From Paenibacillus terrigena DSM 21567 (GTDB taxonomy: Bacteria; Bacillota; Bacilli; Paenibacillales; Paenibacillaceae): a stretch of DNA of 64,000 bases. The notes beneath the pieces were generated by a model that saw only the letters and a list, made by a program, of their open reading frames with translations, was not told the origin of the DNA and did no database searches. The translations under genes and the position numbers were made by a program. The stretch lies in assembly GCF_000374845.1 (NCBI RefSeq), contig NZ_KB895412.1:381056-445055 (forward strand), in the 5' to 3' direction. This document shows, piece by piece, positions 1 to 64,000 of the stretch (position 1 is its first letter; each line of letters starts with the position of its first letter).

Positions 1-19
1 AGCGCTTAAACTTTACAAT
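1..19 (+). promoter_or_regulatory. Partial promoter region with cre-like half, upstream of the first permease
   Basis: The window opens with AGCGCTTAAACTTT followed by TACAAT (14-19), a fair -10 box; any -35 lies outside the window. The AGCGCTT core resembles the centre of CcpA cre sites and recurs before the response regulator gene (3921-3937). The remaining 140 bases to the first gene show nothing else clear. This is an inference from a truncated view. Confidence 0.3.
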
Positions 20-159
20 GGAAATACAGCATACGAGGACAGACAGACGTCAATGTGCTAGCTGTTTCGGAAGTTGCAGCAGTAGAGCCGTCAAGTGGTT
101 CGCATGAATGATCACCGAACGCACTGTCATATAAGAATTCAGACGAGGGAGGCCATGAC

Positions 160-1122
160 ATGGCGCAAGTTCAACCAGAGTTAGACACGGATGTAGAGGT
201 CCGAACAACGCAGCGCAGTCCACTCCGCCGGTTTTTGCAGCAGATTGATCTGCAGATGATGGTCATACCGGGGATCCTGCTCATCATTATTTTCAGTTAT
301 ATTCCAATGTACGGCGTATTGATGGCATTTCAGGACTACAGCATCTTCAAAGGGTTCGCCGCCAGTCCATGGGTAGGGCTCAAGCATTTCGAAATGTTCT
401 TCAACTCACCGGAGTTTTTCAACGTCATGCGGAATACGCTCGTCATCAGTCTCCTGAAGCTGTGTATTGGATTCCCGGCACCGATCATCTTGGCGCTGAT
501 GCTCAATGAGGTCAGACACATGCTGTTCAAGCGTGTCGTGCAGACGATTACGTATCTGCCTCACTTTATGTCATGGGTTATTGTTGCTGGGATCGTCATG
601 TCGCTCTTGTCGACGGATAACGGTAGTGTGAACATTCTGCTCGAGAATCTAAATTTGGTCGATGAACCGATTAATTTCCTCTCGATTCCGAAGCTGTTCT
701 GGAGCATCCTGGTGACGACGAACGTCTGGAAAGAGATTGGGTTCGGTTCCATCGTGTACATGGCGGCAATCGCGGGTATTGATCCGCATATGTACGAAGC
801 AGCGTCGATGGATGGTGCCAGCAAATTTAAGCAAATTTATCTAATTACGCTTCCTTCTATCATGCCTGTCGTTATTATCTTCATGATTCTAGCGATCGGG
901 AACCTGCTGAATGCAGGTTTCGAGGATATCTTGCTGCTCGGTGTCAATCCAGTCTTGCGGGAAGTATCCGATGTCATCGAGACGTACGTGTATCGGATCG
1001 GGATTCAGAACTCACGGTACTCGTATGCCACAGCTGTCGGCTTGTTCAAAGCCATCATTAGTGTAGGAATGCTCACCATAGCGAACTACCTTGCGCGCCG
1101 ATCAGGCAATAGCTTGTGGTAA
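160..1122 (+). CDS. Carbohydrate ABC transporter permease, LplB/YtcP type
   Basis: This is an inner subunit of a carbohydrate importer in the cytoplasmic membrane (binding-protein-dependent permease family). The 320-residue protein has about six hydrophobic segments, the first near residues 35-58. The conserved EAA loop that docks the ATPase is near residue 213 (EAASMDGASKFKQIYLITLP). The N-terminal tail and overall length match LplB-like permeases of polysaccharide-derived oligosaccharide systems. A GAGGGAGG ribosome site sits 7 bases before the ATG. It is the first gene of an operon with a second permease 30 bases downstream and a lipoprotein SBP. No ATPase gene is nearby, as is usual where a shared MsmX-type ATPase serves many importers. 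The substrate cannot be read from the sequence; aldouronates or other plant oligosaccharides are plausible. Confidence 0.9.
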   Translation: MAQVQPELDTDVEVRTTQRSPLRRFLQQIDLQMMVIPGILLIIIFSYIPMYGVLMAFQDYSIFKGFAASPWVGLKHFEMFFNSPEFFNVMRNTLVISLLKLCIGFPAPIILALMLNEVRHMLFKRVVQTITYLPHFMSWVIVAGIVMSLLSTDNGSVNILLENLNLVDEPINFLSIPKLFWSILVTTNVWKEIGFGSIVYMAAIAGIDPHMYEAASMDGASKFKQIYLITLPSIMPVVIIFMILAIGNLLNAGFEDILLLGVNPVLREVSDVIETYVYRIGIQNSRYSYATAVGLFKAIISVGMLTIANYLARRSGNSLW

Positions 1123-1152
1123 GAATGAAGACATCATGGAGGTGTGTCAAGA

Positions 1153-2049
1153 ATGAATAGACTTGGAATATCGGATCGAATCATGTACATCTTTATATAC
1201 GCGTTTCTTATTTTGCTTACTTTTGTAACATTCTATCCGTTCTGGAACGCGCTGGTTATCTCTTTCAACAAAGGTATGGATACGGCGATGGGCGGCGTGA
1301 CGTTCTGGCCAAGGAGCTTCTCGCTGGAGAACTATGAAGTCGTCTTCAAAGATAAACGGTTATTGAACGGCTTTGGGGTCTCGGTGTTGCGTACCATTAT
1401 CGGAACCATATTGTCGATCCTGATAACGAGTATTTTCGCCTTCGGTCTATCGAAGAAAGAGTTAATGGGCCGCAAGTTTTATATGATTCTCTGTATCATT
1501 ACCATGTATTTCAGCGGCGGTCTTATTCCTACTTTCTTATTGATCCGCAGCCTTGGTATGATGAACTCTTTCTGGGTATTCATTATCCCGGGACTTATCA
1601 GCGTATGGAATATGATCATCTTCAGAACCTTCTTCAATGGGCTTCCGGCAGGGTTGGAGGAATCTGCGAAGATTGACGGCTGTGGCAACTGGGGGACGTT
1701 CTTCCGCATTGTACTGCCACTCTCCGGTCCGGTTATCGCAACATTATCGTTGTTCACGGCGATCTACCATTGGAACGACTGGTTCACACCGAGTATCTAC
1801 ATAACCAATGAGAACCTGCTTCCGATTCAGACGATGCTGAAGCAAATTCTGAACTCGAATATTATGTCTGAGCAGATGTCCAACTTGGATGCAGCAGCGC
1901 AAAGCCAAATGTCGAAGATGCAGAGTGTAACGAGCAAATCGCTCTCGATGGCGACGATGATGGTGGCAACTTTGCCGATTATTATGGTATACCCTTTCGT
2001 ACAGAAGTTCTTCGTCAAAGGGGTATTGGTAGGATCCCTGAAAGAGTAG
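1153..2049 (+). CDS. Carbohydrate ABC transporter permease, LplC/YtcO type
   Basis: This is the second membrane subunit of the same importer, of MalG/LplC type, 298 residues with about six membrane segments. The EAA loop lies near residue 169 (EESAKIDGCGNWGTFFRIVLP). I chose the ATG at 1153 because GGAGG at 1138-1142 is 10 bases from it. The in-frame GTG at 1144 is only one base from that site and is a poor start. The C-terminal part carries a Met/Ser/Gln-rich stretch (about residues 240-265) before the last membrane segment, which is common in this subfamily. The two permeases presumably form a heterodimer fed by the downstream lipoprotein. Family assignment is firm; substrate is unknown. 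Confidence 0.9.
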   Translation: MNRLGISDRIMYIFIYAFLILLTFVTFYPFWNALVISFNKGMDTAMGGVTFWPRSFSLENYEVVFKDKRLLNGFGVSVLRTIIGTILSILITSIFAFGLSKKELMGRKFYMILCIITMYFSGGLIPTFLLIRSLGMMNSFWVFIIPGLISVWNMIIFRTFFNGLPAGLEESAKIDGCGNWGTFFRIVLPLSGPVIATLSLFTAIYHWNDWFTPSIYITNENLLPIQTMLKQILNSNIMSEQMSNLDAAAQSQMSKMQSVTSKSLSMATMMVATLPIIMVYPFVQKFFVKGVLVGSLKE

Positions 2050-2122
2050 TAAGGGATGTTCGTGAGACGTTTGAAGCATTTGCTTTGGACATAAAACCAA
2101 TTTTGAAAGGGGAAACAGTCAG

Positions 2123-3808
2123 ATGAAGAACAAGAAAAAAATGATTATGTGTGTGTTATCTGCCTTCCTAGTCGTATCTCTTCTGGCAGCGTGTGGCGGC
2201 AACGCCGATACGAAGAAACAGGCGGAAGGGTCAGGTACTACGACGAATGAGGGTACAAAGACAGAAGAGGTAACACCAGCAAGCGATAAGTATGAGCTCG
2301 GCAAAGAGCCACTCGAATTCACCTTCTACGGGCACTATGATTGGTACACGATGCCTACGTGGGGACAAGATGAAGCAACCAAATGGATTAAAGAGAATAA
2401 AAAAGTCGACATCAAAGCGATTCAATCCGGCGGTAGCGCAGCACAGAAATTGAATACCATGATTGCAACGAACGAACTCCCAGACGTGATTTGGATGGAC
2501 CGCGGTCCAGATGTGGAGAAGCTGCGTCAGGCTGATATGCTCGTGCCGTTCGATGATTATCTAGATAAATATCCGAATTTGAAAACGTGGTTCGCGGAGA
2601 ATGGTATGAACATGCTGCGTTCCGAGGACGGTAAATTGTATCAGTTCCCGAACTGGTATACGAGCCAACCAAATGGTAACGCAGGTTATGTTGTGAATAA
2701 GAAGATCTACACCGAGCTTGGCTCACCGAAGATCGAGACAACAGAGGATCTGTACAACTATTTGAAGCAAGTGAAAGCGAAATATCCAGATGTCATTCCA
2801 TTCGAGACAGGTCTTGCGAAAGACGGTCAAGGACTTGATATCCTGTACTCCGCGTTCAAAGCGGATAACAAAGGCTATTCTGCGAAGGGCCTCATGGCCG
2901 TTCCGGTAGATGGCAAATTGTCTTCGATCTTCAAGGATGAGCCGTACCGTCAATCGATGGTCTATGCATCCAAGTTGTTCCGTGAGAAATTAATCACACA
3001 AGATGCAATGACACAAACGAAGGACCAAGAGAAAGAGAAAGTGATGACAGGACGCGTCGCTGTCTATGCGACATCCAGCCCGACAGATATTGCACAGCTG
3101 GCACAACCAGACCTTGCGAAGAAAGACCCTAACGGCGGGTACATTATGATCCCTCCAGTTCATGCTGAAGGCGTACCTGCGGATCAAGTATTCCCTGGTT
3201 CGTACAAACAATTAGGATGGAACGTATCCGTTATTACCAAAGCAGCCAAAGATCCGGAAGCAATCTTCGCATTCTTGGATTGGTATACAGGCCCAGCAGG
3301 ACAATCGGTTCAAATGTGGGGACCCGAAGGTAAGTACTGGCAGGGTGTAGAGGAAGATGGCTTTACGCCGAAATTTACAGACGCTTATGTGACGGATGCA
3401 GATGGTCTCGCGAAGCTTCAAGGTGAGACGGTGAACCTGATGTGGAACGGTAACACCGTATTCCTAGATAAGACGAAAGCGAAATACGAAGCAACATTAC
3501 CACTTGAGAAACGCAGCTGGGCAACTCACTGGCAAAGTACAGTAACATGGAAATCGCAATCCGATGCGACAGAACTCGTGAACTTGTCTCCAATGCCTGA
3601 GAGTGAGGAAGGTATCGCACAGCAACGGATTAATGATATTTTCATAGAGTCCAGAGCGAAAGCATTGTTCGCGAAGAGCGATGCAGAAGTGCTTGCGATT
3701 CTAGACAAAGCGGCAGCGGATGCCGACACAGCAGGATTCCCTAAACTGTTAGAGTTCGAGACGAACAAATGGCAAGAGAACTTGAAGAAAATGAGCGGCG
3801 GTAAATAA
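2123..3808 (+). CDS. Extracellular solute-binding lipoprotein (LplA-like, family 1)
   Basis: This is the substrate-capturing lipoprotein of the importer encoded just upstream. Residues 1-24 form a lipoprotein signal peptide (MKNKKK, a hydrophobic core, lipobox LAAC with Cys24), followed by a Gly/Thr/Glu-rich linker to about residue 58. The mature part has the long layout (561 residues) of LplA/YtcQ-type binding proteins, with motifs such as NELPDVIW and a Trp-rich region near WYTSQPNGNAG. Many Trp and Tyr residues fit a sugar-binding cleft. AAAGGGG upstream serves as ribosome site. It ends the operon, since a strong terminator follows 26 bases later. It lies outside the cell, tethered to the membrane. 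The ligand is not determined. Confidence 0.9.
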   Translation: MKNKKKMIMCVLSAFLVVSLLAACGGNADTKKQAEGSGTTTNEGTKTEEVTPASDKYELGKEPLEFTFYGHYDWYTMPTWGQDEATKWIKENKKVDIKAIQSGGSAAQKLNTMIATNELPDVIWMDRGPDVEKLRQADMLVPFDDYLDKYPNLKTWFAENGMNMLRSEDGKLYQFPNWYTSQPNGNAGYVVNKKIYTELGSPKIETTEDLYNYLKQVKAKYPDVIPFETGLAKDGQGLDILYSAFKADNKGYSAKGLMAVPVDGKLSSIFKDEPYRQSMVYASKLFREKLITQDAMTQTKDQEKEKVMTGRVAVYATSSPTDIAQLAQPDLAKKDPNGGYIMIPPVHAEGVPADQVFPGSYKQLGWNVSVITKAAKDPEAIFAFLDWYTGPAGQSVQMWGPEGKYWQGVEEDGFTPKFTDAYVTDADGLAKLQGETVNLMWNGNTVFLDKTKAKYEATLPLEKRSWATHWQSTVTWKSQSDATELVNLSPMPESEEGIAQQRINDIFIESRAKALFAKSDAEVLAILDKAAADADTAGFPKLLEFETNKWQENLKKMSGGK

Positions 3809-3833
3809 GCATGACAGAAATGAGCTAAAGCGA

Positions 3834-3868
3834 AGGGTATACTAATCACATTAGTATACCCTCGTTTT
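3834..3868 (+). terminator. Intrinsic terminator after the importer operon
   Basis: A perfect 12-13 bp stem (AGGGTATACTAAT / ATTAGTATACCCT) with a 3-base loop is followed by TCGTTTTT. It separates the importer genes from the regulator genes that follow. Confidence 0.9.
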
Positions 3869-3920
3869 TGTGAATATAAGAATTTATTAGTATCACAAAT
3901 AAACTGTTCTTATATTTAAA

Positions 3921-3953
3921 TTCAAGCGCTTTAACTTTAAGAGATGGTATACT
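3921..3953 (+). promoter_or_regulatory. Promoter region with cre-like site before the response regulator gene
   Basis: TTCAAGCGCTTTAACTT (3921-3937) contains the palindromic core AAGCGCTT and matches part of the CcpA cre consensus, with mismatches at the outer G and C positions. TATACT at 3948-3953 is a plausible -10. No good -35 is seen, so activator dependence is possible. A 10-bp inverted repeat (AATATAAGAA 3873-3882 / TTCTTATATT 3907-3916) lies just upstream and could be a regulator site. Confidence 0.35.
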
Positions 3954-4014
3954 TGGTAGAGTATTTTACATAGAACTCTAATGATCGAATGGACAATCAA
4001 AGGGGGCTGCATCC

Positions 4015-5598
4015 ATGTACAAAGTATTGCTAGCGGACGATGAAATGCTTGATTTGGAAGGGATGAAACAGTTTATCCCTTGGTCAGAGCTGGGGATGGA
4101 AGTCGTCGGGGCCGTAAATAACGGATTCTCTGCATGCGAAGTCATGGAGAAGCAGTCCATTGATATATTAGTCACCGATATTAACATGCCGAACATGTCT
4201 GGACTTGAGCTGGCACGTCGTGCACTCGGATATAAAAGTGATTTGCGCATTTTATTCGTAAGCGGTTACCAGGATTTCCACTACGTGAAGCAGGCTTTAT
4301 CCCTAAAGGCAGTTAGCTACGTATTGAAGCCGATGGATGATAACGAGTTGATTGCCTCACTGACTAGCGTGAAGCAAGCGCTGGATGAAGAGAAGCAGCG
4401 CCGTGATGCGGAGGAAACCTATCAGGATATGATCCCGATGGCGAAGAATGATCTGCTGATTCGCCTGTTCGAAGGGGAGTTGTCTTGGGGACAATCGGAG
4501 AAGCTGCAGAAGCTCGCGGTTTCCTATCGATTGAATCTGCTGCTGTGGCCGCTGCATGTTGTTGTGCTGGAGCTCGATGCTCTGGCATGGATGCCGGTTG
4601 AGCATGTGGGTGCGGCGCAGCAAGAGATGCTGAACTCGTTTCTCTATGAGATGAACGAAGTTGCCAAACGCCATGGCATGGAGCATGGATGCAAGCTGTC
4701 CAGATATCGCCTTGCGATTCTGATGCCGGATAGCGGGATACACGAATGCCTAAGTGATATGTATCGTACCGCCAAGGCGTTGTTCTCGGGTTCGATGACC
4801 GTCGGGGTTGGCGAAGCCGTTCATGGTCTGGATCAATTGAATATTTCCTATCAGCAAGCGCTGGAGGCGATTGACGGGAAAATGTTCTTCGGCAAGGGAC
4901 AACGCATCGACTATGTCGATGTTCGTCGTGCACCTGCGCTGGACGATGCCCGGATCTTGGAATTCCGACTAGATGCCTTGTTCAACGCAATGTCGCACTA
5001 TGAGTTGGTTCGTATTCACGATGAAATCGATAATTTGTTCTACTCGGTTAATGCGCTGCGCTCGAAGTTTACCGTCCACAACCTCGCCATGTACATGGTC
5101 TGGAAGCTGGATCAATATTTGCATACGCTGGGCGAAGATTTGTTCGAGATGTTAGGCATGCAGCTGCACAACCTGGATGTGCTCCTTCAATTCGATACGA
5201 CGCTGGAAATTCGCTCTTGGTTCGTGCGCAAAGTGTTCGAGATCTCCGAAATCCTGCACCAGAAGGCAAGTTCGAAGAACAGTAAGTTGATTCGTGAGAT
5301 TCTGAAAATGGTGAAAGACCAATTGCATGAAAATCTGACGCTTAAAGATATTGCGTATCAATTCTCCTTCTCCCCGAATTACTTGGGACATTTGTTCAAG
5401 GAAGAGGTCGGAAAGACCTTCAGTGAGGTTCTCATTCAGATGCGGATGGACCGGGCGCGCGAGCTGCTGAAGGACCCGGTGCTCAAGATCTATCAGATTG
5501 CGGATCAAGTGGGTTATCGGTATCTGCCTTATTTCAGTAGACAATTCAAGGATACGTTCGGGATGACACCGATGGAATATCGTAAACGCGAAGGGTAA
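4015..5598 (+). CDS. Response regulator with AraC-type DNA-binding domain (YesN family)
   Basis: This cytoplasmic transcription factor of a two-component system probably controls the adjacent importer. The receiver domain spans about residues 2-120, with the acidic pocket D8/D9, phospho-acceptor D55 (VTDINMPNMSG) and Lys in VLKPMDD. A long linker follows. A C-terminal AraC-type double helix-turn-helix lies at about residues 425-524 (KDIAYQFSFSPNYLGHLFKE, then IADQVGYRYLPYFSRQFK). At 527 residues it has the usual length for YesN proteins. The ribosome site AAAGGGGG precedes the ATG. The partner kinase gene starts 14 bases after the stop. Family call is firm; the regulated target is inferred from position. 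Confidence 0.92.
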   Translation: MYKVLLADDEMLDLEGMKQFIPWSELGMEVVGAVNNGFSACEVMEKQSIDILVTDINMPNMSGLELARRALGYKSDLRILFVSGYQDFHYVKQALSLKAVSYVLKPMDDNELIASLTSVKQALDEEKQRRDAEETYQDMIPMAKNDLLIRLFEGELSWGQSEKLQKLAVSYRLNLLLWPLHVVVLELDALAWMPVEHVGAAQQEMLNSFLYEMNEVAKRHGMEHGCKLSRYRLAILMPDSGIHECLSDMYRTAKALFSGSMTVGVGEAVHGLDQLNISYQQALEAIDGKMFFGKGQRIDYVDVRRAPALDDARILEFRLDALFNAMSHYELVRIHDEIDNLFYSVNALRSKFTVHNLAMYMVWKLDQYLHTLGEDLFEMLGMQLHNLDVLLQFDTTLEIRSWFVRKVFEISEILHQKASSKNSKLIREILKMVKDQLHENLTLKDIAYQFSFSPNYLGHLFKEEVGKTFSEVLIQMRMDRARELLKDPVLKIYQIADQVGYRYLPYFSRQFKDTFGMTPMEYRKREG

Positions 5599-5612
5599 CG
5601 GGGGATAGTCGC

Positions 5613-7373
5613 ATGCAAGTACAGACACAGAGGAAGAAATCGATGTACCTCCCGATCGGCTTCAAGCTCATGCTGACCTATATGTTGTTCATCGTGATTC
5701 CGGTCATCGTCATTGGATATGTATCGAATTCGATGTATCAGAATTCCATCCGCACGCAGACGGAGAACAATATTCAAGGCACATTGCTGCAGATTCGCGA
5801 TAATATCGAATACAAGCTCGAAGATGTAAAGCGTGTCTCTTCGATGCTCTATTACGATTATTCCTTGGCAACGCAGCTACGAAGCTTCCGGGAAGGCTGG
5901 GAGAGCTATGAACGGACAACGAAGCTGGTCCTGCCGAAGTTCGATATTGCAGTCAATGCGACGGGGATGAATATCGCCATGTCCGTATTCCTTGGGAATG
6001 ACTCGCTTCCGGAGGTCTATCACGGGTCCTATGAGCGAGAAAATCCCGATTTGCTCGGGCGTACTTATAATTTATATCATTTGGATCGGATTACGGAGAA
6101 GTCTTGGTACAAGGAGTTCCCTGAAGAGAAGTATGGCGAGACAATGGAGTGGCGACAGATCGAACGTGACGCCGAGTTCAACCGCATATCGCTATTGCGC
6201 CGTATGGTAGACAGCTTGGACCCCGTACGACTCAAAGAGTTCGGCTTCATGCGATTGAGCGTTCAAATTCCGGAGATTTTTAGAAGCGTCGACTTTGAGA
6301 AAATCGGAGAGGGCACCGTACTCTCGATTCGGGATGAGCACGAACGGGTGATGTATCAATCTGGGGCCTTGCCCAATCAGGTGCTTGAAGCAGAGAATCC
6401 TGCAACGCATTATCTGATGATTGAAGAACAATTAAGCAGTATCCCTTGGAAATTGGTGGCCCAGATTCCGACGACGATTATCGAACGTGATGCACATAAG
6501 ATTCGGATATTCATTATGGGGGTATGCCTTGTCTGTCTGCTTGTATTTACGTTCCTCGGCGTATTCGTCTCGAAGTACTTCTCCGTACGGATTCAGAAAT
6601 TCGTATCGGTGTTGAACGCCTTCCGCGAAGGAGATCTGCATAAACGCATGTCCTATCGAGGGCGAGATGAGTTCTCACAGATTGCAACGGCCTTGAACGA
6701 GATGGGTGAGAATATTGATGGGCTGATCAAGAAGGTCTATCTCACGCAGCTTCAGAAGAAGGAAGCAGAGCTCGAGATGCTGCAGTCACAGATTAATCCG
6801 CATTTTCTCTATAATACGTTGTCATCGATTAACCGGCTGGCGAAGTTCGGCGAGACGGAGAAGGTGCAGCAGACCGTACTGGAGCTTGCGAAGTTCTACC
6901 GTCTGACCCTCAATGAAGGACGGACGATGATCCCTGTGGCATCCGAGATTGAGCAAGCCAACGCGTATCTGGAGATTCAGAAGATCAAATACGGTGACCG
7001 GATGGAGATTATGTTCGATATCGATCCTGGTATTTGGCCGTACGAGACCATGAAGCTGATTCTGCAGCCATTCCTCGAAAATGTCCTGAAGCATGCATGG
7101 TGCGGGGATCGCATCCATCTGCGGATTGTCGGACAAATGGACAAGGGAGATATTCTATTCCGTGTTATCGACGATGGGATCGGCATGAAGCAAGAGCGCA
7201 TCGACCAGCTATTTGGTCCTGAAGGACATATGAATGCGGGATACGGGGTTCGCAATGTCGATCAGCGGATCAAGCTGCAATATGGATCGCCTTACGGCGT
7301 ATCGATCTATAGCCGCGTTGGGATCGGCACATCGGTGCAGATTCGAATCCCGGCGCAGCGAGGGAAGTCGTAA
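5613..7373 (+). CDS. Membrane sensor histidine kinase, YesM family
   Basis: This is the sensor partner of the upstream YesN-type regulator. The 586-residue protein has two membrane segments (about 15-38 and 296-318) bounding an extracellular sensing region. A HAMP linker follows (about 319-375). The His_kinase domain carries the phosphorylated histidine H397 in QINPHFLYNTL. The ATPase domain has N-box (FLENVLKHA) and G-box motifs (DDGIGM, GYGVRNVDQR). This is the class with unlinked HisKA seen next to LplABC-type importers. It probably senses an extracellular saccharide. The start follows GGGGGAT, 12 bases upstream. The regulator-then-kinase order downstream of the importer is the reverse of the common kinase-regulator-importer layout. 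Confidence 0.92.
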   Translation: MQVQTQRKKSMYLPIGFKLMLTYMLFIVIPVIVIGYVSNSMYQNSIRTQTENNIQGTLLQIRDNIEYKLEDVKRVSSMLYYDYSLATQLRSFREGWESYERTTKLVLPKFDIAVNATGMNIAMSVFLGNDSLPEVYHGSYERENPDLLGRTYNLYHLDRITEKSWYKEFPEEKYGETMEWRQIERDAEFNRISLLRRMVDSLDPVRLKEFGFMRLSVQIPEIFRSVDFEKIGEGTVLSIRDEHERVMYQSGALPNQVLEAENPATHYLMIEEQLSSIPWKLVAQIPTTIIERDAHKIRIFIMGVCLVCLLVFTFLGVFVSKYFSVRIQKFVSVLNAFREGDLHKRMSYRGRDEFSQIATALNEMGENIDGLIKKVYLTQLQKKEAELEMLQSQINPHFLYNTLSSINRLAKFGETEKVQQTVLELAKFYRLTLNEGRTMIPVASEIEQANAYLEIQKIKYGDRMEIMFDIDPGIWPYETMKLILQPFLENVLKHAWCGDRIHLRIVGQMDKGDILFRVIDDGIGMKQERIDQLFGPEGHMNAGYGVRNVDQRIKLQYGSPYGVSIYSRVGIGTSVQIRIPAQRGKS

Positions 7374-7394
7374 TTCGATTCCTCAACGAATGAT

Positions 7395-7446
7395 AAAAAA
7401 AGGATGATGCGCAGTGTGTTCCATACACTGCGCATCATCCTTTTTT
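7395..7446. terminator. Bidirectional terminator between convergent genes
   Basis: A 17-bp perfect stem (AGGATGATGCGCAGTGT at 7401-7417 and its complement at 7425-7441) has a 7-base loop. An A-run lies on the left and a T-run on the right. It can end both the kinase transcript and the minus-strand helicase transcript. Confidence 0.92.
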
Positions 7447-7461
7447 AGTGTGCCGCCTGGA

Positions 7462-10400
7462 TTAGATCATCAGAATCTCGCGAATCTCTTGCTCGGTTAA
7501 CGCAGACAAGCCTTCATGCCCCGGTTGAATGACTTCGTCGATGAGGTTCATCTTGCGCTTCTGCAGCTCGTACATTTTATCTTCGACGGTGCCTTGGGCA
7601 ACGAGGCGAATAACTTGGACGACTTTACGCTGCCCGATGCGATGCGCGCGGTCGGCCGCCTGTTGCTCCACCGCAGGATTCCACCAGAGGTCATAGAGAA
7701 TAACGGTGTCGGCTCCCGTCAAATTCAGTCCGGTACCGCCTGCCTTCAGTGAAGCGAGGAAGAGGTCGCGCTCCCCGTCATTAAATCGGCGGCAGAGCTC
7801 TACGCGCTCCACGGCTGGCGTCTGGCCATCCAGATAGAAATACGGTATCTCTTGATGGGACAGCTTTCTGCCGATCATCCCGAGCATTTCAGTGAACTGG
7901 GAGAAGATGAGCAGACGTCTCCCCGTACCCCTACATTCTTCGATCATCTCGAAGAGCTGCTCGAATTTGGCGGAGCTCCCTTCGTAGCCCTCCATGAACA
8001 GTGCAGGGTGGCAGCAGATTTGGCGCAATCTCGTTAGACCGGCCAGAATCCGAATGCGGGTCTTGTAGAAGTCCTTCTCAGCGAGGTGCTTCAATGTTTC
8101 TTGCTGCAGCTCCGCCAAGAACGAAGCGTACAGCTTCTTCTGTTCCGGGAGCAGTTCGGATGCTTGTGTCGATTCAATCTTCGCAGGCAGCTCTTTCAGC
8201 ACATCGGATTTCAACCGTCGCAGCAAGAATGGGCGAACGCGCTTCGCAATGGTGTCTCGAGATAAATCCCCGAAGGCTTTGAGTCCTGGCAACAGATCCG
8301 GAAACACGGCGCTGAAGATGGACCATAACTCTTCCAGCGTATTCTCGATTGGCGTACCCGTCAGTGCGAAGCGATAGCGGGCATCCAGCTCACGCACGGC
8401 TTGCGCCGTCTGCGTCGTATAATTCTTGAATGCTTGAGCCTCATCCAAGATGAGGGTATGGTATGAGCGCTTCGTGTAGAGCGAGACATCGCGTCGCAGC
8501 AGCGGATAGGAGGTGATGATCACGTCGACCTCTGAATCGTCAGCACGAATGATGCCACTGCGCTCCGATTTGCTGCCGTCGGCAATGATGGCTCGGATCT
8601 CTGGGGCGAACCGTTTGAGCTCATTCAGCCAGTTGTACACGAGTGACGCGGGACATATGATTAGTGCTTGCCGCTTCTCCCTTCGAATCTCGGATAAGAC
8701 GGAGACGAGGAAGGTGATGCTCTGAATCGTCTTGCCCAGTCCCATATCGTCGGCTAGTATACCGCCGAAGCGGTAGTGGGCCAGTGTCTTCATCCACTGG
8801 AAGCCGTACGTCTGGTAATCCCGCAGTACCGTTGCGAGAGATTCCGGTACTGGGAAGTCCAGATGGTCCGGGTTCCGCATGTGCTCGAGCAGCTTGCGGA
8901 AGGACTTGCCCAGCTTCACGGACGAACTATGCTGCGTGGTATCCAGCAGGTGAAGTCCGCGAACGATTGGAACGCGAAGCTGTGTCCCTGTAATCTCGCT
9001 CTTCCGAATGCCGACTTCATTGATAAGATAGATTATTTCCTGGAATGCTGAACCCTCTAGCGGCATGAATGCCCCGTTCGGCATTTTATAATATTTGCGT
9101 TTATCTTCAAGTGCTTGGATGACCTTGCGTATCTCGGCATCGGAAATCCCGTCCAGTTCGAATTGGAACTCCAGCCAGTCGGTCCGTTCATCGGCATTTA
9201 CCGTTATTCGCGGCGGCACACTCGGCAGGTGGAGTCTCACCTTGACTGCGGAAGTTGCGTAGACCTGCACGAGCTTCTCAAGCTCAGGCACGATCCGGTA
9301 GAGGAACTCATACTCATAATCCTCATTCTCCATATAATACCCTGCATCCGTCTTGGCGAAGGCGCTCTGCTCCAACAGGGCTAAGATGCGCTGCTCCTTC
9401 TCGCCGTCACGGATCAGAATCCGGTCGTCCCCGTGCTGCTGGCTTCGGTCTTCCAACGGATTGAAGATCATCTCTCCATAGTGGAATTCGAGGCCTGCGA
9501 GCAGCTTATCGTTTACTCGGTCAAGGAATAGCTTGGCCTTCAGCGGGGTATTGACGATTCGATCCGATATGGATTGTGCGATATGAACGGTGCCGAGCTT
9601 TCGAAGGCCGGGAACCACTTCCTCCATGAAGGATTCGATTTGCGCGCGTGGGATGTGAAGCCGCTCCTGACGAGCGGTATCGATGAGATGCCTTATTTCG
9701 GCGATGCGTCTGGCCTCAAGCGGCTGCATCTTCAATAGCTTCCCATCATACAAGAGTACATTGTAATCTTCCAGAACCGTAAGTTCGTCGAATCCTTGAA
9801 TGTCGAGCTCGCAGCCTTCACCCGGTCCTTCGCCAAAAGAGAATCGGAGCGGAACCGGTTCATTCGAAAGCTCGATTCCTTCGTAGATTCTGCCCTCATG
9901 TTCAAGCTTAACGGAAGTTGCCAATTGCAAGAGGGATTGCAGCCTCTCCCACGAGAAGGGAGGGATCAAGATTGTTCGGCTATCGCTGGTTGGTCTGGTC
10001 GGTGTCGAAGAGATGAGCGTGCGCTCCTGATACAGCTTGTCTTGATTGTGGATGCGAATCAGCTCATGAAGGACCGCGTCATCATCTTTCGAGAATCTAT
10101 ACTGGGTGGGGTTATAGGTAAAATGTTTGGTGAATTCGTAGGATGCCCCACGCTCAATGTGTTCGAGGAATTCACGAATGCGCTGCACCATATAGAGTCG
10201 TTGAGGCCCTACTTTTAACTCGATACCGAACATAAACTTGCGAGCACCATAAGGGATCAGTCGGCAATGAAATTCGACTTCCAGTAGAGTTCTTGCATCA
10301 AGGAATGTCCCTGTCGCACTTGACCGAACCGGCTTGTCGCGGAACAATCCCAGCATGTTCTGCATGAATTGCTGATCGCGTGCTACGGTTTCAGAACCCC

Positions 10401-10725
10401 TTGGCATCAGAGTTCCGGTCGGCGCTGAGTCAATGCCGTGAAGAATATCATGAATTTGAATCAGGACCGCGGCTGCATGTTTGCAATAGTGATCATAGGA
10501 GTAGAAAGCAAGACAGCTGCACTCCGCATCAATTTCCCCGCTTGGTTCGATCTCGACCGTCACCTGATACGCACTGTTGCCTTGGACGGTGGCCGAATAA
10601 TAAGGGGTTAGCGGATATTTGTTAACGAACTGCACTTTACCAGCTAGGCTGTAGGCTTCACCCCGCTCATAAGCAGACTCGCCGCATAATGCTCGAATTC
10701 GCTTCAGGGTCAACGGTACTTGCAT
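7462..10725 (-). CDS. SNF2-family DNA translocase/helicase with N-terminal SWIM zinc finger
   Basis: This is a 1087-residue Swi2/Snf2 ATPase that moves along double-stranded DNA using ATP. A SWIM-type zinc finger lies near residues 55-95 (CSC followed by YCKHAAA). The middle region is a helicase-associated bacterial SNF2 segment. Motor domain 1 carries Walker A (DDMGLGKT near residue 660) and a DEAQ box (LILDEAQAFKN near 762). Motor domain 2 carries motif V (AGGTGLNLTGAD) and motif VI (QAADRAHRIGQ) near 1000-1035. Length and order match the bacterial SWIM-SNF2 group, often linked to transcription recycling (RapA-like) or genome maintenance. The actual role is not known. The start is supported by AAAGGA upstream. 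It stands alone, downstream of an amtB terminator. Confidence 0.93.
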   Translation of the reverse strand: MQVPLTLKRIRALCGESAYERGEAYSLAGKVQFVNKYPLTPYYSATVQGNSAYQVTVEIEPSGEIDAECSCLAFYSYDHYCKHAAAVLIQIHDILHGIDSAPTGTLMPRGSETVARDQQFMQNMLGLFRDKPVRSSATGTFLDARTLLEVEFHCRLIPYGARKFMFGIELKVGPQRLYMVQRIREFLEHIERGASYEFTKHFTYNPTQYRFSKDDDAVLHELIRIHNQDKLYQERTLISSTPTRPTSDSRTILIPPFSWERLQSLLQLATSVKLEHEGRIYEGIELSNEPVPLRFSFGEGPGEGCELDIQGFDELTVLEDYNVLLYDGKLLKMQPLEARRIAEIRHLIDTARQERLHIPRAQIESFMEEVVPGLRKLGTVHIAQSISDRIVNTPLKAKLFLDRVNDKLLAGLEFHYGEMIFNPLEDRSQQHGDDRILIRDGEKEQRILALLEQSAFAKTDAGYYMENEDYEYEFLYRIVPELEKLVQVYATSAVKVRLHLPSVPPRITVNADERTDWLEFQFELDGISDAEIRKVIQALEDKRKYYKMPNGAFMPLEGSAFQEIIYLINEVGIRKSEITGTQLRVPIVRGLHLLDTTQHSSSVKLGKSFRKLLEHMRNPDHLDFPVPESLATVLRDYQTYGFQWMKTLAHYRFGGILADDMGLGKTIQSITFLVSVLSEIRREKRQALIICPASLVYNWLNELKRFAPEIRAIIADGSKSERSGIIRADDSEVDVIITSYPLLRRDVSLYTKRSYHTLILDEAQAFKNYTTQTAQAVRELDARYRFALTGTPIENTLEELWSIFSAVFPDLLPGLKAFGDLSRDTIAKRVRPFLLRRLKSDVLKELPAKIESTQASELLPEQKKLYASFLAELQQETLKHLAEKDFYKTRIRILAGLTRLRQICCHPALFMEGYEGSSAKFEQLFEMIEECRGTGRRLLIFSQFTEMLGMIGRKLSHQEIPYFYLDGQTPAVERVELCRRFNDGERDLFLASLKAGGTGLNLTGADTVILYDLWWNPAVEQQAADRAHRIGQRKVVQVIRLVAQGTVEDKMYELQKRKMNLIDEVIQPGHEGLSALTEQEIREILMI

Positions 10726-10792
10726 CGCGAATAAATCCTTTCTCTATCTGAAATGATGGTGTATTTGAACATAATTAGATCCATCATAACAG

Positions 10793-10825
10793 AAAATACC
10801 GACTGCATGCTGCAGTCGGTATTTT
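10793..10825 (-). terminator. Terminator of the ammonium transporter gene
   Basis: Perfect 15-bp inverted repeat (AAAATACCGACTGCA / complement) with a 3-base loop, giving a TTTT-ending hairpin on the minus strand. It lies 18 bases after the transporter stop and just before the helicase promoter region. Confidence 0.85.
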
Positions 10826-10843
10826 CAATTCGAACGAGGTTGT

Positions 10844-12130
10844 TTAGGCGGAGTGTCCTTGGCTCGAGGTGTGTGCTAGTTCCTTCATTTGTTCAGGGTA
10901 ACCATACGCGCCGTGTTCACTAAGATCGAGACCGATCGTCTCTTCCTCTTCCGTCACGCGAATGCCGATGGTTACTTTCATCAAGTAGAGGACCAGATAA
11001 GATACGACGAACGTAAATGCTGCACATACGATGACGCCGAGCGCTTGAACCCCTAATTGCTCGAATCCGCCGCCATAGAACAATCCGGCTTTACCAACGC
11101 CGACCTTGGCAGCCAGTTCAGGTGTAGCGAAGAAACCATTAGCGAGTGTGCCCCATACGCCGGCCATGCCGTGCGCTGACATCGCGTAGATCGGATCATC
11201 CATCCGAAGACGCTCGAACAGACGCATGCTAAGGAAGACGACAATCCCTGCGATCAAACCGATTACAATAGCGGCCCAAGATTCGACGAACGCGCAGGAA
11301 GCGGTTATTGCGACGAGACCAGCGAGTGCGCCGTTCAGCATAACGGAGATATCTGCTTTTCCCGTAACCATCCAGGAGATTAAGAGTGCAGCTACTGCAC
11401 CTGCTGCAGCACCGAGCTGTGTGTTGATGGCGATGAATCCGAAGAAGCTTCCATCGCCTGCTGCAATCGTACTGCCTGCATTGAATCCGAACCAGCCTAC
11501 CCAGAGGAGCATGACGCCAAGCGTTGTGAACACTTGATTGTGCCCCATAATATTGTTCGGTTTGCCGTTCTTGTTGTATTTGCCAAGACGCGGCCCGAGC
11601 AGCATGGTCGCAGCCATCGCCGCGACAGCGCCGGTAAGATGCACGACTGTGGAGCCGGCGAAGTCTTGATCCCCATGCTTCGCAAGCCATCCGCCGCCCC
11701 AGATCCAATGCGCAATCACCGGATAGATGATGGCTGAGAAGACAATCGCGAAGATCAGATAAGCGGATAGCTTGGCGCGTTCTGCGAAGCCGCCGAATGC
11801 AACGGACATCGAGATAGTGGCAAAAGCAAGCTGGAACATAAAGTTCACGGTCGGAGCCACAATACTGCCCTCCGGTACGGACATACTGCTGAATCCGAAG
11901 TAATCTCCCCATCCGATGAAGGGATTGCCTTGAGAGCCGAAGATAAAGGCGTATCCGACGGCCCAGAATACCATAGAGACGATACCGATGGTGAAGACGG
12001 TCTTCCCGGCAATGTGACCTGCATTCTTCATTCGTGTGGAGCCGGCTTCGAGCATAATAAATCCGCTCTGCATGAATAACACTAAAATTGCACTCAACAT
12101 CGTCCATACTGCATTAATCCCTAATTCCAT
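10844..12130 (-). CDS. amtB: Ammonium transporter, Amt family
   Basis: This membrane channel takes up ammonium/ammonia. The 428-residue protein shows the Amt pattern of about eleven membrane segments. Family marks include GSTRMKNAGHIAGKT near the start, FAFATISMSVAFGGFAE-type pore residues, the twin-His region (VIAHWIWGGGWLAK; STVVHLTGAVAA) and GLDLSEHGAYGYPE in the cytoplasmic tail. The tail is slightly extended after that motif. No glnK/PII gene is adjacent, which is unusual since amtB and glnK often pair. Upstream there is a sigA-like promoter and two GlnR/TnrA-type boxes, so control by nitrogen supply is likely. AGGAGAGAGG upstream is the ribosome site. Confidence 0.95.
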   Translation of the reverse strand: MELGINAVWTMLSAILVLFMQSGFIMLEAGSTRMKNAGHIAGKTVFTIGIVSMVFWAVGYAFIFGSQGNPFIGWGDYFGFSSMSVPEGSIVAPTVNFMFQLAFATISMSVAFGGFAERAKLSAYLIFAIVFSAIIYPVIAHWIWGGGWLAKHGDQDFAGSTVVHLTGAVAAMAATMLLGPRLGKYNKNGKPNNIMGHNQVFTTLGVMLLWVGWFGFNAGSTIAAGDGSFFGFIAINTQLGAAAGAVAALLISWMVTGKADISVMLNGALAGLVAITASCAFVESWAAIVIGLIAGIVVFLSMRLFERLRMDDPIYAMSAHGMAGVWGTLANGFFATPELAAKVGVGKAGLFYGGGFEQLGVQALGVIVCAAFTFVVSYLVLYLMKVTIGIRVTEEEETIGLDLSEHGAYGYPEQMKELAHTSSQGHSA

Positions 12131-12220
12131 GTCACATTACCTCTCTCCTATAATAATGTAGTCAACCCACGTTGTTCCCAAAGACGGACAATCACTTCGT
12201 ATAAATGATATTATGTTCGT

Positions 12221-12260
12221 ATCTTATTGAATATGAAACAAAATGTCAATATAACTAACA
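12221..12260 (-). promoter_or_regulatory. amtB promoter with overlapping GlnR/TnrA box
   Basis: On the minus strand TTGACA (12249-12244) and TAAGAT (12226-12221) are 17 bases apart, giving a sigA-type promoter 90 bases before the ATG. A perfect TGTNAN7TNACA box (TGTCA, 7 bases, TAACA; 12244-12260) covers the -35. A box at this place would be expected to repress when occupied. Confidence 0.7.
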
Positions 12261-12368
12261 TCATAATATAAAGTATTATCTCATTAGTGCAAATCGAACC
12301 TAATTTTAATGTGTTATAGTCCGATAAATGTGAAAATACGGGTTATCTCAACGTTATTAATGAATACA

Positions 12369-12385
12369 TGTTATGTTTTATTACA
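12369..12385. promoter_or_regulatory. Distal GlnR/TnrA-type box upstream of amtB
   Basis: TGTTA, 7 bases, TTACA is a second perfect match to the TGTNAN7TNACA consensus, 125 bp upstream of the first. Two boxes at this spacing suggest loop-type or dual activation/repression control by GlnR or TnrA. Confidence 0.7.
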
Positions 12386-12414
12386 TAAAAAGGTGAATGG
12401 AGATCAATATCTAT

Positions 12415-12443
12415 AGAAAAACCGCCATCCATAGGATGGCGGC
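12415..12443 (-). terminator. Terminator of the DUF4023-like gene
   Basis: A 9-bp perfect stem (CCGCCATCC / GGATGGCGG, 12422-12442) with a 3-base loop is followed on the minus strand by TTTTTC. It ends transcription 28 bases after the small gene. Confidence 0.85.
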
Positions 12444-12470
12444 CTAGATCGTATATGGCATGACGCAATG

Positions 12471-12602
12471 TTATTTGTTGGTGCTGTGCTGTTTGCCGGG
12501 CAGTTTCTTCTCTTGGCTGCCTTGGCCATTATGCTGTTTGTTCTTGCGGTCCTTCTCTTGCGTATCATGCACTTTCTCTACAAAATCACGGGTACTGTCC
12601 AC
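12471..12602 (-). CDS. 43-residue charged peptide, DUF4023-like
   Basis: This is a small gene read directly from the minus strand: GTG start, 43 codons, TAA stop. It begins MDSTRDFVEKVHDTQEKD and ends with KKLPGKQHSTNK, so it is very polar, rich in Lys, Gln and Asp, with no membrane segment. A textbook ribosome site (AAGGAGG, 7 bases before GTG) and an immediate terminator make it a convincing monocistronic gene. The sequence resembles the DUF4023 family of short proteins found in Bacillus and Paenibacillus, whose function is unknown. I recall this family from memory and have not searched. The overlapping plus-strand reading frame has no such signals. Confidence 0.8.
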   Translation of the reverse strand: MDSTRDFVEKVHDTQEKDRKNKQHNGQGSQEKKLPGKQHSTNK

Positions 12603-12713
12603 AGAAATTCCTCCTTGTTCAATAGTTTGCCTTGTTAATGTAACCATTATTGGAGAAAATCATCGGGAGATCGGGTAAGCTATAGTAGATACATAATTAA
12701 AGGATGTGTTCGA

Positions 12714-13145
12714 ATGGGAAGTTGGTTAGTTTATGCCCTTGGTTCGGCTGTGATGGCTGCGCTCGTATCCATCTTCGGGAAGATCGGATTGAAAGGGGTC
12801 GATTCGAATACTGCGACGACGATTCGTGCAGTCATTATGATGTTGTTCCTCTTAGGCGTGCTTCTGTTCCAAGGAAAGATCTCGCAGATCGGCGACGTTC
12901 TGGCGAATAAGAAGGCCATGCTCTTCATTGTGCTAAGTGGTGTGGCAGGTGCGCTCTCATGGATGTTCTACTTCATTGCGATTCAAAAAGGGGATGTCTC
13001 GAAGGTAGCGCCAATCGACAAGCTCAGTGTGGTGCTTGCCGTTGCGTTTGCCTTGTTATTTCTAGGGGAGAAGTTATCTCTATGGGGCGGTGTTGGCATA
13101 GGTCTCATTGCTATCGGTGTATTAATCACAGCCTTTGCGCCATGA
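12714..13145 (+). CDS. Half-size EamA-type transporter
   Basis: This 143-residue membrane protein has four to five hydrophobic segments and matches a single EamA domain of the drug/metabolite transporter superfamily. The closing half has the typical SVVLAVAFALLFLGEKLSLWGG pattern, of which LFLGEK is the most diagnostic. Most family members carry two EamA repeats, so this one probably works as a dimer. AAAGGATG, about 8 bases before the ATG, is the ribosome site. It stands alone between the DUF4023-like gene and a MITE-like element. The substrate cannot be inferred. Confidence 0.85.
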   Translation: MGSWLVYALGSAVMAALVSIFGKIGLKGVDSNTATTIRAVIMMLFLLGVLLFQGKISQIGDVLANKKAMLFIVLSGVAGALSWMFYFIAIQKGDVSKVAPIDKLSVVLAVAFALLFLGEKLSLWGGVGIGLIAIGVLITAFAP

Positions 13146-13165
13146 GGTCATTTTGCGTTTTTTTA

Positions 13166-13435
13166 ACTTGAAGGGGTTGTTCAAAAAGTCATCATTTGAT
13201 AACGAAGTCATTCAAGAAGCATAATCGACATCGAATCTTGCGTCCACCTTCGAAGTCCGGTACTCATTTAGGTTTCGCCTAAACTCCGTTCCTCTGAAAG
13301 TTTTTCGAAGAAAAACTCGCTACGTAAGCATTATCCGAGGGTTCTCTCAACCTAAGCTTACGCTTACGATGTAAGTTTTCTTTGAAAACTTTAAGGTGCT
13401 GAAATGCCGACTTTTTGAACACGTACTTGAAGGGG
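13166..13435. mobile_element. MITE-like element with terminal inverted and flanking direct repeats
   Basis: A non-coding block of about 245 bp is bounded by inverted repeats TGTTCAAAAAGTC (13178-13190) and GACTTTTTGAACA (13409-13421). The arms continue imperfectly as ATCATTT / GGCATTT. Exactly the same 11 bases, ACTTGAAGGGG, flank it on both sides (13166-13176 and 13425-13435), as a target-site duplication would. Inside are two short hairpins (near 13290-13320 and 13370-13395). There is no transposase, so mobilisation would need one in trans. It separates the EamA gene from the nitric oxide synthase gene. Confidence 0.75.
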
Positions 13436-13499
13436 ATTTCTTTATAATAAGTCAAGAAGTTTCATATATTCGGACAATGGGATAGGGGATTTAAACAAA

Positions 13500-14579
13500 A
13501 TGAGTGGTCTTGTGAATCATGAAGAAGCAATGCAGTTCATACAAACCTGTTATTACGAATGGGGGAAATCTGAAGAGGAAGCGAAGGCACGCTGGGCCAA
13601 TATTGAAGCAGAGATCGCCCGGCAAGGGACATATGAACATACCGATCAAGAATTAATCTATGGAGCCAAATTAGCATGGCGGAACAGCAATCGCTGTATC
13701 GGGCGCCTGTTCTGGGATACGTTGACGGTGCTGGATGCCCGGCATGTAACCACGGAGGAAGCGGTCGCAGATGCGTTGATTCAGCATTTGCTGTTCGCGA
13801 CGAATGAAGGGAAAATCAGGCCGACGATCACGGTGTTTAGACCTGCGGCGGAATCGAGGGAAGAGATCCGTATTCTGAATCATCAGTTGATTCGCTATGC
13901 GGGATATACCACCGATGAGGGGATTGTCGGCGACCCGCATTCGGTTCCCTTCACGGCCTTGTGTGAAAGTCTAGGATGGCGGGGCCAAGGTGGAGCCTTC
14001 GATATCCTGCCCCTCGTTGTGAAGATTGGGTCGCGGGAGCCCAAGTGGTTCGAGCTGCCGGAGTCAGCTGTGCTGGAAGTGCCCATCACACATCCGGAGT
14101 GGCCTGCATTCTCAGACTTAGGACTGCGATGGTACGCCGTTCCGGCGGTGTCGGACATGCTGCTCGACATTGGCGGGATATCCTATCCAGCGGCGCCGTT
14201 CAATGGCTTCTATATGGGAACGGAGATTGGGGCGCGTAATTTCGCGGATACAGAACGGTACAATATGCTGCCGAAGGTCGCTGAGATTATGGGGCTCGAC
14301 ACGAGCAGTGAATCAACGTTATGGCGGGACAAGGCGCTCGTGGAGCTTAATGTTGCGGTGCTTCACTCTTTTCGCGAGCGAGGGGTGTCGATTGTCGATC
14401 ATCATACAGCTGCGCAGCAATTTATGCGATTCGAAGCGAATGAAGCGAAGGCGGAACGCCCAGTGACAGGGAATTGGACGTGGCTCATCCCGCCGGTATC
14501 GCCAGCGACGACGCATATTTTCCACAAACCGTATCGCAATACGATTGTGAAGCCGAATTTCTTCTATCATCGGAAGTAG
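13500..14579 (+). CDS. nos: Bacterial nitric oxide synthase oxygenase
   Basis: This enzyme oxidises L-arginine to citrulline and nitric oxide through N-hydroxyarginine, with heme and a tetrahydrofolate- or biopterin-type cofactor. The 359-residue length is that of the oxygenase domain alone, as in Bacillus, so electrons must come from an unlinked reductase. The heme-ligating Cys66 sits in [11 protein letters not shown]. The arginine-site region ([20 protein letters not shown]) and the pterin/dimer region ([20 protein letters not shown]) are conserved. AGGGGAT lies about 11 bases before ATG. The gene appears to lead an operon: the next gene starts 26 bases later with no terminator. A MITE-like element lies just upstream and may affect its promoter. 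Confidence 0.95.
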
Positions 14580-14605
14580 CTACAACAAGAGCAAGGGGTT
14601 TAGCA

Positions 14606-15553
14606 ATGACATTAGGACGATTCTTACAGCTTGTGGAAATCAAGACGAAAGTGGCCAGCATGATTCCTTTTCTGATGGGGACGTTCTATGCGTTATATCG
14701 TTTTCATGCGTTCAATGGGATTCATTTCATGCTGATGCTTGTTTCTCTGCTTAGCTTTGATATGGCAACGACGGTTATTAATAACTATTATGATTATAAA
14801 AAAGCAATCAAGACGGAAGGGTACGGCTATGAGACGCATAATCCGATCGTAAAATACGGAATGCGGGAGCGAACTGTTGTCGGAATCATCGCGATACTGC
14901 TCATCTTGGCGGTAGGTGCGGGGATTCTGCTCGTTGCGGAGACGGGTTGGCTTATTTTCTTCATAGGCGGATTATCCTTCTGTGTGGGGATTCTCTATTC
15001 CTTCGGCCCGATTCCGATCTCACGTATGCCTCTTGGGGAGCTGTTCTCGGGTTTGTTCATGGGGTTCGTCATCCTCTTCTTATCTACTTATATCCATGTT
15101 CCTGGCAGTGAACTCGTAGAGCTTGCATTTGATCACGGCATCGCACATCTGAATATTCAGATTCTGGAGGTGCTCCTTCTGTTCGGAGTGTCAATCCCGG
15201 CGGTACTCGCGATTGCGAACATTATGCTGGCGAACAATATATGCGACATGGAAGATGATGTTGAGAATCGAAGGTATACGTTACCGGTTTATATCGGGAA
15301 AAGAAATGCATTACGATTGTTCCGATGGATTTATTACTCAGCTTATTTGGATATGTTTGTGTTGTTTTATCTCGGCGTGCATCCGATCCTCTTGCTGTTA
15401 TTGTTAGGTACATTGATACCGGTGAATCGCCATGTGAACCAGTTCGAGAAGCTTCAGACGAAGAAAGACACGTTCGTGCTCGCGGTGAAGAACTTCGTGA
15501 TCATGAATGCAGCGAGGATTGTCGTGTATGGCATTGCGATATGGATGGCGTAG
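14606..15553 (+). CDS. UbiA-family prenyltransferase (MenA-like)
   Basis: This integral membrane enzyme transfers a polyprenyl chain to an aromatic acceptor. The 315-residue protein has about eight membrane segments. The first Asp-rich site is NNYYDYKKAIKT near residue 55, close to the MenA-type NDYFDYKKG motif. The second is NNICDMEDDVENRRYTLP near residue 210, with its DxxDD-like acidic cluster. By family it could make demethylmenaquinone from 1,4-dihydroxy-2-naphthoate, but a different acceptor is possible since no other men genes are here. The ATG at 14606 has AAGGGG 7 bases upstream; earlier in-frame starts overlap the NOS gene and lack such a site. It is probably co-transcribed with nos and the following two-component genes. 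Confidence 0.88.
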   Translation: MTLGRFLQLVEIKTKVASMIPFLMGTFYALYRFHAFNGIHFMLMLVSLLSFDMATTVINNYYDYKKAIKTEGYGYETHNPIVKYGMRERTVVGIIAILLILAVGAGILLVAETGWLIFFIGGLSFCVGILYSFGPIPISRMPLGELFSGLFMGFVILFLSTYIHVPGSELVELAFDHGIAHLNIQILEVLLLFGVSIPAVLAIANIMLANNICDMEDDVENRRYTLPVYIGKRNALRLFRWIYYSAYLDMFVLFYLGVHPILLLLLLGTLIPVNRHVNQFEKLQTKKDTFVLAVKNFVIMNAARIVVYGIAIWMA

Positions 15554-15587
15554 CTATAAAAAAGCACGCTAGATGAGGAGGGGGATT

Positions 15588-16274
15588 ATGGGGGATGTGG
15601 GCAAGTCGCCTGTTATTCTCATTGTGGATGACGAACAGCTGATTCGCGAGTTGGTGGCGGATTATCTAAGTGATGAAGGTTATTCGGTGCTGCAGGCGAA
15701 GAATGGCCGCGATGCCCTAAATATATTGCGTGAACAAGCCGTGGGTTTGGTCGTGCTGGATGTGATGATGCCGGGGATGAATGGGTTCGAGGTGTGTGAA
15801 GAGCTGCGGACGTTCTCTAGGGCGATCGTCATTATGCTAACGGCCAAATCGGAGGATGAGGACAAGATATCGGGGTATGAATGCGGTGTCGATGATTATG
15901 TGACGAAGCCGTTCAGTCCGAAGGTGTTGTCTGCCAAAATTAATGTGCTGCTGCAGCGGTTCAGAGCGGCAGACTCGGCGCTAGGGGCGGGGAAAGATGA
16001 TTTTTTCGTGCTGGATGAGGCGGCGATGGAGCTGCGAATTGGCGGTGAGGTCGTAGCGCTGTCGAGTAAAGAGTTCGAGATCCTCGTCTATCTGGCAAAG
16101 CATCCGAATCAAGTGTTGACGCGGGATCGTCTGCTTGATGTGATATGGGGGTTTGATTATTACGGTGATGCAAGGGCGGTCGATACGAGTATCAAACGAC
16201 TGCGGCGCAAGCTTGGCGTGGAATCGGAGCGGATCGTCACCGTGAGGGGAAGCGGGTATAAATATCAAACATGA
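15588..16274 (+). CDS. OmpR/PhoB-family response regulator
   Basis: This DNA-binding response regulator has 228 residues. The receiver domain (about 6-120) has acidic residues in VDDEQLIR, a phospho-acceptor Asp in VVLDVMMPGMNG and the conserved Lys in YVTKPFSPK. A winged-helix domain (about 130-226) carries LSSKEFEILVYLAKHPNQVL and the recognition-helix pattern VDTSIKRLRRKLG. GAGGAGGGG is placed correctly for the ATG at 15588; the in-frame ATG at 15573 lies before that site. Its kinase gene overlaps it by four bases (ATGA). Only 34 bases separate it from the prenyltransferase gene, so it likely belongs to the nos operon. Confidence 0.93.
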   Translation: MGDVGKSPVILIVDDEQLIRELVADYLSDEGYSVLQAKNGRDALNILREQAVGLVVLDVMMPGMNGFEVCEELRTFSRAIVIMLTAKSEDEDKISGYECGVDDYVTKPFSPKVLSAKINVLLQRFRAADSALGAGKDDFFVLDEAAMELRIGGEVVALSSKEFEILVYLAKHPNQVLTRDRLLDVIWGFDYYGDARAVDTSIKRLRRKLGVESERIVTVRGSGYKYQT

Positions 16275-18019
16275 AAAAATGGAACTCGGGTCGATTAACG
16301 ACAAAAGTATATTGGACGACGGCTATCGGATTCCTTGGGTTCGTCACGTTGTTCATGGTTCTTCAGCTTGTGTTCTTCCAACCGTATTCTTTGAAAGTGC
16401 GCAGTTCGGAGCTTGAGAGTGATTTTCGAGGCATGTATGAAGAGCTTCAAGACCAGCCGCTGAATGAGCAATGGATGAATAAGCTAGCTGATTTTGATGT
16501 CGCACATTACTCGCTTACAGGGGTTGTTCATAAGCAGGGGAAGCTTGTTGATGTATATTTGGGAACGCGAGAATTAAAAGCATCTCCGCTAACAAAAGCG
16601 CAGATCGGCGAGCCAATGGAGGTTCAACTCATTATGGCGGATCCTTGGCAGAAGGTAACTCCTGCCGTGCCTGTGACCCCTACTGAGCCCATTGATACGG
16701 AGAATCCACAAAAGGCTGTGCCTATGCGCACGGTTGCTGCTGTTTCTTGGTACAGTCAGGACGCGATGCGTCTCAATGACTTGCTGCAGGAGAAGCTTGC
16801 AGAGATGCTGCTGCGTCCGATGGATCAAGGGATTACTTCGCAGTTGTTCAATCAAGGTGTAGGTGTGGATTCGAATAAAGAGCGGGTATGGGCTGCGATG
16901 GCCCCGTTGCCTCCGGAGAAAGGGCAAGAACGTTACTTGGTTACGGTGTCCACGTTAGAGCCGGTGTCGGATGCAACGGCGTTGCTCGGCGGGTTCTATA
17001 GATATTTCTATATTGCAGCGGTCATTATGATGATGGGTTTCGCATTCTTGTTCAGCCGGATGATCTCGAATCCGCTCGTGAAGCTGAACCATGCGGCGAA
17101 GCGTCTTGCGAAATTGGATTTCTCCGTACGTACGGATATGAAGCGTGAGGACGAGATTGGCGAACTTGCACAGACCTTCGATTATCTCGCTACAGAATTG
17201 CACGACACAATGGGGGAGCTCCAGGAAGCGAATGACCAACTACAGCTGGATATTGAGAAAGAGAAGCAGCTTGAACGGATGCGCAAACGGTTCGTCGCGA
17301 ATGTCTCGCATGAGCTTAAGACACCGATTAGTCTGATACAGGGTTACGCGGAAGCACTGCGTGATAATGTAGGTCAGGGGGCGAAGCGTGATAAATATGC
17401 TACCGTCATTATTCACGAGTCGGAACGGATGTCGAGGCTTGTGAATGACCTGCTTGATCTCTCACAGCTCGAGAGTGGCAAATTCCGTCTGCAGTGGTCA
17501 GCTATACCGCTTCGGGAGCATATTCGGTTCGTGGTAGGGACCTTGGAGCAGATCGCGAATGATCGAATGATTCAACTGGAATGGTTGTGTTCGGAAGTTG
17601 AAGTGCTTGTCCGCTCAGATGCGCAGCGGCTGCAGCAAATTCTAACCAATGTGTTAACGAATGCCATCCGTTATACGGGTGCTGGAGATCGAATTCAGAT
17701 TACGGTACGCCCTGTATCCGGCCCTGCTGAGGGGTGTGAGTTGCCTGGATCTCTCGATGGGGTCTCGATAGTGTCGTGGGTTCAGGTCTCTATCTTTAAT
17801 TCGGGAATCCCGATTGCAGAGGAACATCTGCCGTATATATGGGATGCCTTCTATCGACCAGATGAATCCGGCATTCGTGGCGACACCGGGAATGGGATTG
17901 GATTATCAATTGTGAAGCATCTGCTCGAAATGCATGGCAGTATGTATTCGATTGGCAATGTAGAAGGGGGCGTCGAAGTCACGTTCATGCTGCCCGTCAT
18001 GCCGCGATCGGAAGCATAG
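16271..18019 (+). CDS. Membrane sensor histidine kinase (HAMP, HisKA, HATPase)
   Basis: This is the partner kinase of the overlapping OmpR-type regulator, 582 residues. A first membrane segment lies near 15-38. An extracytoplasmic sensing region of roughly 200 residues includes a Pro/Thr-rich loop near residue 135. A second membrane segment lies near 237-257, then HAMP (258-312) and a coiled dimerisation helix. The HisKA site is FVANVSHELKTP with H347, and the catalytic domain has NVLTNAIRYT and GNGIGLSIVKHLLEMHGS. The sensing region resembles nothing I recognise. Whether it responds to nitric oxide, redox state or the prenyl product is only suggested by its neighbours. Confidence 0.92.
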   Translation: MKKWNSGRLTTKVYWTTAIGFLGFVTLFMVLQLVFFQPYSLKVRSSELESDFRGMYEELQDQPLNEQWMNKLADFDVAHYSLTGVVHKQGKLVDVYLGTRELKASPLTKAQIGEPMEVQLIMADPWQKVTPAVPVTPTEPIDTENPQKAVPMRTVAAVSWYSQDAMRLNDLLQEKLAEMLLRPMDQGITSQLFNQGVGVDSNKERVWAAMAPLPPEKGQERYLVTVSTLEPVSDATALLGGFYRYFYIAAVIMMMGFAFLFSRMISNPLVKLNHAAKRLAKLDFSVRTDMKREDEIGELAQTFDYLATELHDTMGELQEANDQLQLDIEKEKQLERMRKRFVANVSHELKTPISLIQGYAEALRDNVGQGAKRDKYATVIIHESERMSRLVNDLLDLSQLESGKFRLQWSAIPLREHIRFVVGTLEQIANDRMIQLEWLCSEVEVLVRSDAQRLQQILTNVLTNAIRYTGAGDRIQITVRPVSGPAEGCELPGSLDGVSIVSWVQVSIFNSGIPIAEEHLPYIWDAFYRPDESGIRGDTGNGIGLSIVKHLLEMHGSMYSIGNVEGGVEVTFMLPVMPRSEA

Positions 18020-18109
18020 AGACGAGAGAGTCCCTCATAGGATGTTATAGAGTGCTTCGGTGTGAGCGGCTTGGCTGCACGCGCTGCAGCGGTCCTAGGA
18101 GGGAATCAG

Positions 18110-19057
18110 ATGAATCAAGCAGAACGTCGGTTGGCCTTGATCGAGGTGTTGCAGCAGAGCGGTATGCAGCGCGCGAAAGACTTGGCCGCCACATTTAGGA
18201 CGAGCGCGAGAACGATCTATCGGGACGTCGATGCGCTAATTCATGCAGGCGTACCGATTTACGGGGCGCCGGGACGAGGGTATGCGCTTGCGAATCAAGA
18301 AACGCTTCCGCCTGTGAGTATGACGGCTGAAGAAGCGTTGACGCTGTTGCTCGGCATCGATTGGATAGCAGGACAATTGGGGCGCGATTACCATGCTGCT
18401 GCTGAACAAGTCAGAAGTAAGGTGGAGGGCGTACTTCCAGGTGCGGTGAAGCGCAAGGCCGATCGCCAGCGTGCGGGGTTGTTGCGGGCTTCCATTCACC
18501 CACTGCATCAGGAGGAGACGCTTGGAACAATGGCGCTGCTAAGGCAAGCGATTGTGACGGAGACGACGGTAAAGTTTCGTTATGAGCGCCGGACACCCTA
18601 CCCGGACGGCAGCTTGGAGACGGTTCGATCGATCGACCCATATGGCTTGGTCTTTGCAGCAGGCGCATGGAGTGTGGTTGGCTATTGTCACCTGCGACAA
18701 GGGATTCGCCAATTTCATATTGATCGCATCTATGATTTGCAGCTTGAACCAAGAATATTTACTCGACCTCTTGATGTGGAGTATCAACGTCCGGCTGTGA
18801 AAGGCCGTTCTATTGCTGTTGAGGTACGCTTCGCTGCCGATATGGCCCATGCGATTGCAGAGAGACTCAGCTCAGATGTGACGCGAATGAAGAGCACGCC
18901 TGAAGGATTGCTTGTCACACTTCATGTCGGGAAAATCGAAGAAGCCTGCGCATGGATCTTAAGCTGGGGAATCCATGCAGAGGTGATTGAGCCGGATGAC
19001 GTGAAGGTGATGTTAGGCGAGGTGGCGGGTGTGCTCTCGCGACGCTATGCCCCGTGA
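18110..19057 (+). CDS. HTH/WYL-domain transcriptional regulator (YafY-like)
   Basis: This predicted DNA-binding regulator has 315 residues. An N-terminal DeoR/HTH_11-type helix-turn-helix (about 1-60; AKDLAATFRTSARTIYRDVDALIHAG) is followed by a WYL ligand-sensing domain (about 140-230; IDPYGLVFAAGAWSVVGYCHLRQG, FHIDRI) and a WCX C-terminal extension. AGGAGGG six bases before the ATG at 18110 fixes the start; the upstream in-frame GTG at 18062 has no such site. It follows the two-component genes by 90 bases and could be the last gene of that run. Targets are unknown. WYL regulators often respond to nucleotide or DNA-damage signals. Confidence 0.9.
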   Translation: MNQAERRLALIEVLQQSGMQRAKDLAATFRTSARTIYRDVDALIHAGVPIYGAPGRGYALANQETLPPVSMTAEEALTLLLGIDWIAGQLGRDYHAAAEQVRSKVEGVLPGAVKRKADRQRAGLLRASIHPLHQEETLGTMALLRQAIVTETTVKFRYERRTPYPDGSLETVRSIDPYGLVFAAGAWSVVGYCHLRQGIRQFHIDRIYDLQLEPRIFTRPLDVEYQRPAVKGRSIAVEVRFAADMAHAIAERLSSDVTRMKSTPEGLLVTLHVGKIEEACAWILSWGIHAEVIEPDDVKVMLGEVAGVLSRRYAP

Positions 19058-19093
19058 GTCCCCTATGGATTGATCGCTAGTGAAATGTCAGCC

Positions 19094-19195
19094 CGAAATA
19101 ATTGCCAAAAAGCAGTTAAATGGCCCGAGCAGGCGCGAAGAGATCGAAATAGCTGCTAAAAGGCAGTTGATTGGCCCCAATAGGCGCGAATTAGC
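19094..19195. repeat. Two tandem copies of a 51-bp imperfect repeat
   Basis: Copy 1 (19094-19144) and copy 2 (19145-19195) share CGAAATA, AAAA-GCAGTT, TGGCCC and AGGCGCGAA blocks in the same order, with about a dozen differences. The region is non-coding, between the WYL regulator and the DinB gene. Each unit can fold weakly (TGCC/GGCA-type pairs). Confidence 0.75.
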
Positions 19196-19265
19196 AAATT
19201 TGTCCGAGTTCTAAATGTCGTGCAGGGATTAAAGTTTGCGCCACGAATATTTTAAGATGACCCCG

Positions 19266-19295
19266 AGAACACTGACAACCATCTGTCAGTGTTCT
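19266..19295. promoter_or_regulatory. Perfect 12-bp inverted repeat upstream of the DinB gene
   Basis: AGAACACTGACA (19266-19277) and TGTCAGTGTTCT (19284-19295) form a perfect dyad with a 6-base centre, 60 bases before the DinB gene. The following bases (TTGGTTTA) are a poor U-tract, so an operator is as likely as a terminator of the WYL gene. Confidence 0.5.
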
Positions 19296-19354
19296 TGGTT
19301 TATAGTAGAGATAAGAAGAAGTTCATTGAAGAAAATTATGGGAGGTAATGAAGC

Positions 19355-19855
19355 ATGTATCAATCGTTACAAAGTTTTATGGAGGAGTATCGACTCGAAT
19401 CAGCTTCCACACAGAAGTTACTCGATGCCTTAACGGATGCGTCTTTGAAGCAGGAAGTAGCTCCGGGGTATCGGTCATTAGGCCAACTGGCGTGGCACCT
19501 CGTCCATAATGATGAGGGGATGCTGCTCTCTATGGGTCTTAAGTTTGAAGCGCCTGCTGCGAACAGCGAGCTGCCAATATCGGCTTCTGCCATCGCAGAT
19601 GCATATCGGAGCGTGTCAACTGGATTGCTTCATGCATTGGAATCCCAATGGACCGATGCCAATTTGCAGGAGAAGAACAATATGTACGGTCAAATCTGGC
19701 CAAATGGACTGACATTGAACATTTACTTGAAGCATGAAATTCATCACCGGGGTCAGTTGACGATCCTAATGCGTCAAGCAGGTCTACAAGTGCCTGGCGT
19801 ATACGGTCCATCCAAAGAAGAATGGGCGAGTATGGGTGTTGAAGCTCCAGTATAA
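19355..19855 (+). CDS. DinB-family protein
   Basis: This 166-residue cytoplasmic protein of the DinB/YfiT-like four-helix-bundle metalloenzyme superfamily has probable metal-binding histidines in GQLAWHLVHNDEG (about residue 50) and LKHEIHHRGQLTILMRQAG (about 128-133). Family members include DNA-damage-inducible proteins and bacillithiol or mycothiol-dependent transferases; which role applies here is unknown. GGGAGG precedes the ATG. It is followed by a terminator and preceded by a perfect 12-bp dyad, so it looks like a single regulated unit. The QAGLQVPGVYGPSKEEW ending is typical of the family. Confidence 0.88.
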   Translation: MYQSLQSFMEEYRLESASTQKLLDALTDASLKQEVAPGYRSLGQLAWHLVHNDEGMLLSMGLKFEAPAANSELPISASAIADAYRSVSTGLLHALESQWTDANLQEKNNMYGQIWPNGLTLNIYLKHEIHHRGQLTILMRQAGLQVPGVYGPSKEEWASMGVEAPV

Positions 19856-19867
19856 GTTGAATAAATA

Positions 19868-19915
19868 GAAGCACGTCCCCTTACGACGGTAAGGAGGCGC
19901 GCTTTTTTTGTGTTC
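19868..19915 (+). terminator. Terminator after the DinB gene
   Basis: Imperfect stem (AGCACGTCCCCTTAC / GTAAGGAGGCGCGCT) with a 4-base loop and a run of seven T. It lies just before the convergent minus-strand gene end. Confidence 0.8.
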
Positions 19916-19921
19916 TGTCTC

Positions 19922-20455
19922 TTAAAGTGCTTGGATAAACCCTGTACCCTGGAAAAATTGATGTTCGTATTCGGTACTCTCCAAGTAGCCATTATACGAA
20001 ATTTGCAATCGCTGATCCGTCTGTACGGTGCCCTTAACATAATTTGTGATCAGATTCTCACCCTGTGTGGTCGTTGCAGTGAGCTGCTCGGAATGATCAA
20101 CGACATTTATGAATTTTCTCCCCATCGATCCGCCGAACATTACCTCTTGTATTTGGACCTTGGCTGTTGCTTTGGCTGTTTTCCCTTCCCCAAGATCGAT
20201 TATCGCAGTAACCTGAAGGTTTTTGTTGCTTGTCTCTGATTTGGATGTTAGGCCGAGGTCTGTAATCTCCCAACCTGAGATAGGGAAATAGTCCACAGCA
20301 GGATCTACTGCCTTAAGCTCGACATATTGCGTCATATTAGATGTTTCATGGATTATGGGAGTCTCAGAAGGTCTTTTGCTTGAGGGTACGGTGATAAGCA
20401 TAATGAATCCTATCACAACGCATAATAAAAGATAGTGTTTACGTCGTAATCCCAA
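19922..20455 (-). CDS. Membrane-anchored protein of unknown function
   Basis: This 177-residue protein has a short basic start (MGLRRKH), one hydrophobic segment (about 8-24), then an extracytoplasmic, mostly beta-type region rich in Thr, Ser and Val. The signal could be a membrane anchor or a cleaved signal; there is no lipobox Cys. The start codon is TTG, with AGAGGG about 8 bases upstream. I do not recognise the family. The C-terminal part (GTVQTDQRLQISYNGYLEST) looks like a folded extracellular domain. It is transcribed alone, divergent from the oxidoreductase gene. Confidence 0.7.
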   Translation of the reverse strand: MGLRRKHYLLLCVVIGFIMLITVPSSKRPSETPIIHETSNMTQYVELKAVDPAVDYFPISGWEITDLGLTSKSETSNKNLQVTAIIDLGEGKTAKATAKVQIQEVMFGGSMGRKFINVVDHSEQLTATTTQGENLITNYVKGTVQTDQRLQISYNGYLESTEYEHQFFQGTGFIQAL

Positions 20456-20516
20456 AGATTCGCCCTCTTCTCATTTAGATATAATTTCCAATTATTGTAT
20501 CATAAATCACGGGGTG

Positions 20517-20552
20517 TTGACAAAACATCTAAATGTAACTACAATGGTTACA
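20517..20552 (+). promoter_or_regulatory. SigA promoter with 19-bp operator over the -10
   Basis: TTGACA (20517-20522), 17 bases, TACAAT (20540-20545). An inverted repeat TGTAAC-N7-GTTACA (20534-20552) brackets the -10. The same 19-bp layout recurs at 31710-31728 with 16 of 19 bases identical. The pattern is like operators of MarR or DUF24/HxlR redox- or quinone-sensing repressors. Confidence 0.7.
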
Positions 20553-20602
20553 GGTTGAGAAATTGAAATCAATATTTAAGATTCCATGAGGAGGTTATTC
20601 AT

Positions 20603-21232
20603 ATGAAAATTGCAATTGTAGGTGCATCAGGTAAAGCGGGAAGCCGGATTATGAAAGAAGCATTGGATCGGGGCCATGAGGTAACAGCGATCGTGCGCGA
20701 TGCCTCGAAGGTAGCGGGAAATGCTGCAGTCATCGAGAAAGACGTATTCGATCTATCGGCAAGCGACCTTCAGGTGTTCGATGTTGTGGTGAATGCATAC
20801 GGTGCGGCGCCGGGACAAGAGCATTTGCACGTCGATGCTGGCAATGTGTTGATCGCAGCATTGAAAGGCTCGAATACGCGTCTTATCGTTGTTGGCGGCG
20901 CGGGCAGCTTGTATGTGGATGAGGCGAAAACCTTGAAAGTGATGGATACGCCAGACTTCCCAGCGATTTATTTCCCAACAGCGTCTAATCAAGGTAAGAA
21001 CCTGGATATTCTGAAAGAAACGACAGATGTGAAATGGACATTCATTAGCCCATCCGCATTGTTCGCATTAGGTCAACGCACAGGTTCTTATGTGAAAGGG
21101 AAAGATCATCTCCTCGTGAACAGCAAAGGCGAGAGTTATGTCAGCTATGAAGATTATGCGATCGCAGTGATCGACGAGATCGAGCATCCGCAGCATATTG
21201 GTGAGCGATTTACCGTTGTGTCGGAATCCTAA
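20603..21232 (+). CDS. NAD(P)-binding oxidoreductase, NmrA/YwnB-like
   Basis: This 209-residue atypical short-chain dehydrogenase fold opens with MKIAIVGASGKAGSRI, a clear GxxGxxG dinucleotide-binding motif, and continues with an NmrA/NAD(P)H-binding pattern (HEVTAIVRDASKV; FDVVVNAYGA; RLIVVGGAGSLYVDE). Such proteins are usually cytoplasmic NAD(P)H-dependent reductases or redox sensors and are often induced by quinones or electrophiles. GAGGAGG lies 9 bases before the ATG. The promoter carries a dyad operator shared with the Bcr/CflA exporter gene at 31.8 kb. A terminator follows, so the gene is monocistronic. The substrate is unknown. Confidence 0.88.
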   Translation: MKIAIVGASGKAGSRIMKEALDRGHEVTAIVRDASKVAGNAAVIEKDVFDLSASDLQVFDVVVNAYGAAPGQEHLHVDAGNVLIAALKGSNTRLIVVGGAGSLYVDEAKTLKVMDTPDFPAIYFPTASNQGKNLDILKETTDVKWTFISPSALFALGQRTGSYVKGKDHLLVNSKGESYVSYEDYAIAVIDEIEHPQHIGERFTVVSES

Positions 21233-21263
21233 AATAGGTTACAATAGAAAAGATTACACCCCC

Positions 21264-21310
21264 GAAGGCCGAGGATATCGCAAGATATCTTCGGTCTTCC
21301 TCTGTTTTTT
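21264..21310 (+). terminator. Terminator after the oxidoreductase gene
   Basis: Near-perfect 16-bp stem (GAAGGCCGAGGATATC / GATATCTTCGGTCTTC) with a 4-base loop, then CTCTGTTTTTT. Confidence 0.85.
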
Positions 21311-21459
21311 CAATATAATGGGAACACTCCTGCGAAAGATGTACCTCATCTCCTTCTTTAGCCTGAGAAAAACTTCTGCAAATATCCATCCATTAACGGA
21401 GGTTCAAGGAATACCCGGCTGGTAAAATAAGGGTATCAACGTCAAGGGAAGTGATACTC

Positions 21460-22245
21460 ATGATTACACATTTCGCAGGACTGAGCTTAAATACGGTATC
21501 CATACAAGGCGTGAAGCAGTTCTACCATCATCAGTTAGGATTTCCGATTCAATCCTCATCGAAATATGCGATTACCTTTCAGCCTACACCGGACATGACG
21601 TTAACCTTTGAAGAGAGCCATGAACCGATATCGCCTGCACATTTTGCCTTCGAGGTTCCTTATTCGCAATTCGATGTCCTCGTGGATCAATTGCACGCGA
21701 GGGGGATCACGCTGCTGACTTGGCCAGATGGTGAAGCTGTTAAGGCGTTTGAGACGGGGATCAATGTCTATTTTCGCGATGGGGATGGGAATCTATTGGA
21801 GTTGATTGCACATCACTATGTGCAAGGGGATGTCATTGTGCCGAGCGGGGATTGGCAGATCCTCTATATGCGTGAGATTGGAATGCCTGTGGATGATGTG
21901 CGAGAACTTACGCAGTGGATGCGAGAAACGCTGCAGATGCGCGTAAGGGATGAGTCGGATTGGTTCAATTTCGTCATTGGCGGGACGGCGCATGCGGTCG
22001 TCGTATCGACGCAGCGGCGCTGGATTCCGATTCAAATGGTTGCTTTACCACCCCGAATGACGGTAACCTTCGGCGTACAGGATTTCGGTCGCCTCCTACA
22101 AATGAAGGAGCAACTGGACGATCAAGAAATCATCGAATGTTCGGAATCGGAGCTTATCATCAAGAGTTGTAATTATATCTTCCGCTTCGTTCCTTCGACA
22201 CTCGCCATGGATATCCCGGAACGCCTGCATTTGCCCCATTTCTGA
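21460..22245 (+). CDS. VOC (glyoxalase/dioxygenase) superfamily protein
   Basis: This 261-residue protein has two vicinal-oxygen-chelate modules. The first (about 1-120) has the classic pattern VKQFYHHQLGFPI, ending FRDGDGNLLELIAHH, which carries a likely metal Glu. The second (about 128-250) is more diverged (MPVDDVRELTQWMRETLQMRV). Two-module VOC proteins include extradiol dioxygenases and lyase- or resistance-type enzymes; the reaction here cannot be named. The ATG at 21460 has AAGGGA about 10 bases upstream and is preferred to the GTG at 21451, which is too close to that site. It is monocistronic, with the GNAT remnant following. Confidence 0.82.
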   Translation: MITHFAGLSLNTVSIQGVKQFYHHQLGFPIQSSSKYAITFQPTPDMTLTFEESHEPISPAHFAFEVPYSQFDVLVDQLHARGITLLTWPDGEAVKAFETGINVYFRDGDGNLLELIAHHYVQGDVIVPSGDWQILYMREIGMPVDDVRELTQWMRETLQMRVRDESDWFNFVIGGTAHAVVVSTQRRWIPIQMVALPPRMTVTFGVQDFGRLLQMKEQLDDQEIIECSESELIIKSCNYIFRFVPSTLAMDIPERLHLPHF

Positions 22246-22300
22246 TCATGCTCTATGCTTAAGGGTATATTTGTAAATCATCATGATCAGAGGTGGAACT

Positions 22301-22605
22301 ATTTGTAATCCGTTATTAACCGTCCGTCGTCACGACATTCCAAGAGCTGCCGAAGTGCTGGCGCGAGGCTTCTGGTCGTGCAGGAGCCATACCGTGGACA
22401 AGGTTATGCATCATGGATCATGAAGCCGCTGCTTGCCGAATGCAATGCGAGGCAGATCCCGTGCACATTGGAGACGCAGACACCGAGCAATCTTCCAATT
22501 TATGAACGTTATCAGTTCCGTACGGTGCAGGTCATTCCACTGCAAGGCAGTACGCTAGAGCAATATTGCATGGTATATTCGCCGCCTGATGCGGTATCGA
22601 CATAG
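22301..22605 (+). pseudogene. GNAT acetyltransferase remnant with internal deletion and frameshift
   Basis: The 5' part (from about 22301) reads NPLLTVRRHDIPRAAEVLARGFW, a typical GNAT N-terminus. After 22375 the frame changes and reads VQEPYRGQGYASWIMKPLL, the acetyl-CoA-binding motif A (R/Q-x-x-G-x-G/A type), then a normal GNAT C-terminus to 22605. About 70-90 residues of the fold between these parts are missing and the two parts are in different frames. The first codon region lacks an ATG (ATT TGT AAT after AGAGGTGG). A terminator still follows. The 3' part could in principle be translated from GTG 22378, giving 75 residues, but this would lack half the fold. Confidence 0.7.
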
Positions 22606-22615
22606 AAATGAATTA

Positions 22616-22659
22616 AGAGACGTTTAGGGTCCTAGCCTGGATCTTAAACGTCTTTTTTT
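22616..22659 (+). terminator. Terminator after the GNAT remnant
   Basis: Stem AGACGTTTAGGGTCC / GGATCTTAAACGTCT with a 5-base loop and seven T. It also isolates the next operon. Confidence 0.85.
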
Positions 22660-22784
22660 GTGCACAATTTCTGTGAATCATGGGGTTGCCACATAGGTGA
22701 CACATACGGGTGATAGGATAGCTCTTGTACCAACGGAGTAATTCAAAATCACACTTCAATTCAAGGCGTATCGGAGGAGAAGTT

Positions 22785-23648
22785 ATGCGTTATACACGTC
22801 GAGCACGTCAAGAGATTTATATCGCGTTGTTCTTTCTAGTGCCGAGTTTACTGGGCTTTGCAATTTTTTATTTGATCCCTTTCGTGGAGAGTATCGGAAC
22901 GTCCTTTCAATCGTCATCGGGCGGATTCTCGCTGGAACAGTATGGCGCGGTGCTCGGGAGCAGTTCTTTCCGCAAGGCAGCGGGGAATACGATCTGGTTC
23001 ACGGCCACCGCTGTTCCGCTCATCGTCGCATTATCCTTGCTCATTGCGATGTGGCTGAATCAGAAGGTGTACCTACGTAATGCCTTGCGAACCACTTATG
23101 TCCTTCCGCTCGTCGTTCCTGTCGCTTCGATCGTGCTCTTGTGGCAGATTACATTCGATTGGAATGGCGCACTGAATTCCGTATTGTCGTACTTCGGTGT
23201 TGAACGCATCGATTGGATGAAGTCGAATTGGTCCGGGACGGTCGTGATTCTGATGTATATCTGGAAGAACCTTGGCTATAACGTCATTTTGTTCCTTGCG
23301 GGGCTTCAGAATATTCCCACTTCGTATTATGAGACGGCGGATTTGGAGGGTGCAGGGAAGGTGAAGCAGTTCTTCGGGATCACCTTGGTGTATCTAATTC
23401 CTACAACATTCCTTGTGATCTTGATGTCCATTCTGAATTCCTTCAAGGTTTTCCGGGAGACCTATCTGCTCGCAGGCAATTATCCGCATGAGCGGATCTA
23501 TTTTCTGCAGCATTACATGAATAACATGTTCGTCTCCCTCGATATGGAGAAGTTATCCGCAGCGGCGGTGATTATGGCGATTGGGATTCTCTGCATCGTC
23601 GGCATTCTGTTCCAGGTTGAACGCAGATTCCGTTCCTTCATGGAATAA
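22785..23648 (+). CDS. Sugar-type ABC transporter permease (MalF/UgpA family)
   Basis: This is the first membrane subunit of a carbohydrate-type importer, 287 residues with six predicted membrane segments. The EAA loop is near residue 182 (ETADLEGAGKVKQFFGITLV). The N-terminus is short and positively charged (MRYTRRARQEIY), as in UgpA-like subunits. GGAGGAG lies 5 bases before the ATG at 22785; the longer frame upstream has no ribosome site. The second permease follows by 22 bases. The operon is unusual because an HlyD-like adaptor gene sits between the permeases and the binding-protein gene. No ATPase gene is present. Confidence 0.9.
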   Translation: MRYTRRARQEIYIALFFLVPSLLGFAIFYLIPFVESIGTSFQSSSGGFSLEQYGAVLGSSSFRKAAGNTIWFTATAVPLIVALSLLIAMWLNQKVYLRNALRTTYVLPLVVPVASIVLLWQITFDWNGALNSVLSYFGVERIDWMKSNWSGTVVILMYIWKNLGYNVILFLAGLQNIPTSYYETADLEGAGKVKQFFGITLVYLIPTTFLVILMSILNSFKVFRETYLLAGNYPHERIYFLQHYMNNMFVSLDMEKLSAAAVIMAIGILCIVGILFQVERRFRSFME

Positions 23649-23670
23649 GAGAGGGGAGGTAGAAGACAAC

Positions 23671-24537
23671 ATGCGAAATCTTAGATTATCCAGTGCATTA
23701 CCCATTTTGCGAACGTTGTTCCTAGCATCACTTGCTCTGATTCTCGTGACGCCGATCTTGCTGACTGTGATTAATTCCTTCATGACAGAACATGAGATTA
23801 CAGCCAATTATGCATCATTAGGTCAGACATCGATGAATACGTGGGTCACGCTGAAGCTTATTCCGGATTGGGTATCCTTTGACCAATATTTTACATTGTT
23901 ATTAAAAACGCCGGAATTTCTACGGATGTTCTGGAATTCAGTCGGGCTGGTTGTTCCGATCATTGTGGGGCAGTTAATCTGTGCTTCTCTGGCAGCCTTT
24001 GCCTTTGCGAAGCTAAATTTTCCAGGCAGAGATTCACTATTCTTTATCTATTTAATTACTTTGATGCTGCCGTTTCAGGTAACGCTGGTACCGAACTATA
24101 TGATGGTGGATCGTCTCGGTCTGCTCAATCACATGGGATCAATCATTCTCCCGGGTATATTCGCGCCGTTCGGCGTGTTCTTGCTCAGGCAGTTCATGCT
24201 GAATATACCTTCTGGTTATATGGAAGCGGCGAAAATGGATGGTGCGAGCACATTACGAATCTTCCTGAAGATCATCCTTCCGATGGTTCGACCTGGGATT
24301 GCGGCACTCGTCGTCCTCTTGTTCGCGGATTACTGGAACATGGTCGAGCAGCCGTTGATCTTCTTGCAGGATGCAGCACTCCAACCCTTGTCCTTGTTCC
24401 TAACAACAATTCAGAAGGGGGCCTTCGGGGTTAGCTTCGCGGCTTCTACGCTGTACATGATTCCGATGGTGCTGCTGTTCTTGTACGCAGAGCCGCATTT
24501 TGTGGAAGGAATCGAGATGTCAGGGATTAAAGGTTAA
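23671..24537 (+). CDS. Sugar-type ABC transporter permease (MalG/UgpE family)
   Basis: This second membrane subunit has 288 residues and about six membrane segments, with the EAA loop near residue 185 (EAAKMDGASTLRIFLKIILP). The first periplasm-side loop between membrane segments 1 and 2 is longer than average (about residues 35-85). GGGGAGGT 10 bases before ATG 23671 sets the start; the upstream frame extension overlaps the previous gene. The product probably pairs with the preceding permease. It is followed after 30 bases by the adaptor gene, in what looks like one transcript. Confidence 0.9.
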   Translation: MRNLRLSSALPILRTLFLASLALILVTPILLTVINSFMTEHEITANYASLGQTSMNTWVTLKLIPDWVSFDQYFTLLLKTPEFLRMFWNSVGLVVPIIVGQLICASLAAFAFAKLNFPGRDSLFFIYLITLMLPFQVTLVPNYMMVDRLGLLNHMGSIILPGIFAPFGVFLLRQFMLNIPSGYMEAAKMDGASTLRIFLKIILPMVRPGIAALVVLLFADYWNMVEQPLIFLQDAALQPLSLFLTTIQKGAFGVSFAASTLYMIPMVLLFLYAEPHFVEGIEMSGIKG

Positions 24538-24567
24538 ATCGATTTTGAAAAGTAGGAGGAATAACGT

Positions 24568-25749
24568 ATGGGGGCACGGAGGAATAAGGTGATCCTTACC
24601 ATTGCAGTCATCTTCTTAAGTGTTATGGCCATTTTGGCGTTTCTGAGCAATACGATATCAGCAGCTATGCTGCCTAAGGTGACGACGGAGCACGCATCGG
24701 TACAGGAACTCGAGGTGTCATTGTCTGGTAAAGGGACACTACAGCCCAAAGCACGGGAGGATGTGATGTCCGATACCGGGTTCGAGATTACAGGTGTCAA
24801 GGTAGAAGAAGGCGATAAAGTCAAGCGTGGTCAAGTGCTGTTCACCTTGGATGCGACGGATTTGAAGGATCAAATTGCGGATGAGCGTACGCGTCTTCAG
24901 CAGGCGGGACTCGGAACAAAGGCGCTGCAGCAGGCTTTTATTGATGCACAGCTCACAGGAGATCCCGTTGCGATCGACAAGGCGAAGCGTGATCTAGAGA
25001 GTGATCGTCTGAATACGACGTTGTCACAGCGGAAGATCGCCCGGATGGAGAAGGAGCTTGGGGAGAAGAGTCAAGTCACAGCGCCTTTTGACGGTATTAT
25101 CAAGAAAGTGAACGCCCGAAAAGGTGACAAAGCAGCAGCGAGCAAGGCACTGGCTAGCGTCATGAATGCATCCGCAGGCTATCAATTCTCGTTTACCGTT
25201 CCGGAAGCGGAGGCGTCCATCTTAGCTGTAGATGAGAAGATCTCTGTGAGAGTGAAGCAATCGGGCGGCAAGGAGATCTCGGTCCAAGGGAAAGTAGCGG
25301 ATATTAGCGACGCGGCTTCGGGTTCAGGTGATGGAGGCAATTCTGGCGATGACACGACGATGGGGGCTCCAAAGGCGGATCGTGGAGGATCCAGTGAAGG
25401 AAGCCAGGAGGATAGCGGACCGAAGATGAGAGTTACCATGGAGGTTAATCATCCGAAGCTGCACGGCGGGGAGTCCGCAAGCGTGAGTAAATCGAAACCT
25501 CTTGGCGAGAAAGGAATGGTCATTTCGAAAAAACGTCTAAAAACGGATTCCGATGGTTCGTATTTGTTGATTGTCCGTACGAAGAAAAGTCCGCTGGGCA
25601 ACAGTTATGTGGCTGAGAAGGCCAGGGTGCGGCTTAGTGCAGAGATGAAAGATAAGGTCATTATATCCCAAGGGTTAAATTCGGACGATGACATCATCGT
25701 CGAGACTAGTGAACCATTGCAAGATGGCAATGAAGTTCGGGTGAAATGA
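24568..25749 (+). CDS. HlyD/RND-type membrane fusion (adaptor) protein
   Basis: This 393-residue protein has one N-terminal membrane segment (about 8-30). A split biotinyl-lipoyl-like domain follows (GFEITGVKVEEGDKVKRGQVL near 75-95, and VTAPFDGIIKKVNARKGDKA near 172-190) around a short alpha-hairpin coiled coil (about 100-165). A beta-barrel comes next, with a Gly/Ser/Asp-rich disordered insert (about 255-290), and a C-terminal membrane-proximal domain (VIISQGLNSDDDIIVETSEPL). By family it belongs with exporters (MacA- or YknX-like). Here it lies inside an importer operon, between permease and solute-binding protein genes. GTAGGAGGAAT upstream is the ribosome site. Its role in this setting is unknown. 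Confidence 0.87.
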   Translation: MGARRNKVILTIAVIFLSVMAILAFLSNTISAAMLPKVTTEHASVQELEVSLSGKGTLQPKAREDVMSDTGFEITGVKVEEGDKVKRGQVLFTLDATDLKDQIADERTRLQQAGLGTKALQQAFIDAQLTGDPVAIDKAKRDLESDRLNTTLSQRKIARMEKELGEKSQVTAPFDGIIKKVNARKGDKAAASKALASVMNASAGYQFSFTVPEAEASILAVDEKISVRVKQSGGKEISVQGKVADISDAASGSGDGGNSGDDTTMGAPKADRGGSSEGSQEDSGPKMRVTMEVNHPKLHGGESASVSKSKPLGEKGMVISKKRLKTDSDGSYLLIVRTKKSPLGNSYVAEKARVRLSAEMKDKVIISQGLNSDDDIIVETSEPLQDGNEVRVK

Positions 25750-25787
25750 AAGACTTGCAGCGTTAAGGGAAAAAGGGAGGAGAACTT

Positions 25788-27149
25788 ATGATGAAGATAA
25801 AGCAATGGGGATTCATTGGATTGGCAAGTGTGATGATGTTGGCAGGATGCAGCAGCGGCAAGGAAGTAGGACCCAAATTGACAGAGGATGGTAAAAAGAT
25901 CGTTGTTATAGGGACTCCCGGATCAACCCGGTTCTTGGAGGAGGCCGAGAAGAAGTTCGAAACTAAGCACCCGGATATCGATATTCAGATCAAGAAATAT
26001 GGACCGGAAGAGAAGAAAAATGACGGTGGTGGCATGGCGACAGGACAAGTGATGACACGCGATGAATATGACCAATTCATTTCACGTCTGAATACGGAGG
26101 TGTTATCCGGCAAAGGTCCCGATATCATGGATACATCAGGTCTATCGCTCGGTGTCTATGCGAACAAGGGAGCGGTCATCGATCTTCATGAGATGATGAA
26201 GAAGGATAACGCGTTCAAGACATCAGACTATTTCGAAGGCTTGTGGAAGGCAACCGAGATTAACGGCGGATTGTATGCATTGCCGACACGTTATTTCGTG
26301 AACACGATGATGGTCAATACCAAACGGCTTGAGCAAGCGAATGTGAAGCTGGATGACGCCAAGTGGACATGGAATGATTTCTTCGATATTGCTGATAAGA
26401 TCAAGAAGTCTTCTAGTGATGAAGTGTATGCGTTAGGAACAAATGGTCCGAAGGGGGAGCTGCTCTATTCCATCGTGGAGGCGGATTACGAGCGTTACGT
26501 ACAGCACGATAAGAAGACGGCGAACTTTGATTCCGATGAATTTAGACAAATGATGCAGCATGTCAAAGGCCTATACGATAAGGGGTTCATCACGAATTAT
26601 GATGGAGGTATAGACAGTATGGACAAATTGATGTTCGTGCAGAATACCTATATTACACCCGATATGTTGGCGGCATTCTCGTACACGCCAGGCTGGAAGA
26701 GCGTTCTTCCTCCGACAGCAGCAGGGACATCTACGGGGCTACCATTCCAACCGATGGGTTCCTATTCGATCAATGCCAAATCGGGTATGAAGGATGAAGC
26801 ATGGCAGTTCTTGAAATTTATGGTCTCGCCTGAAATGCAGCAATCCCCAGAGCTTGGCGGAATCCCGATGCTCAAAGAACTTGTGAACACCAAATTCGAA
26901 GAGATTAAGAAGCAGGTCGCCGATGGTACATCGAAAATGGCTATTCAAATCAATGACCCGAAAGATTTCGCACGTCACGTGGATGAGATGAAATCTATGT
27001 TAGATAATACAGGCAAACCGTCGGCCATGGATCCGAAGATCAGTACAATTATTAGCGATGAGTTTAAAACCTTCATGGACGGTTCGAAGTCAGCGGACGA
27101 AGTTAGTAAATTGATTCAAAATCGTGTAACGACCTATTTGAACGAGTAG
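25788..27149 (+). CDS. Extracellular solute-binding lipoprotein, family 1
   Basis: This is the binding protein of the upstream permeases, 453 residues. It has a lipoprotein signal with lipobox LAGC (Cys21), then a type I periplasmic-binding fold (FLEEAEKKFETKHPDIDIQIKKYG opening; FQPMGSYSINAKSGMKDEAW closing). A Lys/Gly-rich stretch near residues 67-85 (EEKKNDGGGMATGQV) is longer than in typical maltose-type proteins. GGGAGGAG lies 7 bases before the ATG. It ends the operon and a terminator follows. The ligand is probably a sugar or sugar-like compound, on family grounds only. Confidence 0.9.
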   Translation: MMKIKQWGFIGLASVMMLAGCSSGKEVGPKLTEDGKKIVVIGTPGSTRFLEEAEKKFETKHPDIDIQIKKYGPEEKKNDGGGMATGQVMTRDEYDQFISRLNTEVLSGKGPDIMDTSGLSLGVYANKGAVIDLHEMMKKDNAFKTSDYFEGLWKATEINGGLYALPTRYFVNTMMVNTKRLEQANVKLDDAKWTWNDFFDIADKIKKSSSDEVYALGTNGPKGELLYSIVEADYERYVQHDKKTANFDSDEFRQMMQHVKGLYDKGFITNYDGGIDSMDKLMFVQNTYITPDMLAAFSYTPGWKSVLPPTAAGTSTGLPFQPMGSYSINAKSGMKDEAWQFLKFMVSPEMQQSPELGGIPMLKELVNTKFEEIKKQVADGTSKMAIQINDPKDFARHVDEMKSMLDNTGKPSAMDPKISTIISDEFKTFMDGSKSADEVSKLIQNRVTTYLNE

Positions 27150-27160
27150 CCATGTTTGTT

Positions 27161-27206
27161 AGAGACGTCTCAAAAGTCATGCTTATGATTTAGGGGCGTC
27201 TCTTTG
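27161..27206 (+). terminator. Terminator of the importer/adaptor operon
   Basis: AGAGACG-TC at 27161-27169 pairs with GG-CGTCTCT ending at 27203; a loop of about 25 bases and a short T-tract follow. Weaker than the others in this window. Confidence 0.6.
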
Positions 27207-27278
27207 CATTGTCTGAATATCATAAAAATCAGCCCTATTTTGCATAAAAAAGAGGAAGTTCTGGCTGTATAGAGGTTG

Positions 27279-27308
27279 TATAATTAAGAATATTAGAAAG
27301 CGTTATCA
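27279..27308 (+). promoter_or_regulatory. Promoter -10 and CcpA cre site of the esterase gene
   Basis: TATAAT at 27279-27284 is a perfect -10 with only a weak -35 candidate. AGAAAGCGTTATCA (27295-27308) matches 13 of 14 positions of the cre consensus TGWAANCGNTNWCA. It covers the expected transcription start, the classical position for CcpA repression by glucose. Confidence 0.7.
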
Positions 27309-27346
27309 TTCAGATGTTTATGAGATATATAAAGGAGATGGCGAAC

Positions 27347-28462
27347 ATGGTGAAGAACGAAGTGTATGAACAATGGGTCAAGTCCTTGCAGGAACGTACG
27401 GAAGTGGTAGAACGGAAAGGGTCGGAAGTCATCATTAAAAGGCTACCGGATACAGATTCAGTTGGCGAGCTTGATCCGCGTGTGTACGAAATCAATGCAG
27501 AGGCTGCAAAAGCGATGGCTGGTGCGGAATTTCCAGATCCAAGTCAAATGGATATGGTCAGCTTCGCGCTCAAGATGCGTGAATTCATGGGTTGGAAGAA
27601 CTTCGACGTCACAACGACGGAGATTCGTACGGAAGCCAGAATGATCCCGGGCACCGATGTCGAGATTCCGGTTCGTATCTATACACCAGCTGCTGTGGCA
27701 GGCAGACAAGTGCCTGCGATGATCTTCTTCCACGGCGGTGGATTTATGGGCGGTACGCTCGATGTGGTCGAGAATCCATGCAAAGTGATCGCGGAACGTG
27801 CTGAAGCAGTTGTTGTGAGTGTAGATTATCGCCTCGCGCCAGAGCATGCATACCCTGCGGGTCTGACAGATTGCTTCGATGTTGTAAAGTGGGTCTATGC
27901 GAACGCAGAATCGATCGGCGTCAACCGGGAACAAATCGCGGTTAGCGGTGATAGTGCAGGAGGCAACTTGGCAACGGTCTGTGCGATGAAGGATCGGGAT
28001 CAAGGGACGAACATGATCAAGTATCAAGCGTTGATCTATCCAACCACGAATATGGCAGGCACGACAACAGATGACTTTGCATGGACGATCGATCAATATA
28101 CCATCAATAATCATCAGGAATTGATCATGGGCGGGCTCATGGGCATGGGCGGCTCGACCAAAATGCTGGAGCATGTCTATGTGCAAGGTAACGAGCATGT
28201 GGAGCACCCGTACTTATCCCCATTACTTGCAGAAGATCTTAGCGGAATGCCGGAAGCCCTCGTCATCTCGGCGGAATTCGATTACCTGCGTTTAGAGAAT
28301 GAGGCTTATGCTAGGAAGCTAGAGCGTGCAGGCGTGAAGACGAGTTGTATGCAATATAGCGGCATGGATCATGCATTTATGGATAAAATGGGTCAATACC
28401 CGCAGGCAGAGGATTGTATGAATGAGATTGCTAAAGGAATGAAGCGAGTATTCGCATCCTAG
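27347..28462 (+). CDS. Alpha/beta-hydrolase esterase, hormone-sensitive lipase family
   Basis: This carboxylester hydrolase of the HSL (family IV) group has 371 residues and no signal peptide, so it is cytoplasmic. The oxyanion motif HGGG lies near residue 130 (IFFHGGGFMGG), the nucleophile Ser in GDSAGG near 201, the acid Asp in SAEFDYLRLENEAY near 310 and His in GMDHAFMD near 341. All catalytic residues are present. An N-terminal cap region (about 1-90) is typical. AAAGGAG fits the ATG at 27347 (9-base spacing); earlier in-frame ATGs are too close to or before the site. A cre box upstream suggests catabolite repression. Confidence 0.92.
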   Translation: MVKNEVYEQWVKSLQERTEVVERKGSEVIIKRLPDTDSVGELDPRVYEINAEAAKAMAGAEFPDPSQMDMVSFALKMREFMGWKNFDVTTTEIRTEARMIPGTDVEIPVRIYTPAAVAGRQVPAMIFFHGGGFMGGTLDVVENPCKVIAERAEAVVVSVDYRLAPEHAYPAGLTDCFDVVKWVYANAESIGVNREQIAVSGDSAGGNLATVCAMKDRDQGTNMIKYQALIYPTTNMAGTTTDDFAWTIDQYTINNHQELIMGGLMGMGGSTKMLEHVYVQGNEHVEHPYLSPLLAEDLSGMPEALVISAEFDYLRLENEAYARKLERAGVKTSCMQYSGMDHAFMDKMGQYPQAEDCMNEIAKGMKRVFAS

Positions 28463-28470
28463 GAACCAGG

Positions 28471-28513
28471 AACCTTCAAGATCACGTTAAGTTGTGGTTT
28501 TGAAGGTTTTTGT
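28471..28513 (+). terminator. Terminator after the esterase gene
   Basis: AACCTTCAA / TTGAAGGTT stem with a loop of about 20 bases followed by TTTTTG. Confidence 0.75.
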
Positions 28514-28606
28514 TTATTTGTCGTTCGAATCGCACGAATGACATAAATGTGACATCCGACTAATAAGGTATTATATTGGCGGAGTTCGAAATAGGAGGGT
28601 TGCCCT

Positions 28607-29356
28607 TTGCGATGGATATCTGCAGCACGGTCGAGTGCGGGTGGAAGGCCACAGAATGAGGACAGCTTGTTGGAATGGGTACGAGATTGCAAGGGGTGCT
28701 ATGTCGTCGCGGACGGCATGGGCGGCCACCGTGGAGGAGAAGTAGCTGCTTCCATTGTGACGAGTGCATTTGCGACGGCTTTTGCGGCTGTGGAGCCGCT
28801 GAGTCATGCGAGTTTAACGAAGGTGCTCCTACACACGCATGATGAAGTGAGACGAGCACAGCACGATATTCATACACTATCGGGGATGAACTCGACGGTT
28901 GTAGCGTTGTGTCGCCAGGATGAGACCGTGCTCTGGGGACATGTTGGTGATTCAAGATTATATCATCTGCGTGATGGGCGGATTATCGAACATACAAGGG
29001 ATCATAGTGTCTGCCAATCGCTTGTGGATCGCGGTGAGATTATGCTGCAGGATATTCGATTCCACGAGGATCGCAGTCAGCTTTTGTGTGGCGTCGGCAT
29101 GGCAGGTGAACTACGGGGGGAAGTCTTGCTGAAGCCTTGTTCGGTGCAACCGGGTGATGCTTTTCTGCTATGTACGGATGGATGGTGGGAGTACGTCATT
29201 GAACCGGAGATGGAGGTTGACTTTATGAAGTCTCAGAATCCAGCAGAGTGGCTGTCGCGCATGGAAGAGCGTATCGTGAAACATGCTCAAGTCGGCCATG
29301 ATAATTATTCAGCCATTGCCGTGTGGGTAGTCGAATCGGAGTCTGACCATGAATAG
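28607..29356 (+). CDS. PP2C-family serine/threonine protein phosphatase
   Basis: This 249-residue metal-dependent phosphatase (PPM family) removes phosphate from Ser/Thr residues. Metal-binding motifs are present: NEDS near residue 17, VADGMGGHRGGEVAA near 35-50, GDSRLYHLRDG near 108, LCTDGWWEYV near 180 and the closing HDNYSAIAVWV. The start is TTG, with AGGAGGG seven bases upstream. Stk1/PrpC-type phosphatases usually sit beside a PASTA kinase, but no kinase is adjacent here. The DGWWE variant of the usual DGL(T/S) motif recalls PP2C proteins of type VI secretion or FHA loci. A long terminator follows, so it is a single-gene unit. Confidence 0.9.
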   Translation: MRWISAARSSAGGRPQNEDSLLEWVRDCKGCYVVADGMGGHRGGEVAASIVTSAFATAFAAVEPLSHASLTKVLLHTHDEVRRAQHDIHTLSGMNSTVVALCRQDETVLWGHVGDSRLYHLRDGRIIEHTRDHSVCQSLVDRGEIMLQDIRFHEDRSQLLCGVGMAGELRGEVLLKPCSVQPGDAFLLCTDGWWEYVIEPEMEVDFMKSQNPAEWLSRMEERIVKHAQVGHDNYSAIAVWVVESESDHE

Positions 29357-29424
29357 GAGCATAAGTAAACCGCCTGACAATGCGTAGTGTGCTGCGCTGT
29401 CAGGCGGTTTACTTATGCTCGTTT
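29357..29424 (+). terminator. Very long terminator between convergent phosphatase and chemoreceptor genes
   Basis: A perfect 23-bp stem (29357-29379 and 29398-29420) with an 18-base loop is followed by GTTTTC. It is positioned to stop transcription from either side. Confidence 0.88.
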
Positions 29425-29428
29425 TCGA

Positions 29429-31435
29429 TTATACTTTGAACTTACTGACCATTTCTTGTAGTTCGTTAGCTAAGGTGCTGAGAGATTCGGAAGCCGATAG
29501 AATCTCCTCCATGGAATGGTGCTGATCATTCGCTGATTGTGAGATCCCACTTAGCTTATTTGCGGAGTCCTTCAGAATGACCGACATCTCATGGGCAGAA
29601 GCGGATACCTCTTCGGTTCCTGCGGAGATTTGTTCTGTGACAGCGGAAACCTCTTGAATCTGATCATTCACATGCTGGACAGAACGTTGAATGCGTTCAA
29701 AGGTCGTACCGGCCTTCTCGACTTGCACGACGCTCATATCCACTTCCGTCAGTCCGTCTTTCATCGAAGCTGCTGCTTGGTTGATGGATCGCAGGATCTC
29801 ATGAATATGACTGGAGATATGATTCGTCGCATGCCCAGTCTCTTCAGCTAGCTTGCGTACTTCACCGGCTACGACAGAGAATCCTCTGCCATGCTCTCCG
29901 GCCCTTGCAGCTTCAATGGAGGCATTCAAAGCTAATAAGTTGGTCTGATTGGCAATCTCGGATATGAGCTGAACCGTCTGCTGAATGGCTTGGGATTTCG
30001 TCTCGAGTGACTCTATCATGGACGCCGTATTGGCGACGGTATGGCTCATTCTAGCCATTTGATCCTTGGCATGGTGAATCTCTTGATTGCCGACCGTGAC
30101 CTCCTGTACGACCGATAGTGCCGTATCCGCTACGGTAGATGCAGAGACCGTGATCGTCTGAATGCCGGTTGCCATTTCTTCCATTGCAAGGCTTGTTTGT
30201 TCCGACCCTTGAACCTGAATATCCGATCCCCGTACAATGTCGTCTACTGACTTTACAATATGTTCAGACGATTGGGTCGAATCGTTCGCAATGGCGGTCA
30301 GCTCCTCGGAAGACGCGGCGACGTGCTCCGTCGTCTGCGTAATCTTGCGAATCATCTCGGCGAAGGAGCTGAGCATGAGATTGATATTTTCCTTGGCCTT
30401 CTCCAGCTCGTCTCTACCTTTCACTTGCAGCCTGAGTGTCAGATCGCCTTGGGATACCTTGGCCATCATATTGGAGATATCCAGGATCGGTCTTGTCATG
30501 TACGATGCGACGTATACAGCGATGAAGGATATGATAATCGCAGAGATCAGGATAACGAGAAGTGCTCTGATCTGAATTTGCTTCACGCCCTGGTACACAT
30601 CTTTCTCAGGAGCCGTTACGATCAGCTTCCATCCTGCAGCTTGTATTGTCGAATATGCAGCAGATCTAGAGCCTTCCTTCTCGGGGTAGGCCATATGTCC
30701 ATGTTCATTTTGGAATACGGAATTCTCATAAATAGAGACTTTCTCCGGCAGTGCGAATGCTTTGAAGTCTTTGCCGACCTTCTTCTCGTCCGGATGGGCG
30801 ATATACATCCCATCGGATGACAAGAGATATGCATAGCTGGATTCATCTAGCTTAATACCCTTGATCCGCTCGAGCAGTGTGCTCGCATCGATTTCGGGTT
30901 GAATGGCGCCGATAAATTCGCCCTGATTGCTCAGAATAGGAATCTCGAGGAATATGGTATATTTATTTGAAATTGCGTTTTTATAGACATTGGACACCAT
31001 GACCTTCTTGTCCTTCATGACCTGCATGACATTGTCGAATTTCGTTCCATCCAGTTTATCGCCATTGGTGTCGGTGAGTTGGGCGTTGCGGTCGATAAAG
31101 GTGATAACACTCACATCGGGGTCGCTTTGCTCCACCAGCGTCAATTTCGAGAGGATGTTGTTCACATCGCCGTTCTTAAAATCAGGGTTTTTCTGAATCA
31201 GTTCTTCGATTGAATTGATCTTCTCGTTGAGCCATGCGTTAATGAAATCGGCACCAATCTGGGCTGCTTGTGTCTGTTCATCGATGGCCTTCTGTTTGAG
31301 CTCTGTGGAGGCTTGAGCGCTTAGAATAAATGTTAAGGCAAGCATCGGAACTAATGAGAGGAATAAGAAGATTGCAATGAATTTTACTTTCAGGATACTG
31401 AGTTTACGTGCCCAATTCTTAAAACCTTTTGTCAT
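29429..31435 (-). CDS. Methyl-accepting chemotaxis protein with dCache sensor
   Basis: This transmembrane chemoreceptor has 668 residues. A short cytoplasmic start and membrane segment 1 lie near 16-40. A dCache-type ligand-binding region (about 45-285) includes [22 protein letters not shown]. Membrane segment 2 lies near 290-312, then HAMP (313-368), and a long helical signalling domain with the hairpin tip [20 protein letters not shown] near residue 500 that contacts CheA/CheW. It ends MVSKFKV, with no CheR-binding pentapeptide. AAGGAGAG precedes the ATG. The ligand is unknown, though dCache sensors commonly bind amino acids or organic acids. It is a lone gene. Confidence 0.95.
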
Positions 31436-31709
31436 GGTGTTCTCTCCTTCATGTCTTGTTGGTTCTGTCGATCCTGTGGTTGGAGGCTCTAATAGTAAAT
31501 CATCGGAATATGTTTCCCATTTTTTTAGTTATTTTTGGATGGAATTTGGTAAGATGGGGTCATGTTTTGTTGAAAAGGAGATCGTAGTATGAGCGTTTTA
31601 TTCTCGTCATGTTGATGGGGCTTACGATGTCGGGCGATTCTATCAGAAGCAAGCTGGATTACACGCGCAGGAGTCTAGCATATAAAGAAAGATTGATCAT
31701 TTGGTAATC
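31436..31709. other. Non-coding stretch between chemoreceptor and Bcr/CflA exporter genes
   Basis: No gene is supported here. AAAAGGAG followed by ATG at 31589 opens a frame of only eight codons (MSVLFSSC). A neighbouring frame reads on for about 40 residues (ERFILVMLMGLTMSG and onward) without its own start. Together these could be a decayed gene start, but I recognise no family. The exporter's promoter and operator begin at 31693. Confidence 0.4.
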
Positions 31710-31728
31710 TGTAATTATAATAGTTACA
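31693..31728 (+). promoter_or_regulatory. Promoter of the Bcr/CflA exporter with shared 19-bp operator
   Basis: TTGATC (31693-31698), 17 bases, TATAAT (31716-31721). TGTAAT-N7-GTTACA (31710-31728) brackets the -10 exactly as at 20534-20552; 16 of 19 bases agree between the two sites. A common repressor is the simplest reading. Confidence 0.7.
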
Positions 31729-31762
31729 GGAATCGTAGTAACTAGATAATGGAGTGTTAGAA

Positions 31763-33001
31763 ATGAAAAATGTAACAAACGAGACGATTATAGCGGATTC
31801 ACCCAGACGTCTCGCTCGATTATGGATTATCCTGCTGCTCGGAGGGTTATCTGCCTTCGCGCCGCTTACGATCGATATGTATTTGCCTGCGCTGCCGGAG
31901 CTTGCGCAGGATTTTGGTACGAACGCGTCATTCGCACAGATGAGCTTGACCGCCTGCATGTTCGGCATTTCCTTCGGGCAATTGATTATAGGCCCGTTAA
32001 GTGACCTGTGGGGACGACGTAATCCGCTGATGGTGGGGTTGATCATCTATGCTGTGGCATCCATCATCTGTGTGCTCGCGCCTTCAATTGAGTCGTTCAT
32101 TGTTCTTCGGTTCATTCAAGGGGTAGGCGGTGCGGCGGGGATTGTCATCTCGCGTGCGGTTGTCCGAGATATGTATTCGGGCTCCGAAATGACTAGATTC
32201 TCTGCGATGCTGTCGCTCGTGAATGGCGTAGCGCCAATTATCGCACCGATCTCGGGCGGTCTATTGCTTAAGTTCACCTCATGGCGTGGTGTATTTATTG
32301 TATTGTGTGTGATCGGTGTGCTCATGTTCTTGGGTGTCATCTTCGGTCTCCGTGAGACACTGCCGTCGAACCGCCGGTTGAAAGGCGGGATTACAGGCAC
32401 ATTCCGTTCCTTCGGTTCTTTGTTCCGGGACCGTGTGTTTATGGGTTATGCCTTGTCGCAGGGACTTGTGCTGGGCGCCATGTTCGCGTATATCTCAGGC
32501 TCCCCGTTTGTCTTACAGGAGATTTACGGGGTGACACCACAGATGTTCAGCTTGATCTTCGCGATCAACGGGATTGGCATTATCCTTGCGAGCCAAGTGA
32601 CCGGACGTCTTGCGGGTCGCGTTAGTGAGACGAAGCTGCTTCACTATGGCTTAGGACAAGCAAGTATCGCAGGCATTCTGCTGTTCGTGATGATTCTGCT
32701 CGATATCGGAATCATGGGCTTGCTCATCCCGCTATTCTTCGTCGTATCCAGCGTGGGGATCGTATCAACGGCGACCTTCACCCTTGCAATGCAGAATCAA
32801 GGCAAGGCTGCTGGTAGCGCATCGGCATTGATTGGACTGATGTCGACGATATTTGGCGGCATTATGGCGCCATTGGTTGGTATCGCAGGCAGTCATACGG
32901 CGGTGCCAATGGGCCTCATTATCGCATTACTTGGCGTGCTTGCGGTATTATGCTATGTCGTGATGGTACGCGGTGCGAAGCAATCGGTATCGATGAAATA
33001 A
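31763..33001 (+). CDS. MFS drug exporter, Bcr/CflA subfamily
   Basis: This proton-driven efflux pump of the major facilitator superfamily has 412 residues and twelve membrane segments. Typical Bcr/CflA marks are FAPLTIDMYLPALPELA near residue 34, the loop motif GPLSDLWGRRNPL near 78-90 and the motif C-like GVAPIIAPISGG near 160. Substrates of relatives include bicyclomycin, sulfonamides and other drugs; the one here is unknown. GGAG lies eight bases before ATG 31763; the GTG at 31754 overlaps it. The promoter shares an operator with the oxidoreductase gene at 20.6 kb. A terminator follows. Confidence 0.92.
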   Translation: MKNVTNETIIADSPRRLARLWIILLLGGLSAFAPLTIDMYLPALPELAQDFGTNASFAQMSLTACMFGISFGQLIIGPLSDLWGRRNPLMVGLIIYAVASIICVLAPSIESFIVLRFIQGVGGAAGIVISRAVVRDMYSGSEMTRFSAMLSLVNGVAPIIAPISGGLLLKFTSWRGVFIVLCVIGVLMFLGVIFGLRETLPSNRRLKGGITGTFRSFGSLFRDRVFMGYALSQGLVLGAMFAYISGSPFVLQEIYGVTPQMFSLIFAINGIGIILASQVTGRLAGRVSETKLLHYGLGQASIAGILLFVMILLDIGIMGLLIPLFFVVSSVGIVSTATFTLAMQNQGKAAGSASALIGLMSTIFGGIMAPLVGIAGSHTAVPMGLIIALLGVLAVLCYVVMVRGAKQSVSMK

Positions 33002-33015
33002 CTCGTAACATCAAG

Positions 33016-33070
33016 AAGACCTCGCTTGGAGGATGGACGGTGGCGTTCAACCCAGGTGAGGTCTTTTTTT
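33016..33070 (+). terminator. Terminator after the Bcr/CflA exporter gene
   Basis: AAGACCTC (33016-33023) pairs with GAGGTCTT (33058-33065), with partial pairing inside, then a T-run. It lies just before the convergent SASP gene end. Confidence 0.8.
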
Positions 33071-33085
33071 GATCTTCATTCCGAC

Positions 33086-33283
33086 TTACCGCTTCGACAA
33101 TTGCAATCCCATCTGTACAAGCCGCTTGGTCATGCCTCCGCCAATCGTGCCGATATCTTTCGTAGACATTTTGCCGTAATAACCGTCCTCAGGCAGCGAA
33201 ATACCGAGTTCCTGTGCGATCTCCATTTTCATTTGGGCTAGCGCAAGCTGCGCCTCGGGTACCAATTTACTGTTTCTCGCCAT
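33086..33283 (-). CDS. Small acid-soluble spore protein, alpha/beta type
   Basis: This 65-residue DNA-coating protein of the spore core protects DNA from UV and heat and is degraded on germination. It shows the two conserved family blocks: EIAQELGI (the GPR protease cleavage region) near residue 22, and YYGKMSTKDIGTIGGGMTKRLVQMG near 40-59 (GxxTxxxxGxxGGxMxKxLV pattern). A sigG-like promoter lies upstream. It is a lone gene between two exporter genes. The family call is very firm and shows that the organism sporulates. Confidence 0.95.
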   Translation of the reverse strand: MARNSKLVPEAQLALAQMKMEIAQELGISLPEDGYYGKMSTKDIGTIGGGMTKRLVQMGLQLSKR

Positions 33284-33318
33284 GATGCATACACGCCTTT
33301 CAATTCAATTTTAGGGTT

Positions 33319-33348
33319 ATTTTGTCAACAACGGATACGTTCTATACA
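33319..33348 (-). promoter_or_regulatory. SigG-type (forespore) promoter candidate for the SASP gene
   Basis: On the minus strand GTATA (33348-33344), 18 bases, CAAAATA (33325-33319) fits the sigG pattern gHATR-N18-CATnHTA with one mismatch in the -10. The -10 lies 36 bases before the ATG. Confidence 0.55.
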
Positions 33349-33524
33349 AATATTTGGAAAATGAATGTAATGAAAAATCCATTTGCAGTAGGAGGTGAAT
33401 TTCCGTCTCGAGACCGAGGTGGATTCACATCGGCGCAGTACAATAGAGAAGCAGTGCCAACATGGAAGAATGTTAGGCAGTTAGGCAGATCGGCATTGTA
33501 AGAACAAGAGATAGAGGTGGATCG

Positions 33525-35024
33525 GTGAAAGAGAATAACAAGACTTTGATTATGATTGGATTGCTCATTGGCATCATTTTCTCAGCGCTTGATGAGACGA
33601 TCGTGACGACGGCGATGCCTACGATCATTCGTGATCTGCATGGGCTGCAGCTGTACGGTTGGGTTGCAGGGGTGTATATGCTTACGATGACGGCATTCAT
33701 GCCGATTCTCGGCAAACTGGCTGATTTATTTGGGCGCAAGCGTATTTATATGATTTGTATGGGGTTATTTATCGGGGGATCGATTATTAGCGGACTTGCA
33801 ACTTCGATGGACGTGCTGCTGATCGGCCGGGGGATTCAAGGGATTGGCGCTGGTGGCATGATGCCGCTCGCGATGATTATTCTCGGCGATACCTATCCAC
33901 TCGAACAACGGGCCAAAATTCAAAGTATGATCGGACCTATTATGTTCCTGCCACAGCTGTTAGGCCCGATGGTGGGCGGCGTAATCGTCGATCAATTGAG
34001 CTGGCACTTCGTCTTCTTGATCAATATCCCCATCGGGATTGTATCGGCGATATTCATGGCGAAAGGGCTGCGCGAGAACCGGAGGGAAGGCAAGCCGAAG
34101 ATCGACTGGGCCGGGGCGGCTGTGCTCCTCGCTGCACTGGTATCACTGCTCCTGACGCCTGTTCTGAAGGATACACAAGGCTATGCTTGGAGCTCTCCAG
34201 TTATTGTCGGCTTACTCGTATTCGGCTGTATAATGATTGGTCTTCTCATCTGGATTGAATCGAGAGTCGAGGAACCAATCATCCCATTACACTTGTTCAA
34301 GAATCGGAATGTTGTGGTGTTATCGACTCTTGTGTTTATCGTTGGTCTCGGCTTGATTGGCTGCTTCGCCTCCTTCCCGTTCTATGCGCAGAACATTATG
34401 GGGCTATCACCGACAGGAGCGGGATACTTGACGATGGCGTTCATGCTCGGTGCTATACCAATGAGTATGTTGAACGGCTTTACGCTGACGAAATTGCGTT
34501 ATCGGAACGTATTCATCGTTTCATTTATTCTGCCGATTATTGCTTTCTTCTTCTTGTCGCAAATCAGCGTGGATACATCCATCGCTGCCATTATCATCTA
34601 TTTCGTCATTATGGGTGCAGGACTTGGCGTATTGTTCGCGGGGGATAATCTGATCGTACAAGAATCCGTGAATAAGAACGAGAGCGGGATTGCCCTCTCG
34701 ACGGTGCAGCTGTTTCAAGCATTAGGTACAACGGTTGGGATGAGCTTGTTCGGCAGTCTGTTGGCTTCACATATCACGAATGGGGTAAGCGCGCTGAAGC
34801 TTCCAGCTGGCACGGCGGAGAAGATCGCGACAGGCGGCATTCCGAAGGATTTGGCGCCGGATATCGCGGCTCAGGCGAAGACAGTCTTCGCAGGGGCATT
34901 CCAGAATTTATATATGATTGCGTTAGTGATGTCTGTTGCTGCGTTTGTCGTTTGTTTCTTCCTCAAAAACGAGATTCTGTCGAAGAAAGTAGCGGAGGAG
35001 AAGCTGGTCGCGCAGGATATGTAG
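33525..35024 (+). CDS. MFS drug exporter, DHA2 (EmrB/QacA) family
   Basis: This 499-residue proton-coupled efflux pump has fourteen predicted membrane segments. Family marks are LDETIVTTAMPTIIRDL near residue 21-37, GKLADLFGRKRIYM near 64, RGIQGIGAGGMMPLAMIILGD near 103 and LGPMVGGVIVDQLSWHFVFLINIPIG near 145-170. Substrates are likely lipophilic drugs or dyes. The start is GTG with AGAGGTGG four bases upstream, a close spacing. A nested dyad (33395-33428) lies before a TACAAT -10, but the regulator is not encoded nearby. Confidence 0.92.
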   Translation: MKENNKTLIMIGLLIGIIFSALDETIVTTAMPTIIRDLHGLQLYGWVAGVYMLTMTAFMPILGKLADLFGRKRIYMICMGLFIGGSIISGLATSMDVLLIGRGIQGIGAGGMMPLAMIILGDTYPLEQRAKIQSMIGPIMFLPQLLGPMVGGVIVDQLSWHFVFLINIPIGIVSAIFMAKGLRENRREGKPKIDWAGAAVLLAALVSLLLTPVLKDTQGYAWSSPVIVGLLVFGCIMIGLLIWIESRVEEPIIPLHLFKNRNVVVLSTLVFIVGLGLIGCFASFPFYAQNIMGLSPTGAGYLTMAFMLGAIPMSMLNGFTLTKLRYRNVFIVSFILPIIAFFFLSQISVDTSIAAIIIYFVIMGAGLGVLFAGDNLIVQESVNKNESGIALSTVQLFQALGTTVGMSLFGSLLASHITNGVSALKLPAGTAEKIATGGIPKDLAPDIAAQAKTVFAGAFQNLYMIALVMSVAAFVVCFFLKNEILSKKVAEEKLVAQDM

Positions 35025-35037
35025 TTGTTGTAGTGGG

Positions 35038-35070
35038 AGGCGTTCCTTTTTTGAAGGGGCGTCTTTTTTT
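35038..35070 (+). terminator. Terminator after the DHA2 exporter gene
   Basis: An 11-bp stem with several G-T pairs (AGGCGTTCCTT / AAGGGGCGTCT) is followed by a T-run. Confidence 0.7.
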
Positions 35071-35159
35071 ATGAAAAAATAAAGTAAAATTGTCCACTAA
35101 TAGTCTATAATTGGAAATGTAGTTAAATTGTTTCAAATATTTGATGGGAGCTGGTTCGA

Positions 35160-35993
35160 TTGCGTAGATTTATGGTTCTTGGAAAAGTACTTCTTTCGCT
35201 TGTACTCTTTATGGGATTAGGCGGGATGGTGAGCAGCTTGGTCTTGGGGGCGCAATCCAGCAGCCCGGAATGGAAGCTAATCATCATAACAGGGATGAGC
35301 ATGCTGATCCCTGCAATACTGATGTTTTTCCTGTTCGAGAGAGGTAAGGGGTGGTCGCTTGGATTTCGTCAGTCTCATTTGATGACACGTGCGCTACAAG
35401 GCATTGGACTCGGCATATTGCTTATCAGTATTGGGGCGGTAGCAATATGGATCTGTGGCGGCGTTGAGTTTCAATCGGTACATACGGATGCGGATACGTG
35501 GACTTCTGTCCTTGCAGGGGTAGGGTTGTTCGCCTTGGTCGCGATCAGCGAAGAGGTGTTCAATCGAGGGTACTTGCAAGGTCTTCTAGAGCATCAATAT
35601 GGCGTTACTTGGGGTGTTGTGGTTTCTTCGATCATCTTCGCGCTGCTGCATGGGGCCAATCCGGGTATTTGGAGCACGCCTTTTACCATGATTAATATTT
35701 TCCTGATCGGTGTTTTCTTCGCGTTGACGCGAGTCATGACGGGCGGGATATGGCTCCCTATCGGATGCCACCTCGCATGGAACTTCTTCCAGGGGCATGT
35801 CTATGGGTTTGCGGTATCCGGTACGGACACCAAGCCTATCCTGTCCATCCTCGTAAACGGCAATTCGCTCGTATCGGGCGGTTCATTTGGTGTGGAGGGA
35901 AGTATCCTGACGACAATCCTAATGATCCTTGTCTGCGGGATTTGCGTGAAATTGTACGTACAACGGGAGCATAACATCCATCTTGCTTCTTGA
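35160..35993 (+). CDS. CPBP-family intramembrane metalloprotease (CAAX protease/Abi)
   Basis: This 277-residue integral membrane protein with about seven or eight hydrophobic segments belongs to the CPBP/Abi (Rce1-like) family. Motif 1 is [11 protein letters not shown] near residue 139 (EExxxR), motif 2 [10 protein letters not shown] near 165 and motif 3 HLAWNFFQG near 203; together these give the Glu/His metal site. The start is TTG with GGGAG about eight bases upstream. Bacterial relatives include bacteriocin self-immunity proteins, but no bacteriocin gene is visible here. A terminator follows at 36051. Confidence 0.88.
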
Positions 35994-36050
35994 GAAGAAC
36001 CATTGTAGAAATAGGGATGATTATTGTACGCGAAAATAGGAAGATTTACA

Positions 36051-36076
36051 GGGGCTGCGGCATGCAGCTCCTTTTT
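36051..36076 (+). terminator. Terminator after the CPBP protease gene
   Basis: GGGGCTGC / GCAGCTCC stem with a 5-base loop and five T. Its presence argues against starting the next gene before it. Confidence 0.8.
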
Positions 36077-36163
36077 GCGTGGAAAAGAGGTTGCTGGTGT
36101 ATGCAGTACATGGGACAATGGGAAAAAGAGACATTCGAAGGTGTACCAAAGGGAGGAAACGCA

Positions 36164-37141
36164 ATGACGACACCAAAAGGCACATGCTGCTCCGTTCGAA
36201 GAGATACTGTAGGTGTGGGGAATGATGAAATCGCTGTATCCCAAGCGGCAATGGAAGGTTCGGACACGTGTAAGAAGCATGCAAATACATCCAGGATGAT
36301 TCTGCTTCAGGGCGGGGAGTTCCTGATGGGGACGAACGATGCAGAAGGCTTCGCGGCCGACGGGGAAGGACCTGTGCATACAGTGAAGCTGGATCCGTTC
36401 TACATGGATGCTTGTACAGTAACCAATGCGGAATTCCGCGAATTCGTGCAGGATACGGGCTACCAGACGGAAGCCGAACAGTTCGGCTGGTCATTCGTGT
36501 TCTATCAATTCGTCTCGGAGACAGTGAAGCAAGAGGTCGATAGTGCGGTACAGTCCGTGCCATGGTGGCTCAAGGTGGACGGCGCGTTCTGGGCGAAGCC
36601 GGAAGGCCGAGATTCCTCCATTGATGATCGATGGGATCATCCGGTCGTTCATGTGTCGTGGAATGATGCTCAGGCGTATTGCGCATGGGCTGGCAAACGT
36701 CTACCTACGGAAGCGGAGTGGGAGTTCGCAGCGCGTGGCGGGCTGGTGCAGCGACGTTATCCGTGGGGCGATTCACTGCTGGTGGATGGCGAACACCAGT
36801 GTAACATTTGGCAGGGACCTTTCCCCAAAATCAATCGGGCATCCGATGGCTATGCTGGGACGGCGCCTGTACGTGCATTTAAGCCGAATGGATACGGGCT
36901 CTACAATACCTCCGGAAATGTGTGGGAGTGGTGTGCGGATTGGTTCCGGGCAGATACGTATCGGCATAGCGAGTTGTTGAATCCGAAGGGACCTGCGCGC
37001 GGTGAAGCTCGCGTTATTCGCGGCGGCTCGCATATGTGTCACAAATCGTATTGCAACCGCTACCGTGTGGCGGCGCGCTCGTCGAATACACCGGACAGCT
37101 CGACGGGGCATATGGGCTTCCGCTGCGCGGCGGATGTGTGA
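36164..37141 (+). CDS. Formylglycine-generating enzyme (SUMF1/FGE family)
   Basis: This enzyme oxidises a Cys in a CxPxR peptide of a target protein to C-alpha-formylglycine, the catalytic residue of type I sulfatases. It has 325 residues with the FGE-sulfatase domain from about residue 45 ([12 protein letters not shown]). [28 protein letters not shown] and [11 protein letters not shown] are characteristic. The active-site pair is complete, Cys292 and Cys297 in [20 protein letters not shown], with NTPDSS and GFRCAADV following; many SUMF1-fold proteins lack this pair. The N-terminus carries CCSVRR, similar to a CxPxR target. No sulfatase gene is in the window. GGGAGG lies 7 bases before ATG 36164. 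A P-loop protein gene follows after 12 bases. Confidence 0.9.
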
Positions 37142-37153
37142 GGAGATATAACA

Positions 37154-37669
37154 ATGAAAATTGCAATCATAGGCTCCAGCGGTTCGGGCAAATCAACCTT
37201 CACTCGCGAGCTTGGACAAATATTAGATTTACCGATTCATTATTTGGATTTGTACTATTGGCAGCCTGGTTGGGTACCGACGCCAACCGAAGAATTCACT
37301 GCGTTGAATCGAAGCTTGGTCGCGAATGATACATGGATCATAGATGGGTTATATGGGAAAACACTAGACATCCGACTGCAAGCGGCGGATGTTGTTTTTT
37401 TCTTCGATTTATCTCCATGGATCACCACATATCGCGTCATTAAGCGCAGAATTCAATATCACGGGAAGACAAGGGTGGACATAAACGAAGGGTGTCCCGA
37501 GTCGATTGACTGGCCCTTTATCAAATTTGGATGGAACTTCCGCAGGGATAAGCGACCTGGTATCCTCGCCAAGCTTAAGGATCATGCCGAGAATACCAAG
37601 ATCATCGTGATTCAGAGCCCTAAGGAAGCCCAACGGATATTAAATGAGGTGAAGGCTACGGGCAAATGA
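37154..37669 (+). CDS. P-loop NTPase, 'topology modulation protein' (adenylate kinase-like)
   Basis: This 171-residue soluble nucleotide-binding protein has Walker A GSSGSGKST at residues 7-15 and follows the FlaR/adenylate kinase-like pattern: HYLDLYYWQPGW near 30, DTWIIDGLYGKTLDIRLQAAD near 60-79 and FFDLSPWITTYRVIKRR near 83-99. Proteins of this type are annotated as DNA topology modulators or small-molecule kinases; the true substrate is unknown. GTGAGGAG precedes the ATG, and the gene is only 12 bases from the FGE stop, so the two are probably co-transcribed without an obvious functional link. Confidence 0.85.
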   Translation: MKIAIIGSSGSGKSTFTRELGQILDLPIHYLDLYYWQPGWVPTPTEEFTALNRSLVANDTWIIDGLYGKTLDIRLQAADVVFFFDLSPWITTYRVIKRRIQYHGKTRVDINEGCPESIDWPFIKFGWNFRRDKRPGILAKLKDHAENTKIIVIQSPKEAQRILNEVKATGK

Positions 37670-37700
37670 TCGGTGTTGAGCATTTTTGGCATAAGATCGC

Positions 37701-38243
37701 TTACAGCTTCCCCAGCTTCCCCAGCTTCGCCAGCGTCTGCAGCATATGATCTAGCAAATTCGGAATATCCTCCATCTGGTCCTCGTTAATACGGCGGTTG
37801 AATCGCAGTTCGACGGTATTTTGATATATAGGGCGATTTTGCCCATATTCGAAGCTTAGTGTCTGCACGGCCGGCAGCTCAGGCTCCCAGATCTTCCGTA
37901 CGACCTCAGCAATACGCTCACACTGGGAATCAGGATTCTCGATTTTCATATAGAATCGTATGCGAAGTGTACAAGCCGGCGTCTCACCAGGCATTTCTAG
38001 AATTTCAGCAGCAAGATCTTTCAGCGAAGTGTCGAGCCGGATCTCGGCTGTAATATCCGGATGATCGATGAGTACGAATTGAAGTGCAAATTCTCGTGCC
38101 ATGACGGACAGCTCCAGACGGTCGACCCGGTCTGTGACACGGATGATCTCGTCCAGATTATCTAGATCGTAGACTTGGTTTTCTATAGCGACTTTTAAAT
38201 TTTCGAATACAGTAGGGTCGAACATCACAGGAATGGGCCTCAT
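37701..38243 (-). CDS. Protein of unknown function
   Basis: This 180-residue soluble protein opens MRPIPVMFDPTVFENLKVAI and ends LAKLGKLGKL. There is no signal peptide or membrane segment. It is acidic, with many Asp-Leu and Arg pairs, and is conserved-looking rather than low complexity. I do not recognise the family. The start is uncertain: the ATG at 38243 has no ribosome site, while GTG 38228 or ATG 38225 (MFDPTVFENL) sit 10-13 bases after GAGG and may be the true start. The C-terminal Leu-Gly-Lys repeat comes from a 9-bp tandem DNA repeat at 37707-37733. Confidence 0.65.
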   Translation of the reverse strand: MRPIPVMFDPTVFENLKVAIENQVYDLDNLDEIIRVTDRVDRLELSVMAREFALQFVLIDHPDITAEIRLDTSLKDLAAEILEMPGETPACTLRIRFYMKIENPDSQCERIAEVVRKIWEPELPAVQTLSFEYGQNRPIYQNTVELRFNRRINEDQMEDIPNLLDHMLQTLAKLGKLGKL

Positions 38244-38462
38244 TTCGTCTTGTTTTTACATAGGAATGATTCATGGTGTTAGCATACCAAATTTGTTGCT
38301 CCGAATGACATATTGATTCCCTTTTCTGCGCATATTAGTGACGTGCTCCGATAACTTCATCACGCAATCACTTGGGCACACTTGTTGTGAATCGGTTTTT
38401 GCCGCTGGAGACATTCTTGAAGATCGATTAAGCAAGTTCATCTCGAAGGAGGAATTGTAATT

Positions 38463-38567
38463 ATGACAACTTCCAAACATCGTCGTGAAAATGCCGACAA
38501 AATCCGTAAGCAAACTCCGCATGCGCACGGAAAAATCAAGTCTTTTAAGGAATTATCGGAGTTCTAG
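38463..38567 (+). CDS. 34-residue basic peptide, possibly spore-associated
   Basis: This short gene opens MTTSKHRRENADKIRKQT and ends HGKIKSFKELSEF. It is strongly basic, without hydrophobic stretches. AAGGAGG lies about 10 bases before the ATG, and a 13-bp hairpin follows within a few bases of the stop. A sigG-like pattern (GAATC, 18 bases, CATTCTT; 38389-38418) lies 45 bases upstream of the ATG. Size, composition and context next to the spore-coat cluster suggest a minor spore protein. I do not recognise a named family, so this is only a proposal. Confidence 0.6.
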   Translation: MTTSKHRRENADKIRKQTPHAHGKIKSFKELSEF

Positions 38568-38570
38568 ATG

Positions 38571-38601
38571 AACAAGGGCGCCCATAACGGGTGCCCTTGT
38601 T
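38571..38601 (+). terminator. Hairpin after the 34-residue gene
   Basis: AACAAGGGCGCCC / GGGTGCCCTTGTT, 13 bp with one G-T pair and a 5-base loop. The T-run is missing, so termination may be weak. Confidence 0.55.
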
Positions 38602-38682
38602 GTACAACGGGCAGTCGCAGTGTTAGCGTTGCACGGGCTAAAAAGACGTGAAATTTTCAAGCGAATAGGGGAGAGCAAGTAA

Positions 38683-39807
38683 GTGTACAAGTATAGATTC
38701 AGAATAGGGATGATCTTTCTCCTTCTTGTTTGTGTTTCTTTCTCCATGGAACCTAGGAAGATGGTAGCGAATTCCGACGAGGAACGTAACGTTACTTCTT
38801 TTCTAAATGAATTGTACGCTCTTCGGGCGAATTTACTCATACATAATCATCAGGTCCAAATCGAGCAGCACTATGTTCACGGACATAAAGCCAGCGATTA
38901 TGCGATGCGTCAAGAATTCAAGCGAGCGGAATACCTCCATACATGGGGGGAGAAAAGAGGAATGCAATTCATCGATGCCAAGTCGAATATTCGCATTACC
39001 CGGATTCATTTCGATGGAGATTTGGCCAGAATATCACTCGTTCAATCCTTGAAACTTAGTTATTTTTATTTACAATCGAATGCTCCTTCACAATCTTTTG
39101 GCATAGGGACAAGGCATGCGCTCACACTAAAGAAAAATAATCACGGATGGTTATTGTATAAGGAGTGGTATTTAGACCCTCTTGAAGAAAACCCCAATTT
39201 GATCCCTGTCACCTCAGATGGTTCCGCACTCCCTTTTGTTCCTAATCATCAGGACATCCCACCTGGTAGCAAATACAATCGCAAACGTGCAATTGCTTAT
39301 GCCAACAAATATGCAGGAATCGCATGGGGGGCAGGAAACCGTCATCGATATAACCGAAGCTATAAAGATTACACCACGGCAGGTGGGGACTGTACGAATT
39401 TCGCTTCGCAAGTGATCGGCGATCCCAAGGAAGGCGGCGGGCTCCCAATGACAAGCAAGTGGCGTTATTTTTATGGCAAAGAAGGGAGTGAGTCTTGGAT
39501 CCGAACGGATTCGTTCCACCGTTTCTTGATTCAATCTGGGTATGGGAAAATGATTGCCAGCGGTTTATTTAGCGACATCGTGAAACCAACGGAAAAGTTC
39601 CCTCATGGAGCTGTGTCACAGCTGTTACCTGGCGATTTAATCGGATTTGTCATGCATGGGGATGTAGATCATTTCTCCGTGGTGGTTGGCTATGATAATC
39701 AAGGATACCCGCTTGTTAATTCTCATACAGCAGATCGTTATCGCGTACCTTTCGATCTAGGCTGGGATAAGCATACCAAATACATTCTGATTCACATTCG
39801 GGATTGA
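38683..39807 (+). CDS. Secreted amidase_6-type cysteine hydrolase
   Basis: This 374-residue protein has an N-terminal signal/anchor segment (about 7-24). A variable region (about 30-190) resembles the domain found before amidase_6 modules. The catalytic amidase_6 domain (about 195-374) has YNRKRAIAYANKYAG, GGDCTNFASQVIG with the presumed nucleophile Cys near 236, HGDVDHFSVVVGYD and NSHTADRYRVPF. Such domains are papain/NlpC-like and are thought to cleave cell-wall peptides. The start is GTG with AGGGGAGAG eight bases upstream. Its place before SpoVB-, CotSA- and CotS-like genes suggests a role in cortex or coat assembly. Confidence 0.82.
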   Translation: MYKYRFRIGMIFLLLVCVSFSMEPRKMVANSDEERNVTSFLNELYALRANLLIHNHQVQIEQHYVHGHKASDYAMRQEFKRAEYLHTWGEKRGMQFIDAKSNIRITRIHFDGDLARISLVQSLKLSYFYLQSNAPSQSFGIGTRHALTLKKNNHGWLLYKEWYLDPLEENPNLIPVTSDGSALPFVPNHQDIPPGSKYNRKRAIAYANKYAGIAWGAGNRHRYNRSYKDYTTAGGDCTNFASQVIGDPKEGGGLPMTSKWRYFYGKEGSESWIRTDSFHRFLIQSGYGKMIASGLFSDIVKPTEKFPHGAVSQLLPGDLIGFVMHGDVDHFSVVVGYDNQGYPLVNSHTADRYRVPFDLGWDKHTKYILIHIRD

Positions 39808-39838
39808 AGCAATTCGCGGACTTGGGCCTCGACTGGAC

Positions 39839-39865
39839 ATACCTCTAACTTCATCGTCATAGGAT
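39839..39865 (+). promoter_or_regulatory. SigE-type promoter candidate for the SpoVB-like gene
   Basis: ATA (39839-39841), 16 bases, CATAGGAT (39858-39865) fits the sigE pattern ATA-N16-CATANNNT. It lies about 37 bases before the ATG. Confidence 0.5.
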
Positions 39866-39902
39866 AATGAGGACGAGTATGAAATAGAGGTGAAGTGAGA
39901 CC

Positions 39903-41414
39903 ATGCCGCTGCTGTTGAAACAACTGGCAATAAGGACCGGCTCTATATTTATTGTGAAAATGATGGGGCTCATCGGGCGGGTCTCTTTAATAAGACTTGT
40001 TGGTGCAGAAGGTATCGGGCTTTACCAAATTGCATATTCTTATTATGGCCTAGCATTGATGGTGATCGTTGGCGGGTTCCCAACGGTGCTGGCCATGCTT
40101 ACAGCGAAGGACCCTGCACAGGGATGGTTCTGGTTCAGAAGAATCTCCCTGCTATTGATTGGTCTGGGTGGGGTCATTAGTTATGTTACGTTCTTGCTAT
40201 CTCCTCAAATTGCTGAGATTCTTGGCAATCCAAATCTCCACTTCGCAATACGCTGCATTGCACCCGCACTATTTGTTGTCCCCTTGCTAAGCTTGTTAAG
40301 GGGTTATTTACAAGGATTAGAGCGCTATAGCGTCATTGCGTTCTCTGAACTCATCGAACAAGCAGTCCGAATGGGCGCCTTGGTGGTAATCGTTATTCTT
40401 TTGCTCCCTAAAGGTTCCCCGATCGCTGTAGGAGGCGGTATCCTAGGTACTTTCTTGGCGGCATTAGTTTCATTCTTGCTATTAATATTTGCTTGCAGGT
40501 TTATCCAGCAAGACAGCCTAGATAAAGGTTATCCGTACCAGCATCGTACAGATCGGAATTCCATGTTCTCCTGGATTCTCCATACTTCCCTTATCATTTC
40601 ATTCACGAGGCTTCTAGTTCCACTGTCTGATTGTATTGATGCCATCATCATTCCGAATCGCCTGCAAGCAGCTGGTTTTACAGCATCGGAAGCAACATCG
40701 ATCTTTGGGGTCATTACGGGGATGGCCATGATCGTAGTCTATATGCCGACGATCGTTACAGCAGCGCTATCCCATACCCTAACAATGAAGATTGTCAGCG
40801 ACTGGAAAGAGGGACAGGTAGCAAAATTTTATGAACGAACCCGTTGTGCGCTTGAGCTTGGATGGGTGTGGGGTTGTACAGCGGGAATTCTCATCTTCAC
40901 GTACAGTAAGTACATTTCATGGTATATCTTCGGTACATACGAAGCGTCGGAGCCTATACGATATCTGGCAGCTGTACCGCTTCTTGTCGGACTACGAGAA
41001 TTAACGACGAGCATGTTATGGGCACAGGAACGCAAAAAGGTACCTCTTGTGGGCCTTATCGTAGGGATTTGCATAGCAATCCCCATTCAGTATTTTCTGG
41101 TAGCCGTACCTGGGTTCAGTTATGCTGGACCTTCAGTAGGCATTCTGTGTTTGGAGCTTGTTACCGTAAGCTGGAATATTGGGGCATTAAAGTTGAGTAG
41201 GGTAGGTATACGATTAAAACCTTTGATCGTCGATATGATCCTTTTGTTCATACTCATGTTAGTAGTTACTTTAGGGATGAATTCGCTGATGACGTATCAT
41301 GTATCCAATACATTTCAACTAGCACTTGGTATAACGCTGTATAGTGGTGGGGCAGGACTCTATATCTTTTGGCGTTCTCGATCCATGAATGACGTTCTTT
41401 TTCAATCTAAATGA
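39903..41414 (+). CDS. SpoVB-like polysaccharide/lipid flippase (MOP superfamily)
   Basis: This 503-residue membrane protein has about fourteen hydrophobic segments in the MATE/PST layout. Recognisable stretches are GLIGRVSLIRLVGAEGIGLYQ near residue 23, LLRGYLQGLERYSVIAFSELIEQAVRM near 137 and GGILGTFLAALVSFLLL near 180. SpoVB and its relatives move lipid-linked saccharides across the membrane during spore cortex or coat glycan synthesis. GAGGTGAAG precedes the ATG. The next gene, a glycosyltransferase, begins 104 bases later under its own predicted sigK promoter. The flipped substrate is not known. Confidence 0.88.
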   Translation: MPLLLKQLAIRTGSIFIVKMMGLIGRVSLIRLVGAEGIGLYQIAYSYYGLALMVIVGGFPTVLAMLTAKDPAQGWFWFRRISLLLIGLGGVISYVTFLLSPQIAEILGNPNLHFAIRCIAPALFVVPLLSLLRGYLQGLERYSVIAFSELIEQAVRMGALVVIVILLLPKGSPIAVGGGILGTFLAALVSFLLLIFACRFIQQDSLDKGYPYQHRTDRNSMFSWILHTSLIISFTRLLVPLSDCIDAIIIPNRLQAAGFTASEATSIFGVITGMAMIVVYMPTIVTAALSHTLTMKIVSDWKEGQVAKFYERTRCALELGWVWGCTAGILIFTYSKYISWYIFGTYEASEPIRYLAAVPLLVGLRELTTSMLWAQERKKVPLVGLIVGICIAIPIQYFLVAVPGFSYAGPSVGILCLELVTVSWNIGALKLSRVGIRLKPLIVDMILLFILMLVVTLGMNSLMTYHVSNTFQLALGITLYSGGAGLYIFWRSRSMNDVLFQSK

Positions 41415-41465
41415 ACAATGAAGTCTTTCCTAAACTTAAGAGTATTTTATGGATAGAAAATTCGT

Positions 41466-41492
41466 ACATTTTTGTTTCTAAAGCATAAAATA
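41466..41492 (+). promoter_or_regulatory. SigK-type (mother cell) promoter candidate for cotSA-cotS-like genes
   Basis: AC (41466-41467), 16 bases, CATAAAATA (41484-41492) matches the sigK pattern AC-N16/17-CATANNNTA at every defined base. An 11-bp perfect inverted repeat (GAGTATTTTAT 41440-41450 / ATAAAATACTC 41485-41495) overlaps the -10. Confidence 0.6.
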
Positions 41493-41518
41493 CTCGAAAG
41501 TATTACAGGAGGATTCCA

Positions 41519-42652
41519 ATGGGCAGCAGAAATAGACTGAAATTATGGGTCATGACGAGTGAATATCACCCTCGCATTGTTGGCGGGCTCGGAATTGTTG
41601 CCACACAATTGACCCGAAAATTGAGCAAAACAGGTATGGATGTGACGGTGTTATGTACGAGTGAGGATGGCGAGAATCAGCTTGATAGATCGAGAGTGAA
41701 TGGAAAAATTGGTATCATTAGGATTCCGAAAGACAAGAAGCATTACCGTAAGTCCTCTCGTTCGTTCAGACCAAAACCCCTATTAGGATTATCCACTTCG
41801 ACAGCCTCTGACCCGCCAGACCTCATTCATGTTCACAGTACAGAATATGCAGCTGCTGCAAGGGCGGCGGCAAGCAAGTTCGGTATTCCTCTCGTGTATA
41901 CCTGCCATTCCCTTGCATCCAAAGGGATTCATTCCAGACAAGGGAAGAATCAGACCCAATTAATTCGCAGTGCAGCAAAGATTGTCGTCCCAAGTAAATG
42001 GCAAGCAGCTGAAATTAAGGATTTATATCCAAAAAGCAGTCGGGGGAAGGTCAGTGTCATTCCTAATGGTGTGAAGAGCGTCAGGAGAAGGAGAAAACTA
42101 AAGGGTTCATCTCATGAATTGCTTTATGTTGGAAGGATAATTCCTGATAAAGGCATCAAATCCTTGATCAGAGCCATTGCTTTATTGTCACGTGCGCACA
42201 AGAATGTACATCTAACCATCGTTGGGAAAGGGAAATCGATGAAAAGTTCACGTGCCCTAACACGACGTCTAGGGATTTCGAAGAACATACACTGGATCCC
42301 TAACAGAAAGAACGAAGAAGTCCTTGCGATGTATTCTTCTTATGGTGCTGTTATTGTACCAAGCAAGAAAGAATCATTCTGTCTGGTTGCCCTGGAAGCC
42401 ATGGCTAGCGGTGTCCCCCTCGTATCCACCCTATCTGGCGGGTTAAGTGAATTCGTAAATGCGAAGAATGCTCAAATTATACGATCCGTTGATAGCAAAT
42501 CGATCGCTAAAGCGATCACATCGATGTGGAACAAGCCTGCCAAGACCAAGAAACGTATCAAAAACGCTCGACTCACTGCGAAGCGTTATCGTTGGCGTGC
42601 AATTGCCCGTCAGTACAAATCGCTATTTTTGAACATGACGAAGGTGATTTAA
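41519..42652 (+). CDS. Family 4 glycosyltransferase, CotSA-like
   Basis: This 377-residue GT-B-fold retaining glycosyltransferase has an N-terminal acceptor domain opening LWVMTSEYHPRIVGGLGIVA and including DLIHVHSTEYAAAA and VVPSKWQAAEI. The C-terminal donor domain has LLYVGRIIPDKGI near 200 and the EX7E-type motif KKESFCLVALEAMASGVPLV near 282-301. It is rich in Lys and Arg. In Bacillus, CotSA of this type is a spore-coat protein; the adjacent CotS-like gene one base downstream supports the same role. CAGGAGG lies eight bases before the ATG. Expression in the mother cell is suggested by the sigK-type promoter. Confidence 0.85.
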   Translation: MGSRNRLKLWVMTSEYHPRIVGGLGIVATQLTRKLSKTGMDVTVLCTSEDGENQLDRSRVNGKIGIIRIPKDKKHYRKSSRSFRPKPLLGLSTSTASDPPDLIHVHSTEYAAAARAAASKFGIPLVYTCHSLASKGIHSRQGKNQTQLIRSAAKIVVPSKWQAAEIKDLYPKSSRGKVSVIPNGVKSVRRRRKLKGSSHELLYVGRIIPDKGIKSLIRAIALLSRAHKNVHLTIVGKGKSMKSSRALTRRLGISKNIHWIPNRKNEEVLAMYSSYGAVIVPSKKESFCLVALEAMASGVPLVSTLSGGLSEFVNAKNAQIIRSVDSKSIAKAITSMWNKPAKTKKRIKNARLTAKRYRWRAIARQYKSLFLNMTKVI

Positions 42653-42653
42653 T

Positions 42654-43655
42654 ATGAATGAGCGGATGTTCAACATCGCAGATGGTTTTGGGCTTGAGGT
42701 CAGTCGTATGAAGAAAATCCGGAAAGGGATCTATCGCGTTATCACACGTGATCATCGGTCCTTTAGCCTCAAACGTATGCCCAAACGACTTGCACGGCTG
42801 AAATGGACGGATCGGGTGCTGCAACGGATCAGGAAGCGTGGCGTGCTGATTTCTTGGCGTAATCCTCAAACGCGAGCTGGAAGTAAGCTCTATGTTCTTT
42901 CCGCTAAGGGTACGCCCTTCGTACTAACGCCTTGGCTGTCGGGAAGAGAACCTTCTCCCACATCATTGAAAGATATGCGAGCTTGCGGTGCTGCATTGGC
43001 GCGAATGCATGAATCTGGGAAGGATGAAATCCTTGGTGGGATGAAATACAGCCGAATTAGGACCTGGAAATCTACGCTCCTAGCGCAGCACAAATTTCTG
43101 AAAAAAAAGATAAAAAAAGCGAAGCGGAATGAATTTCGGCCTTCGATTAATTCATTTGTGCAGGAGCATGGTGCAGAAATTTTACGTTACTCGAATCAAG
43201 CGAGGACATTGCTGCGACTTAGCGATTATCGTAAGTACTGCAAAAAGCCTGGTCAATTCGGTGTTCTGTGTCACGGAGATGGAGGCCCGAGCAATTTTAT
43301 CTGTAATGCCAAAGGAACACATCTCATTGATTTCGAGACATTGCACATCGATTTACGCGCCTTTGACTTGTATCGCGTCATCTATAATTCATGCAAGGAC
43401 TATCATTGGGATTTCGCGATAGCCAAGGCGATTCTGAACGGTTACCGTCAGGTCGCAAAACTAAGTAAACACGATTATGAACTCATTCGAGTATGGTTGC
43501 GATTCCCACTCACAACATACCTCGTGCTATCACCCTTCCCAAGATTCCCTCTGAACATAAAATATTTACGATGGGCGATTCGTTCCGAAAGACGAATTGG
43601 AACATTCCTGCAGAAGCTTGATAAATATGCAGTTAAGCATAGCACTTCATCATAG
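42654..43655 (+). CDS. CotS-like spore coat protein of the aminoglycoside phosphotransferase fold
   Basis: This 333-residue protein has the kinase-like APH/CotS fold: the catalytic-loop pattern LCHGDGGPSNFICN near residue 204 and metal-site LIDFETLHIDLRAFDLYRVI near 223-243. The usual DFD/DFG is DFE here. Very basic segments (KKKIKKAKRNEF near 148) fit a coat protein or glycan-binding surface. CotS proteins sit in the spore coat and may phosphorylate small molecules or be inactive. The gene starts one base after the glycosyltransferase stop, so translation is probably coupled. A terminator follows. Confidence 0.85.
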   Translation: MNERMFNIADGFGLEVSRMKKIRKGIYRVITRDHRSFSLKRMPKRLARLKWTDRVLQRIRKRGVLISWRNPQTRAGSKLYVLSAKGTPFVLTPWLSGREPSPTSLKDMRACGAALARMHESGKDEILGGMKYSRIRTWKSTLLAQHKFLKKKIKKAKRNEFRPSINSFVQEHGAEILRYSNQARTLLRLSDYRKYCKKPGQFGVLCHGDGGPSNFICNAKGTHLIDFETLHIDLRAFDLYRVIYNSCKDYHWDFAIAKAILNGYRQVAKLSKHDYELIRVWLRFPLTTYLVLSPFPRFPLNIKYLRWAIRSERRIGTFLQKLDKYAVKHSTSS

Positions 43656-43701
43656 GTCTGAACGAGGTTATATCAGCGTAAAAAGTTGATTCGGATACAA
43701 T

Positions 43702-43728
43702 GGCCTTGCTGCGGCAAGGTCTTTTTTT
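43702..43728 (+). terminator. Terminator of the spore-coat gene cluster
   Basis: GGCCTTGC / GCAAGGTC with a 4-base loop and seven T. Confidence 0.85.
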
Positions 43729-43880
43729 GTGCGGCGTGCCTGTGTGGGGGTCGGTATAGTAACACGTTAAAAGAGTCTTTATGGACGTTTTACTTTTCCA
43801 ACATATAGGAGTATCGTGGAAGGGAAGGGTTTATTTAGATTGTGCTATGGATAGAAATCTACATTGGAGAGGAGAGACAT

Positions 43881-45623
43881 ATGAAGTTTCTTAAGCCTTA
43901 TATTCGAAAGTATTGGAAGCTGTTTGGGATTGCGGTATTCTTCCTCATGATTGAGGCGTTATGCGATTTACTCCAACCGACGATTATGGCGAAAATTATT
44001 GATGACGGCGTAGCGAATAGTGAGATGAATGTTGTACTGCGTTTGGGCAGCCTCATGCTCATGATTACGTTGTTCGGCGCATTGACTGCGTCGCTGCGCA
44101 GCGTTATATCGTCCAGGGTATCACAGCGGTTCGGAGCAGAGCTTCGAGCGGATTTATTCCGTAAAATTCAGGGTCTGTCCTTCGAGAACATGGATCAGTT
44201 CGATCGCGCTTCGCTCGTCACGAGACTGACCAATGACGTCACACAAGTGCAGAACTTCGTCAACGGCTTGATGCGGATTTTCGTCAAAGCGCCGCTCGTC
44301 TGTATAGGCAGTCTGATCATGGCGGTGCGGCTCAATATGCAGCTGTCCGTGGTCTTAATCGTGGTAGTTCCACTCGTGGCTGTATTTATTTTTCTCAATA
44401 TGAAAATTGGCTTTCCTTTCTTCGTGAAGGTACAGCAGGCGCTGGATAAGGTCAACGGCGTGATGCGCGAATACCTCTCCGGTGTGCGTGTTGTGAAAGC
44501 GTTTAACCGCTTCGATGTGGAAGTCGATAAATTTGAGCAAGCCAACCAAGGGCTTCAATCCCGGTCGACGACGGCGATGCGCGTCATGTCGGTGTTCAGT
44601 CCTCAGATTGTGCTTACGGTGAATCTCGGCATTATTGCGGTGCTCTGGATCGGAGGCCTGCGCGTGGATCAGGGGCAAATGCAGGTCGGCCATATTATCG
44701 CCTTCATTAACTATATGACACAAATTTTGTTCTCCCTCATGATGATCTCGATGATCTTCAACATGTTCGTACGTGCCAAGGCTTCCGCAGAGCGGATCGG
44801 CGAGGTGTTCTCCACATGGAATGCGATGACGTGGGACAGCAAGGTAGAAGGTCAAGCCGATCAGCGCGGTCGGATCGATTTCGACGAGGTGACGTTCGCG
44901 TATACGGGGACATCGGGGGACCCGGTGTTGAAGCAGATTTCATTCTCCTGTGCGCCGGGTCAGATGATCGGGATCATAGGCTCAACAGGTTCGGGGAAGA
45001 GCAGCTTGGTTCATCTTATTCCGAGGTTCTATGACGCAACATCCGGTACGGTCAGCGTCAATGGCGTTGACGTTCGTCAAATGGATCCGCAGAAGCTGCG
45101 CGAGACAATTGCAATTGTACCGCAGAAAACCGTACTATTCTCGGGGTCTGTAATCGAGAATATTCAATACGGCAAGGAAAATGCGACGCAAGAAGAGATC
45201 GAATTGGCTGCGCGGATCGCAGAAGCGCATGATTTTATCGCGGAATCGCCCGAAGGGTATCATTCCCGAATCGGGCAAGGGGGAGTCAATTTCTCGGGAG
45301 GTCAGAAGCAGCGATTGTCTATTGCAAGGGCACTTGTCCGTAAGCCGGACATTCTCATTCTCGATGATTGTACGAGTGCCGTCGATGTCGCGACGGAGTC
45401 CCGCATTAAGGCGGGGTTGAAGCAATACGCAGCAGGACTCACTTGTCTGCTGATCGCACAGCGCATTACATCGGTCATGGATGCGGATCGGATTATTGTT
45501 CTGGAGGACGGCGTCATCGTTGGGCAAGGGACGCATCATGAGTTGATGGCCGATTGTACGGTATATCAAGAAATATTCCAATCCCAATTGGGAAAGGAGA
45601 TGAATCATTATGCCGCAAAATAG
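43881..45623 (+). CDS. ABC exporter half-transporter, degenerate-site subunit
   Basis: This 580-residue fusion of a six-helix export membrane domain (about 10-310) and an ATPase domain (about 335-575) has Walker A GSTGSGKS near 366, signature FSGGQKQR near 471 and Walker B ILILDDCTSAVD near 491. In Walker B the catalytic Glu is replaced by Asp. That replacement is the mark of the non-catalytic site subunit of heterodimeric exporters such as BmrC or TM287. GGAGAGGAGAG precedes ATG 43881. The partner gene overlaps by 14 bases. It probably exports drugs or lipids; there is no regulator gene nearby. Confidence 0.92.
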   Translation: MKFLKPYIRKYWKLFGIAVFFLMIEALCDLLQPTIMAKIIDDGVANSEMNVVLRLGSLMLMITLFGALTASLRSVISSRVSQRFGAELRADLFRKIQGLSFENMDQFDRASLVTRLTNDVTQVQNFVNGLMRIFVKAPLVCIGSLIMAVRLNMQLSVVLIVVVPLVAVFIFLNMKIGFPFFVKVQQALDKVNGVMREYLSGVRVVKAFNRFDVEVDKFEQANQGLQSRSTTAMRVMSVFSPQIVLTVNLGIIAVLWIGGLRVDQGQMQVGHIIAFINYMTQILFSLMMISMIFNMFVRAKASAERIGEVFSTWNAMTWDSKVEGQADQRGRIDFDEVTFAYTGTSGDPVLKQISFSCAPGQMIGIIGSTGSGKSSLVHLIPRFYDATSGTVSVNGVDVRQMDPQKLRETIAIVPQKTVLFSGSVIENIQYGKENATQEEIELAARIAEAHDFIAESPEGYHSRIGQGGVNFSGGQKQRLSIARALVRKPDILILDDCTSAVDVATESRIKAGLKQYAAGLTCLLIAQRITSVMDADRIIVLEDGVIVGQGTHHELMADCTVYQEIFQSQLGKEMNHYAAK

Positions 45624-47490
45624 TGGCTCAGACCGCGCAGCAGGTACAGCAGCGGCAGCAGTAAGACCGGGGCCAGGCGGTCCGGGAGGAGGCTTCGGCC
45701 AACGCGGAGCGGGGAGAGCTGTCGTGAAGCCGAAGAATTTCAAGGCGACGCTCTCAAGGTTATGGCAGTATGTCGGGACCGAACGCCGCTGGCTGACGAC
45801 GATCTTCATGTTCCTGGTTGTCGATGCTTTACTCATGCTGTTCGTCCCGTATTTGATCGGCAAATCAATTGATACGATGACGGGCCTAGAGGGCCGTGTA
45901 GACTTTGATCTGCTCGAAGTAATTATTATTGTACTCGCTTCGGCCTACCTCATAGATGCCGTCCTGACGCTTCTCCAAGGTTGGTTCATGGCGGGGGTCT
46001 CCCAGCGGATCGTAATGAAGCTGCGCAGCGCGTTATTCGCGAAGCTGCAGAAGCTGCCTGTCGCCTATTTCGATCGGCAGTCCCATGGCGAGGTCATGAG
46101 CCGTCTCTCGAATGATATCGATAATGTGAGCAACACGATTTCCCAATCGACGACGCAGCTGATGTCCGGGGCGATTACGATTGTAGGTTCGCTCGTCATG
46201 ATGATCGTGTTAAGTCCGATTCTGGCCTTGGCGAGTCTCATCACAGTGCCGCTTGTCTATCTGCTGACCCGGACGATTGCACGGCGGACGAGTGTATTGT
46301 TCAAGGAACAGCAGGTTCAGCTTGGCAAATTAAACGGACATATTGAGGAGACGATTTCGGGCATTGAAGTCGTGAAGGCGTTCAATCATGAGGAACGTGC
46401 CATTGCGGACTTTGATGCGGTGAATGACCAGTTATTCAAAGTTGGGCTTAAGGCGCAAATTTGGTCAGGATTCCTTATGCCGATCATGAACGTGATCAAT
46501 AACCTCGGGTTCGCCGCAGTTGCGATGGTCGGTGGGGCACTCGCTGTGAAAGGGATGATTACAGTCGGCGTTATCGCGGGCTTCATCAGCTATTCACGGC
46601 AATTCGTTCGCCCGCTCAACGACATGGCGAATATATTCAACGTGCTTCAATCGGGTGTAGCGGGTGCGGAACGAGTCTTCGAGGTGCTGGATGAGCAGGA
46701 GGAGCCCGAGGATGCACCGGGAGCCATTGAACTGCGGAATCCGAGTGGACATGTCGTCTTCGAAGATGTGCAATTCGGTTACCGCCCGGATGTGCCCATT
46801 CTAAGTCACGTCAGCTTTGAGGCGGAGCCAGGAAGTAGTACGGCGCTCGTTGGACCGACAGGTGCGGGCAAGACAACCATTGTGAACCTGATTACACGGT
46901 TCTATGATGTGACGGGCGGCCGTATCCTGATTGATGGCAGAGATATTCGGGATTACACGCGAGATAGCTTGCGACGCGCTTTCGGCTTCGTGCTGCAGGA
47001 TACGTACTTATTCTCGGGTACGATTAAGGACAATATTAAGTACGGCAAGCCGGATGCGACGGATGCAGAGATTCGGGCGGCGGCTGCCATGGCGAATGCG
47101 GATGTATTCATTCAGCGGCTGCCGAAGAAATATGACACGGTACTCTCGGAGAATGGCGGCAATCTAAGTCAAGGTCAGCGGCAGCTGCTGGCGATTGCAC
47201 GAGTGATTCTGGCGAAGCCATCGATCTTGATTCTAGACGAAGCGACGAGCAGTATCGATACGCGTACGGAGCTGCATATCCAAGATGCGCTGCTGAACAT
47301 TATGCAAGGGCGGACCAGCTTCATTATTGCGCATCGGCTGAATACGATTCGAGATGCCGATACGATCATGGTCATTGACCATGGCTCGATTGCTGAGGAG
47401 GGTGGACATGACCAATTGCTGCAAGAAGAGGGCGTCTACGCGAGAATGTTCAACAACCAGTTCCGCAACCTGGAAGAGAAGCTGTCGTAA
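45610..47490 (+). CDS. ABC exporter half-transporter, catalytic subunit
   Basis: This partner half-transporter has 626 residues. An extra N-terminal Gly/Pro/Arg-rich tail (about 9-37; RPGPGGPGGGFGQRG) precedes the membrane domain (about 55-350). In the ATPase domain, Walker A is GPTGAGKT near 415, the signature LSQGQRQ near 519 and Walker B ILILDEATSSID near 540 with the normal catalytic Glu; the H-loop is IIAHRLNTI. With the upstream subunit it forms one full and one degenerate ATP site. AAAGGAGATG lies inside the end of the previous gene, eight bases before the ATG. The flexible glycine-rich tail is a notable feature shared by some YheH/BmrD-like proteins. Confidence 0.92.
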   Translation: MPQNSGSDRAAGTAAAAVRPGPGGPGGGFGQRGAGRAVVKPKNFKATLSRLWQYVGTERRWLTTIFMFLVVDALLMLFVPYLIGKSIDTMTGLEGRVDFDLLEVIIIVLASAYLIDAVLTLLQGWFMAGVSQRIVMKLRSALFAKLQKLPVAYFDRQSHGEVMSRLSNDIDNVSNTISQSTTQLMSGAITIVGSLVMMIVLSPILALASLITVPLVYLLTRTIARRTSVLFKEQQVQLGKLNGHIEETISGIEVVKAFNHEERAIADFDAVNDQLFKVGLKAQIWSGFLMPIMNVINNLGFAAVAMVGGALAVKGMITVGVIAGFISYSRQFVRPLNDMANIFNVLQSGVAGAERVFEVLDEQEEPEDAPGAIELRNPSGHVVFEDVQFGYRPDVPILSHVSFEAEPGSSTALVGPTGAGKTTIVNLITRFYDVTGGRILIDGRDIRDYTRDSLRRAFGFVLQDTYLFSGTIKDNIKYGKPDATDAEIRAAAAMANADVFIQRLPKKYDTVLSENGGNLSQGQRQLLAIARVILAKPSILILDEATSSIDTRTELHIQDALLNIMQGRTSFIIAHRLNTIRDADTIMVIDHGSIAEEGGHDQLLQEEGVYARMFNNQFRNLEEKLS

Positions 47491-47515
47491 TCTTATAGGT
47501 AGGGAAGCAGCAGAT

Positions 47516-47537
47516 GGAGGGCGAGAGCCCTCCTTTT
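47516..47537 (+). terminator. Terminator of the ABC exporter operon
   Basis: Perfect 7-bp GC-rich stem GGAGGGC / GCCCTCC with loop GAGA and TTTT. Confidence 0.85.
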
Positions 47538-47622
47538 CTCATAACTTGCCAACGCGCTGATGCACCATGTAATATTAGGCTGTACAGAACTCAGCACGTT
47601 GACAGAGGGAAGGAGGTGCGAC

Positions 47623-48648
47623 ATGGCATTAGGACCGCGTGTATTAAAAACAGGAATTGCTGTCGCGATGGCACTATATATCAGTAAGTTTCTTGGATTC
47701 CAGACGCCTGTTATTGCAGCCGTTGCCGCGATCTTTGCTATGCAGCCTTCTATTTATCGTTCTTGGCGTTATTTCTTGGACCAGCTTCAGACGAATACAT
47801 TGGGTGCAGCTATTGCACTTCTCGTCGGCATGGCATTCGCGAATGATCCACTCATTATTGGTTTAACTTGTATTATTGTGATCATGATCTGTCTGAAGAT
47901 GAAAATGGAAGAGACCATTGGTCTGACGCTCGTGACAGTCATTGCCGTGTTGGAAGCTTCCGGGCAATGGGATTTCGCATTAAGTCGGTTCTTACATACG
48001 CTCGTCGGGATTGGTTCGGCTTTTGTCATTAACATTCTGTTCTTCCCGCCGAAGCCGAATGTACAGTTCTTGAAGCAGATAGATGCTGTGTTCAATCGGA
48101 TGTCGCTGCTCCTTAGGACCGCCATCTCCGATGAGATGAAAGAATCCTCTTTCCGCTCCGAATATCAAGCGCTCGAGACGGAAATGTTGTCCTTGCATGA
48201 TAAATTTAAATTGTTCGAAGAAGAGATCAAGAAGATCAAACGCGCCAAGTATCGCAGATCGCGGCAGATTGTTGTCTACAAACAGATGCTGAACACGCTC
48301 CAGAAAGGGCTTGAAGTGCTGGAGACGATCGATAATCATTACTTCCAATCCACACGAACGCCGGAGATCAATGCAGCCTTCGACAGACATTTAGAGCTGC
48401 TTGAGAAAGCGCATGAATTAGTCCTGTTGAAATTAGACGATAAAATGAAGCCGGAGCTTGAGAGCATCGAACAGATGGAGATCGAGAACGAGAAATTCCT
48501 CCAGACGGTCATGCAGGAAATTCATTTCGATGATGGCTCCCGCCGTTTATCGATTGTTGCAGCGGCCTGTTATGAATACGGGTATCAGATTGCCCGACTG
48601 GATCGACTCGCAGGACATGCAGATATTGAGGAGAAAGTTACGTCGTAG
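47623..48648 (+). CDS. FUSC/aromatic acid exporter family protein
   Basis: This 341-residue protein has a membrane half (about 1-150, four to six segments; GPRVLKTGIAVAMALYISKFLG opening, then FAMQPSIYRSWRYFLDQLQTNTLGAA) and a soluble helical half (about 155-341) rich in Lys and Glu. This matches the DUF939/ArAE (FUSC-like) family found in Bacillus YqjA-type proteins, suggested to export aromatic acids or other anions. GGAAGGAGGTG precedes ATG 47623; upstream in-frame starts lie near the previous terminator. It has its own unit, closed by a bidirectional terminator. Confidence 0.87.
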   Translation: MALGPRVLKTGIAVAMALYISKFLGFQTPVIAAVAAIFAMQPSIYRSWRYFLDQLQTNTLGAAIALLVGMAFANDPLIIGLTCIIVIMICLKMKMEETIGLTLVTVIAVLEASGQWDFALSRFLHTLVGIGSAFVINILFFPPKPNVQFLKQIDAVFNRMSLLLRTAISDEMKESSFRSEYQALETEMLSLHDKFKLFEEEIKKIKRAKYRRSRQIVVYKQMLNTLQKGLEVLETIDNHYFQSTRTPEINAAFDRHLELLEKAHELVLLKLDDKMKPELESIEQMEIENEKFLQTVMQEIHFDDGSRRLSIVAAACYEYGYQIARLDRLAGHADIEEKVTS

Positions 48649-48672
48649 TTCTATATCTTTTCCTAGAATAGG

Positions 48673-48727
48673 AACAAAACCTGCGTGCAAGGGATGCTCA
48701 TCAGGCAACCGGCACGCGGGTTTTGTT
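48673..48727. terminator. Bidirectional terminator between convergent genes
   Basis: AACAAAACCTGCGTGC / GCACGCGGGTTTTGTT, 16 bp with one G-T pair and a loop of about 23 bases. It has an A-rich left and T-rich right arm and serves both the FUSC gene and the CAP/SLH gene. Confidence 0.8.
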
Positions 48728-48776
48728 CTGTGTATAGAGAACGAACCGCTAACCGCGGTCGTTTCTCTTGTGAGGA

Positions 48777-50780
48777 TTACGGCGTGAATTCGCTAATATT
48801 CATGGCGTTCTCTTCGACCGAAATCCAATACATCGCGCCTTCTGTTCTCAAATACAGATTCAACGCATCTTCTGTGTAAGGGCCGGACGTTATTTTGAAG
48901 TTGCCCTCACGGTCAATGGCTACTTGAACTTCTTCAATCGCCTTCGGCTTCTTCCCGCCAGTCTGAACCATCAATGTCGTCTGTTGCCCGGCGATGACGG
49001 TGAATTTCCCTTCGACGGTTAATGTGCGATCTGGATGATAGGTTGCAATAAGCGTGTAATCCTTGAGAACGGCAGGCTTCTTGTACGACTCTCGCTTCGG
49101 CAGAGGTGGCAAAAGTTCTGCTGGCGTTGGTTTGATTGGTCTTCCGCGTAGCGATTTCATTTTCGGCTTCAGATCAGCGAGCAGCTGTATGGCTTCCTGT
49201 TGTGTCATTGTGCCTTCGTTATTGAATCCGTAAATCGTTGAATCGGTATCCCCTTTGAGGTACCCCATGCCTAGCACGTACCAGATGGCGTTGTACTGTG
49301 TAAAATGAACCCCATCCACGGATGCGAGGACTTCGGCGATTTTCACGCGCGTAATCGGCTTGTCTCTAGCCGGAATGGATGTTAAGCCGAGTAACGGAAT
49401 ATTGCGGCTTGCGGCGATCTGGTAAGCGGCATCTGCCGCATGTTTCTTGCTCGCCGGGGCATATGCATCCACATCGACCTGATGCTGCTTCAGCAGCATT
49501 GTCCAGAATTCAGCTTCGGTCACCGCGGCGTCTGGTTTGCTCGCGGTTAGCGGTGGATAGGTCTTGGTTTTCAATTTCGGCAACACCTTAATCAGGACTC
49601 GCTCGGTGGCTAAGTTTCCGACATGCGCCGTGATGTAATAATTAGCAGCCTTGATTCCTTGGAAGCTGGAGGAGGATACGGGTTTTAACCCTGCCGGGTT
49701 ATTGCTGACATAACGTACATGGCTTGTGATCGGTTCAGTAACGGAATCATCGTAGAAGCCCGTGACGCGTATAGACGTTTCTTCCCCTTCATTGATAACG
49801 AGTTCATCGGGAGAGCCGGCAATGCTCAATAATTTATGGCCCTCGCCCGTCTTGAAAGACCAGGATTGATGCTGGGTTTCGGACGAGCCCTCCGTTCGGT
49901 AAGCTAGCTGGACGCGATAGGTATGAAAGCCCTCCAAAATCGTTTTCGGATACAGGAAAAGCGTATTACCGCTATAGATTTCCTCATAGAATGGAATGGC
50001 TGCACCTTTCTCGTCAATTAAGCTTGCCTCGTGCCAATCGATGGCATCGATCGTTGTAGCCGAGATAATATAACCAGAATAATCCACACCCAACTGGCTC
50101 AGCGGATTGGGAACTTCGTTGCCGTAGAAGCCTACAGGGGCTTGGGTCATCCCTGGAAAAGGATAGGCGGCGATGCCGTTCTGAAGCGGTGCAGGCGCAC
50201 GAGTGCCGCCTAGATTCACGACCGCGGTGCCGTCAACGAGTGCGATTCCGACTTCATTGTATTTGGGGCTAAGGATGATCGCGCGATGGTATGCGGTATC
50301 CAGCCACCCCTGCATGGCCTGTCTGCTCGTCTTCTGCTTGAAATGCATGACTTCGCCTGAGCTGCGGTAGGTGCCCGCCTGATTCCATCCCGCCGCCTTC
50401 ATGCGATCCATTGCGCTCGTGCCGGTGAATCCTTCCATGCCTTGTTTCTCTTGATGGGCACTTAGAGAGACCTTCTTGTCTCGTTCGTGCCGGTTGTAAT
50501 AGGCGGCGTGGCTTCTTGCAGCTTGTGTAATCTCCTTGCTGAGTACGAGGGCAGGCACGCCAACTTGGGCACGGATTTCATTCAGCATCGCTAGCGCGTC
50601 GAGTTGATCCTGTGCATCGCTGGACGAATCCGTGCTGGCTGCTGCTCGAGTCTGTTCTAGAAGAGCGGATTGTACGAAATACATGCCGAGCGTCAGCAGC
50701 AAGATGATGCTGAGGCGGGCGAACTTGCGGCGATGCTGCCCGTGCGCTTGGATGGTGTTACTTGGTGTGTCGGTAGACAT
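48777..50780 (-). CDS. Surface protein with CAP domain and S-layer homology region
   Basis: This 667-residue extracytoplasmic protein has a cytoplasmic basic start and one membrane or signal segment near 22-45 (ending TRAAAST). A CAP/SCP domain (about 60-195) has LNEIRAQVGVPALVLSKEITQAARSHAAYY, SGEVMHF and AYHRAIILSPKYNEVGIAL. Middle beta domains follow. An SLH-like region (about 420-550; TRVKIAEVLASVDGVHF, GYLKGDTDSTIYGFNNEGTMTQQEAIQLLADL) then leads to a C-terminal beta region. SLH modules attach proteins to pyruvylated wall polymer. CAP domains are found in secreted proteins with varied roles. The gene is monocistronic. Confidence 0.82.
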   Translation of the reverse strand: MSTDTPSNTIQAHGQHRRKFARLSIILLLTLGMYFVQSALLEQTRAAASTDSSSDAQDQLDALAMLNEIRAQVGVPALVLSKEITQAARSHAAYYNRHERDKKVSLSAHQEKQGMEGFTGTSAMDRMKAAGWNQAGTYRSSGEVMHFKQKTSRQAMQGWLDTAYHRAIILSPKYNEVGIALVDGTAVVNLGGTRAPAPLQNGIAAYPFPGMTQAPVGFYGNEVPNPLSQLGVDYSGYIISATTIDAIDWHEASLIDEKGAAIPFYEEIYSGNTLFLYPKTILEGFHTYRVQLAYRTEGSSETQHQSWSFKTGEGHKLLSIAGSPDELVINEGEETSIRVTGFYDDSVTEPITSHVRYVSNNPAGLKPVSSSSFQGIKAANYYITAHVGNLATERVLIKVLPKLKTKTYPPLTASKPDAAVTEAEFWTMLLKQHQVDVDAYAPASKKHAADAAYQIAASRNIPLLGLTSIPARDKPITRVKIAEVLASVDGVHFTQYNAIWYVLGMGYLKGDTDSTIYGFNNEGTMTQQEAIQLLADLKPKMKSLRGRPIKPTPAELLPPLPKRESYKKPAVLKDYTLIATYHPDRTLTVEGKFTVIAGQQTTLMVQTGGKKPKAIEEVQVAIDREGNFKITSGPYTEDALNLYLRTEGAMYWISVEENAMNISEFTP

Positions 50781-51128
50781 TTGAATGATTTTCCCCCTGT
50801 CGAATGATGTCAGTTCTATATGAGACAGTTCGACGCCGCCTAATTATTACCTTCTTTGGGTATGGGTTTTTGGAGTTTCGCATTTTCGTGCTCCACCTCT
50901 CCCGGCTACTCGTCTCTCAATGCAAGTGCATTTAATCGTCTTTTCCGTCTTATTCGGGATATTGTGTGACGAAATCGGGAATGTTCCCTTGCGAAAACGG
51001 ATTCGCGCGAAATAATGTGATAAAAATCACATTAGAATATTCGAGGCCATGACAGAATACAGGAAGGAAGTGGGGCGGGGAGCCTTCGCCTCCAAATTAA
51101 AATGTTATCGAAAGGTGGATATGAACGG
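50781..51128. promoter_or_regulatory. Divergent control region upstream of cydABCD with Fnr/Rex-type palindrome
   Basis: TGTGA-N6-TCACA at 51016-51031 (AATGTGAT / ATCACATT over 51014-51033) is a perfect match to the Fnr consensus and close to the Rex consensus. It lies about 98 bases before cydA. Smaller palindromes GGGAATGTTCCC (near 50976) and TTCGCGCGAA (near 51001) are also present. No coding capacity is seen. Confidence 0.65.
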
Positions 51129-52541
51129 ATGGATGCTGTATTTCTGGCAAGATTACAATTCGCATCGACGACAATCTTTCACTTTATCTTCGTACCGATA
51201 TCCATTGGTCTTGCGTTAACGATTGCGATTATGCAGACCATGTACGTCGTTAAAGGCAAAGAAGAATACAGAAGCATGGCGAAATTCTGGGGAAAATTAT
51301 TTCTCATTAACTTTGCAGTTGGGGTTGTTACGGGGATTCTGCAAGAGTTCCAGTTCGGTATGAACTGGTCGAACTACTCGAGGTTTGTCGGAGACGTCTT
51401 CGGGGCGCCGCTGGCGATCGAAGCATTGCTCGCGTTTTTCTTAGAATCGACGTTTATCGGTCTATGGATTTTCGGATGGGATCGACTATCGAAAAAGGTG
51501 CATTTGACCTGCATATGGCTCGTTAGCATCGGTACGGTGATGTCCGCATTCTGGATCCTACTTGCGAACTCGTTCATGCAGCGTCCAGTTGGATTTCAAA
51601 TTCAGAATGGCCGCGCGGAGATGAATGATTTCTGGGCACTGGTGACAAATGGTCAACTGCTTGTGGAATTTCCGCATACGGTTCTAGCTGCTTTTGCAAC
51701 AGGCGCGTTCTTGATCACAGGGATTAGTGCTTACAAGCTGCTGAAGCGTCAAGATGTACAATTTTTCAAGAAGTCTTTCCACATTGCGATTATTATTGGC
51801 CTGATCTCCTCCGTCGGCGTTGCGCTATGGGGACATCAACAAGCACAATATTTGATTCATACACAACCGATGAAAATGGCTGCCAGTGAAGCCTTGTGGG
51901 GCAAGAGTGGCGATCCTGCGGGTTGGACGGTCTTCGCGACCATTGATCCGAAGAAGCAAGAGAATGGGATGGAGATTCAGATTCCGTACCTGCTGAGCTT
52001 CTTGTCGTATAGTAAATTTTCCGGTGAAGTTAAAGGGATGTTAGAACTGCAAGCGGAGTATGAGGCGACTTATGGTCCGGGGAACTATATTCCACCGGTA
52101 CGCACAACCTTCTGGAGCTTCCGTATCATGGTCGGAGCGGGTACACTAATGATTCTATTTGGTCTATATGGTACGTATCTGGCATGGCGCAAGAAGCTGG
52201 AGCAGCCGAACAAATGGTTCATGCGTTTGATGGTCTTAGGCATTTCGTTACCGTTTATTGGGAATACGTTCGGATGGATTATGACGGAGATTGGGCGCCA
52301 GCCATGGACGGTCTTCGGATTAATGCGTACGGAAGATAGTATCTCACCAAGCGTGAGTGCAGGTGAAGTTCTGTTCTCGGTGATTGCTTTTTCAACCATT
52401 TACATGATTCTGGGGATTATCCTCGTCTATCTATTCATCAAAGTGATTCGCAAAGGGCCATATGCGCCGGATGATCACCATGATGAACATGCCCACGATC
52501 CATTTGATAAGGAGGAGGTGAAGCAGCATGCACTTACTTAA
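51129..52541 (+). CDS. cydA: Cytochrome bd quinol oxidase subunit I
   Basis: This catalytic subunit of the high-affinity terminal oxidase reduces O2 to water with quinol electrons. The 470-residue protein has nine expected membrane helices. His18 (heme ligand) lies in STTIFHFIFVPISIG, the acidic/helix motif is ALLAFFLESTFIGLWIFGWDRL near 98-119, and RMVAGAGTLM-type residues with Met near 340 are likely heme b558 surroundings. The quinol-binding loop is short, as in Bacillus. ATG 51129 is preferred (AAAGGTGG 11 bases upstream) over the in-frame start at 51102. It is first gene of cydABCD, with a 14-base overlap into cydB. Confidence 0.95.
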   Translation: MDAVFLARLQFASTTIFHFIFVPISIGLALTIAIMQTMYVVKGKEEYRSMAKFWGKLFLINFAVGVVTGILQEFQFGMNWSNYSRFVGDVFGAPLAIEALLAFFLESTFIGLWIFGWDRLSKKVHLTCIWLVSIGTVMSAFWILLANSFMQRPVGFQIQNGRAEMNDFWALVTNGQLLVEFPHTVLAAFATGAFLITGISAYKLLKRQDVQFFKKSFHIAIIIGLISSVGVALWGHQQAQYLIHTQPMKMAASEALWGKSGDPAGWTVFATIDPKKQENGMEIQIPYLLSFLSYSKFSGEVKGMLELQAEYEATYGPGNYIPPVRTTFWSFRIMVGAGTLMILFGLYGTYLAWRKKLEQPNKWFMRLMVLGISLPFIGNTFGWIMTEIGRQPWTVFGLMRTEDSISPSVSAGEVLFSVIAFSTIYMILGIILVYLFIKVIRKGPYAPDDHHDEHAHDPFDKEEVKQHALT

Positions 52542-53544
52542 TGATCTCTGGTTTGTACTTGTAGCTGTGCTGTTCATTGGGTTCTTCTTCCTCGAAGGAT
52601 TCGATTTCGGTGTCGGGATGTCGACCAAATTGCTCGCGAGAACGGATGGAGAGCGACGCGTGTTGATCAATTCGATCGGACCTTTCTGGGACGCGAATGA
52701 AGTCTGGCTGATTACCGCAGGGGGCGCAATGTTCGCGGCTTTCCCGAACTGGTATGCGACCTTGTTCAGTGGATATTACACGCCGTTTGTGTTCCTATTG
52801 CTAGCTCTGATTGGGCGCGGGGTTGCGTTCGAATTCCGTGGCAAAGTCAAACATGAGAAGTGGAAAAAGACGTGGGATTGGGTGATTTTCCTCGGCAGCT
52901 TATTGCCGCCGTTACTATTTGGGGTTGTCTTCGCAGGCTTGATCAAAGGGCTTCCGATTGACGCACAGATGGAAATGAAGGCGGGCTTGTTCGATATGGT
53001 GAACGGGTACACGCTCGTTGGCGGTCTAACGGTGGTTATGTTGTGTCTTGTGCACGGCTTGATGTTTACAACATTGCGTACAGTGGGAGACTTGCAAGTA
53101 AGAGCGCGTAAGCTTGGACAGATGCTGCTCATTCCACTTGGGGTGTTGCTGGCAGCCTTCGGGATCATGACGTATACAATGACTGATGTGTTCGAAGTTC
53201 GCGGCGGCATTCTTGCAGCGGTCGGCGTCGTTGGCCTCATTGCGTTCTTGTTGTCAGGTTACTTCATGAAAGTGAAAAAAGACGGCTGGGCGTTCGGGAT
53301 GACGGGTGCGGTGATCGTGTTGTCGGTTGCATCGGTATTTATTGGTTTGTTCCCGCGTGTTATGATTAGTTCGATTGATCAAGCGTTCAACTTAACAATC
53401 GATAATGCAGCATCGGGAGCGTACTCCCTTAAAGTCATGACGATTGTAGCGTTAACCCTGCTGCCATTCGTATTGGGTTATCAGATTTGGAGTTACTTCG
53501 TATTTCATAAACGGGTTCACGAGAAGGAGCACTTGGAATACTAA
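52528..53544 (+). CDS. cydB: Cytochrome bd quinol oxidase subunit II
   Basis: This is the second subunit of the bd oxidase, 338 residues with about eight membrane helices. Typical stretches are FIGFFFLEGFDFGVGM near residue 15-30, IGPFWDANEVWLITAGGAMFAAFPNWYATLFSGYY (GPFWDANEVWL is diagnostic) near 48-80 and GRGVAFEFRGK near 92. AAGGAGGAGG lies inside the end of cydA. The reading frame ends on the base that begins cydD (TAATG), so translation is probably coupled along the operon. Confidence 0.95.
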   Translation: MHLLNDLWFVLVAVLFIGFFFLEGFDFGVGMSTKLLARTDGERRVLINSIGPFWDANEVWLITAGGAMFAAFPNWYATLFSGYYTPFVFLLLALIGRGVAFEFRGKVKHEKWKKTWDWVIFLGSLLPPLLFGVVFAGLIKGLPIDAQMEMKAGLFDMVNGYTLVGGLTVVMLCLVHGLMFTTLRTVGDLQVRARKLGQMLLIPLGVLLAAFGIMTYTMTDVFEVRGGILAAVGVVGLIAFLLSGYFMKVKKDGWAFGMTGAVIVLSVASVFIGLFPRVMISSIDQAFNLTIDNAASGAYSLKVMTIVALTLLPFVLGYQIWSYFVFHKRVHEKEHLEY

Positions 53545-55271
53545 TGGGAAAAGACATAATGGGATTGAAGGGGGCAAAGTCGGTGCTTGCGCTGACGGCC
53601 TTCCTGACCCTTGTTCAAAGTGTGTCTATTATATTGCTGGCGACATGGCTGGCGGAGGTCATCTCCGCCTTGTTCGCTGGACAACCGCTGCAGGAACAGT
53701 ATGGCAAAATGGCCATGTTCCTGTTTGCTTTTATATTGCGGCAAATCACGGGTCTTGCGATGCAGAAGTTAGCCTATCGGTTCGCGGAGACGACGGGCAG
53801 AGATTTGCAGCAGCAGCTGCTGCAGAAGCTGTTCGAGCTTGGCCCTCGGTTCGCGAAGAAGGAAGGAACGGGCAACCTCGTGACGCTCGTGCTCGATGGC
53901 ATAACGCAGTTCCGCACCTATCTGGAGCTGATCGTTCCGAGGATGATGGGCGTGGCGATTACGCCTGCGCTCATTGTCCTCTTCATCTTCGTGAAGGACC
54001 CAACAGCGGCGCTTATCCTGATCGTAACGTTGCCGATTCTGATCGCCTTCATGATCTTGATTGGGCTCGCGACGAAGAAGCATACCGAGAAGCAGCTTGA
54101 GACCTACCGGAAGCTATCGAATCACTTCGTCGATTCCTTGCGCGGACTCGAGACGCTGAAGTTCCTCGGCCGTAGTCGATCCCATGGGGATACGATTGAA
54201 CAGGTGAGTGACCGCTATCGCAGCGCGACAATGAAGACGCTGCGGATGGCATTTCTCTCTTCTTTTGCGTTGGATTTCTTCACAATGCTGTCGGTTGCTT
54301 CGGTGGCGGTCAGCTTAGGGCTGCGGCTCATTAATGGCGAGATGGGGCTTGAAGTTGCGCTGCTCGTGCTGATCCTTGCGCCGGAGTATTTCTTGCCTGT
54401 GCGAATGGTCGGAGCGGACTATCATGCGACGCTCAAAGGGAAAGAAGCCGGCAAGGCCATGCAAGCGATGATCGCGGAGGAAGGGCTGAAGGTCGGGGAA
54501 TCCGTACTGCCGGTTGGCTTTACATGGACGAAGGACAGCGTTCTGTCGTTATCGCATGTGAATGTTCAGCATGAAGCAGAAGGGCCGAGTTCCTTGCAGG
54601 ACGTATCGCTTGAGATCGCAGGCATGAAGCGCATCGGGATCATTGGGGAGAGCGGCGCAGGTAAATCGACGCTCATCGATGTACTTGGGGGCTTCTTGCA
54701 ACCGAATGTGGGAACCTTCCGATTGGATGGCGTGACCATCCCGGGGCTGCATGATGCAGCATGGCGCGGAGAGACGACGTATATTCCGCAGCACCCGTAT
54801 ATTTTCGATATGTCGCTCGCAGATAATGTGCGCTTCTATCGTCCTGAGGCTTCGGATGAAGAGGTGGCGGAGGCGATTGCGGCCGCAGGACTTCAAGAAC
54901 TGGTGGCACAGCTTACGCATGGCATGAACGAGGTGATCGGAAATGGCGGTCGGCAGCTCAGCGGCGGGCAGGAGCAGCGGGTTGCGCTGGCACGGGCTTT
55001 TCTAAGTGATCGATCGGTCATTCTGTTGGATGAACCGACAGCTCACCTAGACATTGAGACGGAGATGGAAATCAAAGAGACCATGCTTCCGCTGTTCGCC
55101 GATAAGCTCGTGTTCCTCGCGACGCATCGATTGCATTGGATGACGGATATGGATCTCATCCTGGTGATGGATCAGGGACGGCTGGCTGAGATGGGGACAC
55201 ATGAAGAGCTGCTCTTGCAGCGCGGCGTCTATTACGGACTGATGACTGCGGAAATGGAGGGGATATTGTGA
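53544..55271 (+). CDS. cydD: Heterodimeric ABC transporter subunit for bd oxidase assembly
   Basis: This 575-residue fused membrane and ATPase half-transporter, paired with CydC, exports glutathione/cysteine or a heme-related thiol function needed to mature cytochrome bd. The membrane domain is at about 10-300. The ATPase has Walker A GESGAGKS near 368, signature LSGGQEQRVAL near 471 and Walker B VILLDEPTAHLD near 492. The start overlaps the cydB stop by one base. The gene order cydABCD is that of Bacillus. Assignment as CydD rests on position and motifs. Confidence 0.92.
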   Translation: MGKDIMGLKGAKSVLALTAFLTLVQSVSIILLATWLAEVISALFAGQPLQEQYGKMAMFLFAFILRQITGLAMQKLAYRFAETTGRDLQQQLLQKLFELGPRFAKKEGTGNLVTLVLDGITQFRTYLELIVPRMMGVAITPALIVLFIFVKDPTAALILIVTLPILIAFMILIGLATKKHTEKQLETYRKLSNHFVDSLRGLETLKFLGRSRSHGDTIEQVSDRYRSATMKTLRMAFLSSFALDFFTMLSVASVAVSLGLRLINGEMGLEVALLVLILAPEYFLPVRMVGADYHATLKGKEAGKAMQAMIAEEGLKVGESVLPVGFTWTKDSVLSLSHVNVQHEAEGPSSLQDVSLEIAGMKRIGIIGESGAGKSTLIDVLGGFLQPNVGTFRLDGVTIPGLHDAAWRGETTYIPQHPYIFDMSLADNVRFYRPEASDEEVAEAIAAAGLQELVAQLTHGMNEVIGNGGRQLSGGQEQRVALARAFLSDRSVILLDEPTAHLDIETEMEIKETMLPLFADKLVFLATHRLHWMTDMDLILVMDQGRLAEMGTHEELLLQRGVYYGLMTAEMEGIL

Positions 55272-57049
55272 GAGAAGAATCGTGGTTCCGCCCTTACATT
55301 CGGCAACACGGATGGCGATTCGCCATTGTCATTGCACTGTCCCTCCTGACTGTGCTGGCAGCGAGCTCGCTCATGTTCACGTCAGGCTTCTTGATTTCTA
55401 AATCGGCGCTCCGTCCGGAAAATATTCTGCTCGTCTATGTCCCGGTTGTCTTAGTGCGTACGTTCGGGATCAGTCGGGCTGTCATTCATTATGTGGAGCG
55501 TCTGGCCTCACATGATGCCATTCTACGTATCTTATCGAAGATGCGGGTGCGGTTGTATCGCATGCTCGAACCGCAAGCTTTGTTCATCCGTTCGCGGTAC
55601 CGGACGGGGGATGTGCTTGGGGTACTCGCGGACGATATCGAATATTTGCAAAATGTCTATTTGCGCACCGTATTTCCGACGGTTGTCGCGCTTATCATGT
55701 ATATTGCTGTAGTCGTCTTGCTAGGTTGGTACGACATCGGCTTCGCGTTCTTGATGGGGTTGTATTTGTTCGTTCTTGTCTTCGTACTGCCTGGCGTATC
55801 ATTAAGGATCACGTATGCGCGGCATGAGCAGATGAAGCAGCAGCGCAGCCGGTTATACCGTAAACTGACGGATGCCGTGCTTGGCATGGGCGATTGGATG
55901 ATTAGCGGGCGTGCTGCGCAATTCGCGGCGGCCTATGAGGCCGATGAACAGCGGGTAGCGGCGATTGAACGATCGCTTAGCCGCTGGGCGCGCGGACGGA
56001 TGTTCATCGCACAATGTATCGTGGGACTCACGGTGGTATCGATGGCATATTGGTCTGGACAACAGGCTGCCTCGGGTTCGTTCACCGTGACGTTGATCGC
56101 GGCGTTCACGCTCGTCGTGTTTCCGCTGATGGATGCGTTCCTGCCGGTCTCGGAGGCGATTGAGAAGATTCCGCAATATCGGGATTCGCTCGCACGTCTG
56201 AATGAGATGAGAGATGACGGCGGGGACCTTGGAGTGGATCCTTCTGCGACAGGATTACCGCTTCCTGCGGGGCAAGCTGCGTATATTCAGCTTACAGATG
56301 TCTGTTATCGTTATCCATCATCGGAGCAGCTGGCAAGAGAGGTTGCCGATCCGCAGGTTTCAAATTGGACGCTGGAGGATATCCAGCTTGATCTGCCGCA
56401 AGGGAAGCGCGTAGCGATCATCGGCCGCAGCGGCGCAGGGAAATCGACGCTGCTCAAGCTTGTGCAAGGCGCACTGGTGCCGAATAATGGCGAAGTGCTG
56501 ATCAATGGCGTTCCCGCTCATCATTATGGGGAGCAGATTGCCTCGGTTGTCTCGGTGCTGAATCAGCGACCGCATCTGTTCGATACGACGGTGGCGAACA
56601 ACATTCGCCTCGGACGGCGCGATGCCTCAGACGAAGAGATCGCGGTGGTTGCGCAACAGGTCAAGCTGGACCAGCTCATTGCATCGCTGCCGGAAGGGTA
56701 TGCGACGCCGATGCTCGAGACCGGGCAGCGGTTCTCCGGCGGCGAACGGCAGCGGATCGCCCTCGCGCGCGTACTGCTGCAGAACACGCCCGTCGTCATC
56801 CTCGACGAGCCGACGGTGGGCCTTGATCCGCGCACGGAGCGCGATCTATTGCAGACGATCTTCCACGCACTGCAAGGCAAATCGCTGCTCTGGATCACAC
56901 ACCATCTGGTGGGTGTGGAGCAGATGGACGAAGTTATCTTCATCGAAGATGGGCGCGTTGCGATGCGAGGTACGCACGCAGAGTTGATGGAGCGGGAGCC
57001 GCGGTATGCGAAGCTGTACCGGTTGGATCGTCCACAGATTCATATATAA
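55268..57049 (+). CDS. cydC: Heterodimeric ABC transporter subunit for bd oxidase assembly
   Basis: This partner of CydD has 593 residues. The membrane domain (about 15-310) opens with RPYIRQHGWRFAIVIALSLL; the FTSGFLISKSALRPENIL and IVYVPVVLVRTFGISRAVIHYVERLASHD stretch near residue 60-85 is characteristic of CydC. The ATPase has Walker A GRSGAGKS near 385, signature FSGGERQRIAL near 489 and Walker B VVILDEPTVGLD near 510. The GTG start overlaps the cydD stop (GTGA). It ends the operon, and a strong terminator follows. Confidence 0.92.
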   Translation: MREESWFRPYIRQHGWRFAIVIALSLLTVLAASSLMFTSGFLISKSALRPENILLVYVPVVLVRTFGISRAVIHYVERLASHDAILRILSKMRVRLYRMLEPQALFIRSRYRTGDVLGVLADDIEYLQNVYLRTVFPTVVALIMYIAVVVLLGWYDIGFAFLMGLYLFVLVFVLPGVSLRITYARHEQMKQQRSRLYRKLTDAVLGMGDWMISGRAAQFAAAYEADEQRVAAIERSLSRWARGRMFIAQCIVGLTVVSMAYWSGQQAASGSFTVTLIAAFTLVVFPLMDAFLPVSEAIEKIPQYRDSLARLNEMRDDGGDLGVDPSATGLPLPAGQAAYIQLTDVCYRYPSSEQLAREVADPQVSNWTLEDIQLDLPQGKRVAIIGRSGAGKSTLLKLVQGALVPNNGEVLINGVPAHHYGEQIASVVSVLNQRPHLFDTTVANNIRLGRRDASDEEIAVVAQQVKLDQLIASLPEGYATPMLETGQRFSGGERQRIALARVLLQNTPVVILDEPTVGLDPRTERDLLQTIFHALQGKSLLWITHHLVGVEQMDEVIFIEDGRVAMRGTHAELMEREPRYAKLYRLDRPQIHI

Positions 57050-57052
57050 TGC

Positions 57053-57095
57053 AAAAGCGGTACCTGCGATGGAAGTCGTAGGTACCGCTTTTTTT
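57053..57095 (+). terminator. Terminator of cydABCD
   Basis: AAAAGCGGTACCTGCGA / TCGTAGGTACCGCTTTT, about 17 bp with one G-T pair and a 6-base loop, then a T-run. The A-rich left arm may also serve the convergent LysR gene. Confidence 0.9.
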
Positions 57096-57108
57096 GTTTC
57101 CGTTGATT

Positions 57109-57942
57109 CTATGAATCTTTCTCCATCATCTGGATGAAACTCGTAAGCGCAATCGATCTAGCATGGGTTCGCTTGACGATAAATTGAATCCCGACGTGGC
57201 GCAATCCATCAGGTAGAGGAATACAACTCACATCTGGCGGGACGACACTCTTCGGCAATAAGGAGGTGCCCATGCCTTCTTTGACACCTGTCAGAATGGC
57301 GTTCAGCGTATCGAATTCCATGACAGACACAGGCTGGTGATTCTGTCGATCGAACCATTCAAGCAAGCGTCGTCGGTATGGACAATCGGGAAAAGCATTT
57401 ACAATAATAGGTTGTTCCAGCGGATGAGGGTCACTCGATGACGATATGAGAACGAGCTCTTCTTCCCAGTGCATGACAGCTTCGACGTGCTCATCATGGA
57501 ATTGATCGCTAATGAACGCACCATCGAGCTCGCTATGTGCGACATGTCGAAGCAACTCCATTTGATTACCAGTCTTCATGGATATCTGTACTTGCGGAAA
57601 GTCGCGGTTATATCGGCTAAGCAGGACGGGCAGGCGCTGAGCGGCAAAGGTCTGTGTAGCCCCGATCCGCAGGACAGCTTGGGCTGGCGTCGCAGCTATC
57701 TCTTTTTTTCCATCTTCCAGTAAGTTAATCACTTGGTCTGCGTAGTGGAGCAGCTTCTCGCCTGCAGGCAGGAGGGTTACACCTTTATTCGTTCGTTCGA
57801 ATAGGGGGACGCCGAGCTCCTGCTCCAGCTTTTGAATGCGAAGTGTAATATTGGATTGTACGTAGCCTAGTCGATCCGCTGCTCTAGAGAAGGATAATTC
57901 TTCGGCAACACATTGGAAAATTCGAAGCTCAGGACTTTCCAT
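57109..57942 (-). CDS. LysR-family transcriptional regulator
   Basis: This 277-residue regulator has a winged helix-turn-helix at about 1-60 (LRIFQCVAEELSFSRAADRLGYVQSNITLRIQKLEQELGVPLFER contains the LysR signature) and an effector-binding domain at about 85-275. ATG 57942 has AGAGGGATT upstream; an in-frame longer form from 57999 would start without a ribosome site. It is divergent from an SDR gene and probably controls it, with an AT-rich interval between them containing T-N11-A-like patterns. The inducer is unknown. Confidence 0.9.
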   Translation of the reverse strand: MESPELRIFQCVAEELSFSRAADRLGYVQSNITLRIQKLEQELGVPLFERTNKGVTLLPAGEKLLHYADQVINLLEDGKKEIAATPAQAVLRIGATQTFAAQRLPVLLSRYNRDFPQVQISMKTGNQMELLRHVAHSELDGAFISDQFHDEHVEAVMHWEEELVLISSSSDPHPLEQPIIVNAFPDCPYRRRLLEWFDRQNHQPVSVMEFDTLNAILTGVKEGMGTSLLPKSVVPPDVSCIPLPDGLRHVGIQFIVKRTHARSIALTSFIQMMEKDS

Positions 57943-58074
57943 GACAATCCCTCTTTTCCCGGTATCAGTTTTATTAATAGTCAGTATGATATCTAACAAT
58001 TATACAACGAGATCAAAGGGAAGTACGATGGTAACAGAAGGACAGCAACGAAAGGAAAGGATCGGTGAGTCTCA

Positions 58075-58815
58075 ATGGAATTGCAAAATAAAGTGGTGTT
58101 AGTAACGGGTGGAGGAACTGGCGTAGGTCGGGCAACTAGTATCCTGCTTGCGAGAAAAGGGGCCATCGTCGCGGTGAATTATTCCAGATCGGAAGCGGAG
58201 GCTCTTGCAACCGTCCAAGTGATCCGGGACAACCAGGGTCAGGCCATCGCCGTCAAAGCGGATGTATCCAATGAGCAAGAGGTGCAGCAGATGATTGCGG
58301 ACATTGCGCATAAGTATGGGACTGTGCATTACCTGGTGAACAATGCGAGCATTACGGCGCAGCTTCCGATGAGCGACCTGGATGCCGTGACGGATGAGAT
58401 GTGGGATCGTCTGCTCGCCGTGAATGTCAAAGGGATGTTCTATACGGCGAGAGCCGTGGCTCCGTATATGAAGAAGAATGGAGAGGGTGCGATCGTGAAT
58501 CTCGGCAGCGTCGCGGGAACGACAGGGCTCGGCTCCTCGCTGCCTTACGCCGTATCCAAAGCAGCCGTGCACGGACTGACCAAGTCACTCGCCCATGCGC
58601 TTGCGCCAGATATCCGCGTTAATGCGATTGCCCCGGGCGCAGTCGACACACGATGGTGGGCAGGCCATGAGGCGAAAATGCATCGGTTAGCAGGTAGCAT
58701 CATGCTGCAGCGGATATCGACACCGGAGGATATTGCGGAGTCAATCGTCTCCATGCTGCTGCAGAAGTCACTGACGGGCCAGATCATCACCGTGGATAAT
58801 GGTCAGACGATGTAG
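58075..58815 (+). CDS. Short-chain dehydrogenase/reductase (FabG-like)
   Basis: This 246-residue classical SDR has the cofactor motif TGGGTGVG at residues 11-18. NNAS lies near 89, and the catalytic Ser is in NLGSVAGTTG with the active-site pair YAVSK near 158-162. VNAIAPGAVDTRWW and the closing TGQIITVDNGQTM are typical. The usual enzyme-specific residues do not reveal a substrate; 3-oxoacyl or sugar-alcohol type reactions are possible. It is divergent from the LysR regulator, which likely governs it. The ribosome site is weak (AAAGGAT about 17 bases upstream, then GTGAG). Confidence 0.9.
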   Translation: MELQNKVVLVTGGGTGVGRATSILLARKGAIVAVNYSRSEAEALATVQVIRDNQGQAIAVKADVSNEQEVQQMIADIAHKYGTVHYLVNNASITAQLPMSDLDAVTDEMWDRLLAVNVKGMFYTARAVAPYMKKNGEGAIVNLGSVAGTTGLGSSLPYAVSKAAVHGLTKSLAHALAPDIRVNAIAPGAVDTRWWAGHEAKMHRLAGSIMLQRISTPEDIAESIVSMLLQKSLTGQIITVDNGQTM

Positions 58816-58871
58816 AACGAAACCTTGCGAGCGGCACCATTGGATGAATACAGAGGGACGGGGTACAAGCT

Positions 58872-58914
58872 AAAACCAGCCCAGCACAGTGTCCCGTGCA
58901 TGGGCTGGTTTTGT
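58872..58914. terminator. Terminator between convergent SDR and DUF4855-like genes
   Basis: AAAACCAGCCCA (plus an inner GCAC/GTGC) pairs with TGGGCTGGTTTT. It has an A-run left and T-run right, so it can act in both directions. Confidence 0.88.
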
Positions 58915-58961
58915 TATTAGGGTAAGAACCCGATATCAGGTTTTACGCGTTGCGAATCGAA

Positions 58962-61460
58962 TCAGCTGCCGTATACTGCGAATTCATAAAGGGAGTACCA
59001 GTAGCCGGTGCCTTGATTTGTCGCAAGCATCCTGACATACCTTGCATTTAGCGGTTCGAAGTAGATGTCGTCGATGCCGCCATCGCCCTCCGATGTCACA
59101 TACACATCTGACCAGTTGAGTCCATCGTTCGACAACTGGATCCTGTAGCCCTTCGCATAGGCAAACTCCCAGTTTAGCTTGACATTATTGACGCGGTACT
59201 GCTGTCCGAGGTCGACGTAGATCCATTGCGGGTTGGAATATAGACTGGACCATCGGGTCGTCAGGCTGCCATCTACCGCTTTATCGGCCGTGTATGCGGC
59301 TGTCTCGTTGGAAGAGGAGGTTGCCGTTTTGTTCAGCGCTAGATTCGGTTTGCCGTAAATCTGGAATTCGTACAAGGAATAGCCGTAGAAGGAGTAGGCT
59401 CTTTGCGTCCCGTACATCCGGACATATCTCGCGTTAACCGCAGCAAAGGAGATATCGTCGATACCGCCGTCGCCCGTTGTCGTCGTGTATACGTCCGTCC
59501 AATTGGCTGCGTCGTTGGATACTTGGATCTTGTAGCCTTTGCCATAGGCCAGCTCCCAATTCAAGATGACGCGATTCAGGTTATAAGCCTGCCCGAGGTC
59601 GACCGTAATCCATTGCGGGTCCGCGAATGTGCTGGACCATCTCGTCGTTCCGTTGCCGTCCACCACATTGTTCGCCGTCAAGGTGGCGTCCTGATAGGTT
59701 GATGACGTAGCTGTCTTGTTCAATGCTAGATTGGTCGTTAAGCCGGATCCTACGCTATCTCCGAATACTTGGAACTCATAAATGGAGTAGCCGTACATCG
59801 TCCCCCGTTCCGTCGCACTCATTCTCACATACCTTCCCGTTGTAGGCGCGAAGCCGATATCGTCGACTCCACCGTCGCCTGTCGTTGTCGTATAGACATC
59901 CGTCCAATTGGTGGCATCGCTGGATACTTGGATTTTGTAGCTCTTACCGTATGCGTACTCCCAGTTCAGCCTGACGCGGTTGACGTTATAGTCCTGCCCG
60001 AGATCGACGTAGATCCACTCATTGTTTGAATTCTGCTGGCTTGACCACCTGCTGCCGAACAAATTGTCGACAGCCTTGGAAGCGGATACGGAAGAACTCT
60101 GGCTGGAAGAGGCGACGGCCGTTTTGCCGGATGCCAGGTTGGTTGGAATTGTGTACGTCCCTTTGGTGAATTTGTAGATGTCTTCATACATCTGTCTACC
60201 GTCATAAATGCCGTTTATGCCGCTGTTGTTCTTGTTTTTATAGAAGTTATATATCGCGAAGATATCTTGGTACCAGCCCTTGACCGCTCCCGACATATAT
60301 CCGTATTCCGCGCCAGCTTTTAAGTAATTATCGAACCGGTTTTTGAAGTCGAGGTCGTGCATCGCCCTTTCGTCAAATTCCATCTCGATGCCTTCATTGT
60401 AGGTCTGGGCTTGGGTGGTTACCGCCGTCATTCTCGAATAGTCTGAACTTGGAACGAAATAGTGGTTGGGCTGCTGAATGCTGAAATCGAAGGTGTAGTT
60501 ATGCCAGTTGTTGCTCTGCCCGGCGCCAAAGTACGGAATCCAGCAAAATTTCAGGCCAAGCGTATGGAGATAGTTGCCCGAGTTGTTGATCGCATTCACT
60601 TCATCATACGGGGAGTAGGGGTAGATATCTTCGTTGAACCAGTAGAACCCCTTTAATTCAAGGTTGCTGTAATTTGCTTGGTTCCATCTGCTTCGTACGG
60701 TGTCGATATACCATTTGATTACCTTGGTCATGTTGCTCGGCGTCGAATTCAGGTTTTCGCTGATTCCGTCGTTATCGACATCCCCGAAATTGGTGATTTC
60801 GCTGTTGGGGTAAGGGATCATAATGTATACTTTGGATTTATAACTTGGTTGGTTGAGTGTGGTCGCAACCTGTTGGGTGGCCTGATTCAGGGCATCTAGT
60901 TGTTGATTGGCGGTGAACAGGCGGTTCATGTACCACTCCCAATCCGTCTTATAGGTCCACTTGGCAGAGTCCGCTGTATCGCCGAAATCTCTATAATCGG
61001 GGGTATTGATTCCTAGGAACAGAAATGAGTCGAAAAAAGTGTCGTCCATCGTGTTACTGCTGTTGTAGTGCGCAACATAAGGCAATAATGTATTTTTGTC
61101 ATACGTGCCGAGTTCTTTTCCCTCGTATGTCGTTCGTCCGCCGTAATATCCCGTATACAACAGGGCCATATTCTTCACGTTACCGGATGCTGCGGTATTC
61201 GGAGGGAAATATCCCGTCGCAGCGGCAGCAACGGCTTCGGTATCGAGTGGCTGCTCAAGGTCTGGTGAAGGCTCCGGTTGCGGCTCGGGCTGACTAGGAA
61301 TTTCGGGTAACGTCTGTTGATCCCCGGGCTGCGTAGCCTCTGGCGGCGTATCCCCTTCTGCCTTCGCTACCGATGGATGAATCGATAAAACAATCGAGAA
61401 GATTAGCGCAAATAGTAACAACAACGAAATTCGTCTTTGATGCCCCTGACTACGTTTCAT
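58962..61460 (-). CDS. Secreted DUF4855-like protein with three F5/8 type C (discoidin) domains
   Basis: This 832-residue secreted protein has a signal peptide at 1-36 (ending VAKAEG), then a Pro/Gln/Glu-rich linker (about 38-75). A DUF4855-like domain spans about 90-435: MALLYTGYYGG, FDSFLFLG, WEWYMNRLF, LKGFYWFNEDIY and GYMSGAVKGWYQ fit a TIM-barrel-like glycan-active fold. Three discoidin/CBM32 domains follow at about 437-570, 575-700 and 705-832. Each opens NLA-GK/NKTA and contains TRWSS, WIYVDLGQ or WITVDLGQ, and GDGG-DDI. Domains 2 and 3 are the most alike, pointing to recent duplication. It probably binds and may degrade plant or fungal polysaccharide outside the cell. The DUF label is from memory. 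Confidence 0.82.
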   Translation of the reverse strand: MKRSQGHQRRISLLLLFALIFSIVLSIHPSVAKAEGDTPPEATQPGDQQTLPEIPSQPEPQPEPSPDLEQPLDTEAVAAAATGYFPPNTAASGNVKNMALLYTGYYGGRTTYEGKELGTYDKNTLLPYVAHYNSSNTMDDTFFDSFLFLGINTPDYRDFGDTADSAKWTYKTDWEWYMNRLFTANQQLDALNQATQQVATTLNQPSYKSKVYIMIPYPNSEITNFGDVDNDGISENLNSTPSNMTKVIKWYIDTVRSRWNQANYSNLELKGFYWFNEDIYPYSPYDEVNAINNSGNYLHTLGLKFCWIPYFGAGQSNNWHNYTFDFSIQQPNHYFVPSSDYSRMTAVTTQAQTYNEGIEMEFDERAMHDLDFKNRFDNYLKAGAEYGYMSGAVKGWYQDIFAIYNFYKNKNNSGINGIYDGRQMYEDIYKFTKGTYTIPTNLASGKTAVASSSQSSSVSASKAVDNLFGSRWSSQQNSNNEWIYVDLGQDYNVNRVRLNWEYAYGKSYKIQVSSDATNWTDVYTTTTGDGGVDDIGFAPTTGRYVRMSATERGTMYGYSIYEFQVFGDSVGSGLTTNLALNKTATSSTYQDATLTANNVVDGNGTTRWSSTFADPQWITVDLGQAYNLNRVILNWELAYGKGYKIQVSNDAANWTDVYTTTTGDGGIDDISFAAVNARYVRMYGTQRAYSFYGYSLYEFQIYGKPNLALNKTATSSSNETAAYTADKAVDGSLTTRWSSLYSNPQWIYVDLGQQYRVNNVKLNWEFAYAKGYRIQLSNDGLNWSDVYVTSEGDGGIDDIYFEPLNARYVRMLATNQGTGYWYSLYEFAVYGS

Positions 61461-62030
61461 TTTTCATCCCCATTTCTTAGATTGAAATGATAGTTACGTT
61501 GTTACAAGTCGAGTACATGGGATTTGCCCGGGCGCCCATTCACTCCAAGAGGCCTCTTCACAGTTAATACTATGAGACAAATTCATGCGTGCTAAATAGA
61601 TATTTTATTACTTTTGATATACACTTCTTTACTTTCATTACATTTTCTCACCTAAAAATAAAAAACCTGCCATCAACCTGACAAAATATTGGTAAAATTT
61701 ATAATTTTTCAAGGTGTCATCTTAGATACTGTGCAAATACGTCGTCGTGGTCAAGCTTCGTTCGGAGCCTGCAGTCGCTTCATCTCTAGCCGATCGCTAA
61801 GGCGGCGTTCTTATTTCGAGAGAGTGATTTGAACAAGGGCTTCAGCCAGCTGATAACGTGATTGAGATTTACATGTAAGGTGGATTATATCCCCTCCAAG
61901 TTGACAGACCACGCGCATTGGATTTCATATGCGTTGTGAGCGGCTTGGAGGGGATTTTGTTTTCGGGCCCCGGGTTATTTAGCGCCCGGACAAGGCATTA
62001 TGAATTTTACGTAAATATGGCTGTAGGCAA
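61461..62030. other. Long non-coding stretch between DUF4855-like and phnX genes, with an orphan hairpin
   Basis: No gene is supported in this stretch. The first 250 bases are AT-rich (61580-61720) and hold the control region of the minus-strand gene. At 61890-61963 a long hairpin is present: TCCCCTCCAAG / CTTGGAGGGGA outer arms (11 bp perfect) and an inner imperfect CACGCGCAT / ATGCGTTGTG arm, followed by TTTTGTTTT. It looks like a terminator but no gene precedes it on the plus strand. Confidence 0.6.
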
Positions 62031-62106
62031 TTGACACTACCCTAGTGGTGTCTTATGATTTGATCATAAACACAGGTAAAAACAACTAAAAACAATTAAA
62101 TAAAAC
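62031..62106 (+). promoter_or_regulatory. phnXW promoter with dyad in the spacer and 10-bp leader repeats
   Basis: TTGACA (62031-62036), exactly 17 bases, TATGAT (62054-62059). A dyad GACAC-x-AC / GT-x-GTGTC (62033-62052) fills the spacer, a typical repressor site. Three tandem 10-bp units (TAAAAACAAC, TAAAAACAAT, TAAATAAAAC; 62077-62106) follow just after the expected start of transcription. Confidence 0.65.
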
Positions 62107-62168
62107 TAATGGATTAGGTATTAATTGTTTTCCAGGCGAATCTAATCATATAAAAGGAGTGTGTGGCG

Positions 62169-62999
62169 ATGGCATTACCGTATCAAGGGAAAATAAAAGG
62201 CGTTATATTTGACTGGGCAGGGACGATGGTGGACTATGGTTGTTTTGCTCCATTGCTTGTATTCGTCAATGTATTTAAGAAGTGGGAGATTGAGATTACA
62301 GCCGAAGAAGCGCGTGGGCCGATGGGCATGCTGAAGCGTGATCATATTAAGGCGCTGCTCGCGATGGAACGTATTGCGGGATTGTGGCAGGAGCGCTACG
62401 GAAGAATGCCGGAGGAAGCCGATGTCGATGCGCTTTACGCTGATTTTGAGCCGATGTTGTTCACAGATTTAGCAAGTTATACCGATCCGGTACCGGGAGC
62501 ATTGGAAGTCGTTGCGAACCTTAGAGAACGCGGTCTTAAAATTGGCTCAACGACGGGCTATACGGCAGAAATGATGGAGATCGTCGCGGCAGAAGCGAAA
62601 CGCAAAGGTTATTTCCCAGATACACTCGTCACACCAAATGATGTGTTCGCAGGACGGCCTTACCCTTGGATGTGCTACCGCAACGCGGAACTGCTCGGCA
62701 TCTATCCGATGGGAGCGATGGTCAAAGTCGGGGATACAATCAGCGATATATTGGAAGGCGTGAATGCCGGCATGTGGAGTGTAGGCGTCATCCAAGGCGG
62801 CAGCGAGTTAGGTCTGAGTGAGGCAGAAGTAGCAAATATGCAGGCAGAAGAACTGGAAGCTCGGATGCAAGTGGTTGAAGAGCGGTTCAAGGCCGCAGGC
62901 GCGCATTATGTGATTAAGCAAATCGGAGAATTTCCAGCCTTAATCGACCGTATTAACGAACGTATTGCTCAAGCTGAGGTCGTTGAGGTGTTGGTTTAG
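62169..62999 (+). CDS. phnX: Phosphonoacetaldehyde hydrolase
   Basis: This HAD-superfamily enzyme splits phosphonoacetaldehyde into acetaldehyde and phosphate, step two of 2-aminoethylphosphonate breakdown. The 276-residue length is standard. The nucleophile Asp is in VIFDWAGTMVDYGCFAP near residue 15, the Schiff-base Lys in GPMGMLKRDHIKALL near 50, and motifs GSTTGYT and VKVGDTISDILEGVNAG are intact. ATG 62169 fits AAAGGAG (9-base spacing) better than GTG 62163. The transaminase gene for step one follows after 49 bases. The cytoplasmic pathway supplies phosphorus, nitrogen and carbon. Confidence 0.95.
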   Translation: MALPYQGKIKGVIFDWAGTMVDYGCFAPLLVFVNVFKKWEIEITAEEARGPMGMLKRDHIKALLAMERIAGLWQERYGRMPEEADVDALYADFEPMLFTDLASYTDPVPGALEVVANLRERGLKIGSTTGYTAEMMEIVAAEAKRKGYFPDTLVTPNDVFAGRPYPWMCYRNAELLGIYPMGAMVKVGDTISDILEGVNAGMWSVGVIQGGSELGLSEAEVANMQAEELEARMQVVEERFKAAGAHYVIKQIGEFPALIDRINERIAQAEVVEVLV

Positions 63000-63048
63000 T
63001 TACAGACCGATGCTATCCATCATTTCATAATCGAGGAGCGTAACGATA

Positions 63049-64000
63049 TGAATACTGAACTGTTAGATGATAATCCGTATTTGCTGCTCACCCCAGGTCC
63101 GTTATCGACGAGCAAGAGGGTCAAAGCTGCGATGCTCAAGGACTGGTGCACATGGGATCGCGATTATAATGATCTGGTACAGAGCATTCGTCGCCGGCTT
63201 GTTACGCTTGCAACGCAGCGTATTGAAGAATATTCCGCCGTGTTACTGCAAGGCAGCGGTTCGTATTGCGTGGAATCAGTGATCGGAAGCGCACTGGGCA
63301 GTACGGACAAATTACTTGTCATGACGAATGGTGCTTATGGCAAACGGATCGTTCAGATGGCTCAAGTGCTAGGGGTTCAGGTTGTGGTGCTCGACAGCGG
63401 CGAAGTCTCTCTTCCGGATTTGGATGATCTGGAATCGATGCTTCAGCAGGATCCTTCGATTACCCACGTAGCGATGGTCCATTGTGAGACGACCACGGGG
63501 ATTCTGAATCCTATTGCGGAGGCGGGCCAGATTGTGAAGTTACACAATAAAGTGTTCATCGTGGATGCGATGAGCAGCTTTGGCGGCGTGCCGCTAGATG
63601 TGGCTGAGCTCGGTATCGACTTCTTGATCAGCAGCGCGAACAAGTGTATTCAAGGGGTTCCGGGCTTCGGATTCGTCATCGCACGCATCGATCGGCTTCA
63701 GGCTTGCCAAGGTCAAGCGCGTTCACTCTCGCTGGATTTGTATGATCAATGGCATCATATGGAGCAGAATGGCGGCAAATGGCGCTATACATCTCCGACG
63801 CATGTCGTGAGAGCATTTGATGAAGCGATGCTGGAGCTTGAAGAAGAAGGCGGCGTTGCAGCAAGATATGCGCGTTATCGTCAGAATCAGCAGACCCTTG
63901 TGCGAGGCATGCGGGATCTGGGCTTTGAGACGCTTTTGGCGGATGAAATGCATTCTCCGATCATTACATCATTCTATTATCCAGACGCATCGTTCAAGTT
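63049..64000 (+). CDS. phnW: 2-Aminoethylphosphonate--pyruvate transaminase (3' end outside the window)
   Basis: This PLP-dependent aminotransferase converts 2-aminoethylphosphonate and pyruvate to phosphonoacetaldehyde and alanine, feeding PhnX. It is seen for 317 codons from ATG 63049 and runs off the window end; the family is about 360-370 residues. Typical stretches are [19 protein letters not shown] near residue 12, [10 protein letters not shown] near 33, [18 protein letters not shown] near 66 (family LQGSGT/S), [13 protein letters not shown] near 171 and [19 protein letters not shown] near 190-208 with the PLP Lys. GAGGAG lies about 9 bases before the ATG. Confidence 0.95.

Follow-up and report, generated by a model that had tools for sequence, protein, structure and literature searches.

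A nitric oxide synthase gene adjoining a probable DmkA-like prenyltransferase gene in a small Paenibacillus group

The genes for flavin-based extracellular electron transfer (FLEET) of the Paenibacillus isolate Paeni-Cedars are described as an operon of seven genes with dmkA elsewhere, and nos appears in the legend of the cell model for that isolate (PMC10373932). A further report scored dmkA of L. plantarum as not required for extracellular electron transfer (EET), since mutants without it reduced iron only slightly less when given DHNA (PMC9888254). Among the matches listed from the open-licence literature, judged by titles and abstract openings, none described a NOS-UbiA operon link in Paenibacillus; the text of the P. 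nitricinens NOS paper is silent on an operon, UbiA, a prenyltransferase, a two-component system and the flanks, and P. selenitireducens is not named in connection with NOS or EET among the matches listed.

The window, that is, the whole stretch of 64,000 nucleotides analysed here, carries on its forward strand, in this order, nos, ubiA, a response regulator gene and a histidine kinase gene, all with strong Pfam matches (Table 1). The preliminary description had presented these as four tightly spaced genes with terminator-free junctions, and both observations held. The coordinates and identities were confirmed, as were the gaps of 26, 34 and -4 bases obtained with its start codons (the alternative regulator start would reduce the second gap to 19), and a consensus scan of positions 12100-19400 found all three junctions free of terminator-like hairpins. 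That scan returned 7 hairpin-like sites, against a shuffle mean of 6.7, with 6 lying within coding sequence and the longest (15 pairs, 19263-19298) behind the WYL regulator gene. Same-strand neighbours separated by <40 bases account for 15 of the 45 adjacent gene pairs in the window, and runs of at least four genes so spaced were found by a simple ORF caller in 9 of 40 15-kb NOS loci. Tightly spaced runs are thus not rare, and spacing by itself carries little weight as evidence. The nos-ubiA junction has firmer support, being just as tight in both other genomes of the genus.

Table 1. Positions of the genes discussed, numbered from the first letter of the window
Feature	Coordinates	Strand	Description	Matches and remarks
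EamA-type transporter	12714-13145	+	syntenic marker	PF00892; also near ubiA in two nos-free g6 loci
nos	13500-14579	+	oxygenase-only bacterial nitric oxide synthase, 359 aa	PF02898, 572 bits (cut-off 22.7)
ubiA	14606-15553	+	DmkA-like, 1,4-dihydroxy-2-naphthoate polyprenyltransferase family, 315 aa	NF004752 (subfamily), 380 bits (cut-off 289)
Response regulator	15588-16274	+	OmpR/PhoB type	PF00072 and PF00486 (Response_reg and Trans_reg_C); in-frame ATG at 15573
Histidine kinase	16271-18019	+	extracytoplasmic domain between two membrane helices (model and alignment)	PF00672, PF00512, PF02518
WYL regulator	start 18062 or 18107, end 19057	+	next gene after the kinase	
Four ORFs	22725-27149	+	homologous to a transporter-like cluster	that cluster is divergent beside regulator/kinase in G005 and G145

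NOS and its neighbours across the family

The NO_synthase domain (PF02898) spans the whole length of the nos product, is complete and comes without a reductase domain, and nos provides the sole PF02898 match in the genome. The protein aligns over its full length with PDB entries 2flq and 1m7v, and its best PDB matches are these and further bacterial NOS structures. Two segments, of 10 and 11 letters, match 2flq with one N/H difference in the shorter; going by residue roles, we take them to be the haem-cysteine and arginine-site motifs.

The nos and ubiA genes were adjacent in all three examined genomes of the genus, with gaps of 26, 4 and 2 bases, the NOS proteins of the other two genomes being 76% and 89% identical to that of the window. 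The two-component genes followed in two of the three; in G008, other genes lie behind ubiA and the kinase ectodomain has no match. Linkage beyond this strain, which the preliminary description had made a touchstone for its proposal, was therefore recovered for nos-ubiA in every case and for the two-component pair in two. Its view of a prenyltransferase as an unusual NOS neighbour was likewise borne out, with no ubiA relative in any of the family's 38 other NOS loci, each of 15 kb. Conversely, nos was absent from 20 ubiA loci of other genera and appeared in the flanks (up to 8 kb, 17 loci being shorter than 14 kb) of just 1 of 80 named ubiA loci, itself in the window's genus. The ORF caller gave no call in two of the 40 NOS loci (L033, L057) and one of the 20 ubiA loci (L098); direct tblastn recovered 40/40 and 20/20, with the same conclusions.

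Both genes occur together in 66 family genomes, and for 34 of these, where both coordinates were listed, the distance could be read. It was <2 kb in only the three genus genomes, 44-58 kb in 6 and >1 Mb in 5, with the two genes on different contigs in the remaining 20. Across the family, nos is present in 66 of 96 ubiA-bearing genomes versus 171 of 199 ubiA-free ones, with no positive association between the genes, and in g6, another genus, the genes of the run lie at separate places. The 38 ubiA-free NOS loci and this presence/absence comparison rule out a general NOS-prenyltransferase association, and a NOS circuit general to Paenibacillaceae finds no support, given the same NOS loci and the single named ubiA locus with nos. 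The pairing thus looks real but confined to one small Paenibacillus group. The NOS tree (39 rows) groups g1 as a single supported clade, but the placement of its branch is weak, and horizontal arrival of nos is neither supported nor countered.

A DmkA-like prenyltransferase and its probable quinone

The ubiA product, which scores 86 bits against Pfam UbiA, is the only protein in the genome over the NF004752 cut-off (in a control, 1 of 14 named genomes passed it) and, at 308 bits, falls just below the cut-off of 316 for the equivalog NF009926. By sequence, its top row in the PDB (E 0.0037) is an unrelated phosphorylase, with UBIAD1 at E 0.22, and in the ubiA tree (31 rows) g1 and its relatives are not resolved from each other.

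In a census of 295 family genomes, ubiA was present in 96, the EET marker eetB in 113 and both in 95, with eetB lacking ubiA in 18; these are raw counts that ignore relatedness, and presence of ubiA was set at E <1e-90, a broken copy in G292 counting as present and a fragment in G080 as absent. Of the 80 named loci, with the same limits on their flanks, only 7 show a ubiA relative physically linked to FLEET genes, with Ndh2-like and polyprenyl synthase genes as neighbours; the Fervidicella metallireducens ubiA locus has a nearly complete FLEET set, and tblastn places an FMN_bind relative at L192. In the window's genome, about 21 kb of contig C19 encode ApbE, NusG_II (EetA), PF07456 (EetB), two ABC ATPases, a CbiQ-type EcfT, a polyprenyl synthase, an Ndh2-like protein and an FMN_bind protein. 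By domain, homologues of ndh2, dmkB, eetA, eetB, pplA, fmnA, fmnB and dmkA are all present, pplA being assigned from the FMN_bind match alone and dmkB from the polyprenyl synthase match. The eight are split between two places, the dmkA-like gene on contig C1 and the others on C19.

The family name of NF004752 at NCBIfam, DHNA polyprenyltransferase, would suit a plain MenA making ordinary respiratory menaquinone and standing behind nos by chance. Against this, MenB (TIGR01929), the one step of DHNA synthesis searched for, had no match at E 0.001 in the genome, and the futalosine-route marker MqnC is present. A separate MqnP-like UbiA sits on contig C2 in a row of menaquinone genes, next to genes for HEPPP_synt_1, UbiE, Flavoprotein and VitK2_biosynth proteins, and the ubiA gene itself is missing from 199 of the 295 family genomes under the E <1e-90 rule. 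Chiefly on the absence of MenB and the separate gene row, we consider a plain MenA very unlikely. The link to respiratory quinone drawn in the preliminary description is accordingly unsupported, since the genome has MqnC and a menaquinone row with its own UbiA, and the window's ubiA goes with EET genes. Rather than supplying respiratory menaquinone, the enzyme probably makes the quinone of an EET system, and it is best read as DmkA-like. A UbiA gene otherwise read as a menaquinone enzyme thereby gains a probable function.

It was filed as DmkA-like, rather than as DmkA, because MenB was not detected and the cell therefore has no obvious source of the naphthoate that a true DmkA would use; with the futalosine route in place, the naphthoate acceptor is left unexplained. 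The contradiction extends to the family, where none of the 96 ubiA-bearing genomes has MenB over the cut-off, yet 95 have eetB, and the open-licence literature yielded nothing on FLEET together with futalosine. As a long shot, NO synthesis may be coupled in one transcript to a dedicated EET quinone not built from the cell's own DHNA: the DmkA-like enzyme of futalosine-pathway Paenibacillaceae would prenylate either DHNA that has been scavenged or, from the Mqn route, 1,4-dihydroxy-6-naphthoate, creating a second quinone pool outside normal respiration, and NO would shift electrons from oxidases to extracellular acceptors. The identity of the acceptor would tell which quinone serves EET in these Gram-positive bacteria.

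The regulator-kinase pair

No NCBIfam cut-off was reached by the two-component pair among the best 25 of 102 families; the best named equivalogs were PhoB (203 against 296), PnpS (214 against 400) and WalK (201 against 725). The kinase matches HAMP, HisKA and HATPase in Pfam and no haem or iron-sulphur domain, which leaves room for one of a kind not yet described. A PDB search with the ectodomain sequence returned one unrelated row at E 0.1. The kinase model is of low confidence (mean pLDDT 61.8) and Foldseek gave no match at E 0.001; in fold comparison it resembled WalK 4ywz (Z 8.1; 4.6 A over 131 residues), dCache 7k5n (Z 8.5; 3.2 A, 106) and 4zr7 (Z 8.6; 3.4 A, 117).

Among 10 ectodomain matches in total, including a weak, partial one in G033, the relatives are found in G026 and in 7 genomes of g6. 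None of the 18-kb stretches around the seven g6 kinase copies contains nos or ubiA; by tblastn, a response regulator relative adjoins in 4 of the 7 and the ectodomain is present in 6, the copy in the remaining locus (L233) having been shortened. A cluster like that at 22725-27149, whose gene make-up suggests a putative ABC sugar transporter, stands beside the regulator/kinase pair in 2 of the 7 g6 genomes. The sensor domain may be less unfamiliar than had been proposed: so far as its low-confidence model can be relied on, it is similar to PAS/Cache sensor domains, that of WalK among them, and the kinase is also present in another genus, where it is not near nos or ubiA. The regulator and kinase look like a separate sensory unit.

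Readings of the gene order and comparison with described systems

Given the observed gene identities, spacing, distribution, co-occurrence and FLEET components, we favor over an old circuit, with reasonable though far from complete confidence, a gene assembly at the level of the genus in which a standard NOS was joined to a DmkA-like prenyltransferase, the sensor pair being separate. In such an assembly, nos and the genome's only DmkA-like prenyltransferase gene are probably read on one transcript. NOS would make NO from arginine with borrowed reductases, and the UbiA protein would attach a polyprenyl chain, provided by the prenyl diphosphate synthase of the C19 FLEET set, to a naphthoate-type acceptor. 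The product could resemble demethylmenaquinone and carry electrons between Ndh2 and surface proteins that bear flavin. The sensor pair, which follows ubiA in two of the three species, would operate as a sensory unit of its own. NO might in turn affect this electron transfer, and the link, if functional, would add NO to an EET pathway in one clade. Points against this reading are the missing MenB match, the L. plantarum result, the small number of loci with FLEET linkage (7 of 80), the 18 genomes with eetB but not this ubiA, and the tightness of the nos-ubiA junction over three species, which could reflect a function common to both genes.

There is also a sizeable chance, if less than even, that nos simply landed between the EamA gene and ubiA in the ancestor of the genus and that the genes are functionally unrelated. 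Two of 20 ubiA loci (L090 and L093, both g6) have an EamA gene nearby but no nos, and nos and ubiA are kept apart in other genera, whereas a junction of 2-26 bases in three species, despite NOS divergence to 76% identity, argues for the pairing. Neutral juxtaposition denies only that the pairing matters and is compatible with the function assigned above to UbiA. An integrated circuit, as proposed in the preliminary description, would have NO and the UbiA quinone act on respiration while the kinase senses the resulting redox or nitrosative conditions and regulates the operon. The run is tight in two species and, according to two reports, NOS-derived nitrite promotes respiration in S. aureus (PMC5539425), in which nos is activated by SrrAB, a presumed sensor of the menaquinone pool (PMC10580903). 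Nevertheless, G008 departs from the order behind ubiA and lacks a kinase ectodomain match, the seven g6 kinase copies are remote from nos and ubiA, these two genes are not positively associated family-wide, and the kinase has no haem or iron-sulphur domain by Pfam. We regard this circuit, for which gene order is the evidence, as improbable.

Compared with the oxygenase-only NOS of Bacillus subtilis and relatives, the window's protein looks standard, and the neighbour genes alone differ. In the SrrAB-nos system of S. aureus, NOS, quinone state and a two-component system are linked by regulation (PMC10580903), whereas the link in the window is one of gene order and its kinase carries no equivalog assignment. 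For Paeni-Cedars, the available parts of the report do not place dmkA next to nos (PMC10373932). The Listeria-type FLEET DmkA is likened to the window's enzyme by family and gene content, both belonging to the DHNA-prenyltransferase family in genomes with FLEET genes. However, the host of the window's enzyme has MqnC and no MenB match, and whereas the eight Listeria genes all lie in one locus, the dmkA-like gene described here stands on a separate contig, behind nos.

The four-gene run and its neighbourhood in the family

The preliminary description had placed the four genes on one strand, with spacings of 26, 34 and -4 bases and no terminator between them. Both statements were confirmed: the genes stand as described, and a hairpin scan found no terminator-like hairpin at the junctions of the run, the longest hairpin detected lying at 19263, 3' of the WYL regulator gene that comes after the kinase. 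Tightly spaced runs of this sort are common, with 15 of the 45 adjacent gene pairs in the window being same-strand pairs separated by fewer than 40 bases. The nitric oxide synthase (NOS), present in a single copy in the genome (6.36 Mb, 40 contigs), aligns over its length to solved bacterial NOS structures, and the structure model of the kinase sensor domain is of low confidence.

Coordinates of the features discussed (window positions, the window being contig C1 381056-445055, unless another contig or a fetched locus, L, is named)
Feature	Position	Remark
Oxygenase-only NOS, UbiA prenyltransferase, OmpR-type regulator, HAMP histidine kinase	13500-18019	all on one strand
Putative transporter-like cluster, four genes	22725-27149	four homologous genes adjoin the two-component pair in genomes G005 and G145
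Flavin-based extracellular electron transfer (FLEET) set of the window's genome	contig C19, about 37.6-58.7 kb	
656-aa EF-G-like GTPase, P. selenitireducens	L031:8103-10073	directly behind nos-ubiA
Divergent MenA-like UbiA with DUF6081 gene	L113:5680-7424	contig C2
Second MqnP-like UbiA	L207:528-1397	also L112; within the C19 FLEET region

NOS is present in 237 of 295 Paenibacillaceae genomes, and the neighbourhood comparison drew on 15 genera, with 40 NOS loci, each of 15 kb except two that were shorter or lay at a contig end. By tblastn, nos was recovered in all 40 and a relative of ubiA in two, from G008 (P. selenitireducens) and G026, both of the window's genus, where it lies directly behind nos. 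The linkage thus extends beyond this strain within the genus, with nos-ubiA adjacency in 3/3 genomes (the whole genus sample) and the regulator/kinase pair behind ubiA in two of them, the window's and G026, but the other 38 loci lacked a ubiA relative by tblastn. In the window 26 bases separate nos from ubiA, compared with 4 bases for G026 and 2 for G008, and a TATAAT element was spotted by eye 5' of nos in all three. The two-component pair is not behind ubiA in G008; there the GTPase gene is followed by FecCD transporter genes, as called, like all neighbours outside the window, with a simple ORF caller. A contig scan with a UbiA alignment gave 197 relatives; among the best 80, with flanks of up to 8 kb, nos occurred at the P. 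selenitireducens locus only, 17 of these 80 loci being shorter than 14 kb and records of the window's own genome possibly missing.

Components found apart in other genera

None of the 20 ubiA loci of other genera contains nos. In two of them, L090 and L093, both from one other genus (g6), ubiA has an EamA relative nearby, as it does in the window, where EamA lies ahead of nos; because EamA lies near ubiA without nos in those loci, nos was probably inserted between the two. The kinase ectodomain was matched in 10/255 genomes, namely the window's own, G026, seven of g6 and G033 (weak, partial). Neither nos nor ubiA occurs in the 18-kb stretches around the seven g6 kinase copies, and among the coordinates listed for these genomes the three genes are on separate contigs or distant. 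G005 and G145, where homologues of the putative transporter-like cluster adjoin the pair, are two of these seven g6 genomes. A cluster like the putative transporter-like one also lies behind the pair in G026, with its last gene in two copies, and was not detected in a 16-kb stretch of G008. Since nos, ubiA and the two-component pair occur apart in other genera, the run is best seen as three units assembled within one genus.

Identity and genomic partners of the UbiA

The UbiA matches NF004752 (1,4-dihydroxy-2-naphthoate (DHNA) polyprenyltransferase, NCBIfam) at 380 bits, where the cut-off is 289, and is the sole match above that cut-off in the genome. Five further UbiA proteins are encoded: two haem O synthases, two MqnP-like proteins, which score above cut-off for TIGR01475, a general UbiA-like family, and below cut-off for the MqnP models, and one divergent MenA-like protein paired with a DUF6081 gene. 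In other Paenibacillus (L101, L103, L107), the DmkA-like gene has relatives of the latter pair close by.

In 7 of the 80 named loci, a relative of this ubiA has Ndh2-like and polyprenyl synthase genes next to it. A stretch of ~8 kb in Fervidicella metallireducens (L178) holds UbiA together with ApbE, EetA, EetB, Ndh2, polyprenyl synthase and an FMN_bind protein, and in Paenibacillus sp. YN15 (L192) a stretch of that size holds UbiA with EetB, EcfT, Ndh2, polyprenyl synthase and an FMN_bind relative, a content corresponding to the FLEET locus as described in passages of PMC9888254 and PMC9973259, the latter giving PF07456 as the eetB family. Across the 295 genomes, this ubiA occurs in 96, eetB in 113 and both in 95 (Fisher p 2e-57, relatedness ignored). 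The association of nos with ubiA is negative, nos being found in 66/96 genomes with ubiA versus 171/199 without. The FLEET set of the window's genome runs ApbE, NusG_II, PF07456, two ABC ATPases and EcfT, then other genes, followed by polyprenyl synthase, an Ndh2-like protein (65% identical to YN15 Ndh2) and an FMN_bind protein; the genome-wide profile search found no NF004752 protein in this region.

Separately, the C19 MqnP-like UbiA neighbours a class-III aminotransferase and a U32 peptidase-family gene, which together could be another quinone-modifying set. In several g6 genomes (G121, G097, G129, G168 and others) the eetB domain lies inside ~520-580 aa open frames, possibly fusions.

Quinone supply and a possible mechanism

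Contig C2 carries a recognisable row of menaquinone genes (HEPPP_synt_1, UbiE, MqnP-like, Flavoprotein, VitK2_biosynth). The family-wide pathway survey, covering MenB and MqnC, matched MqnC in 293/295 genomes (289 above cut-off) and placed MenB above cut-off in two, neither of which carries this ubiA (E under 1e-90); weaker matches to the MenB model in 98 others were taken for other enoyl-CoA hydratases. Within the window's genus, MenB had no match at E 0.001 in any of the three genomes. The two MenB genomes, G017 and G185, are also the only ones in which MqnC had no match at all, one menaquinone pathway being cleanly exchanged for the other.

Most likely, nos and ubiA would be translated from one message, NOS producing NO and UbiA a demethylmenaquinone-like carrier that would serve an Ndh2-to-flavoprotein chain. 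DHNA synthesis is not evident in the window's genome. We infer that NO may act on this electron-transfer chain.

A published Paenibacillus isolate shows, in the portion of PMC10373932 concerned, a separation of the FLEET set from dmkA like that of the window's genome. L. plantarum, described in passages of PMC10746273 as having dmkA without the rest of the pathway and importing DHNA, offers a precedent for dmkA in an organism lacking its own DHNA pathway, but dmkA is dispensable there for extracellular electron transfer, as stated in part of PMC9888254. The nearest physiology to the proposed action of NO on the chain is that of S. aureus, whose NOS, according to part of PMC5539425, affects respiration via nitrite.
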